Assembly: GCA_937870835.1 (NCBI GenBank) | Contig: CALMWW010000020.1 | Coordinates: forward strand, 1-35,139 | DNA length: 35,139 bases | Source: an uncultured bacterium | GTDB lineage: Bacteria; Patescibacteriota; Minisyncoccia; Minisyncoccales; Minisyncoccaceae | Direction of reading: 5' to 3' | Part shown: positions 1 to 35,139 of the stretch, one piece after another | Layout: every line of letters begins with the position of its first letter | Numbering within the stretch: position 1 is the stretch's first letter | Made by a program: the position numbers and the translations under genes | Notes under the pieces: model-generated | The model's database searches: none | Told to the model about the DNA's origin: nothing | Seen by the model: only the letters and a program-made list of their open reading frames with translations

Positions 1-168
1 CCCTCTGTCCCCTTGTATATCAATTATTGACATTGCTTGCCCCCGGGCAATAGCGCGATAATAATTTCCCTGCTTAATTTGTAAATTGAAAAGGCGGGAT
101 AAGACGATTCCACCCGCCGCAATAATAAAAAATAAAATTAAATTAATTCGCCAATTTTTTACATTCAT
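1..168 (-). CDS. ftsI: Class B penicillin-binding protein (FtsI/PBP2 type), N-terminal 56 codons only
   Basis: Partial gene cut by the left edge of the window; only the first 56 codons are visible. It begins at the ATG at 166-168 (an overlapping ATG four bases further in is followed at once by a stop). The peptide has a short basic start, one membrane segment (about residues 8-24), then the pattern RLFNLQI, a Y-A-Q stretch and an RG at the cut. This is the usual start of FtsI/PBP2 transpeptidases, which anchor in the membrane and crosslink septal or lateral peptidoglycan. Position right after mraZ, rsmH and an ftsL-like gene is the classical dcw order, which favours FtsI over other class B PBPs. 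The catalytic domain is outside the window, so the exact class is inferred. Confidence 0.82.
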   Translation of the reverse strand, partial: MNVKNWRINLILFFIIAAGGIVLSRLFNLQIKQGNYYRAIARGQAMSIIDIQGDRG

Positions 169-178
169 ATATAATAGA

Positions 179-481
179 CTATTTAGCTGCTAAAACATCA
201 TTCGGAAGAACAAGGTAATCTATTGTATCTATTTTATTATAGCCGTTTTGTAATATTTTTTCTTCAAAATTAACTAAATTTTGACTTTGAGATACTGCCA
301 CTCGTAAATCTGAATTTTCTTTCTTTAAGTTTGAAATTTTTTCTTTCGTTTGGCTAATATTATAATCTAATTGAATAAATTCGGCCATTTGAAAAATATA
401 CAAACACAAGCAACTAAAAGCAATAACAACAATAAACAAAATTTTAGTTACATTTTTTGATTTTGATTTTTTTCTTGACAT
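179..481 (-). CDS. ftsL: FtsL-like small divisome membrane protein
   Basis: A 100-residue protein with a lysine/serine-rich cytoplasmic start (1-12), one membrane segment (about 13-32) and an extracytoplasmic stretch with heptad-like spacing of hydrophobic residues (about 38-75), which suggests a short coiled coil. This is the bitopic architecture of FtsL/DivIC, which form a coiled-coil complex with FtsB and recruit FtsI/FtsW to the septum. Sequence similarity in this family is very low, so the call rests on architecture plus position between rsmH and the ftsI-type gene. Its start overlaps the end of rsmH by 34 bases, suggesting translational coupling. It ends 10 bases before the ftsI-type start. 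It could be another DivIC-like protein. Confidence 0.7.
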   Translation of the reverse strand: MSRKKSKSKNVTKILFIVVIAFSCLCLYIFQMAEFIQLDYNISQTKEKISNLKKENSDLRVAVSQSQNLVNFEEKILQNGYNKIDTIDYLVLPNDVLAAK

Positions 482-1344
482 TTTATTATGGCTCTTAATT
501 TTGCCCCTCGCGCCCGAGGATTTTTAATAATTTCTTCTTCAGAAGCAATGATAGGCTTTTTGGTTATTATTTTTATTTGTTTTTCTTTTTCTTGATTCTT
601 AAAAAAATTTTTTACTATTCTATCTTCTAATGAATGAAAAGATATTATGGCTAATCGCCCGCCCGGTTTAAGAATTCTTACAGCTTGAGGAAGGGCAATT
701 TTTAAGTTTTCTAATTCTTGGTTTGCTTCAATCCTAATTGCTTGAAAGGTTCGGGTAGCAAAATGCGTTTTACTATATTGATATTTGGCTGGTACAGCTT
801 GACGAATTATCTCTACTAAATCAAAAGTGGTTTTCAACGGCTTGGTTTTTCTTGCTTTAATAATTGCTTTAGCAATTTTTCTGGAAAACTTTTCTTCTCC
901 ATACTCTCTAATAATTTTTTCTAACCTCTCTTCATCATAAGAATTAAGAATTTTCTCAGCAGTATTTTCTGTGTTTCCATAAGTCATAATAAGCGGCTCA
1001 TTGCGATTAAAACTAAATCCTTTTCCACTCTCTTCAATTTGGAAAGACGACATTCCTAAATCAAACAATACTCCGGCGACATCTTTAAATTTCTTTTCAA
1101 TAATAATTTTTTCTAATTCTGCATAAGACCTATTGACTACCTCTAATCGTTCAATGTTTTGTTTAAGGATGTTTTCATAAATTTGGAAGTCCCATTCAAT
1201 ACCTAAAACTTTTCCATTCGGCGCTATTTTTTTTAATATTTCTTTAGTGTGCCCTCCGCCATTTATGGTGCAATCAACAAAATTTTCATTTTTTTGCGGA
1301 TTAAGGCACGCTATTGTTTCTTTAAGCAATACAGGGATATGCAT
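448..1344 (-). CDS. rsmH: 16S rRNA m4C1402 methyltransferase RsmH (MraW)
   Basis: 298 residues, normal for the family. RsmH transfers a methyl group from SAM to N4 of C1402 in the ribosomal P site. The start HIPVLLKE (2-9) is the family hallmark, followed by the SAM-binding glycine motif at about 24-33 (DCTINGGGHT in place of the commoner DGTLGGGGHS). Further conserved blocks are VLFDLGMSSFQ (92-102), FATRTFQAIRI, where F replaces a usual L, and the C-terminal LAIISFHSLEDRIVK. The start lies one base after the mraZ stop, and the 3' end overlaps the ftsL-like gene, so mraZ-rsmH-ftsL-ftsI should be one transcript from the promoter at 1836-1864. Confidence 0.97.
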   Translation of the reverse strand: MHIPVLLKETIACLNPQKNENFVDCTINGGGHTKEILKKIAPNGKVLGIEWDFQIYENILKQNIERLEVVNRSYAELEKIIIEKKFKDVAGVLFDLGMSSFQIEESGKGFSFNRNEPLIMTYGNTENTAEKILNSYDEERLEKIIREYGEEKFSRKIAKAIIKARKTKPLKTTFDLVEIIRQAVPAKYQYSKTHFATRTFQAIRIEANQELENLKIALPQAVRILKPGGRLAIISFHSLEDRIVKNFFKNQEKEKQIKIITKKPIIASEEEIIKNPRARGAKLRAIIKCQEKNQNQKM

Positions 1345-1345
1345 T

Positions 1346-1777
1346 TTATAAACCGAATTCTTTTAAGTTATTTGAAATTTTATCAAGGTCAGGACTATAA
1401 TTTTTCCATTTTTCTTCATTCCACAATTCAATATGGTCATTTAAACCGATAATAATTATATTTTTATTTAACTCAGCATATTCTTTTAAGTAATCTGGAA
1501 TTAAAATTCTGCCAGCTGAATCTAATTTAACGTCCATTGCTGAACCAACAACGCTTCTTTTCATCTCTCGGGTAGCTGGGTCAAAATAAGGCAAACGGTT
1601 AACTAAATCTAAGAAATGTTCCCATTCTTTTTGGGGATACAAATATAAACAGCCCTCAAATCCTTTTGTTAAAACGCCTCCTTGTTTCCCTCCTTGTTTC
1701 AAAGAATTTCTAAATTTAGTAGGAATGCCCACTCTTTTTTTATCATCAATTATATAACTATATTGACCGATAATCAT
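1346..1777 (-). CDS. mraZ: Transcriptional regulator MraZ
   Basis: MraZ is a DNA-binding protein made of two AbrB-like half-domains, which forms a ring and represses its own dcw operon. The protein reads MIIGQYSYIIDDKKRVGIPTKFR at its start (given here in outline: GQY, DDK.R, IP.KFR are the conserved positions), and a second half with CLYLYP, REMKR and DSAGRILIP. I chose the ATG at 1775-1777 (143 residues), because family members start at M(I/F)IG; a TTG nine bases further upstream is in frame but unlikely. It is the first gene after a consensus promoter with TGGG-type repeats at 1802-1847, as expected for autoregulation. Confidence 0.95.
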   Translation of the reverse strand: MIIGQYSYIIDDKKRVGIPTKFRNSLKQGGKQGGVLTKGFEGCLYLYPQKEWEHFLDLVNRLPYFDPATREMKRSVVGSAMDVKLDSAGRILIPDYLKEYAELNKNIIIIGLNDHIELWNEEKWKNYSPDLDKISNNLKEFGL

Positions 1778-1801
1778 TGTACACAAATAAAATTAATTAT
1801 C

Positions 1802-1847
1802 CACACTTTTTCCCACTTATCAACACTCTGCCACTATTTTATCCCAC
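1802..1847 (-). promoter_or_regulatory. Putative MraZ operator: GTGGG-type pentamers at 10-bp spacing
   Basis: On the minus strand the pentamers GTGTT (1822-1826), GTGGG (1812-1816) and GTGTG (1802-1806) are separated by exactly 5 bases, so they recur every 10 bp. Two more, GTGGC (1830-1834) and GTGGG (1843-1847), lie upstream off that phase. Known MraZ operators are TGGG-type direct repeats with a 10-bp period just upstream of mraZ. The cluster covers the -10 box and transcription start of the promoter at 1836-1864, which fits repression. A further GTGGG lies at 1885-1889. The match of individual pentamers is imperfect. Confidence 0.65.
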
Positions 1848-1864
1848 CTTAATATGCTTGTCAA
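1836..1864 (-). promoter_or_regulatory. Sigma-70 type promoter of the mraZ/dcw operon
   Basis: Perfect -35 TTGACA (1859-1864), 17-bp spacer, -10 TAAAAT (1836-1841, one mismatch to TATAAT). Predicted transcription start is near 1829, giving a leader of about 50 bases before the mraZ ATG. It lies downstream of the terminator at 1944-1975, so the dcw genes appear to be uncoupled from the Clp-like operon. Confidence 0.8.
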
Positions 1865-1943
1865 CCCCCAACTATATAATTATCCCCACTTTTTGAACTT
1901 CTCCACATTTAGCTAATTTTTATATTAATAATAAGTTAATACT

Positions 1944-1975
1944 AAAAAACCGCCTTGTGTTTTATTAAGACGGTT
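1944..1975 (-). terminator. Intrinsic terminator after the Clp-like ATPase gene
   Basis: On the minus strand a 9-bp stem AACCGTCTT / AAGGCGGTT (one G-U pair), 10-base loop, is followed directly by a run of T. It sits 18 bases after the stop of the ATPase gene and before the mraZ promoter, closing that operon. Confidence 0.8.
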
Positions 1976-1993
1976 GATGTTTATAATTTTAGT

Positions 1994-4522
1994 TTATAAT
2001 AATTCTATAGAAAAAGTATTAGGATTAATCTTAAAGTTAGAACCCGGACCAATTTTATCAGCTAATAAGGCTTGAGCAATAATATTTTCAACTTTATCTT
2101 GAATAATTCTGTTCATTTCTCGAGCGCCAAAAATTGGATTAAAACCTAAGATTGCCACTTTTTTTGTAAGCTCCTCGGTAATAATAAAATTTATTTTTTT
2201 AGATTTTAAATTTTTAGCAATTTTGTTTAATTGTAGTTGAGCAATTTGGAACAAATCAGATTGCGTTAAAGATTTAAAAACAATTACTCCATCAAATCGG
2301 TTTATAAACTCAGGACGAAAAATATTATTCGCAAAAATATAATCTAACAAATCTTTTTTAATTTCCGGAATTTGTTTATTTAATTTTAAAGCTTCTAAAA
2401 TAACTTTATAGCCTGCGTTGCTTGTAGCAATAATGATAGTATTAGAAAAACTAACCTTAACCCCAAAATTATCATTAATATATCCTTCATCTAAAACTTG
2501 AAGAAAAAGATTAAGAATGTCGGGATATGCCTTTTCTATTTCATCTAATAACACCAGAGAAAATGGATTATCCCTCACCGCTGTAGTTAAAATTCCGTTT
2601 TGAGTTTCTGAACCCAATAAGCGAGGAATGTCATCTACTCGCTGGAATTCTGACATATCCAAACGAATCATTCTATCTTCGGAACCAAAATAAATTTCTG
2701 CTAAAGCTTTGGCTGTTTCAGTTTTACCGACACCAGTTGGACCTAAAAATAGAAAACTTCCCATTGGTCCCTTGCCAGTATTAATACCAGCGCGAGCACG
2801 GCGCATAGCCGATGAAATTTCACGAATAGCCTCATCTTGGCTAATAACCCGTTTATGTAAAGCTGATTCTAAATTTAAAAGAATTTCTTTTTCTTGACTC
2901 TTAACTCTTCCCAATGGAATTTTAGTTTTTTGAGATAAAATCTCATCAATGTGCTCTGGTAAAATAAGTTTTATATCTGAGTGTTTAGAACTATAAGTAA
3001 AAGCATCTTGTAATAACGAAATAGCTTTTTGCGGAAACGGCGCAGAAACATATTTACCAGATACTTCTATAATTTCTTTAAGAGCTTGATAAGTAATAAA
3101 TTTTTCATATTCTTTTTCTAATCCAAAAACCATATTTTCTAAAATAAGCATTGTTTCTTCCGGAGATAATTCAGGAACTTCTACTTTTTCAAAAAGATTT
3201 AAAATAGCTGGTTTTGCTTCTATATATTTATGCAATCCTTGAGGAGTAGTTAAACAAATTAATTGCAACCGAGGATCGCTTAAATAAGGAGTTAATATTC
3301 CTGATATATCAGTAATTCCCGCCTTTCTTTCTGCTCCTAAAAAATCATGAAAGTCATTAAGAATTAAAACAACATTGCCGGCAGATAGGGCTTCCTTAAA
3401 ACACTGATTAATAACTGCCTCAGTATCTTCCAAAGAATTTACGCTTGCTGAGAGAGCGACTAAATCTAATTGTAAAAATCTTTTATAATTCAATTCAGAT
3501 GAACATTGTCCCTGAATTGATTTTCTAATAATAGTATGAATAATATTTTTACGGCCAACCCCGGCTTCGCCCACCAATAAAACATTGCGCGGACCTTTTC
3601 TTGTTAAAATTTTTTCGGTTAATTCTACTTCTTCATTGTGCCCAATAACTTCTTCGTATCCTCTTTGCCTTAAATTACTTGACCAATCAATGGCAAATTT
3701 ATCTAAAGTAACAGTATAACCATAAGACAAATCACTGCCAATTGAACCATACTTAATAAGGTTTTCAAAAGAGCCAAATTCTCTATCTTTTTTAATTTTA
3801 GTATTGATGGATTCTATCCACCAAGAAATATTTTCTATATCTTCACGCCCCATTTCTAAAGAAATTAATGTTTTTTGAAATAATGGTTCAATATCAGCCA
3901 AAGCAGCTAACAAATCTCCTTCTTTTATTCTATCTCCTTTTCTTTTTAATGATGACTGCACCGCTTCAAAAATAATAGAATCAAATTTATCTGAATCATT
4001 ATCCAAATTATTTTTTATATTTTCTTCAAGCTGGTCCTTAAAATCATAAAACGATAATCCTGTCCTCCCAAATATAAAAATTATCTTTTGATTCTTTTCA
4101 TCTAATAATTCATAAAGTAAAATTGTAGAAGTTGGCGTGCTTAAATTAAATTTTTCTGCTTGCTTAAAAGCACGAACAATCGCTTTAGCAGAATTATAAT
4201 TAAGCCATTCAGCTAAATTAGCATTTTTATCATTAACAGCTTCGGCTAAATTTTTATATTGAGAAGGAATTGGTTTTTTAAGTGAGTGTTCAAAAAAATT
4301 ATTTAAAATTTGCAGCCAAACCCATAAAGAAAATATTATTAAACCAATTCCAAGCAATAAATTTTTAGTAGAACTTGGTAAATTTTGATTTAGGGTTAAT
4401 AAAAATATTAATATAAGAACAATAAATAAGATTAATAAAATATTTTTTATAACTGCTAAAACCCGAAAGTTATTTTCGGATTGAATAGTTTGGTAAATTT
4501 CAGTTTGTTTTAAGTTAAACAT
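1994..4522 (-). CDS. Membrane-anchored Clp-family AAA+ ATPase with degenerate first ATPase domain
   Basis: 842 residues. Two predicted membrane segments (about 20-44 and 54-74) precede a Clp-N-like helical region (about 90-235) and two AAA+ modules. Module 1 has GEAGVGRKN (318-326), where the Walker A lysine is R and the next T/S is K, and LILNDFHD (386-393), where the Walker B DE is ND; this site is probably not catalytic. Module 2 is intact: GPTGVGKT (594-601), LVLLDE (656-661), sensor TSNAG and arginine finger FRPEFINRF (735-743). There is no ClpB-type coiled-coil M-domain and no (I/L/V)GF loop of the ClpP-docking kind between the sensor and arginine-finger regions. It starts inside the end of the preceding small membrane protein gene (8-base ATGTTTAA overlap). 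Likely a membrane unfoldase or remodelling ATPase; substrate unknown. Naming it ClpC or ClpB would be over-precise. Confidence 0.88.
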   Translation of the reverse strand: MFNLKQTEIYQTIQSENNFRVLAVIKNILLILFIVLILIFLLTLNQNLPSSTKNLLLGIGLIIFSLWVWLQILNNFFEHSLKKPIPSQYKNLAEAVNDKNANLAEWLNYNSAKAIVRAFKQAEKFNLSTPTSTILLYELLDEKNQKIIFIFGRTGLSFYDFKDQLEENIKNNLDNDSDKFDSIIFEAVQSSLKRKGDRIKEGDLLAALADIEPLFQKTLISLEMGREDIENISWWIESINTKIKKDREFGSFENLIKYGSIGSDLSYGYTVTLDKFAIDWSSNLRQRGYEEVIGHNEEVELTEKILTRKGPRNVLLVGEAGVGRKNIIHTIIRKSIQGQCSSELNYKRFLQLDLVALSASVNSLEDTEAVINQCFKEALSAGNVVLILNDFHDFLGAERKAGITDISGILTPYLSDPRLQLICLTTPQGLHKYIEAKPAILNLFEKVEVPELSPEETMLILENMVFGLEKEYEKFITYQALKEIIEVSGKYVSAPFPQKAISLLQDAFTYSSKHSDIKLILPEHIDEILSQKTKIPLGRVKSQEKEILLNLESALHKRVISQDEAIREISSAMRRARAGINTGKGPMGSFLFLGPTGVGKTETAKALAEIYFGSEDRMIRLDMSEFQRVDDIPRLLGSETQNGILTTAVRDNPFSLVLLDEIEKAYPDILNLFLQVLDEGYINDNFGVKVSFSNTIIIATSNAGYKVILEALKLNKQIPEIKKDLLDYIFANNIFRPEFINRFDGVIVFKSLTQSDLFQIAQLQLNKIAKNLKSKKINFIITEELTKKVAILGFNPIFGAREMNRIIQDKVENIIAQALLADKIGPGSNFKINPNTFSIELL

Positions 4523-4901
4523 AATTAAAAATTAACTTAAACCCATATATAATTCCAATAATAATTAAAAATGGCAAAGCTATCCAAATTAATAAAGCTG
4601 ATAGACCAATAACCAAAACTAAAATTTCAAATATCACAAACATTATCAAAAGAAAAACTCTCATTAAAAAACCAATGGCAATAGCAATTAAATTGCCCAT
4701 AACCACATTTATAAAATTCTCTAGATCAAATCCTCTTTCAAATTGCATTGTTTCTTTTTTCCACGGCGCAAATAAAGAAAAAATTAAATCTTTAGCTGAA
4801 AAATAATAAACTCCGCTCGCTAAAAAGTTGCCTATAATACTAATAATCTGCTTGGTCTTTTGAATATAGTGCCACGAAAGATATTTTAATCCTAAATTCA
4901 T
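4515..4901 (-). CDS. Small three-segment membrane protein, partner candidate of the Clp-like ATPase
   Basis: 128 residues, not recognised as a named family. It has a first hydrophobic segment (about 18-35), then a polar stretch with the motif LFAPWKK (43-49) followed by a region with acidic and basic residues, then two long hydrophobic segments (about 65-92 and 93-123). A similar LF-x-PWK stretch recurs, to my recollection, in hypothetical CPR membrane proteins. Its ATG overlaps the stop of the preceding gene as ATGA, and its own stop overlaps the ATPase start by 8 bases, so all three should be translated together. Such tight coupling suggests one membrane complex with the ATPase. Function unknown. 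Confidence 0.75.
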   Translation of the reverse strand: MNLGLKYLSWHYIQKTKQIISIIGNFLASGVYYFSAKDLIFSLFAPWKKETMQFERGFDLENFINVVMGNLIAIAIGFLMRVFLLIMFVIFEILVLVIGLSALLIWIALPFLIIIGIIYGFKLIFNYV

Positions 4902-5203
4902 TTAATTCTTTTTAAGATTACTTTATATAAGCCTTCTAAAAAATCGCCGCCAGCATACCCAATAATAAAAGCAATGGCTGGAGATATAAAAGATATTCCT
5001 TCAATTGTAATAGCTGATTCTTTTACAGCAATAGCGGTTAAAAGCCCAACAACGGCCGAGATAAATGCCATTAAGAAAAAATAAGGAATATTAAAAGACG
5101 GATTTTTATAAGAATAAGAACTTTCTTTTTTTAGAAATCCAACCAGCCCTCTTACTGCTCCTCCGCCAAATCCAGCAATAAGAATTGATATAAAAAAATT
5201 CAT
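4898..5203 (-). CDS. Small glycine-rich three-segment membrane protein
   Basis: 101 residues, no family recognised. The first membrane helix (about 3-22) contains a glycine-rich stretch (GFGGGAVRG, 11-19) of the kind used for tight helix packing; a second helix spans about 40-60, and a third about 70-87 carries another small-residue motif (GYAGGDFLEG, 82-91). The size and topology recall holin-like or adaptor proteins, but there is no phage context and I do not assign that role. It is the first gene of the trio with the LFAPWKK protein and the membrane Clp-like ATPase; its TGA stop overlaps the next ATG. A plausible promoter lies at 5279-5308. Confidence 0.72.
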   Translation of the reverse strand: MNFFISILIAGFGGGAVRGLVGFLKKESSYSYKNPSFNIPYFFLMAFISAVVGLLTAIAVKESAITIEGISFISPAIAFIIGYAGGDFLEGLYKVILKRIK

Positions 5204-5278
5204 AAATTTAAGTATTATATTTAATTAATATTTTTTAGCTTTATAACAGACAAAACAAAAACTATTTTATTAATTATT

Positions 5279-5308
5279 ATTATACTCTTTTAAGATGGAA
5301 AAAGCCAA
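5279..5308 (-). promoter_or_regulatory. Candidate promoter of the membrane Clp trio
   Basis: On the minus strand TTGGCT (5303-5308), 18-bp spacer, TATAAT (5279-5284). The -10 is perfect, the -35 matches 4 of 6. Predicted start is about 5272, giving a leader of about 70 bases before the first gene. No other clear promoter is seen in the 121-base gap after uppS. Confidence 0.45.
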
Positions 5309-5324
5309 TAAAAATCAATTATTT

Positions 5325-6023
5325 TTAAGATCCTTTGCGTCTTTGGCGGTTAACATAGTTTAAAACTATTTTCTCAAATTCTTTAGGAGTAAAGGCTGGA
5401 AAATATATTGAGCTAAATTCAAGTTGCGAATAAGCAGCATCCCACATCATAAATCCAGCTGATAAATGGGGATCACCATCTGTTCCGGTCCGAATAATTA
5501 AATCTACAGGCGGTAAATCTTTTGTCCAAAGATTTTCTTTAATAGTTTTTTCAGTGACATTTTTTTTAGATTCTTGAATTTTTTTTATACATTCTATCAT
5601 TTCATCAGTACCATTATAAGCCATCAAAAAAGTTAAATAATATTTATTATATAATTTAGTTTTTAAGATTACATCTTCCATTGGCTTCACTGTTGATTGG
5701 GGAAACATTTCTCTCCATCGGCCAAAAATTTGCACCTTTACTTGATTTTGACTTACTCGTTTATCTTGAAGAAAGCGTGTAAATTGTTGTTCAAAAATCT
5801 TAAAAAGATAATTAACTTCAGTTTTGCTTCTTTTAATAATATTATCCATTGAGCTTCCCCAAAAAGTAAAATATGTTATTTGCAATTCTAATGCTTTTTC
5901 TAAAATTTTTTCAAAAGCTAAAACACCTTTCTGGTGTCCCATAAAAACAGGTAAATTTTTCTGCCGAGCCCATCGCCTATTGCCGTCAGGGATTAAAGCA
6001 ATGTGTTTAGGTAAATTAGACAT
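5325..6023 (-). CDS. uppS: Isoprenyl (undecaprenyl) diphosphate synthase, divergent
   Basis: 232 residues. Cis-prenyltransferase that extends farnesyl diphosphate with isopentenyl diphosphate to make the lipid carrier for cell-wall precursors; soluble, membrane-associated. The Mg-binding loop IPDGNRRWA (11-19, Asp13) is intact, and VDLIIRTG is present near the C-terminus. Two other family motifs are altered: the usual FSTENW-R-P stretch reads FWGSSMDNIIKRS, and the segment after IIRT reads DGDPHLSAGFMMWDAAYSQ instead of the usual short RLSNFLLWQ-type block. The fold and active-site Asp argue that it is active, but chain-length specificity cannot be read. Its start overlaps the stop of a 51-residue membrane protein by 8 bases (ATGTCTAA). 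Confidence 0.9.
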   Translation of the reverse strand: MSNLPKHIALIPDGNRRWARQKNLPVFMGHQKGVLAFEKILEKALELQITYFTFWGSSMDNIIKRSKTEVNYLFKIFEQQFTRFLQDKRVSQNQVKVQIFGRWREMFPQSTVKPMEDVILKTKLYNKYYLTFLMAYNGTDEMIECIKKIQESKKNVTEKTIKENLWTKDLPPVDLIIRTGTDGDPHLSAGFMMWDAAYSQLEFSSIYFPAFTPKEFEKIVLNYVNRQRRKGS

Positions 6024-6171
6024 TTTTTTCTATTATAATATTAGGTTTAAAATCCGCTCGAGCGCTTAAATAGCCCCACCCAAAAGACAATAAGGCAATT
6101 AATATAACTGCTAAAGCTAAAATAATATCGGCTTGATTTTTTTTGACAAAATTAGTTATTTTTGTTAACAT
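6016..6171 (-). CDS. 51-residue single-pass membrane protein overlapping uppS
   Basis: A short reading frame below usual size cut-offs: ATG at 6169-6171, TAA at 6016-6018. The product has a basic N-terminus (MLTKITNFVKKNQ), one hydrophobic helix (about 14-35, including ILALAVILIALLSFGWGYL) and a short tail ending in NIIIEKN. The stop overlaps the uppS start as ATGTCTAA, the same 8-base overlap style seen before the Clp-like gene, which supports real translation. It could be the lone membrane anchor of an otherwise lost larger protein, or a small partner tethering UppS. No family recognised. Confidence 0.6.
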   Translation of the reverse strand: MLTKITNFVKKNQADIILALAVILIALLSFGWGYLSARADFKPNIIIEKNV

Positions 6172-6194
6172 TGTCTTAATAAATAAATTATAAT
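6165..6194 (+). promoter_or_regulatory. Candidate rpmA promoter
   Basis: TTAACA (6165-6170), 18-bp spacer, perfect TATAAT (6189-6194); predicted start near 6201 and a leader of about 40 bases. The -10 lies within the palindrome ATTATAAT (6187-6194), so it could also serve as a -10 for the divergent 51-residue protein/uppS transcript, although no matching minus-strand -35 is visible. Confidence 0.5.
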
Positions 6195-6242
6195 GCTTGG
6201 TTTTAATTAATAATTATTATATTAAACCAGTAAAATTAAAAA

Positions 6243-6527
6243 ATGTCAAAAACTAAAGCTGCAGGAACAAGCCGTTTAGGCCGTGATTCCCAGCCCAAAT
6301 ATTTGGGTGTCAAACTTTATAGCGGAGAAAAGGCTAAAATTGGTTCAATTATTATCCGACAAAGAGGCAGTAAATTCATTCCCGGATTAAACACTCGCAA
6401 AGGAAAAGATGATACTATTTATGCCGTTAAAGAAGGGATTGTCTCTTTCTCCACTAAACAAAAAAAACGTTTTGATGGGTCATCTAAATTAGTAAAGGTA
6501 GTTAATGTCAATGTTAAAGAAAAATAA
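6243..6527 (+). CDS. rpmA: 50S ribosomal protein bL27
   Basis: 94 residues, the only plus-strand gene in the window. bL27 reaches into the peptidyl transferase centre with its N-terminal tail. The start [22 protein letters not shown] corresponds to the usual AHKKAGGSTRNGRDS-S-LGVK, followed by [13 protein letters not shown] and [12 protein letters not shown]. The tail begins without the short extra peptide that is cleaved off in Firmicutes. In most bacteria rpmA follows rplU; here rplU is not adjacent and the gene stands alone with its own promoter and terminator. Confidence 0.96.
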
Positions 6528-6528
6528 A

Positions 6529-6552
6529 AAAACGGGTTAAAAATCCTGTTTT
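6529..6552 (+). terminator. Terminator between convergent rpmA and pyrG
   Basis: AAAACGGG (6529-6536) pairs with CCTGTTTT (6545-6552) with one G-U pair, followed by a T-rich run. Two bases after the rpmA stop and directly against the pyrG stop. On the minus strand the stem has one A-C mismatch but is also followed by T7, so it may serve both genes. Confidence 0.7.
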
Positions 6553-8196
6553 TTATTTTTTTGATTTTCTATTTTGCGCTGCAACTCTAATAAATTCTTT
6601 AAATAATGGATGTGGGGTTAGGGGTCTTGACTTAAATTCAGGATGAAATTGTGTTCCCACAAAAAACGGATGATTCTTTAATTCTATTATTTCTACTAAA
6701 TTCTTTTCTGGATTAATGCCGGAGATTATAAGCCCATTTTTTTCTAATGTATCACGATAATCATTATTAAATTCATAGCGATGGCGATGTCTTTCAGAAA
6801 TATTTTTTTGCTTATAAGCGCGGCCACTGATAGTCCCAAGAGCAACAACACAATTCCAAGCCCCCAAACGCATTGTCCCTCCATATTTCTTATCTTTTAA
6901 TAATTCAACCTGTTCCTTCATAATATCAATAACTGGATTTTTTGCTTTAGAATCAAATTCGGTTGAAGTCGCGTCTTTAATACCGCAAACATGGCGCGCA
7001 AACTCAATCGTTGCTAATTGCATACCCAAACAAAGCCCTAAAAATGGAATTTTATTTTTTCGTAAATACTCTATTACTTTAATCTTTCCTTCTATGCCTC
7101 GTGTTCCAAATCCGCCCGGCACTATTACCCCATCAAAATCTTTCAACTTTTGCAATTCTTTAGAATTATTTTCAAATTTCTGGGCAGAAAGCCATTGTAT
7201 CTCTGGCTCTTTATTATTTGCCCAACAAGCATGTTTAACTGCCTCAATAACCGAAATATATGAATCCATTAAAGAAAATTCACCAGTTTCAAAATATTTT
7301 CCCACAATGCCTATTTTTACCGGCGGTTTTTTACTATAAATTGTATCTACTAATTTTTCCCATTCTTTAGCATTATTATTAAATTTTTTCTTTTTCTTAA
7401 GGTTAAGTTTTTTTAATATTCGCTCGCCCAATCCTTCTTTTTCAAAATCAATAGGAATAGCATAAATAGATTCTACATCAGGAGCTGAAATAACATCTTT
7501 TGGGTCAAGGTTGCAAAAAATAGATATTTTTCGTTTACGAGGGGCGTCTAATGAGACAGAAGCTCGTCCCAAAATAAAATCAGGTTGAATTCCGGCTTCG
7601 TTTAATAAACGGCAAGCTGTTTGAGTAGGTTTAGTCTTCATCTCGCCAATAATTTTTAAAGTTGGCAAATAAGATACTAAAAAAAATAAAACATTTTTGG
7701 GATTTTGCAATTTTAACATTCTTGCTGCTTCTAAAAATAAAAGGTTTTGATATTCACCTACTGTCCCCCCTATTTCTATCAATACAAAATCGGCTTGGGT
7801 GTTGGCGGCGACTTTTTTAATGCGATAGATTACTTCATTTGGAATATCTGGCACTACTTCCACACACTTTCCATTAAAATCAAGATTTCTTTCTTTAGCA
7901 ATAACAGTTTGGTAAACTCGACCGGTAGTTAAATAATTTTCCGTAGATAAATCTATGCCTAAAAACCTTTCATAATTACCCACATCTTGATCGCATTCTG
8001 TTCCATCATTAGTTACAAAAACTTCACCATGTTCAATTGGATTCATTGTTCCTGCATCAATATTTATATATGGATCAATTTTTAAAGCTGTGACTTTAAA
8101 ACCCATATTCTGAAGAATTTTTCCAATTGAAGCTGTCGCCGCCCCCTTGCCTACGCTCGACATCACTCCTCCGGCTACAAAAATATAATAAGGCAT
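6553..8196 (-). CDS. pyrG: CTP synthase (glutamine-hydrolysing)
   Basis: 547 residues, full length. Converts UTP to CTP with ATP and glutamine-derived ammonia. The synthetase domain starts with YIFVAGGVMSSVGKG (4-18, P-loop) and has the DPYINIDAGTMNP and GEVFVTNDG motifs; the usual GAETDLDLGHYERF stretch is changed to GTECDQDVGNYERF. The C-terminal class I glutaminase has GLCLGMQ with Cys389 and the His518/Glu520 pair in GTQFHPEF. The segment KIIGEMKTKPTQTACRLL differs slightly from the usual KTKPTQHSV-L. 29 bases separate it from upstream rplI, so it is probably in one transcript with rplI and the S41 protease. Confidence 0.97.
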   Translation of the reverse strand: MPYYIFVAGGVMSSVGKGAATASIGKILQNMGFKVTALKIDPYINIDAGTMNPIEHGEVFVTNDGTECDQDVGNYERFLGIDLSTENYLTTGRVYQTVIAKERNLDFNGKCVEVVPDIPNEVIYRIKKVAANTQADFVLIEIGGTVGEYQNLLFLEAARMLKLQNPKNVLFFLVSYLPTLKIIGEMKTKPTQTACRLLNEAGIQPDFILGRASVSLDAPRKRKISIFCNLDPKDVISAPDVESIYAIPIDFEKEGLGERILKKLNLKKKKKFNNNAKEWEKLVDTIYSKKPPVKIGIVGKYFETGEFSLMDSYISVIEAVKHACWANNKEPEIQWLSAQKFENNSKELQKLKDFDGVIVPGGFGTRGIEGKIKVIEYLRKNKIPFLGLCLGMQLATIEFARHVCGIKDATSTEFDSKAKNPVIDIMKEQVELLKDKKYGGTMRLGAWNCVVALGTISGRAYKQKNISERHRHRYEFNNDYRDTLEKNGLIISGINPEKNLVEIIELKNHPFFVGTQFHPEFKSRPLTPHPLFKEFIRVAAQNRKSKK

Positions 8197-8225
8197 AAAT
8201 TTTATTAATAAAAATTTATAATTAT

Positions 8226-8681
8226 TTAAATTTCTTCTTCTTTCTCAACAATAATTAATCTAATTTCTGCTTCTAAATTGTGCTCAAAAGATATTTTTAC
8301 ATTAAATTCTCCCAATTCTTTAATTGAATTCTCTAAAACAACTTGATTTTTCCCTATCTCAAACCCTTCTTTTTTTAAGTAATCAGCAATTTTTTGTTTT
8401 GTAACTGGTTCATATACCTGCCCTTCTTTCCCAACTTTTACCGGAATTATAATCTCGTGGCCATCTAATTTAGCCACTAAGGATTCAACTTCTTTTAAGC
8501 TTTCTTCTGCTTTCATTTCCTCTATTTTTAATTGATTTTCTAATTGAGCTATTGTTTCTTTGGTCGCAGCAATAGCTAATTTTTTAGGAATTAAAAAATT
8601 ATTGGCGTAACCAGCCGGCACTTCTTTAATCTCATTGCGAACTCCTAAATTTTGTACATTTTTTAATAAGATTACTTTCAT
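8226..8681 (-). CDS. rplI: 50S ribosomal protein bL9
   Basis: 151 residues. bL9 binds 23S rRNA near the L1 stalk through its N-domain and projects a long helix and a second globular domain. The start MKVILLKNVQNLG and the block V-AGYANNFLIPKKLA (about 22-36) are diagnostic. The connecting helix (about 40-75) and the C-domain with a VKVGKEGQVYEPVT stretch, corresponding to the usual K-GEGGKLFGSVT, are present. bL9 is missing from some CPR lineages, so its presence is a useful placement clue. The ATG overlaps the TGA of the upstream S41 protease gene as ATGA. Confidence 0.96.
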   Translation of the reverse strand: MKVILLKNVQNLGVRNEIKEVPAGYANNFLIPKKLAIAATKETIAQLENQLKIEEMKAEESLKEVESLVAKLDGHEIIIPVKVGKEGQVYEPVTKQKIADYLKKEGFEIGKNQVVLENSIKELGEFNVKISFEHNLEAEIRLIIVEKEEEI

Positions 8682-9880
8682 TTTATAATAATTTTATTTA
8701 TTTGTTTTAAGGCTTCTTTAAGTTGAGTATCGTTATTGTTTTCATGATCTTCTTCCGTCAATAGCACCTCAATGCTTGGTTTAATGCCTATACCTTGAAT
8801 TATTTCTTCTTTCGGAGTATACCATTTGGTTACTGTAACCTTTAAAGCCGAACCATCATCTAAATCCATTACTTTTTGCACTAATCCTTTTCCAAAGGTC
8901 TTTGTTCCAATTATATCAATTTGACGATTATCTCTCAAGGCACCTGCTAAAATTTCAGCCGCTGAAGCAGTTCCTTCGTTTACTAAAACTACGGTGGGAA
9001 TATTGGCTAATAAAGCAGGGCCTTTGGCAAAATGGACAGCTTTTTGATCATGGCGGTCTTTTTCTATTAACACTACATCATTTTCTGGCAAAAACCAGCC
9101 TGCTACCTGAATAGTCTGATCCAATAAGCCGCCCGGATTATTTCTTAAGTCCAAAATTATACCATCAATATTTTGAGTTAAAGCTTCATTAGCAATTTTT
9201 TGAAAATCTTGCACTACTGTGTCTGAAAAATGATAAATTGTTAAAATTGCAATTTTTTTATTTTGAGATGTTTGCTTAATGGTTAAATCTACTGAAGGCA
9301 ATACAATTTCATCTCTGATAATATTAAATGTTTTAATTTCATTGCTTTTGCCCCTTAATATGCTAATTACTACTTTAGTTCCCTTGGGTCCTTTTATTAA
9401 GCTTACAACTTGGTCAATAGTTAAATCAGCAATCGGCTTGTTATCTACTTCATATATAATATCTCCGGCTAAAATTCCTGCTCGTTCGGCTGGTGTGCCT
9501 TTTATAGGAGCAACAACTTTAATTTTTCCATCTTTTTCACCAACCTGTACACCAATACCGCTAAATTTGCCGGAAACATCTTCTCTAAATTCTTTTGCTT
9601 CTTCGGGATTAAAAAAAACTGTATAGGGATCACCGATTGACTTTACCATGCCACTAATTGCCCCGTAAGTTAATTTTTTCTTATCTATTTTCTGAGGGTC
9701 AACATAATTTTTCACTGTAGCGTCTAAAACATTTTTCATTAATCCTAAATCCATACCATCAAAAGCAGTTTGTATGGTTAAAGATTCTTTTTCGTTTAAA
9801 TAATTGCTTAAAAGAAACCCTCCCCAAAAAGCAAGCGCCATTAAAAAAATACAGATTGTATTTCTCGTTAAAATCTTCAT
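8678..9880 (-). CDS. S41 family carboxyl-terminal processing protease (CtpA/Prc type)
   Basis: 400 residues. A membrane-anchored serine protease that trims or degrades extracytoplasmic proteins from their C-termini. N-terminal signal anchor (about 8-26), a helical region, a PDZ domain (about 103-180, with GIGVQV and the AGDIIYEVD stretch), then the S41 core: LDLRNNPGGLL (243-253), NEGTASAAEI with nucleophile Ser306, and FGKGLVQ with Lys331 as general base. All catalytic residues are seen. Coupled to rplI by an ATGA overlap; there is no clear functional link with the ribosomal protein. The substrate cannot be inferred. Confidence 0.95.
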   Translation of the reverse strand: MKILTRNTICIFLMALAFWGGFLLSNYLNEKESLTIQTAFDGMDLGLMKNVLDATVKNYVDPQKIDKKKLTYGAISGMVKSIGDPYTVFFNPEEAKEFREDVSGKFSGIGVQVGEKDGKIKVVAPIKGTPAERAGILAGDIIYEVDNKPIADLTIDQVVSLIKGPKGTKVVISILRGKSNEIKTFNIIRDEIVLPSVDLTIKQTSQNKKIAILTIYHFSDTVVQDFQKIANEALTQNIDGIILDLRNNPGGLLDQTIQVAGWFLPENDVVLIEKDRHDQKAVHFAKGPALLANIPTVVLVNEGTASAAEILAGALRDNRQIDIIGTKTFGKGLVQKVMDLDDGSALKVTVTKWYTPKEEIIQGIGIKPSIEVLLTEEDHENNNDTQLKEALKQINKIIIK

Positions 9881-9927
9881 ATTTATATTATATATTAAAA
9901 TACCATAAATTCAAAATATTTTCCAAT

Positions 9928-11220
9928 TTATTCTCCAATTAAATAATTCCAACGGCAATCCTTAATTTTTACTTTCTTAAATTCGCCCATTTGACCATTT
10001 TTAAAAACTACAGCCCGTCCATCCATAGTACGCCCCAAATATCCATCTTTATCTTTTCTCACAGTTAAAACTACATGTTCTGTTCTTAAAAATTTCTTAT
10101 TTTTTTTAAGATTATAATCTTGAAAAATATTATTTAAAAAACGAGAACGTTGTTTTTTTATCCTATCGGGCATATCTTTTAACTCATAATCAGACGCCCC
10201 TTTTCTTTTAGAAAACTTAAAAATATGTAAAATATCTGGCTTTATTTTTTTAATTAAAGATATGGTTTTTTGAAAATCTTTTTCTGTTTCTGCCGGATGT
10301 CCAACAATTATATCTGTCGCTAAAACACCATTTGGGAATTTATTCTTAAATTGCTCAGCCAATTCAATGAAATCTTTAGTTTGATATCCTCGCCGCATTG
10401 CTCTCAAAACATTATCGCTTCCAGATTGTAAGGGAATATGTAAAAACTTGTAAAATTTTTCTGAGCTTAACTCTTTTAATAAATCTTTAAAAATATTTTT
10501 AGAATGATTTGGATTCATCATTCCTAATTTGACCAAAAAATCACCTTTTAATTTGCTAATCAAATTCATTAATTCGGGCAATCTTTGTTGATGATTTTTT
10601 TCATCTAGTCCAAAAATTGCCAAATCTTGACTTGTTAATTGAATTTCTTTATGCCCTTTATTTAATTTTGATTTTATCTCTTTTACAATATCTGGCAAAT
10701 TATATGAACAAAGCTTTCCTCTTGCTAATTTTGTGGCGCAATAACTGCAACTCCCCAAACAACCCTCGCTAATGGCTACAATTGCAGAAGTGCTTTGGGG
10801 TGTCCAATCTTCTATTTTTTTTATTTTGGCTTTATTAAAATTTTTTCCATTTATGGCTATAAATAATTGGCTACTCATAATATGTTCAACCGCTTGAACA
10901 ATTAAATTAATATCTCTTACTCCCAAAAAAGCATCAGCCACTTTATTAAAATTTTTCAAAAAATCAACTCCCTGATTAAAACCATATATACTGATTAGAC
11001 AGCCTGTTAAAATAACTTTTTTATTTTGTTTTTTTAACTGAATAGCCTGCTTCAATATTTTTCGTTCCGTTTTTTCTACTACTCCACAAGTATTAATAAT
11101 TACAAAATTAGCCTCCTCCAAGGGAGACTCTTTAAAGCCAGATTCTAAAAGTAAAGTTTTTATAATTATTGAATCAGCTTGATTTAATTTACAACCATAG
11201 GTAAGTATACAAAAATTCAT
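9928..11220 (-). CDS. tRNA threonylcarbamoyladenosine methylthiotransferase, archaeal/eukaryotic e-MtaB (CDKAL1) type
   Basis: 430 residues, radical-SAM enzyme with three domains: UPF0004 domain (YGCKLNQADS near the start, INTCGVVEKTE, TGCL supply the three cysteines of the auxiliary cluster), radical-SAM core with the CLGSCSYC cluster motif, and a C-terminal TRAM domain (about 370-430). It should convert t6A to ms2t6A at position 37 of ANN-decoding tRNAs, mainly tRNA-Lys(UUU). Subfamily marks are EIQLTSQD, KLGMMNP and KFLHIPLQSGSD, which resemble CDKAL1 and archaeal e-MtaB (LTS-D, LGM-NP) more than bacterial MtaB or MiaB (SS-EP, TSHP). It lies 25 bases after tRNA-Gly and in the same direction. 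Assignment to the family is firm; the subfamily is by motif recall. Confidence 0.87.
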   Translation of the reverse strand: MNFCILTYGCKLNQADSIIIKTLLLESGFKESPLEEANFVIINTCGVVEKTERKILKQAIQLKKQNKKVILTGCLISIYGFNQGVDFLKNFNKVADAFLGVRDINLIVQAVEHIMSSQLFIAINGKNFNKAKIKKIEDWTPQSTSAIVAISEGCLGSCSYCATKLARGKLCSYNLPDIVKEIKSKLNKGHKEIQLTSQDLAIFGLDEKNHQQRLPELMNLISKLKGDFLVKLGMMNPNHSKNIFKDLLKELSSEKFYKFLHIPLQSGSDNVLRAMRRGYQTKDFIELAEQFKNKFPNGVLATDIIVGHPAETEKDFQKTISLIKKIKPDILHIFKFSKRKGASDYELKDMPDRIKKQRSRFLNNIFQDYNLKKNKKFLRTEHVVLTVRKDKDGYLGRTMDGRAVVFKNGQMGEFKKVKIKDCRWNYLIGE

Positions 11221-11245
11221 ATTTATTAATATAAAAATAAATAAG

Positions 11246-11316
11246 AGCGAGATACCGGAATCGAACCGGCGCCTTCTGCTTGGGAAGCAGATGTACTACC
11301 CCTGTACTAATCTCGC
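11246..11316 (-). tRNA. tRNA-Gly(CCC)
   Basis: 71-nt cloverleaf: acceptor GCGAGAT/ATCTCGC, D-arm GTAC/GTAC, anticodon stem TCTGC/GCAGA with loop TTCCCAA (anticodon CCC, codon GGG), T-loop TTCGATT, discriminator T (U in the RNA). The 3' CCA is not encoded. Transcribed ahead of the e-MtaB-type gene and about 70 bases after the SDR gene, from which it is separated by a hairpin. Confidence 0.95.
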
Positions 11317-11339
11317 TTATTAATATTTTAAAATCAATA

Positions 11340-11359
11340 TTTAGGGATTTGTCCCTAAA
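11340..11359 (-). terminator. Hairpin after the SDR gene
   Basis: Perfect 8-bp inverted repeat TTTAGGGA / TCCCTAAA with a 4-base loop, 28 bases after the SDR stop and 24 bases before tRNA-Gly. The trailing sequence is only moderately T-rich, so it may be a weak terminator or a processing site for the tRNA. Confidence 0.5.
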
Positions 11360-11386
11360 CATTAATTAATAAATTTATTTAAACTT

Positions 11387-12136
11387 TTATTTAACTGTCC
11401 ACCCACCATCAACCACAAGAGTATGACCATTCACAAAATCTGATTCTTCAGAGGATAAATAAACAACTGCTTGAGCAATATCCTCTGGCACACCTAAACG
11501 AGGATACAAAGTAGATTTTTCCATAGCTTGGCGCGCGCTTGAATCTATTAACATATCTTTAGTCATTGCAGTTTGAATAACACCGGGCGCTACACAATTA
11601 ACATTAATTTTTTGACAAGCGTATTCTAAGGCCATTTCTTTAGTCATGGCAATTATTCCACCTTTAGAAGCGCAATAAGCGCCGCTCTGTTCAAAACCAA
11701 CTAATCCAGCAATAGAGGCCATATTTATTATTTTACCTCGTCCTTGTTTAAGCATTTCTGGAATTACTCTCTTGCTACATAAAAATATACCCTTTAAGTT
11801 AATATTAATTATTTTATCCCAGTCTTCTTCGGGGGTTTCGTGAAAATTATAAGTCCTAAATATACCAGCATTATTAACTAAAATGTCTATTCTACCAAAT
11901 TTGTCTAAACAAATTTTAGCCATATTGTCAACATCAACGGTTTTACTTACATCGGTTTTAACAAATAAAGCTTCTCCATTTTCCTGTTTTATTAATTCTA
12001 CTGTTTCTGTCCCCCCGGCCTCAGACCAATCTGCTACTACTACTTTAGCTCCTTCTCTTACAAATGCTAAAGCAATACTTCGACCAATACCAGAACCAGC
12101 CCCAGTAATAATTGCAATTTTGTTAGTTAGTCGCAT
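11387..12136 (-). CDS. Short-chain dehydrogenase/reductase (SDR, classical type)
   Basis: 249 residues, complete. NAD(P)-dependent oxidoreductase with a Rossmann fold: TGAGSGIG (11-18), NNAG (88-91), catalytic Ser141, Tyr154 and Lys158 (YCASK), and the C-terminal VDGG. Asp36 at the end of the second strand suggests NAD(H) rather than NADP(H). The sequence resembles FabG and glucose or sorbitol dehydrogenase types equally, so the substrate is not assignable; the lack of neighbouring fatty-acid genes argues against FabG. It sits between two tRNA genes beside a stretch of broken reading frames, a position compatible with acquired cargo. Confidence 0.9.
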   Translation of the reverse strand: MRLTNKIAIITGAGSGIGRSIALAFVREGAKVVVADWSEAGGTETVELIKQENGEALFVKTDVSKTVDVDNMAKICLDKFGRIDILVNNAGIFRTYNFHETPEEDWDKIININLKGIFLCSKRVIPEMLKQGRGKIINMASIAGLVGFEQSGAYCASKGGIIAMTKEMALEYACQKINVNCVAPGVIQTAMTKDMLIDSSARQAMEKSTLYPRLGVPEDIAQAVVYLSSEESDFVNGHTLVVDGGWTVK

Positions 12137-12196
12137 AAATTTTTATTTTTAATTATTTTATTATTATATTTTTAATTTGAATTTGAAACTTTCTTC

Positions 12197-12564
12197 CTAC
12201 TCTAACAAATCAATCTCAACTCTTAAAGCAGGTTTATTATTTATGGCAATACTATTCTTTTGTTTTTGATTATACCATGAGACAATCAGTAAAACAATAA
12301 AACTCATCAAGTTTTTCATTTTTTGATGAGCAAATTTTTCACATAGATAAATCGTTAAGTCAAAAACGATTAGCACAATTCCGAAAATTGAAGATATTAC
12401 TAGTCACAGCAATATTTGGCACTGAAGAATTGTCAATACCAACAACACCGTAAAGCCAATCGTCAGATTTAACCGCCCGAGCGTTCAGTTTGGCATGTAA
12501 ACGCGCAATTGGTTTTTAAATGATGGTTTAATTCGGCTTTAATTGCGTTAAAAACAAAAATCAT
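12197..12564 (-). pseudogene. Possible broken gene: three protein-like fragments in successive frames
   Basis: Fragment 1 starts with ATG at 12562-12564 and reads MIFVFNAIKAELNHHL before drifting; fragment 2 (open 12360-12515) reads KPIARLHAKLNARAV then SDDWLYGVVGIDNSSVPNI; fragment 3 (open 12197-12403) has two hydrophobic stretches (ISSIFGIVLIVFDLTIYL and LMSFIVLLIVSWY) and ends KPALRVEIDLLE before a TAG. Each step to the next fragment is a +1 shift, the first at a run of five A on the minus strand (12513-12517), as expected for single-base insertions in a decaying gene of roughly 115-120 codons. No family recognised, and fragments this short can arise by chance. Confidence 0.3.
12303..12330 (-). 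terminator. Terminator-like hairpin in the gene-poor stretch
   Basis: Perfect 8-bp inverted repeat CTCATCAA / TTGATGAG with a 12-base loop, followed on the minus strand by TTTTATTGTTTT. It would end a transcript entering from tRNA-Lys. It also lies inside fragment 3 of the possible broken gene, which argues that at most one of the two readings is correct. Confidence 0.4.
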
Positions 12565-12567
12565 CAA

Positions 12568-12602
12568 GACCGGACAAGCCCGTCCAGTCGGCGCCTTACG
12601 CC
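12568..12602 (-). terminator. Tandem GC-rich hairpins after tRNA-Lys
   Basis: Two inverted repeats abut with no base between them: GGCG-5-CGCC (12590-12602) and GACTGGAC-6-GTCCGGTC (12568-12589, one G-U pair). On the minus strand they begin 40 bases after the tRNA-Lys 3' end and are followed by a T-rich stretch, so they may end the tRNA transcript. The contrast with the AT-rich surroundings also fits a REP-like palindromic element. Confidence 0.55.
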
Positions 12603-12641
12603 TTCAAGTCCTATATTTAAAAAAGATTAAACAATATAATG

Positions 12642-12714
12642 TGCCCCAAACAGGACTCGAACCTGTGACCTTCAACTTAAAAGGTTGTTGCTCTACCAAC
12701 TGAGCTATTGGGGC
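12642..12714 (-). tRNA. tRNA-Lys(UUU)
   Basis: 73-nt cloverleaf: acceptor GCCCCAA/TTGGGGC, D-arm GCTC/GAGC, anticodon stem ACAAC/GTTGA (outer pair mismatched A-A), loop CTTTTAA with anticodon TTT and A37, T-arm ACAGG/CCTGT with TTCGAGT loop, discriminator A. CCA is not encoded. A37 in this context is the expected target for t6A and ms2t6A, the modification made by the e-MtaB-type enzyme encoded 1.4 kb downstream. Confidence 0.96.
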
Positions 12715-12764
12715 AAAAGCGATAAGTTATGTCAAAATCATAACTCCGCTAATTGAAAATTTAA

Positions 12765-13889
12765 TTATAGGCCTTCTTTTTTTAAATCTTCTAATAATTC
12801 TTTTTGTCTTTTGTTTAATTTTTGAGGAATATCCACATTTAATCTAACATATAGATTTCCTCGGCCTAATCCTGAAAAATGAGGAATACCTCGTTTAGAA
12901 ATTTTTAAAACAGTGCCGGACTGCGTCCCAGCCGGAACTTTTAAAATTAAACTATCTCCTTCTAATGTGGGAATTTTTATTTTATCTCCTAGTGTTGCAG
13001 TTGTGAAAGGAATTTTTTGCGTTAAATAAACATCATCACCCTTTCTCTCAAATAAAGAATGAGGTTTAATAAAAATACGAATATATAAATCACCTGACTC
13101 TCCTCCTCGTCTCCCGGCATCACCCTTTCTTTTTACCTTAATTACTTGGTCATTGTCAACACCAGCAGGAATTTTAATTACTAAATTATCTTCTTTTTTA
13201 ATTCTTCCTTCACCATGACAAACATTGCAAGGCGTTTCTGGTTTAGAGCCCTCCCCTTTACATTCTGGACAAACTGCAAATTGCGTAAAGGTTCCTAAAA
13301 TTGTTTTATGCATTTGCTGCACCCGGCCAGTCCCTCGACAAGTAAAACATTCTTTTATTTTTGTATTTGGCTCAGCTCCATTCCCATCACAACGCGGACA
13401 ACGAACATATTTTAAAATTGAAATTTCTTTTTCTTGGTCTTGTAAAATAGATTCTAGCGGCAATTCTAATTGAACCTCTATATCGCTTCCCCTTTTTAAG
13501 TCAGCATCTTTAGCTCTATTTGCATTAAATCCCCCGCCAAAACCACCTCCAAACATTTCAAAAATATCTTCTAAATCTCCAAAATTGCCCATAAAATCTT
13601 CCCAATTCACATTTGCTCCTCGATTGCCAAATCCACCAAAACCGCCAAATCCACTAGCCCCTTGTCCAGAATTATTAAAATCAAAATTACTTCCCAATCG
13701 GTCATATTGGGTCCGTTTTTCTTTGTCTCCCAAAACTTGATAAGCTTCGTTAATCTCTTTAAATTTTTCTTCGTCTCCTCCCTCTTTGTCAGGATGATAT
13801 TGCCGAGCTAATTTATAATAAGCTTTTTTTATTTCGTCTTGGGTAGAATCTTTAGAAATCCCTAATATTTTATAGTAATCTTTTGACAT
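12765..13889 (-). CDS. dnaJ: Chaperone DnaJ (Hsp40)
   Basis: 374 residues, class I DnaJ. Delivers unfolded clients to DnaK and stimulates its ATPase. J-domain at 1-65 with HPD at 32-34, Gly/Phe-rich linker (about 66-125), zinc-finger domain with four CxxCxGxG repeats (164, 181, 207 and 221 onward, all cysteines present), then the C-terminal substrate-binding domains. It follows dnaK after a 50-base gap containing a strong hairpin, which could lower DnaJ output relative to DnaK. Downstream lies tRNA-Lys, 50 bases away. Confidence 0.98.
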   Translation of the reverse strand: MSKDYYKILGISKDSTQDEIKKAYYKLARQYHPDKEGGDEEKFKEINEAYQVLGDKEKRTQYDRLGSNFDFNNSGQGASGFGGFGGFGNRGANVNWEDFMGNFGDLEDIFEMFGGGFGGGFNANRAKDADLKRGSDIEVQLELPLESILQDQEKEISILKYVRCPRCDGNGAEPNTKIKECFTCRGTGRVQQMHKTILGTFTQFAVCPECKGEGSKPETPCNVCHGEGRIKKEDNLVIKIPAGVDNDQVIKVKRKGDAGRRGGESGDLYIRIFIKPHSLFERKGDDVYLTQKIPFTTATLGDKIKIPTLEGDSLILKVPAGTQSGTVLKISKRGIPHFSGLGRGNLYVRLNVDIPQKLNKRQKELLEDLKKEGL

Positions 13890-13900
13890 TTGAAAATAAG

Positions 13901-13931
13901 AATGGCAAAATCATTTTTTGATTTTGCCGTT
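13901..13931 (-). terminator. Hairpin between dnaK and dnaJ
   Basis: 13-bp nearly perfect inverted repeat (GGCAAAATCA / TGATTTTGCC core at 13904-13928, plus outer pairs with one wobble) and a 5-base loop. On the minus strand it is followed by TTATTTTC rather than a clean T run. It may act as a partial terminator or 3'-stabilising structure setting the DnaK:DnaJ ratio. Confidence 0.6.
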
Positions 13932-13939
13932 CCTTAACT

Positions 13940-15865
13940 TTATTTATTGCCTTTATCTTCTTCGGTTTCAGCTTCGGGCGGCTCTTTTGAATCTGTAGGT
14001 TGTTGATTGTTTTGTTGATTAGGCTGTTCGCCAGCAGGTTGTTTATAGACCTGTTCTCCAATTTTCTGAATTGCTTGCGAAAGTTCTTCGCTTTTTGCTT
14101 TTATATCATTAATATTATCACCATCTTTAATTTTTTTCAATTCATTAAGTTTGGTTTCTATTTCGGTTTTAAGTTCTGGCGTTATTTTTCCTTCTGCGTC
14201 TTTCAATGACTTCTCAGAAAGATAAATAAGATTATCGGCAAGATTACGAACCTCAATTAATTCTTTTTTCTTTTGGTCTTCAACAGCATGCAGTTCTGCT
14301 TCCTTTTTCATTTTCTCAATTTCTTCTTTTGATAAACCAATACTTCCCTGCAACTTAACAGATTGTGTTTTGCCCGTAGCTTTATCAGTAGCCGTAACCG
14401 TCAAAATACCATTTGCATCAATATCAAATTTAACTTCTATTTGGGGCAACCCTCGAGGAGCAGGCGCAATGCCTTCTAAAATAAATTTTCCTAAAGAACG
14501 ATTGTCGTTAGCCATTGGCCTTTCTCCTTGCAAAACATTAATCTCTACTGAGGTTTGATTATCTGCTGCTGTAGAAAATATTTGCGACTTGCTTGTAGGA
14601 ACAGTTGTATTTTTAGGTATCATTATCGTATTTACTCCACCATAAGTTTCAATCCCCAAAGATAATGGTAAAACATCTAATAATAAGACACTCTTTATAT
14701 CTCCTTCGGGGGTACGACCCTCTTCTTTGGCAGTCAAAATTTCAGCTTGGATAGCTGCCCCCAAAGCCACAACTTCTTCTGGGTTAATAGATTTATTCGG
14801 TTCTTTTCCAAAAAAATCTTTTACCATTTGCCTTACTAAAGGTATTAGGGTTGTTCCTCCCACTAAAACCACTTCATTAATCTCGCTTTTGTCTAATTTT
14901 ATCTCGCCCAATGTTTGTCTTACTCTTTCAATTGATTTTTCCACTAAGTCTTTTACCATTCCCTCAAATTGAGCGCGAGTAATTTTATACTCTAAATGTT
15001 TTGGCCCATTTGCATCTGATGTAATAAAAGGTAAATTAATATTAGTTTCTAGGGCGCTGCTTAATTCGGTTTTAGCTTTCTCTGCTGCCTCTTTCAATCT
15101 CTGTAAAGCTAAACTATCTTTTGATAAATCAATGCCTTGGTCTTTTTTAAACTCACTTAAAAGCCAATCAATAATTCTTTGGTCAAAATCATTGCCTCCC
15201 AAGTGAGCTTCTCCGCCCGTAGCTAATACTTCTACGACATCTGGAGAAACTTCCAAAATTGTTACATCAAAAGTACCACCTCCAAAATCATAAACTAATA
15301 TCTTTTGAGATTCCTTTCTGCCAAAACCATAAGCTAAAGCTGCTGCTGTTGGTTCATTGATAACGCGAAGCACTTTAAAACCTGCAATTTCTCCCGCAGC
15401 CATCGTGGCTTTTCTTTGTGAATCATCAAAATTAGCTGGACATGTAATTACTACATTGGTGATATCTTCACCTAATTTTTCTCGTGCATCAGCTTTAACC
15501 TTTTGTAAAATCATTGAAGAAATTTCAATCGGGGTATACCATTTGTCTCCCATTTTAACCTCTATTCCGCCATCACTTCTTTCTCTGGTTTCATAACTTA
15601 ATAATTTTAATTCTTTTTGTACTTCTGGGTCAGCATAACGACGGCCAATAAATCTTTTAACTCCTGAAATTGTATTTTTTGGATTGGTAATAGCTTGTCG
15701 TTGCGCCAAAATGCCAACAGCTATTTCTCCACTTTTAGTATAAGCTACCACTGAAGGAGTCAAAATTGAACCTTCCCGATTTTCTAAAACTTTCGGTTCC
15801 CCGTTAATAATAGAAGCATATTTTGTAATTGCAGTACCTAAATCAATACCTAATACTTTTGCCAT
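13940..15865 (-). CDS. dnaK: Chaperone DnaK (Hsp70)
   Basis: 641 residues, full length. ATP-driven chaperone: nucleotide-binding domain (about 1-385), linker with DVLPLSLGIET, substrate-binding domain and helical lid, then a low-complexity Q/N/E tail. Conserved NBD blocks include NEPTAAALAYGF, VYDFGGGTFDVT and VVLVGGTTLIPLV. Oddity: the normally near-invariant phosphate loop DLGTTNS reads DLGTAIT (8-14), keeping Thr11 but changing the next three residues. The C-terminus lacks the usual EEVDDK-like end. A CIRCE operator lies 65 bases upstream, so repression by the HrcA encoded two genes earlier is expected. Confidence 0.98.
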   Translation of the reverse strand: MAKVLGIDLGTAITKYASIINGEPKVLENREGSILTPSVVAYTKSGEIAVGILAQRQAITNPKNTISGVKRFIGRRYADPEVQKELKLLSYETRERSDGGIEVKMGDKWYTPIEISSMILQKVKADAREKLGEDITNVVITCPANFDDSQRKATMAAGEIAGFKVLRVINEPTAAALAYGFGRKESQKILVYDFGGGTFDVTILEVSPDVVEVLATGGEAHLGGNDFDQRIIDWLLSEFKKDQGIDLSKDSLALQRLKEAAEKAKTELSSALETNINLPFITSDANGPKHLEYKITRAQFEGMVKDLVEKSIERVRQTLGEIKLDKSEINEVVLVGGTTLIPLVRQMVKDFFGKEPNKSINPEEVVALGAAIQAEILTAKEEGRTPEGDIKSVLLLDVLPLSLGIETYGGVNTIMIPKNTTVPTSKSQIFSTAADNQTSVEINVLQGERPMANDNRSLGKFILEGIAPAPRGLPQIEVKFDIDANGILTVTATDKATGKTQSVKLQGSIGLSKEEIEKMKKEAELHAVEDQKKKELIEVRNLADNLIYLSEKSLKDAEGKITPELKTEIETKLNELKKIKDGDNINDIKAKSEELSQAIQKIGEQVYKQPAGEQPNQQNNQQPTDSKEPPEAETEEDKGNK

Positions 15866-15929
15866 ATTTTTATTTAATTTTATTTATTATTATACAATGA
15901 TATTTTTATGTACTAATAAGCTTAGTAAA

Positions 15930-15956
15930 TTAGCAATCAAATGTCAAGAGTGCTAA
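15930..15956. promoter_or_regulatory. CIRCE operator (HrcA binding site) upstream of dnaK
   Basis: TTAGCAATC, 9 bases, GAGTGCTAA: one mismatch from the consensus TTAGCACTC-N9-GAGTGCTAA. It lies between the grpE stop (15959) and dnaK start (15865). A minus-strand TTGACA (15942-15947) is inside its spacer and could be the -35 of a dnaK promoter; a good -10 at the right distance is not seen (TAAGCT at 17 bp). No second CIRCE was found before hrcA. Confidence 0.88.
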
Positions 15957-15958
15957 AA

Positions 15959-16501
15959 TTATCTTTTTGAAATTTTAACTTTAGCAGGCCGAATTAATTT
16001 TCCATTTTTAGTATAACCAGCTTCTATTTCCTCAATCACTATGTCTGGCTCAAATTCTTCACTTAAAATAGCCTCTAATACTTCATCTAAATTGGGATCA
16101 AATTTTTTTCCCAATCTTTGAAGTGGCTCTATTCCCTTTTCTTTTAAGACATCTTCTAATTGATTTTTAATCATCAATAATCCTTTAATATTTTGGTCTT
16201 GCTGCTTCTCCCCATTAATAGCCTTAGCGGCTCTATTAAAATTATCTAATACTGGCAAAATACTTAAAATTAAATCCTGCTCTACTACCTCAGAAACATT
16301 TTTTAATCGCTCTAATTCTTTATTTTTATAATTTATAAAATCTGCTTTTTCTCTTTGCCAGCCAGCAAAATAATCTTGTTTTTCTTTTTCGGATTGAACA
16401 AATTTATTTTTTAATTCTTCAACCAATTTTTTAAGTTCTTTTAATTCTTTTTGTTCTTTTTCTATGTTTTTATCATTATTTTTATTTTTTAATTCAGCCA
16501 T
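15959..16501 (-). CDS. grpE: Nucleotide exchange factor GrpE
   Basis: 180 residues. Dimeric cofactor releasing ADP from DnaK. An acidic/basic charged N-terminus with a long predicted coiled coil (about 10-65, many E, K and L in heptads) leads into the four-helix region and the C-terminal beta domain, with the recognisable blocks LPVLDNFNRAAKA (about 82-94), the GIEPLQRLGKKFDPNLDEVL stretch and GYTKNGKLIRPAKVKI. Lies 15 bases after hrcA and before the CIRCE site, so it should be read with hrcA from the promoter at 17235-17262. Confidence 0.96.
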   Translation of the reverse strand: MAELKNKNNDKNIEKEQKELKELKKLVEELKNKFVQSEKEKQDYFAGWQREKADFINYKNKELERLKNVSEVVEQDLILSILPVLDNFNRAAKAINGEKQQDQNIKGLLMIKNQLEDVLKEKGIEPLQRLGKKFDPNLDEVLEAILSEEFEPDIVIEEIEAGYTKNGKLIRPAKVKISKR

Positions 16502-16516
16502 ATTATTATATTAAAA

Positions 16517-17224
16517 TTATAAATTATCTTTTAAGAATTTATTAATAGTATAAATTAAATTAATATTACGATTATAATTCATTCTTTTTGGTCCTATAAT
16601 AGAAATAAAAATATCATTACTTAAAACAGAAGAAAATGAACAGATTAAACTTAGGTCTCGCGCTTTTGGGGTCGGAATTTCGCGGCCAATATAAATACTC
16701 ATTTCTTGCGGCTTAAATTTTTCAATTTTCTCCTCAAAATCATCTAAAAAATTTAATAAATTAATTGCAAAATCACGGTCTTTAAATTCAGGCTCCCTTG
16801 CAATTGATTCCCATCCTTGCTGCCAAGAAACAGGCCGTTTCAATGAATGAATAACAACTAAACTAGAAGAAGCATCGGCTAAAAATTTAGCAATTTGATT
16901 AAATAATTCAAAATAATCATTATTCTTTTTGCTAATATTTTGCGATAGTTCTTCAATTAAATTTTTTTCTATTCTTTGTTTATAAAAATTATCTACAAAA
17001 AATCTATAAGCTCTATCGGTTGGTACTCGGCCAGCAGAGGTATGAGGTTGCTCTAAAAATCCAGATTTATTAAGAAGCTGCATTTCAATTCTAATCGCTG
17101 AGGAACATAATCCAAAATTATATTTTTGAGCCAAAAAATCAGAACTAATAGGTTCTGCTGTCCTAATATACTCATCAATTAAGGCTTTCAAAATTTCGTA
17201 TTGGCGCTCACTTAATATATCCAT
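16517..17224 (-). CDS. hrcA: Heat-inducible transcription repressor HrcA, short form
   Basis: Represses heat-shock genes by binding CIRCE. The winged-helix DNA-binding domain (1-75: LSERQYEILKALIDEYI, SSAIRIEM and HTSAGRVPTDRAYRFFVD blocks) is well conserved, and the C-terminus keeps IIGPKRMNYNRNINL, the usual end of the GAF-like domain. At 235 residues it is about 100 shorter than typical HrcA (~340), so the inserted dimerisation domain seems reduced or absent. The start is fixed by alignment (MDILSERQ) and lies only about 4 bases after the predicted transcription start: a leaderless or near-leaderless message. Forms a unit with grpE. Confidence 0.9.
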   Translation of the reverse strand: MDILSERQYEILKALIDEYIRTAEPISSDFLAQKYNFGLCSSAIRIEMQLLNKSGFLEQPHTSAGRVPTDRAYRFFVDNFYKQRIEKNLIEELSQNISKKNNDYFELFNQIAKFLADASSSLVVIHSLKRPVSWQQGWESIAREPEFKDRDFAINLLNFLDDFEEKIEKFKPQEMSIYIGREIPTPKARDLSLICSFSSVLSNDIFISIIGPKRMNYNRNINLIYTINKFLKDNL

Positions 17225-17285
17225 ATTGCCAAAAATTATAGCACATCTATTTTATCAGTCAACTATCATTATTGCCAAAAATTAT
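17224..17285. repeat. 16-bp direct repeat flanking the hrcA promoter
   Basis: TATTGCCAAAAATTAT occurs at 17224-17239 and again at 17270-17285, 30 bases apart, same orientation. The first copy overlaps the -10 box and the hrcA start codon region, the second lies just upstream of the -35 and reaches the gpmA stop. It could be a paired regulator site or a small local duplication. Confidence 0.7.
17235..17262 (-). promoter_or_regulatory. hrcA-grpE promoter
   Basis: TTGACT (17257-17262), 16-bp spacer, perfect TATAAT (17235-17240) on the minus strand. The -10 ends 10 bases before the hrcA ATG (17222-17224), so transcription should begin about 17228 and leave almost no leader. Confidence 0.75.
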
Positions 17286-17969
17286 TTAAAGATAAAATTT
17301 ATTAATTAAATTAAAATTATCATCAAATTCATAAATTAAAGGGCGGCCTAAAGGAATTTCTACATTTGGAATTTCGTCTTCGGAAACATTCTCTATATTT
17401 TTTACTAAGGCTCGCAAGCTATTGCCATGCGCTGAGATAATAATTCTTTGACCGGCTAATATTTTCGGTTTAATCTCTTCATTCCAATAAGGCATTACTC
17501 TATCTTCTGTGTCTTTTAGACTTTCTGTCAATGGTAATTCATCTGGTAATAATGAAATGTAAAGAGGGTCCTTTCCGGGAAATCTTTTGTCATCAATTGT
17601 TAAAGCTGGGGGTCTCCCCGCATAACTACGACGCCATTCTTTGAATTTTTCTTCTCCATATTCTTTCCTAATCTCATCCTTATTTAAGCCCTGTAGGGCG
17701 CCGTAATGCCGTTCATTTAAGCGCCACGATTTTATTATCGGAATTTTTAAATTCATTTCTTGTAAAATAATCTCCAAAGTTTCAATAGCCCGGCTTAAAA
17801 CTGAAGTATATCCTAGATCAAAAATATAGCCTTCTTTTTTTAAGGTTTGTCCTGCTTTTTGAGCTTGCTCTCGGCCTAAATCTGATAAAGGCACATCAGT
17901 CCACCCAGTAAAGATGTTTTCTTTATTCCAAATACTCTCCCCATGACGAACAATTACTAATTTATACAT
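17286..17969 (-). CDS. gpmA: 2,3-bisphosphoglycerate-dependent phosphoglycerate mutase
   Basis: 227 residues. Interconverts 3- and 2-phosphoglycerate in glycolysis through a phosphohistidine. The RHGES motif carries His9 (phospho-acceptor), LNERHYG supplies Glu86, and the second histidine is His181 in SAHGNS. Length and blocks such as [17 protein letters not shown] and GRPP are those of true dPGMs rather than general histidine phosphatases. Some C-terminal residues of longer homologues are absent. It lies 53 bases after map, still in the ribosomal direction, and ends 61 bases before the hrcA start. Confidence 0.95.
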
Positions 17970-18022
17970 TTATTTTATTTTTTAAAAAATTATTATTTAA
18001 TACCATTCTATTAAATATAAAT

Positions 18023-18829
18023 TTATCTGTCGGTTAAAACAATAGCTCCAGTTTTAGTAATTGCTACCATATCTTCAAAATGCGCGGCTGGTGAACCATC
18101 TGCCGAAACATAAGTCATTCCTCTTTTTTTTATCTTGCCGCTTCCCAAAGTAAGCATTGGTTCAAGACAAAAAACCATTCCGGGTTTTAGTTTTTCGCCC
18201 GTATGTCTCTGTCCATAATTGGGAATATCTGGTTTTTCGTGTAATTCTTTGCCAATCCCATGCCCGCATAATTCATAAACAATTTCAAATCCTTGGCTCT
18301 CAATATACCTTTGGATTGTTTCTCCAATATCTCCAAAAGTAACTCCCGGCTTGCATTTTTTTATTCCCCTTTTTAATGCTTTTTTTGTAACTCTTACAAG
18401 ACGTTGTATTTCCGGGTCAGTTTCGCCAACAAAATAAGTCCTTGCCATATCGGTATGAAATCCTTCCTTTAAATTAGGATATTTTTTTAAATCTATATCT
18501 TTTAAAAAAACATTTAAGGGAAAAAAAATACCTAAATCTAATGAAACCACATCACCAACCTGCAAAATTTTATTTTGTGGCACGCCATGCACAATTTCTT
18601 CATTTACCGAAAAACATAAGCAGGATGGAAATCCATCTTCACCTTTAAAATTACAACGCCCCTTAGCTTCTCTAATTAATTTTTCTGCGGTGGCTTCAAA
18701 TTCTTCGGCTGAAACTCCCGGCTTTACTAAACTGCCCAAAAAGTCAATAATGTCGGTTAATTTTTTACCGCCCAATCGCATTACTTTTATCTCTTCTTCG
18801 GTTTTAATTGAAATTGTATTTTTTATCAT
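18023..18829 (-). CDS. map: Methionine aminopeptidase, type I
   Basis: 268 residues. Removes initiator methionine co-translationally using two metal ions. Ligands are all visible: Asp98, Asp127, His190, Glu223 and Glu252, plus His81 in VHGVP. Between the two Asp ligands, normally about 10 residues apart, there is an insertion (about 100-122, hydrophobic then charged) not found in the standard enzyme. The ATG overlaps the adk stop as ATGA, the usual secY-adk-map neighbourhood. infA and the alpha-operon genes that often follow map are not here. Confidence 0.95.
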   Translation of the reverse strand: MIKNTISIKTEEEIKVMRLGGKKLTDIIDFLGSLVKPGVSAEEFEATAEKLIREAKGRCNFKGEDGFPSCLCFSVNEEIVHGVPQNKILQVGDVVSLDLGIFFPLNVFLKDIDLKKYPNLKEGFHTDMARTYFVGETDPEIQRLVRVTKKALKRGIKKCKPGVTFGDIGETIQRYIESQGFEIVYELCGHGIGKELHEKPDIPNYGQRHTGEKLKPGMVFCLEPMLTLGSGKIKKRGMTYVSADGSPAAHFEDMVAITKTGAIVLTDR

Positions 18830-19497
18830 ATTCCTTCAATAGCCCGGACGATATCCTCAAAAACTTTTTCAATAGATTGTTCTCCATTAATAGTAATTAA
18901 ACGATTGTCTTTTTTATAATATTCAACTACTGGTTCAACTTCGGCCTTATACCAATTTAATCTCTTCAAAACTCCTTCTTGAAGATCGTCTGGTCTTTTT
19001 TCTAATTTATTTCCACAATTAGGACAAAATTCAATATTTCCATTTAATTCTTCGGCATTAGAAATAATCGCCTTACAATTTAAGCAAACTTTTCTTAATT
19101 CAATTCTTTTTAGGGCTTCGTCGTCAGAAATATCTATTAAAATTACTTTTATATTTTTATCCCATTCATACCACCCTAAGGCTTCATCAATTAAATAAGC
19201 CTCCAATATTTTTCGCGGAGACCCATCAAAAATTAATCCTTGGATATTCTTCTTTTTATATTCTTCTAACTTATCCATCCAAAGACTAAAAATTACCGGT
19301 GTTGGCACAATTCCGCCATTGTCTATAACATTTGATATTTTAACGCCAGTAAAATCTAGCTCTTTCTTTCGTTCTCTTAAAAGGTCTCCGCTACCAATAA
19401 AATCTAATCCATATTTTTTCACTAATAAATTAACTTGAGTGCCTTTGCCACAGCCAGATTTTCCTAATAATATAATAATAAGGGGGTTATTTTCCAT
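18826..19497 (-). CDS. adk: Adenylate kinase with zinc-binding LID
   Basis: 223 residues. Phosphorylates AMP with ATP to give two ADP. P-loop GKSGCGKGTQ (12-21), AMP-binding region with SGDLLRE, and the DGSPR motif in place of the usual DGFPR (91-95). The LID carries CxxC pairs at 138/141 and 158/161, the four-cysteine zinc site seen in Gram-positive enzymes. The spacing after the P-loop (GSGDLLR) and the LID arginines are typical. It follows secY after a 146-base gap with a weak terminator, and is coupled to map. Confidence 0.93.
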   Translation of the reverse strand: MENNPLIIILLGKSGCGKGTQVNLLVKKYGLDFIGSGDLLRERKKELDFTGVKISNVIDNGGIVPTPVIFSLWMDKLEEYKKKNIQGLIFDGSPRKILEAYLIDEALGWYEWDKNIKVILIDISDDEALKRIELRKVCLNCKAIISNAEELNGNIEFCPNCGNKLEKRPDDLQEGVLKRLNWYKAEVEPVVEYYKKDNRLITINGEQSIEKVFEDIVRAIEGI

Positions 19498-19575
19498 AAA
19501 ATTTAATTTAATATTTTTTGAAAAAATATTTTAAAGTATTTCTAATAAAGTGCTTGACTACAGTATAATACTTTT

Positions 19576-19607
19576 TAAATAAAAATAAAACCTTAGCTTG
19601 GTTTATT
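19576..19607 (-). terminator. Weak terminator between secY and adk
   Basis: Minus strand AATAAACC, 7-base loop, GGTTTTATT (one extra T bulged), followed by a T-rich stretch. The stem is AT-rich and short, so termination is probably partial; no clean adk promoter was found in the same 146-base gap. Confidence 0.5.
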
Positions 19608-19643
19608 AGTAAATCTAAACAATTGCTTTGATTTAATTAAAAA

Positions 19644-20894
19644 TTAAATTTCATAATGAAGCATTTCCAATTGAGCATCTAGTTGTTTCATTGTCTCCAA
19701 TGCTACAGAAACCAAAATTAAAAGAGAAGTTCCTCCAATTAAAAAATTAAATTGACTGACATTGGTAAGTCCTTGGATAATTGATGGTAAAACTGCAATC
19801 AACCCTAAAAATGTTGCCCCGAGAACTAAAACCCGATTTAAAATATTTTTAATAAAAGCAGCGGTAGCTTCGCCTGGTCGAATACCCGGCACAAAGCCAC
19901 CTGACTTTTGAAGATTATTAGAAATACTTTTTGGGTCAAACGTAACAGCAGTATAAAAAAAAGTAAATACAAAAACTAAAACAAAATATAGAATTCCATA
20001 AACCCATTGATTTTGTAAAAAATGTTCTATGGCCGTCCACTTAAATACTGAAGCCAATAAGCCGGGTATCATTAAAATAGAAATAGCAAAAATAATAGGT
20101 ATTACTCCAGCTGGATTAATATTTAAAGGAAGGTAAGTAGAAGCTCCGCCATAAAGCTTATTGCCCCTAACTCGTTTAGCATAAGAAACTGGGATATTGC
20201 GACGGCCTTCATTTACAAACACCACTACTCCAATTATCAACAAAGAGGCCAAAAAGAAAAGAATATAAGAGATAATGGGAGTGCTCCCCAAACTCCTAAG
20301 CATCAACTGGACATTATTTGGAAAATCACAAACAATACCCGCAAAAATCAATAAAGAGACCCCATTGCCAATTCCCTTCTCAGAAATCAATTCTCCGAGC
20401 CACATCATAATCATTGAGCCAGCGGTGATAGTTAAAATTGCGGTAATATAAACTAATGGAGAAATATTGCCTGTTATCATTCCTTGATTTTTCAAAAGAG
20501 CAAACATAGCAAACCCCTGAAGGATTGCTAAGGGAGCAGCAGCAATTCGGCAATATTGATTAAATTTTTGACGGCCTTCTTCTCCTTCTTCTTTATAAAG
20601 TTTCTCAAATTGCGGGAAAATCATTGTTAAAAGCTGAAAAATAATTGTCGCAGTAATATAGGGTCCTAATCCAAGCATTACAATAGAAAATTTATCTAAA
20701 GCTCCACCGCTGAATAAATTTAACATTCCTAAATATTGATTATTTGTAAAAAAATTAGATATTTTAAGAGTATTTATTCCGGGCACTGGAATATTAGCCA
20801 TTATTCTAAAAACTAAAAAAATACCCAAAACAAACAAAATTTTATTTCTTAATTCTTTGGCTTTTATAATTTCAAAAAATTTATCTAAAAACAT
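19644..20894 (-). CDS. secY: Protein translocase subunit SecY
   Basis: 416 residues, ten predicted membrane helices. Forms the SecYEG export channel in the cytoplasmic membrane. Recognisable features: N-terminal amphipathic stretch and first helix with FRIMANIPVPGI, plug region LNLFSGGALDKFSIVMLGLGPYITA (positions about 58-82, conserved glycines), cytoplasmic loop RNIPVSYAKR, and the C-terminal PGIRPG and GGTSLLILV blocks. Follows rplO by 34 bases as in most bacteria, ending the spc cluster here. Confidence 0.98.
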   Translation of the reverse strand: MFLDKFFEIIKAKELRNKILFVLGIFLVFRIMANIPVPGINTLKISNFFTNNQYLGMLNLFSGGALDKFSIVMLGLGPYITATIIFQLLTMIFPQFEKLYKEEGEEGRQKFNQYCRIAAAPLAILQGFAMFALLKNQGMITGNISPLVYITAILTITAGSMIMMWLGELISEKGIGNGVSLLIFAGIVCDFPNNVQLMLRSLGSTPIISYILFFLASLLIIGVVVFVNEGRRNIPVSYAKRVRGNKLYGGASTYLPLNINPAGVIPIIFAISILMIPGLLASVFKWTAIEHFLQNQWVYGILYFVLVFVFTFFYTAVTFDPKSISNNLQKSGGFVPGIRPGEATAAFIKNILNRVLVLGATFLGLIAVLPSIIQGLTNVSQFNFLIGGTSLLILVSVALETMKQLDAQLEMLHYEI

Positions 20895-20928
20895 TGGCTA
20901 CTTAAATTTTATTTATAAAGCTATTTTT

Positions 20929-21432
20929 TTACTTTTCCTTTTTAGGTTTTTCTTTTAATCCCTTGTCTTTAACTGATAACACCTTTTCTTTTTTTAAAGA
21001 CTCCTTAATCTCTCCCCCCGCTTTCTCTATTTTTTCCCGCGCTGTTTTAGAAACCTTACAATTTACTATAATAATAGGTTTACTAATATTTCCCATTCCT
21101 GTAATTTTAACTATCGGCAATTTTCCATTTTTAGATTGAATAATTTTTTTATCAGCCAAATTTTTAGGATTAATTATAGCATTGCTTTCAAATTTACTTT
21201 CAATTTTAGATAAATCTACTGGTATAGCCGGCTCATTCAAGATATTAAATCTATATCCTTTTAATTTAGGATATTTTTTAATCCATTCCCTAATTAAGGG
21301 TTTCATCCTTGAACCCGCGCGCCCCTTTTGACCCTTGCCACCGACTCCGCAATAAGTACCCTTTTTCCCGCCCCGGCCAACGCGCTTTTTTTTACCAAAA
21401 GTATTTTTAGGTTGTAATTCGTGTATTTGCAT
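20929..21432 (-). CDS. rplO: 50S ribosomal protein uL15
   Basis: 167 residues. Binds 23S rRNA late in assembly. N-terminal HELQPKNTFGKKKRVGRG-GKKGTYCGVGGKGQKGR block, with G-R-G-KG repeats, is typical; the globular C-domain has the usual IVK-TGMG pattern. A lysine-rich tail (about 145-167) makes it longer than the usual 145-150. It follows rpsE by 3 bases; the rpmD (bL30) gene normally found between them is absent, as known for CPR bacteria. Confidence 0.97.
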   Translation of the reverse strand: MQIHELQPKNTFGKKKRVGRGGKKGTYCGVGGKGQKGRAGSRMKPLIREWIKKYPKLKGYRFNILNEPAIPVDLSKIESKFESNAIINPKNLADKKIIQSKNGKLPIVKITGMGNISKPIIIVNCKVSKTAREKIEKAGGEIKESLKKEKVLSVKDKGLKEKPKKEK

Positions 21433-21435
21433 TTT

Positions 21436-21972
21436 TTATTTTTCAGCTTCAATCAACGTTGTTGAAACTATATTAGAAGGCTCCTTCTTTTTTGCTTTTA
21501 ATTGCTGTAAGGCTACCATTGTTGCTTTTGCATTATTTAGTTTATTTGTTGTCCGACTTAATATTTTAGAAGAAATATCTTTAATACCTGCTAGATCACA
21601 AATAATTCTTACTGTTCCGCCCGCTACCAATCCTCTGCCTCTTTGCTGTGGTTTTAATAAAACTTTACTCGGACCATACTTAGCTTCTACTTCATGAGGA
21701 ATAGTGCCTTGAACAATGGGCACAGTAATAATATTTTTCTTTGCAAAACGAGTAGCTTTATCTATCGCCTGAGACACATCTAATCCTTTAGAAGTGCCTA
21801 ATCCAACTTTCCCATTTTTATTTCCTACCGCAACAACAGCTCTAAACCTTAGAGTCTTTCCTCCGCCTGTTACTTTTGTTACTCTGGCTAAATCTAAGAG
21901 TTTTGATTCAAACTCATCTTTAACCACTTCTTTTCCTTTTTCTTCAAATTTTTTTCTTGGCTCTTTCTTCAT
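21436..21972 (-). CDS. rpsE: 30S ribosomal protein uS5
   Basis: 178 residues. Part of the decoding-accuracy region at the mRNA entry. After a charged extension (1-22) come the double-stranded RNA-binding-like N-domain (about 23-90, with KVTGGGKTLRFRAVVAVGN and GKVGLG) and the C-domain with TIPHEV and LLKPQQRGRGLVAGG. Its ATG overlaps the rplR stop (ATGA-type junction at 21972-21976 within a few bases). bL30 does not follow it. Confidence 0.97.
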   Translation of the reverse strand: MKKEPRKKFEEKGKEVVKDEFESKLLDLARVTKVTGGGKTLRFRAVVAVGNKNGKVGLGTSKGLDVSQAIDKATRFAKKNIITVPIVQGTIPHEVEAKYGPSKVLLKPQQRGRGLVAGGTVRIICDLAGIKDISSKILSRTTNKLNNAKATMVALQQLKAKKKEPSNIVSTTLIEAEK

Positions 21973-21975
21973 AAA

Positions 21976-22323
21976 TTAAAATTTTAAACCGCCTTCACGC
22001 GCGCCCTCAGCAAGCGCCTTAACGCGACCATGATATTTATATCCGCCTCTATCAAAAATTACTTCTTTAATATTTTTATCCTGAGCTTTTTTTGATAATA
22101 AGACGCCGACCGCTTTAGCAATTTCAATATTATTTTTTAATTTTTTCTCTAATTCTGTATCTTTAACCGCAATAAGAGTTTTTCCATTATCGTCATCAAT
22201 TAATTGAGCATAAATATGATTATTGCTTCTAAAAACACACAAACGAGGTCTTTTGGCTTGACCTTTAATTTTAGCTCTAATGCTTTTATGTCTTTTTCTT
22301 TTTTTCTCTTGTTTTGCTAACAT
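21976..22323 (-). CDS. rplR: 50S ribosomal protein uL18
   Basis: 115 residues with the start I prefer (ATG at 22321-22323, [16 protein letters not shown]); an in-frame ATG 15 bases upstream would add MNLYI, which is unlike the family. Binds 5S rRNA with uL5. The blocks [19 protein letters not shown] and the C-terminal [24 protein letters not shown] are diagnostic. Located between rplF and rpsE as in the standard spc order. Confidence 0.95.
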
Positions 22324-22343
22324 AATATATAAATTCAATAAAA

Positions 22344-22889
22344 TTAGGATGCACCGGCAGCTTTTTTGCCTAATTTTTTCTTTAAGATTTCATTTTGATA
22401 TTTTATACCCTTGCCCTTATAGGGTTCAGGCGGTCGTATTCGTCTAATTGAAGCTGCCGTTTGACCAACTAATTCTTTATTAATTCCAGAAACTGTGATA
22501 ACATTTTTTTCAACTAAAAAATTAATGCCATCAGGAGCTTCAACTTTAACTGGATGACTAAAACCAAGGTCTAGAATTAAATCTTTTCCTTCTATTCTAG
22601 CCTTAAAACCAACTCCATTCAATTCTAATTTTTTCTCATATCCTTTAGTAACCCCATCTATCATATTCGCAATTAATGTTCTCGTAAGCCCCCAAAATGC
22701 TTTAGCGTTTTTTTCTTTAAGATTCCTAGGAGCAACTTTTATTTCATTCCCCTCAATTAAAACATCAACCGAAGAAATTGGCTTCATTTTCAAAACTCCC
22801 TTTGGTCCTTTAACTTCTACAATTCCATTCTCAATTTTTGCTTCCACTCCATCTAATATTTGAATTGGTCTTTTTCCAATACGAGACAT
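22344..22889 (-). CDS. rplF: 50S ribosomal protein uL6
   Basis: 181 residues, two homologous domains. Sits near the factor-binding site beside the sarcin-ricin loop. [11 protein letters not shown] start, VKGPKGVL, the [20 protein letters not shown] block and the C-terminal [17 protein letters not shown] are all standard. Little deviates from the family. Gap to rpsH is 20 bases. Confidence 0.97.
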
Positions 22890-22909
22890 ATAAAATAATT
22901 AATTAATAT

Positions 22910-23302
22910 TTACCATAATTCACAAATAATTTCTCCTCCGACTTTTTGTTTTTTTGCTTTTTTATTAGTCATCAAGCCATGAGAAGTAGAAATAATAGAA
23001 ATTCCATAACCAGACCTAACTGGTTTAATTTTAGAAGCTGGAACATAAATTCTTTGACCTTGCTTACTAACTTTTTTAATTTTAGTAATGGTTGGCTTAT
23101 TGTCTTCATTATATTTCAAATCTACTACAATTTTTTTATTTGCTAAACGCCCTTTTTTTTGAACATCTCCAAGAAAGCCTTCTTGCTTTAATAATTCTAA
23201 AATCTCAAACTTAAAATTAGAGTAAGGAAAAATAACAATCTGTTTTTTACCGATTGCTTGAGCGTTATTAATAATACTAATCATATCTGCGATTGGATCC
23301 AT
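22910..23302 (-). CDS. rpsH: 30S ribosomal protein uS8
   Basis: 130 residues. Primary binder of the central domain of 16S rRNA. Starts MDPIADMISIINNAQA (usual DPIADMLTRIRNA) and ends with GGEIICELW, preceded by GYGISIISTSHGLMTNKKA, the conserved SS/T-G-M-T-A pattern. In E. coli S8 represses the spc operon by binding an rplE leader; no such site was recognised here. Confidence 0.97.
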   Translation of the reverse strand: MDPIADMISIINNAQAIGKKQIVIFPYSNFKFEILELLKQEGFLGDVQKKGRLANKKIVVDLKYNEDNKPTITKIKKVSKQGQRIYVPASKIKPVRSGYGISIISTSHGLMTNKKAKKQKVGGEIICELW

Positions 23303-23314
23303 AGTTTTTTTATT

Positions 23315-23500
23315 TTACCAACTACTTTTTTTAATACCGGGCAACTCGCCTCGGTTTGCCATTTCCCTAAAACAAATACGGCACAATCCAAATTTTCTAA
23401 TATATCCTCTCTTGCGACCGCAGCGAAAACATCTTCGCACAGTTCGAGAAGAATATTTTGGCTTTTTAGCTGATTTAACTATTTGGGATAATTTTGGCAT
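23315..23500 (-). CDS. rpsN: 30S ribosomal protein uS14, type Z (zinc-binding)
   Basis: 61 residues, the short zinc form. Cys24/Cys27 and Cys40/Cys43 make the zinc knuckle, followed by the conserved C-terminal [18 protein letters not shown]. It binds the 3' major domain of 16S rRNA in the head of the small subunit. Usual place between rplE and rpsH. The gap to rplE is 69 bases and AT-only in character. Confidence 0.97.
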
Positions 23501-23569
23501 TTTGTTTATATTTTAATTTTTAAGAAATTATTATTTAATTTATTATTTATTTTTTGAAACATTTTATTA

Positions 23570-24130
23570 TTAACTTTTCTTGAGCGGAAAGTCAAGACAA
23601 CGAAACAATTCTAACCCTTCTTCTTTGGTTTTAGCATTAGTCACAATATTAATTTGTAAACCCAAAATAATTATTGATTTTTCTGGTGATATCTCTGGAA
23701 AAACAATATGTTCTCTAATCCCTAAATTCATTTTACCACCTTGGTCTACGGTTGACAAAGAAATTCCTCGAAAATCTCGAGACCGTGGCAAAACTATATT
23801 GATTAATTTATCTAGAAAATCATACATTCTCTTACCCCGTAAGGTTACTTTCGCGCCAATTTCATTGCCTTCTCTTAGCTTAAAAGTAGAAATTGATTTT
23901 TTTGCTTTTGTTAAAACTGGTTTTTGCCCAGTAATCTGCGCTAAATTATTAACCACATAGTCTGCATATTTTTTTTGTTCATCTCGAGTTTTTGGTCCAA
24001 GCGCTTTTCCAAACCCAATATTAACTACTACTTTAGTAATTTTCGGCACCGCCATCTTATTTTTATAACCAAACTTTTCTTGTAATTTAGGAAGGGCCTT
24101 ATTTTCGTATTTTTGTTTTATAGTTTCCAT
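23570..24130 (-). CDS. rplE: 50S ribosomal protein uL5
   Basis: 186 residues from the ATG at 24128-24130 (METIKQKYENKALPKL). An upstream in-frame ATG at 24154 would overlap the end of rplX and add eight untypical residues, so I reject it. uL5 binds 5S rRNA and contacts P-site tRNA. VPKITKVVVNIGFG, the GQKPVLTKAKKSISTFKLREG block and RDFRGIS are typical, as is the C-terminal NI-TNAKTKEEGLELFRCLDFP. Confidence 0.96.
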   Translation of the reverse strand: METIKQKYENKALPKLQEKFGYKNKMAVPKITKVVVNIGFGKALGPKTRDEQKKYADYVVNNLAQITGQKPVLTKAKKSISTFKLREGNEIGAKVTLRGKRMYDFLDKLINIVLPRSRDFRGISLSTVDQGGKMNLGIREHIVFPEISPEKSIIILGLQINIVTNAKTKEEGLELFRCLDFPLKKS

Positions 24131-24135
24131 ATAAT

Positions 24136-24441
24136 TTATATTTTTTGCCCACACTTTTTACAAATTCTATTTTTTGTTTTTTCTTTTACTTCATAGCCAA
24201 CTCGACTGCCCTTTCCGCAATTTGGACATAAGATTTTAACTTTAGAAACTGAAAGAAAATTAGGCACAGCAACAACTTGTCCTTTTTGTCCAGATTTTTT
24301 AGGCTTAATATGTTTTTTAACTAAGTTTACTCCTTCAACTAAAATTTTTCCGTTTTTTGATGAAACTTTTAAAACCTTTCCTTTCTTGCCCTTATCATCT
24401 CCAGAAATTATTAAAACTTGGTCATTTTTTTTAATTTTCAT
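24136..24441 (-). CDS. rplX: 50S ribosomal protein uL24 with C-terminal zinc-ribbon motif
   Basis: 101 residues. Assembly initiator of the large subunit, with a KOW motif at 3-30 (KKNDQVLIISGDDKGKKGKV). The C-terminal part has CPNC (72-75) and CKKC (94-97), a four-cysteine zinc-ribbon arrangement also seen in some other bacterial L24 proteins. Gap to rplN is 7 bases, to rplE 5 bases. Confidence 0.96.
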   Translation of the reverse strand: MKIKKNDQVLIISGDDKGKKGKVLKVSSKNGKILVEGVNLVKKHIKPKKSGQKGQVVAVPNFLSVSKVKILCPNCGKGSRVGYEVKEKTKNRICKKCGQKI

Positions 24442-24448
24442 AGTATTA

Positions 24449-24820
24449 TTAAACTAATTCTTTAGTCATGGCTGCTATTTTTTCAAAACCTTTTTCCCGA
24501 ACCTCTCTTGCTACCGGACCTAAAATCCTAGTTCCCTTTGGTTCTTTTGATTGCCCTTCTAAGATTACAATTGCATTATCATCAAATCTAATATAAGTGC
24601 CATTCTTGCGGCGTTTGGGCTGTCTCTGTCTAATAACCACTGCTCGCACTACTTGATGTTTTTTTACTAACTTTCTTGGTTCAGCAGTTTTTACTGCTAC
24701 TACAATAATATCTCCCAAAGAAGCATATCTTTTTCTTGTCCCACCTAAAATACGAATGCACTTCGCAGTTTTCGCTCCAGAATTATCGGCTACTTTTAAT
24801 AATGTTTCTGTTTGAATCAT
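24449..24820 (-). CDS. rplN: 50S ribosomal protein uL14
   Basis: 123 residues, standard length. Forms an inter-subunit bridge and contacts the 16S h14. MIQTETLLKVADNSGAK start, then CIRILGG, DIIVVAVK, VVIRQR, and the C-terminal RILGPVAREVREKGF-KI. No deviation noted. It lies between rpsQ and rplX as normal. Confidence 0.98.
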   Translation of the reverse strand: MIQTETLLKVADNSGAKTAKCIRILGGTRKRYASLGDIIVVAVKTAEPRKLVKKHQVVRAVVIRQRQPKRRKNGTYIRFDDNAIVILEGQSKEPKGTRILGPVAREVREKGFEKIAAMTKELV

Positions 24821-24843
24821 ATTTGAATATTATTTTTTAATAT

Positions 24844-25080
24844 TTAAATTTTCCTAATAACTTCCCAGCGCTTATCTCTACTTAATGGTCGACTTTCTCT
24901 AATTAAAACCTTATCCCCAACAGCATAATCGCTTTTATTTTCAAGATGAGCTTTATATTTTTTATGGGATTTATAACGACGTCTATATAAAGGATGTTCT
25001 TTTAATGTTTCAACTCTAACTACTACAGTTTTCTGCATTTTATCTGAAACAATAATCCCTTGTAATTCTTTCTTAGGCAT
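24844..25080 (-). CDS. rpsQ: 30S ribosomal protein uS17
   Basis: 78 residues, OB-fold primary binder of the 5' domain of 16S rRNA. Recognised by GIIVSDKMQKTVVVRVE, a HPLYRRRYKSHKKYKAHLE-like block and IRESRPLSRDKRWEV. Length is short but complete. Gap of 23 bases to rpmC. Confidence 0.97.
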   Translation of the reverse strand: MPKKELQGIIVSDKMQKTVVVRVETLKEHPLYRRRYKSHKKYKAHLENKSDYAVGDKVLIRESRPLSRDKRWEVIRKI

Positions 25081-25103
25081 AAAATTGAAATATTATATAA
25101 AAA

Positions 25104-25310
25104 TTATTTATTAATTGAATTATCTATTTGATTATTTCTTAAAATGGTTAAAATTCTCGCTATTTGTTTTTTACTTTCTTTTAATTCTTTAACATTTTTT
25201 AATCCACCAGAGGCAAGCTTAAATCTCATTTCCTTAATTTTATTCCTTAAATCCTCTAACTCTTTTAAAAGCTCTTCTTTTGTTTTTTTAGTTAATTCTT
25301 TGCTTTTCAT
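25104..25310 (-). CDS. rpmC: 50S ribosomal protein uL29
   Basis: 68 residues, two-helix protein at the exit of the peptide tunnel, where chaperones and SRP dock. MKSKELTKKTKEELLKELEDLRNKI and RFKLASGGLKNVKELKESKKQIARILTIL (positions about 29-57) are the two helices; F-LA-G-L is the family signature. It starts 9 bases after the rplP stop. Confidence 0.96.
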   Translation of the reverse strand: MKSKELTKKTKEELLKELEDLRNKIKEMRFKLASGGLKNVKELKESKKQIARILTILRNNQIDNSINK

Positions 25311-25319
25311 AGGAGTTTA

Positions 25320-25730
25320 CTAATTTTTAATAAATTTTGTCTTAATTGGCAACTTAGTTCCTGCTTTTCTCAAAGCTTCTCGCGCATCTGCCTCACTAAT
25401 ACCTTCTAATTCAAAAATAATTCTACCGGGCCTAACTGGACAAACATAATGATCGGGCGAACCTTTACCTCCTCCCATTGGAACTTCTTGCCCCTTTTTA
25501 GTCATTACTTTATCTGGAAAAACTCTTACCCATAATTTTCCTCCCTTTCTTAAATATCTAATAATTGCTCGACGGCCAGCTTCAATTTGATTAGCAGTAA
25601 TCCATTTTGCATCCATAGCTTTTAATCCAAAACTGCCAAAACTAAGTGTGGTTCCACGACTTTCGTAAAGCCGATTGATACGACGGCCTTTTTGATGTTT
25701 CCTATGTTTTAATCTCTTTGGAGCTAACAT
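25320..25730 (-). CDS. rplP: 50S ribosomal protein uL16
   Basis: 136 residues. Organises the A-site tRNA region of the peptidyl transferase centre. Begins MLAPKRLKHRKHQKGR, then LSFGSFGLKAMDAKWITANQIEAGRRAI, RVFPDK, and MGGGKGSPDHYVCPVRPGRIIFE, all conserved. No change is visible in the central loop. Gap of 26 bases to rpsC. Confidence 0.98.
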   Translation of the reverse strand: MLAPKRLKHRKHQKGRRINRLYESRGTTLSFGSFGLKAMDAKWITANQIEAGRRAIIRYLRKGGKLWVRVFPDKVMTKKGQEVPMGGGKGSPDHYVCPVRPGRIIFELEGISEADAREALRKAGTKLPIKTKFIKN

Positions 25731-25756
25731 ATTTTTTATTCGTTTTATTAATCTTA

Positions 25757-26428
25757 TTAATCAAATTTATCTCCTTTATAAATCCAAACCTTTATTCCAA
25801 TCGTACCATAAGTGCAACGCGCTTCTTCTAAAGCATAATCAATATCCGCACGGATAGTTTGTCTTGGCAATCTTCCTTTCTCAAGCCATTCTGACCTTGC
25901 AATTTGAACACCATCTAACCGACCCGAAACTCCCACTTTAATACCCTGAACGGCTTTATTGGCCATTACTTTTTCAATGGCTTGTTTAATAGTTTTTCTG
26001 AAGGGTGTTCTTTTCTCTATTTTTTGAGCAATCCACTGCGCTACTAATTCTGCTGAAACCCATGGATTGGGCACTTCTTTAATTTCTATTTTTAATCTTT
26101 TATTTAAATCGTTTAATTCTTTTAAACTTAATTTATCCTTCTTAAAAATTTCTTTTAATAGTTGCGCTCTAAGCTTTTCCACTCCTTCTCCGCCTCGGCC
26201 AATAATAATACCGGGGCGAGCAGAATAAATTAATACTATAATTTTATTACTATATCTTTCAATTTCAATTTTCTCAACACTGGCATCTTTTAACTTTTTG
26301 GTCAAAAAATTACGAATAATAAAATCTTCCTGAAGATATTTTTTCGGCGCTTCTCCATAAAAACCGTGCGATAACCAATCAGCTGTTCCTTTTACTCTAA
26401 AAATTTTCGGATGGACTTTATGACTCAT
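25757..26428 (-). CDS. rpsC: 30S ribosomal protein uS3
   Basis: 223 residues. Forms the mRNA entry tunnel with uS4 and uS5 and has helicase function. MSHKVHPKIFRV start (usually GQKV-P-G-R), KH domain with ARPGIIIGRGGEGVEKL (about 71-87) and the C-domain GRLDGVQIARSEWLEKGRLP. The tail after YGTIGIKVWIYKG is short, as is common in compact genomes. 8 bases after rplV. Confidence 0.97.
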   Translation of the reverse strand: MSHKVHPKIFRVKGTADWLSHGFYGEAPKKYLQEDFIIRNFLTKKLKDASVEKIEIERYSNKIIVLIYSARPGIIIGRGGEGVEKLRAQLLKEIFKKDKLSLKELNDLNKRLKIEIKEVPNPWVSAELVAQWIAQKIEKRTPFRKTIKQAIEKVMANKAVQGIKVGVSGRLDGVQIARSEWLEKGRLPRQTIRADIDYALEEARCTYGTIGIKVWIYKGDKFD

Positions 26429-26436
26429 AATTTTAA

Positions 26437-26844
26437 TTATTTTTTTGTTTCTTTTTTAATAATTTTCTTATTGTTTTCTTTTTTTTGTATTTTTAATTTT
26501 TTGTTTTTTCTTTTATCCTCATCTAACACTAAAACAATATGAGAGGTTCTTTTCATAATTCTATCTCCTCTACCCTTTGCTCTCGGCATCATTCTTTTTA
26601 GGGTTGGCCCCTCATTAACTATTATTTTACTAATAATTAAATTATCGGTGTTTTGTTTGGCATTGTTTTTTACATTGGCTAATGCTGAATTTAACAACTT
26701 TAAAATCGGTTGAGCTCCTTTTTTAACAGTAAATGTTAAAATAGTTTGAGCCTCATCAACCTTTTTCCCTCTTACCATATCAGCCACTAATCTTACTTTT
26801 CTCGGTGATATTCTTAAATATTTTAATTTAGCTTCAAATGCCAT
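26437..26844 (-). CDS. rplV: 50S ribosomal protein uL22
   Basis: 135 residues. Its long hairpin lines the peptide exit tunnel. [23 protein letters not shown] (about 5-27) and the hairpin region with [20 protein letters not shown] are diagnostic. A lysine-rich tail (about 112-135) extends it beyond the usual ~110 residues. It starts 11 bases after rpsS. Confidence 0.97.
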
Positions 26845-26855
26845 ATAAATTCAAA

Positions 26856-27170
26856 TTATTTAGTCTCTGCTGGAGCGGATTTAGTCACAGCAGATTTTTC
26901 TTGTTCTTTTTGCATTTTTCCTCCATGCCTCGAAAATTTTGTAGTTGAAGAAAATTCTCCTAATTTATGTCCTACCATATCTTCAGATATTCGCACTTGA
27001 ATAAAGTCTTTACCATTATGAACACCAAAAATAAATCCTATCATTTCTGGCACAATTGTAGCTGAACGCGACCAAGTTTTTATAACTGGAGCATTATCCG
27101 GGCTTAAACCTTTAATTTTAGACATTAGTCTCTCATCAATATAAGGACCTTTTTTTAAACTTCTTGACAT
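26856..27170 (-). CDS. rpsS: 30S ribosomal protein uS19
   Basis: 104 residues. Head protein that contacts uS13 and tRNA. MSRSLKKGPYIDERL, TWSRSATIVPEMIGFIFGVHNGKDFI and MVGHKLGEFSSTTKF-RHGGK are textbook blocks. A short polar tail (about 90-104) follows. 71-base gap to rplB, AT-rich, without a clear signal. Confidence 0.98.
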   Translation of the reverse strand: MSRSLKKGPYIDERLMSKIKGLSPDNAPVIKTWSRSATIVPEMIGFIFGVHNGKDFIQVRISEDMVGHKLGEFSSTTKFSRHGGKMQKEQEKSAVTKSAPAETK

Positions 27171-27241
27171 TTATTTTTATTTAGCTTTGCTTTATTTATA
27201 GCTCGCTATTTTTATTATTAATAATTTTTATTAAATTTTTC

Positions 27242-28060
27242 TTATTTTCTTTTCTTTTTAACTCTTCTCTGAATAATTAATTTATTTGTCCATTTGTTCT
27301 TCTTGCGAGTTTTTACTCCTAAAGCATGCTTGCCCCATGGTGTTTTTGGATAAGGCAAACCGATCGGAGCACCGCATTCACCCCCTCCATGAGGATGATC
27401 GCAAGGATTCATAGCAATGCCTCTAACATGAGGACGAATTCCTTTCTTGCGGCTTTTACCAGCCTTTTCCCAACGAATAAATCTGTACTCTTCATTTGAA
27501 ACCGAACCAATAGTGGCAAAACACTCTCCTTTTATTTTTCTAACTTCTGAAGAAGGCATTTTTAAATTGCAATATCCAGATTCTTGGTCATATTTTAATA
27601 TTATTGATCCTGTTCCAGCTGAACGCGCTAATTTTCCTCCTTTTCCCGGTTCTAATTCTATATTATAAACCATCAGTCCCTCAGGAATATTTTTGAGGCA
27701 CATCCTATTTCCAACTTTTGCTTCAGCCTTTTCCGCTGCAATAATCTTATCACCTACTTTTAAACCCTGAGGGGCTAAAATATATCTTTTTTCTCCATCT
27801 TCATATTTTATCAAAGCAATAAAACCAGTTCTATTGGGGTCATATTCTAAAGACAATACTTCGGCTGGTATATTAATTTTATCTTGCTTAAAATCAACGA
27901 GACGATATAGTTTTCTTGCCCCGCCGCCTTGATGACGAGTCGTAATTCGCCCATTTCTTCCTCGACCACCACATTTTTTAATCCGAACCAAAAGCGCTTT
28001 TTCAGGCTTTTTATTTTTGGTTAAAACTTTTAAGTTGTCTAATCGTTGTTTCCTAATCAT
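27242..28060 (-). CDS. rplB: 50S ribosomal protein uL2
   Basis: 272 residues, full length. Needed for subunit joining and peptidyl transfer. GRNGRITTRHQGGGARKLYR (residue 35 on), the C-terminal RGIAMNP-DHPHGGGE (about 223-237, including the conserved His near the active centre) and GLPYPKTPWGKHALG are present. N-terminal section is shorter than in E. coli by a few residues. Confidence 0.98.
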   Translation of the reverse strand: MIRKQRLDNLKVLTKNKKPEKALLVRIKKCGGRGRNGRITTRHQGGGARKLYRLVDFKQDKINIPAEVLSLEYDPNRTGFIALIKYEDGEKRYILAPQGLKVGDKIIAAEKAEAKVGNRMCLKNIPEGLMVYNIELEPGKGGKLARSAGTGSIILKYDQESGYCNLKMPSSEVRKIKGECFATIGSVSNEEYRFIRWEKAGKSRKKGIRPHVRGIAMNPCDHPHGGGECGAPIGLPYPKTPWGKHALGVKTRKKNKWTNKLIIQRRVKKKRK

Positions 28061-28071
28061 ATTTTTACTTC

Positions 28072-28524
28072 TTATTGAGTAATAATATCTATTTTTTGAC
28101 CGGATTTTAATTTAATTAAAGCTTTTCGGTACCCCTTTTTATGTCCTATAATTTTACCGCGTTGAACTTTTTTCCTTGGGATATTAATTATTTTAATATC
28201 AACAACATTAACATTGTATTCGCTTTCAATTGCTTGTTTGATTTCTGCTTTATTGGCTTTGGGCATTACTTCAAAAGTATAAAAATTATCCTGCATTAAA
28301 AAAGATGTTTTTTCGGTAATATGAGGGGCTTTTAGTATTTTCCAAACTTCAAATTTTTTATCTCCCAAAATCTTTGCTGTCTTAACTGGTTCTTTCTTTT
28401 TTACCTCTTGATTAACAGATTTTTCCTTTTGTTTTACCGGTTCCTCTTTAATTTGTTTTTCTTTAACCTGTTTTTTTGTCTGTCCCTCTTGGGTTTGTTT
28501 TTTTCTAAAAATATTAATTGCCAT
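28072..28524 (-). CDS. rplW: 50S ribosomal protein uL23 with long charged N-terminal extension
   Basis: 150 residues against about 95-100 for typical uL23. The core begins near residue 60 (VWKILKAPHITEKTSFL) and runs through VMPKANKAEIKQAIESEYNVNVVDI to the KKGYRKALIKL end. The first 55 residues are almost all K, E, Q and V with no fold expected. uL23 lies at the exit of the peptide tunnel and docks SRP and trigger factor, so a charged extension could reach the nascent-chain site; that is inference. The gene lies 2 bases after rplD. Confidence 0.96.
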   Translation of the reverse strand: MAINIFRKKQTQEGQTKKQVKEKQIKEEPVKQKEKSVNQEVKKKEPVKTAKILGDKKFEVWKILKAPHITEKTSFLMQDNFYTFEVMPKANKAEIKQAIESEYNVNVVDIKIINIPRKKVQRGKIIGHKKGYRKALIKLKSGQKIDIITQ

Positions 28525-28526
28525 AT

Positions 28527-29186
28527 TTACTCTTTAATCATTTGTTTAAATGTTTTTTTAATTTCTGCAATACTCTTCGGGCTAATTATAACATATCTAT
28601 AAGAAAGCAAATCTAAACAATTTAAATCTTTAGCTTGAATAGTTGCTACTCGAGGAATATTACGCATTGCCAAAATAACATCTTTTTCAATTTTCGGAAG
28701 AACAATTAAACAACTTTCCCCATTTACTGAATGCTTATTCAAGAATTCTATAGCTTGTTTGGTTTTAGGTTTTTCAAAAAAAATATCATCATCTGTAATA
28801 ATTATATAGCCATCTTTAGCTTTGGCAGATAAAACCATAAATAAGGCTTTTTGCTTCATTTTTTGAGGAATAGTTTTACTTAAAATTTTATCATTACGCG
28901 GTCCAAAAGTAGTCCCGCCGCCAATCCACAAAGGAGAACGAATTGAACCGTGTCTTGCTCGACCAGTTCCTTTTTGTCTCCATGGTTTAATACCGCCGCC
29001 ACTTACTTCTCCTCGGGTTTTTGTATGAGCAATGTTTTGACGGCGATTAGCTAATTGCGAAGTAAGAATTTGGTGGACTAAATTTGGATTCATAGGTACA
29101 TCAAAAATTTCTTTCGGCAAATCCGCAACATTTATTGCGCTCTTCCCTTTCGTAGTTTTTTGTTTTTTAGAAGTTTCCTTTTTCAT
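28527..29186 (-). CDS. rplD: 50S ribosomal protein uL4
   Basis: 219 residues. Lines the exit tunnel and in E. coli also represses the S10 operon by attenuation. A lysine-rich start precedes LPKEIFDVPMNPNLVHQILTSQLANRRQ and the conserved loop TKTRGEVSGGGIKPWRQKGTGRARHGSIRSPLW (about 55-87). The beginning of the domain is degraded, lacking the usual KVYN-EG start, so the protein starts directly with the region around the first helix. Autogenous control through the leader at 29807-29898 is possible. Confidence 0.97.
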   Translation of the reverse strand: MKKETSKKQKTTKGKSAINVADLPKEIFDVPMNPNLVHQILTSQLANRRQNIAHTKTRGEVSGGGIKPWRQKGTGRARHGSIRSPLWIGGGTTFGPRNDKILSKTIPQKMKQKALFMVLSAKAKDGYIIITDDDIFFEKPKTKQAIEFLNKHSVNGESCLIVLPKIEKDVILAMRNIPRVATIQAKDLNCLDLLSYRYVIISPKSIAEIKKTFKQMIKE

Positions 29187-29193
29187 AAATTTA

Positions 29194-29784
29194 TTATAAG
29201 GCAGTAATCTCTAAAAGCGTCCCGCGACGACCGGGTACTGCTCCTTTAATAGCTATTATCTGATTCTTTCTATCAACTTCAATTACTTCTAAGTTTTTAA
29301 CAGTAATCCTTTGGCTTCCTGTGCGTCCGGGCATTCTCTTCCCTTTCAAAACACGAGCTGGGACTGCGCAACCCACCGAACCAATTGTTCGATGCTCATG
29401 TTTATTTCCATGGCTAGCAGATAATTTTCCTCTAAACCCATATCTTTTAACACCTCCTTGAAATCCTTTTCCTTTAGAAATTCCTGAAACTTTAACTTTA
29501 TCGCCCGGTTCAAAAATAGAATTGCTAATTGAATCACCAACCTTAAAATTAGAAATGTCAGTTTTAAATTCTTTTACATAACGAAAAGGAGTACCGGATT
29601 TTTTTATCTTCCTTTGGGGCAAGGCCTCAAATCCAACTTTAATTGCCTCATAGCCATCTTTTTCTTTTGTCTTTACCTGTAAAACATTACAATCTCCTGT
29701 TGCAACCAAAGTCACCGGAACAACATTTCCGTTTTCATCAAAAACTTGGGTCATTTCTATTTTTTTTCCTAAAATACATTTCAT
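29194..29784 (-). CDS. rplC: 50S ribosomal protein uL3
   Basis: 196 residues, slightly shorter than usual (~210). One of two proteins able to start large-subunit assembly. ILGKKIEMTQVFDENG start, GISKGKGFQGGVKRYGFRG (about 99-117), SHGNKHEHRTIGSVG with the tip that reaches the peptidyl transferase centre, and RVLKGKRMPGR-G are present. It is the first gene after the leader with a terminator-like hairpin. Confidence 0.97.
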   Translation of the reverse strand: MKCILGKKIEMTQVFDENGNVVPVTLVATGDCNVLQVKTKEKDGYEAIKVGFEALPQRKIKKSGTPFRYVKEFKTDISNFKVGDSISNSIFEPGDKVKVSGISKGKGFQGGVKRYGFRGKLSASHGNKHEHRTIGSVGCAVPARVLKGKRMPGRTGSQRITVKNLEVIEVDRKNQIIAIKGAVPGRRGTLLEITAL

Positions 29785-29806
29785 AATTTTAACAGGTAAT
29801 AAAAAA

Positions 29807-29822
29807 CTGGGCGCCAGCCCAG
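29807..29822 (-). terminator. Intrinsic terminator/attenuator between rpsJ and rplC
   Basis: On the minus strand CTGGGC, loop TGGC, GCCCAG (perfect 6-bp G/C-rich stem) followed by TTTTTT (29801-29806). It is the most canonical intrinsic terminator in the window and lies 22 bases upstream of the rplC start, in the path of transcription from rpsJ. Confidence 0.8.
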
Positions 29823-29842
29823 AAGCTAGTCACAATATCTCC

Positions 29843-29898
29843 TTCTCCACTTTTAACCCCCTTCTTATAATATAGAAGAGGGATGAAAAAGCGGAGAA
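29843..29898 (-). promoter_or_regulatory. Long imperfect hairpin in the rpsJ-rplC leader
   Basis: Nested inverted repeats over 56 bases: outer TTCTCC / GGAGAA (29843-29848 and 29893-29898), then a T-run against an A-run, and an inner CCCNNTTCT / AGAANNGGG stem around an 8-base loop (about 29864-29871). It directly precedes the terminator at 29807-29822, an arrangement like a ribosomal-protein-controlled attenuator. No minus-strand promoter inside it is convincing. Confidence 0.5.
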
Positions 29899-29931
29899 AT
29901 TTTTATAAATATAAATTTGAAAAATAATAAT

Positions 29932-30267
29932 TTATAATATGCTTTTAATTTCAGTATCTACTCCCGCTGGCAAAGTCAACGATTTTAAGGCGTCCACTAC
30001 TTTAGCATTAGGATTTATAATATCAATAATCCTTTTATGAATTCTCATCTCAAACTGCTCTCGCGCATTTTTATGGACAAAGGTAGAACGGTTAACCGTA
30101 AATTTACTAATTTCAATCGGTAAAGGGATTGGTCCAGCTACTTTAACACCATTGCGTAGAGCCATATCAATAATCTGCTGCGCACTTTTATCAATAACCT
30201 TATGGTCATAAGCCCGAAGCTTAATCCTTAAACGCGCCTTTTCTTCTGTTTTTTTCGTTGTTGCCAT
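29932..30267 (-). CDS. rpsJ: 30S ribosomal protein uS10
   Basis: 111 residues. Head protein of the small subunit and, with NusB, an antitermination factor. The core from RLRIKLRAYDHKVIDKSAQQI to the RIHKRIIDI and LPAGVD-EI end is standard; a short polar extension (1-12) precedes it. Immediately after tuf (22-base gap) and followed by the terminator-like leader, so it groups with the str genes rather than with the S10 genes. Confidence 0.97.
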   Translation of the reverse strand: MATTKKTEEKARLRIKLRAYDHKVIDKSAQQIIDMALRNGVKVAGPIPLPIEISKFTVNRSTFVHKNAREQFEMRIHKRIIDIINPNAKVVDALKSLTLPAGVDTEIKSIL

Positions 30268-30289
30268 ATTTTTAAACTAAATTTAAAAA

Positions 30290-31483
30290 CTATTTAAGAA
30301 TCTTAGTAATCGTTCCCGCTCCTACGGTCTTACCTCCTTCTCGAATAGCAAATCCAAATTTTTCTTCCATTGCCACAGGGACAATTAGTTTTACTGTTAC
30401 ATCAACCGTATCTCCCGGCATTACCATTTCTGTTCCAGCGGTTAAAGTAACATCTCCAGTAATATCAGCTGTTCTGATAAAAAATTGAGGTTTATATCCG
30501 CTGAAAAACGGAGTGTGACGACCACCTTCCTCTTTGGTCAAAACATAAATTTTTGCTTCAAATTCAGTATGAGGAGTAATTGTTCCGGGCTTAGCTAAAA
30601 CTTGACCCCTTTCTATCTCTTCTTTTTTTAATCCCCTTAAAAGAATCCCAACATTATCTCCAGCCTGACCACGAGTCAAACTTTTATTAAACATTTCTAT
30701 AGAAACAGCAGTTGTTTTAATGGTTGGTCTTATACCCACCAATTCAACTTCTTCGTTAGCATTAATAACACCTCTTTCAATTCTGCCAGTTGCAACTGTA
30801 CCACGACCTTCAATAGAAAAGACATCTTCAATGGCCATCAAAAATGGCTTCTCAGTATCTCGAACTGGCTCGGGAATATAATTATCTAATTGATTAGTCA
30901 ATTCAATAATTTTTTGCGCCCACGGGTCATCTAAATTTGTAGCTTCTAATGCTTTTAAGGCTGAACCGCGGATAACTGGCACAGTATCTCCCGGAAAACC
31001 ATATTTTTTCAAAAGGTCTCTAACTTCACCTTCTACTAAATCAATCATTTCAGGATCATCAACCATATCGCATTTGTTTAAAAAAACAATAATAGATGGT
31101 AACCCCACTTGTTTAGCTAATAAAATATGTTCACGGGTTTGCGGCATTGGACCATCGGTTGCCGCTACTACTAAAATAGCTCCATCCATTTGAGCTGCTC
31201 CAGTAATCATATTTTTTATATAATCAGCATGTCCTGGGCAATCAATATGGGCATAATGCCTCTTTTCGGTTTCATACTCCAAATGAGAAATGTTTATAGT
31301 AACACCCCTCGCCTTTTCTTCAGGAGCTGAATCTATTTGATCTACTGTTTTAACTTTAACACTACCACCCTTAAGAACTAAACAATGCAAAATAGCGGCG
31401 CTTAAGGTTGTTTTGCCGTGATCAACGTGTCCAATAGTTCCCACGTTGAGATGCGGCTTGATTCTTTCAAAAACTTCTGCCAT
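30290..31483 (-). CDS. tuf: Elongation factor Tu
   Basis: 397 residues. GTPase delivering aminoacyl-tRNA to the ribosomal A site. G1 GHVDHGKTT (18-26), switch [18 protein letters not shown]3 DCPGHADY, G4 NKCDMVD and the domain 2-3 blocks are intact; the catalytic His of DCPGHA is present. It has its own promoter (31583-31610) after the small Phd-like gene. Only one tuf copy is in the window. Confidence 0.99.
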
Positions 31484-31582
31484 ATTTTTTTATTATATTA
31501 TTATTATATTTTTTATTATTTCTTATTTATCTAATAAATAGTTTAAACAAATAAATAAACACCTGTTTTAATTGACATATAT

Positions 31583-31610
31583 ATTCTACCTAAAATTTTT
31601 AAAAAGTCAA
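31583..31610 (-). promoter_or_regulatory. tuf promoter
   Basis: TTGACT (31605-31610), 16-bp spacer, TAGAAT (31583-31588), each one mismatch from consensus, starting 4 bases after the stop of the 85-residue gene. Predicted leader of about 90 bases, AT-rich. Confidence 0.65.
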
Positions 31611-31613
31611 TCT

Positions 31614-31871
31614 TTAGAACGGTAAATCTTCTAATCTTAAGGTTTTTTCTTTGTCGGAAGCAGGAAATTGTTCTGATTGGTCTATTGACATTTCTAAATC
31701 ATTATATTTTGATAATAAACTTGGTTGGTCATTTAATTCGGCCTCTTTTTTTGATTTTAAGGCTAAATATTCAGTATAATCTAAAATCACCAAACTTGGA
31801 CCTTGCTCATTAATGATAATTACCTTTGCCTTATCTTCTTGAATTATTTTTTTAATTTCATTAATATCCAT
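31614..31871 (-). CDS. 85-residue Phd/YefM-like protein, orphan, in the str operon
   Basis: Short soluble protein between fusA and tuf. The first 40 residues resemble the N-domain of Phd/YefM antitoxins: two short helices, a strand VIIINEQGPSLVILDYTEY (about 17-35; compare the family pattern vivt-G-p-aVl-s-eeY). The rest is polar and ends RLEDLPF. No toxin gene adjoins it on either strand. To my recollection similar proteins ending in EDLPF occur in Parcubacteria beside translation genes. Possibly a DNA-binding autoregulator or ribosome-linked protein; function unknown. Confidence 0.72.
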   Translation of the reverse strand: MDINEIKKIIQEDKAKVIIINEQGPSLVILDYTEYLALKSKKEAELNDQPSLLSKYNDLEMSIDQSEQFPASDKEKTLRLEDLPF

Positions 31872-31930
31872 AATTTTTATTATAAATATATTTATCTTTA
31901 AATAATATTAATATAAAAACGTGTTTAAGT

Positions 31931-34042
31931 TTAAGACCTTTTTCCTTCAATAATTTCTTGAGCAATATTAGCAGGCACTTTTTCATAATGACTGAATTCC
32001 ATTGAAGATGTTCCCCGCCCTTCGGTTAATGACCTCAAATTAGTAACATAGCCAAACATTTCTGATAATGGCACTTTTGCGTAAATTACTTTTAAACCAA
32101 CGCGGTCGGTTGTTTCATCAATTTGTCCACGCCTCGCTGATAAATCTCCAATAACATCTCCTAAAAAATTAGCTGGTGTCACAACTTCTATTTTCATAAT
32201 TGGCTCTAATAAGTAAGCGCCGGCCTTTCTTGCTCCATCTTGAAAAGCCATTGAAGCGGCAATCTTAAAGGCAATTTCTGAAGAATCAACCTCATGGAAA
32301 GAACCATCAAATAAAGCTACAGCTAAATCTACCATTGGATATCCTGCTACAACACCTTTACTCATAGCTTCTTTAATGCCTTTTTCTGTGGCAGGAATAT
32401 ATTCTCGCGGAATTACTCCTCCCTTAATTTCATCAATAAATTCAAATCCGCTTCCTCTGTCTCGCGGTTCTAATCTTATTTTTACATGTCCATATTGACC
32501 ACGCCCTCCTGATTGTTTAATATATTTGCCTTCTGCCTCGGCAGTCCTTTCAATTGTTTCTTTATAAGCAACTTGTGGTTTTCCTACTATTGTTTCTACC
32601 CCAAATTCTCTTCTTAAGCGGTCTACAATAATATCTAAATGAAGCTCTCCCATCCCCGATAAAATCATTTCTCCTGTTTCTTGATTGGTTTCCATCCTAA
32701 AAGTTGGATCTTCGTCTCTTAATTTTTTTAAAGAAACAGCTAATTTTTCTTGGTCAGCTTTAAACTTTGGCTCAACTTTAATATTAATAACTGGTTCTGG
32801 AAAAACAATTTTTTCTAAAACAATTGGCTCTTTTTCATCACAAAGTGTGTGTCCAGTAGATGTATTTTTTAATCCCACTACCGCAACAATATCACCGGCA
32901 TAAACATCGTCTACTTCTTCTCTATCATTAGAATGCATTCGCAAAATCCTGCCAATTCTTTCTTTCTCGCCTGTGTTAGTATTAAGCAAATAACCACCTT
33001 TCTTAAATTGTCCCGAGTAAGCTCTTAAATAAGTCAAACTTCCCACAAATGGGTCAGTGGCAACCTTAAAAGCTAAAGCGCAAAATGGCTCATTATCGTT
33101 AGGGTGTCTTTCAATTTTAATATTCTCATCTTTAGGGTCGGTACCAACAACCGGAGGTAAATCTATCGGGCTTGGTAAATAATAAATTACTCCATCAAGG
33201 ACCAATTGCACGCCTTTATTTTTAAGCGAACTTCCGCAAAAAACAGGCACTAATTTGCAAGCAATTGTCGCTTTTCTTAAAATACTACGCAACTCTTCCA
33301 CAGAAATCTCTTGTCCTTCTAAATATTTTTCCATTATTAATTCGTCTTCGGAAACGATTTTCTCAATCATTTTATTTCTCCACTCTTCAGCTTTATGTTT
33401 TAAATTTTCGGGCAAATCCTCTTTAACTACTTCTTTACCCATTTCGCCCTGAAAACTTATAATTTTCATTTCCATTAAATCAATAATTTGTTCAAAGTTT
33501 GCTTCTTCTCCCACTGGTATTTGAACAGCTACTGCGTTAGGAGTTAATTTATCCCAAATAGATTGTAAACTTTTTTCAAAGGAAGCGCCTAACCGGTCTA
33601 ATTTATTAATAAAACAAATACGCGGCACATTATATTTATCCGCTTGTCTCCAAACCGTTTCGGATTGAGCCTCTACTCCAGCCACTCCATCAAAAACTAC
33701 CACTGCCCCATCTAAAACTCTTAAACTTCTTTGGACTTCAGCCGTAAAATCAATATGTCCCGGGGTATCAATTAGGTTAATGCGATATTCGTTAGTTCTA
33801 TCTTTTTTAAGATAATCTCCGGGTACCCAAAAACAAGTTGTTGCTGCCGAGGTAATAGTAATGCCGCGCTCTCTCTCTTGCTCCATCCAATCCATAATTG
33901 CTGCCCCCTCATGAACTTCACCAATTTTATGAGAAATACCTGTGTAATATAAAACTCGCTCACTTGTCGTGGTTTTTCCAGCATCAATATGGGCAATAAT
34001 ACCGATATTTCTATATTTTTCAATTGGATATTGTCGTGGCAT
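31931..34042 (-). CDS. fusA: Elongation factor G
   Basis: 703 residues, five-domain GTPase for translocation. [23 protein letters not shown] (about 13-35), the switch block [27 protein letters not shown], and domain [32 protein letters not shown] are all conserved; no sign of the EF-G2 variant. Preceded by the terminator at 34093-34123, so it likely needs its own promoter, for which several AT-rich -10-like boxes are possible. Followed by the 85-residue gene after 59 bases. Confidence 0.98.
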
Positions 34043-34092
34043 AATTTTTAAAAATTATAATTTATAATAAATAATACAATATAAAAAATAGT

Positions 34093-34123
34093 AAAACCTA
34101 TTTTGACAAACAAAATAGGTTTT
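34093..34123. terminator. Strong hairpin terminator between rpsG and fusA
   Basis: 13-bp perfect inverted repeat AAAACCTATTTTG / CAAAATAGGTTTT with a 5-base loop. On the minus strand it starts 9 bases after the rpsG stop and is followed by ACTATTTTTT; on the plus strand it is followed by TTT. It splits the str operon. Confidence 0.82.
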
Positions 34124-34131
34124 TTATAAAA

Positions 34132-34599
34132 CTACCATGCAAAATGGGCAAAAGCGCGATTAGCTTCAGCCATTTTATGCATATTTTCTTTCTTTCTTAC
34201 TGCCGCACCTTTGTTTTCAGCCGCTTCTATTAATTCGTCAGCTAATTTTTCCCGCATTGCTTTTCCTTTTTTAGAACGCGCCGCATCAATAATCCATTTC
34301 ATAGCTAAACTTAATTTTCTATTACCCTTTACTTCCATTGGAACTTGATAAGTAGCTCCACCCACTCTCTTTGGCTTAACTTCTAATATTGGAGAAACAT
34401 TTTGAATAGCTAAACGAAAAACATCTAAGGGGTCTTGATTGGTTTTTTCTTTAATAATATTAAAACAATCATAAACTATTTTTTGCGCCACAGTTTTTTT
34501 CCCTCGGGTCATAATCTGATTAACAAATTTAGCCACGGTAATATCGTTGTAAACAGGGTCGGGCGAAATTACTTTTTTTTGAAATTCTTTCTTGGCCAT
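34132..34599 (-). CDS. rpsG: 30S ribosomal protein uS7
   Basis: 155 residues. Nucleates the head of the small subunit and in E. coli is also the repressor of the str operon. VNQIMTRGKKTVAQKIVYD, IQNVSPILEVKPKRVGGATYQVPMEV, RAAR-like KWIIDAARSKKGKAM and the C-terminal MHKMAEANRAFAHFAW are standard; the last residues are those of the family end. It starts 5 bases after rpsL, so the two form a pair ending at the strong terminator. Confidence 0.98.
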   Translation of the reverse strand: MAKKEFQKKVISPDPVYNDITVAKFVNQIMTRGKKTVAQKIVYDCFNIIKEKTNQDPLDVFRLAIQNVSPILEVKPKRVGGATYQVPMEVKGNRKLSLAMKWIIDAARSKKGKAMREKLADELIEAAENKGAAVRKKENMHKMAEANRAFAHFAW

Positions 34600-34604
34600 A
34601 ATAA

Positions 34605-35015
34605 TTATTTAGGTTTTTTAGCGCCGTATTTACTTCTCTCTTTTTTACGACCTTCTACGCCGGCGCAATCATACGCTCCTCGCACAATATGATAACGAAC
34701 ACCCGGCAAATCTTTTACTCTGCCGCCTCTAATCAAAACAATAGAGTGCTCTTGTAAATTGTGTCCTTCGCCCGGAATATAAGCCGTCACCTCCATTCCA
34801 TTAGAAAGTTTTACTCTGGCAACTTTGCGCAAAGCTGAGTTTGGTTTTTTAGGAGTAGTGGTAAATACTTTCATGCAAACACCCTTTTTAAAAGGAGAAT
34901 TGTAAGCCTTGGGCCTATTTTTAATTGGATTAAATCCAAAACTCATTGCCGGACTCGCAGTTTTCTTATTAACTGGTTTTCTTTTTTTCTTTATTAATTG
35001 ATGAATTGTCGGCAT
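34605..35015 (-). CDS. rpsL: 30S ribosomal protein uS12
   Basis: 136 residues. Decoding-centre protein, target of streptomycin-resistance mutations. [14 protein letters not shown] start, [22 protein letters not shown] (PNSA loop intact), [12 protein letters not shown] and [16 protein letters not shown] are present. A 13-residue segment (about 25-40) before GVC is present as in Firmicutes and is absent from E. coli. It heads the str cluster. Confidence 0.98.
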
Positions 35016-35029
35016 AAAAAATAAACTTA

Positions 35030-35046
35030 TTTCTGATTTTCAGAAA
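35030..35046 (-). promoter_or_regulatory. Small palindromic hairpin in the rpsL leader
   Basis: TTTCTGA, 3-base loop, TCAGAAA, located about 15 bases before the rpsL ATG on the minus strand. No T run suitable for termination before the gene; could be a leader structure controlling rpsL. No known r-protein leader family recognised. Confidence 0.35.
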
Positions 35047-35095
35047 ATAAAATTAAAAATATAATAATATTTTAGTAATGTTGAATTATGTAATA

Positions 35096-35124
35096 AAATT
35101 AGCAAATAAAAGCAAAAATGTCAA
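35096..35124 (-). promoter_or_regulatory. Candidate rpsL-rpsG promoter
   Basis: Perfect -35 TTGACA (35119-35124) on the minus strand with, 17 bases on, a weak -10 TAATTT (35096-35101, 3 of 6). The leader would be about 75 bases. Only upstream site with a good -35 in the last 120 bases of the window. Confidence 0.45.
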
Positions 35125-35139
35125 ATTTTAAAACAATTA

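Follow-up and report, generated by a model that had tools for sequence, protein, structure and literature searches.

A conserved gene pair of Patescibacteria encoding a small membrane protein and a predicted membrane-anchored Clp-type ATPase lacking aromatic pore motifs

The DNA analysed here, referred to as the window, is a complete stretch of 35,139 nucleotides from an uncultured bacterium of the Minisyncoccaceae (Patescibacteriota). Three genes of the window, P3, P2 and mClp, lie in this order on the minus strand, and both of their junctions overlap (ATGA and ATGTTTAA); the features are listed in Table 1. A sequence-only reading had described the three ORFs, their strand, the two overlaps, the membrane helices and a terminator, and all of these proved to be real by ORF analysis, hydropathy and folding. 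Three hydrophobic segments were found in P2 and likewise three in P3. The terminator hairpin has a folding energy of -9.7 kcal/mol (z = -4.2), none of 200 shuffled sequences was equally stable, and a simple terminator scan had overlooked it owing to the loop length of 10 nt. The promoter suggested by the same reading is indeed present as a sequence, but promoter-like sites are common in AT-rich DNA such as this (30 observed vs 20.8 +/- 4.5 expected), and thus it counts as weak evidence.

Table 1. Positions of the genes, signals and functional sites of the P3-P2-mClp locus in the window.
Feature	Positions	Strand	Remarks
Intrinsic terminator 3' of mClp	1948..1975	-	9-bp stem, 10-nt loop, U-run
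mClp, 842-aa membrane-anchored Clp/Hsp100-type AAA+ ATPase	1994..4522	-	ORF; TM hairpin, Clp_N-like domain, degenerate D1, intact D2
D2 arginine finger R742 (FINRFD)	2297..2299	-	R in 182/182 aligned residues
D2 Walker B (DE), intact	2540..2545	-	D and E in 183/185
D2 pore loop 1 site, shortened vs PPGYVGYEEGG of soluble Clps	2594..2614	-	without aromatic-aliphatic-G motif
D2 Walker A, intact (GPTGVGKT)	2720..2743	-	K in 184/185
D1 Walker B, degenerate (ND vs DE)	3353..3358	-	
D1 Walker A, degenerate (GEAGVGRKN vs GxxGxGKT)	3545..3571	-	
mClp membrane helices, two, N-terminal, residues 24-42 and 55-73	4304..4453	-	hydropathy 3.17 and 2.35
P2, 128-aa multi-pass membrane protein, mClp partner	4515..4901	-	motif LF(S/A)PWK/R, positive charge at residue 81
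P3, 101-aa glycine-rich membrane protein, first gene here, outside conserved module	4898..5203	-	
Candidate sigma-70-type promoter of operon (weak evidence)	5279..5308	-	TTGGCT-18-TATAAT, 10/12

The large protein mClp carries two AAA+ domains with the Clp-type D2-small lid that characterizes Clp/Hsp100 AAA+ proteins, and its Pfam matches are AAA_2 (PF07724, 1.4e-43), ClpB_D2-small (PF10431, 1.9e-18) and an AAA lid, with no M41 metalloprotease domain among them. In its AF2 model (pLDDT 85.8) the N-terminal helices span residues 16-43 and 50-81, and the closest PDB folds are ClpC chains (E 2e-50). By sequence and model, mClp is a member of Clp/Hsp100 nearest to ClpC, and the view of the ATPase as a membrane-anchored Clp relative is borne out by hydropathy, Pfam and fold match. 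The NCBIfam equivalog cut-offs were missed for both ClpB (445 bits vs 1232 needed) and ClpA (394 vs 993). In a FastTree analysis of D1-D2 that included soluble patescibacterial Clps together with E. coli ClpA and ClpB, the mClp family formed one clade apart from the soluble Clps, with a split support of 1.0. The N-terminal 270 residues have matches in 54 of 60 relatives, and among 185 mClp relatives, two N-terminal membrane segments were found in 134, one in 26 and three in 16, as called from hydropathy alone. Some genomes, such as G114, give two separate matches to the N-terminal profile. A diverged group (L142, L143, L153, L167) has a CxxC zinc-ribbon-like stretch before the membrane hairpin and its own diverged P2 upstream, and in L129 (G353) a 1253-aa ORF extends mClp by about 400 residues at the C-terminus.

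The functional motifs were counted in 185 members of the mClp family and in 12 soluble Clp controls. At the lysine position of the D1 Walker A motif, R is found in 97 members and K in 79, vs K in all 12 controls, and the following T is retained in 15 of the 185. The catalytic E of the D1 Walker B motif is present in 53 of 185 members and in 12 of 12 controls, and the D1 arginine fingers are lost, the pair being replaced by S/N/A and L. Judged from these motifs, D1 is degenerate throughout the family and does not qualify as an active D1 of the ClpA/B/C kind. The Walker lysine nevertheless persists in a sizeable minority of members, which means that D1 may still be able to bind nucleotide. In D2, the Walker A and B motifs, the sensors and the arginine finger are conserved in 182-184 of the 185 members.

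The pore loops have changed in both rings. The D2 motif [YFW][VIL]G occurs in none of 180 mClp D2 loops and the D1 motif [KRT][YFWH][RK]G in none of 185 D1 loops, whereas the 12 soluble controls have standard loops, and the soluble ClpC-like protein of the same genome carries GYVGY in its D2 loop as the other controls do. An aromatic residue stands at other positions in 23 of the 180 D2 loops. Taken alone, the missing aromatic residues are compatible with weak or unusual threading; with aromatic pore loops absent from both rings and D1 degenerate, the extraction of membrane or exported proteins that had been proposed for this ATPase appears unlikely by the usual Clp mechanism. Furthermore, the ClpP-docking [LIV]G[FL] loop was not seen in the D2 of mClp; at its expected site, the order-level alignment shows a 7-residue deletion, and the insert lost there carries LGF in the genome's own soluble Clp. 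A replacement of ClpP or FtsH was considered and rejected, since ClpP is kept alongside mClp in 58 of 60 relatives and FtsH, as a separate gene, in 53. The suggested link to ClpP or FtsH found no support in these counts, and the ClpP-loop site is deleted in mClp.

The small protein P2 had no consistent Pfam match and no PDB sequence match, and structure comparison of its model gave no fold relative with E < 0.001. In the AF2 model (pLDDT 94.1), residues 3-33 form a helix and residues 36-41 a short one, and residues 60-127 make up a long helical region. W10, S35, the W of the LF(S/A)PW motif, N70, G77 and P110 are near-invariant. All 147 aligned copies carry R or K at residue 81 (window 4659-4661), within a hydrophobic region; this charge may possibly make contact with the mClp hairpin. 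Eleven residues further on, E92 is frequent.

The linkage of the two genes was followed in 168 distinct loci from the order of the window and the wider phylum. P2 lies directly upstream of mClp in 132 loci and is fused to it in 12, which makes 144 of 168, and in 8 others the contig begins at the mClp gene. One of the remaining 16 is an ordinary soluble Clp (L169), L150 and L165 are fusions whose P2 part is diverged, six are diverged mClp members with a diverged P2 homologue upstream (L142, L143, L145, L153, L158, L167), and the last seven are exceptional loci, for five of which P2 is encoded elsewhere in the genome. The diverged homologues align with P2 at hhalign 95.8% (E 7e-9). Of 41 loci examined around N-terminal ATPase matches, 39 have P2 upstream, in most cases with an overlap. 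The two remaining loci comprise an in-frame fusion of P2 to the ATPase and a contig that begins with the ATPase gene. Starting from P2 gave the same picture: in 20 P2-selected loci, chosen mostly because their genomes had given no match to the N-terminal ATPase profile, an mClp without the pore motif was found in all 20, fused in 8 and next door in 12. On the D1-D2 tree, the fused proteins appear in seven or eight distinct groups. Two of them, L276 (G183) and L283 (G352), are minimal 629-aa proteins in which P2 is joined straight to D1-D2 and the Clp_N domain is missing, so P2 and the two AAA+ domains make up the core. Conservation of P2 with mClp far beyond chance is confirmed by these gene orders, and the conserved unit, as read from the loci, is one of two genes and not three.

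The third gene, P3, behaves differently. The sequence-only reading had taken the three genes as one unit that should stay together in relatives, with the ATPase coupled to both small multi-pass proteins. The coupling held for P2 but failed for P3, which occurs in 32 of 60 relatives and is next to the pair in just three genomes, namely that of the window (G000), G003 and G017, the latter two having P3, P2 and mClp in the same gene order as the window. In G032, P3 is 5.7 kb from the pair. The P3 loci fetched showed no constant neighbour, and the genes around P3 there are unrelated. Since P3 is mostly apart from the pair, it is, on this distribution, a passenger in the operon of the window and incidental to the module. 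P3 weakly matches a phage holin family (PF16083), but the E value of 0.0016 does not pass the curated cut-off. One genus has P3 in several tandem copies, partly broken and unlinked to the pair (L292 in G015:C2, L293 in G002:C3, and G009:C14).

A broad P2 profile matched 225 of 381 Patescibacteria genomes, with one match per genome, in a set of species representatives whose related lineages are not independent. In a sample of the newly found diverged matches (e.g., G112, G152, G076, G077 and G113), P2 again immediately precedes the ATPase gene and has the same orientation. Named relatives found with an alignment of the middle region include Nealsonbacteria, Staskawiczbacteria, Wildermuthbacteria and Gribaldobacteria. 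Some complete genomes of the same class have no P2-mClp, with only soluble Clps among the matches examined, and therefore the module is not universally needed. In many loci of the window's order, the pair is flanked by rplJ/rplL upstream and by mraZ-rsmH-ftsL-ftsI downstream, neighbour names being assigned from recognisable sequences. Outside the order, this arrangement was not seen, and P2 is the sole widely recurring neighbour of mClp. Another lineage-specific neighbour, found ahead of P2 in 24 loci of the order (e.g., L053 and L252), is a 115-aa membrane protein belonging to a single family and encoded about 700 bases upstream of mClp.

Several known systems resemble mClp in part. With ClpC, ClpA and ClpB it shares the double AAA+ architecture, a Clp_N-like domain and the ClpB_D2-small lid; it differs from them in its N-terminal membrane hairpin, degenerate D1, absence of aromatic pore loops from both rings, lack of a visible ClpP loop, constant small membrane partner and separate clade. 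FtsH and Msp1-type proteins are also AAA+ rings held to the membrane by N-terminal helices, but they belong to the classic AAA lineage rather than to Clp and thread via pore loops, and FtsH has an M41 protease. The plant SMXL/D53 proteins resemble mClp as degenerate Clp-like proteins with a non-unfoldase role, and SUPPRESSOR OF MAX2 1 gave a weak PDB sequence match to mClp; however, they are soluble nuclear regulators and have no membrane partner. The torsins, with LAP1/LULL1, are like mClp in being Clp relatives at a membrane; they too have no aromatic pore loops, and they depend on a membrane cofactor (PMC5425593), much as mClp is paired with P2. In torsins, however, the arginine finger comes from a cofactor with an AAA+ fold, while mClp has its own invariant D2 finger and P2 is a small membrane protein modelled as helices only; mClp has two AAA+ domains and would act at a bacterial membrane, whereas torsins belong to the eukaryotic ER and nuclear envelope. 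The torsins are, by analogy, the closest functional parallel to mClp, not a family to which it belongs, homology having been shown only via Clp. The open-access literature searched contained no relevant description of membrane Clp proteins or of P2-mClp in Patescibacteria, in agreement with the earlier statement that no system of this composition was known.

On balance, we think it somewhat probable that P2 and mClp form a membrane-anchored machine powered by D2, with P2 as its membrane subunit, and that this machine acts on a membrane or envelope complex by remodelling rather than by threading. The two proteins would be subunits of one machine of the cytoplasmic membrane, and their linkage and natural fusions suggest that they are in physical contact. 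The N-terminal hairpin would tether mClp to the membrane on its inner face, and mClp, like other Clp proteins, may assemble as a double ring, in which D2 alone would burn ATP and D1 would serve as a structural or nucleotide-sensing tier. P2 would be a permanent membrane subunit that either anchors the ring or links the ring's ATP cycle to a membrane-embedded or membrane-associated client. The ATP-driven conformational change would then alter how the membrane or envelope complex is shaped or assembled. Remodelling without threading and without feeding of a protease is most likely because the pore loops are absent from both rings and the ClpP loop was not seen. Such a membrane machine is probably of a type not yet described.

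A quality-control extractase would explain part of the same evidence: mClp would pull membrane proteins through its ring as Msp1 and FtsH do, by means of non-canonical pore contacts and with P2 as the receptor. The Clp-family fold, the membrane anchor at the ring entrance and an active D2 with its predicted arginine finger agree with this, and P2 could serve in such a role. We regard it as unlikely, since the aromatic pore motif is missing from both rings in all members examined, mClp has neither a protease domain nor a visible ClpP-docking loop, and most relatives retain FtsH and ClpP as well.

Gene neighbourhood leads to another proposal, namely that the pair has the dedicated task of assembling or regulating proteins of the cell wall and of division such as FtsI or FtsL. 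Downstream of the pair, mraZ is found in 67 and rsmH in 66 of 110 order-level loci, but genes can lie next to a conserved cluster passively, and mraZ-rsmH-ftsL-ftsI was not among the recurring neighbours in 78 wider-phylum loci. This linkage, being confined to the order, points to local inheritance rather than function, and we consider the proposal quite improbable. A three-protein complex of P3, P2 and mClp would fit the overlapping genes of the window and their shared order in two further genomes, yet it seems highly improbable with P3 next to the pair in so few genomes, with unrelated neighbours around P3 elsewhere and with the pair complete without P3 in nearly all loci.

The reading of P2 and mClp as a non-threading remodelling machine can be extended, although only tentatively and at somewhat less than an even chance, to a lineage-wide machine of Patescibacteria in which threading was abandoned. 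It would be a counterpart of the torsins that arose separately from Clp stock and would remodel a membrane or cell-surface structure needed for the lifestyle of these bacteria. Clp/Hsp100 proteins are taken as threading machines, and the torsins are the known exception, with a mechanism still unresolved. If the proposed reading is true, mClp would provide a tractable bacterial family in which to ask what a pore-loop-free Clp ring does, one that is large and well conserved, keeps its D2 chemistry intact and has just one small partner protein. The families enriched in this bacterial group are mostly poorly annotated (PMC6744442), and P2-mClp is a candidate function-bearing module for many of its genomes.
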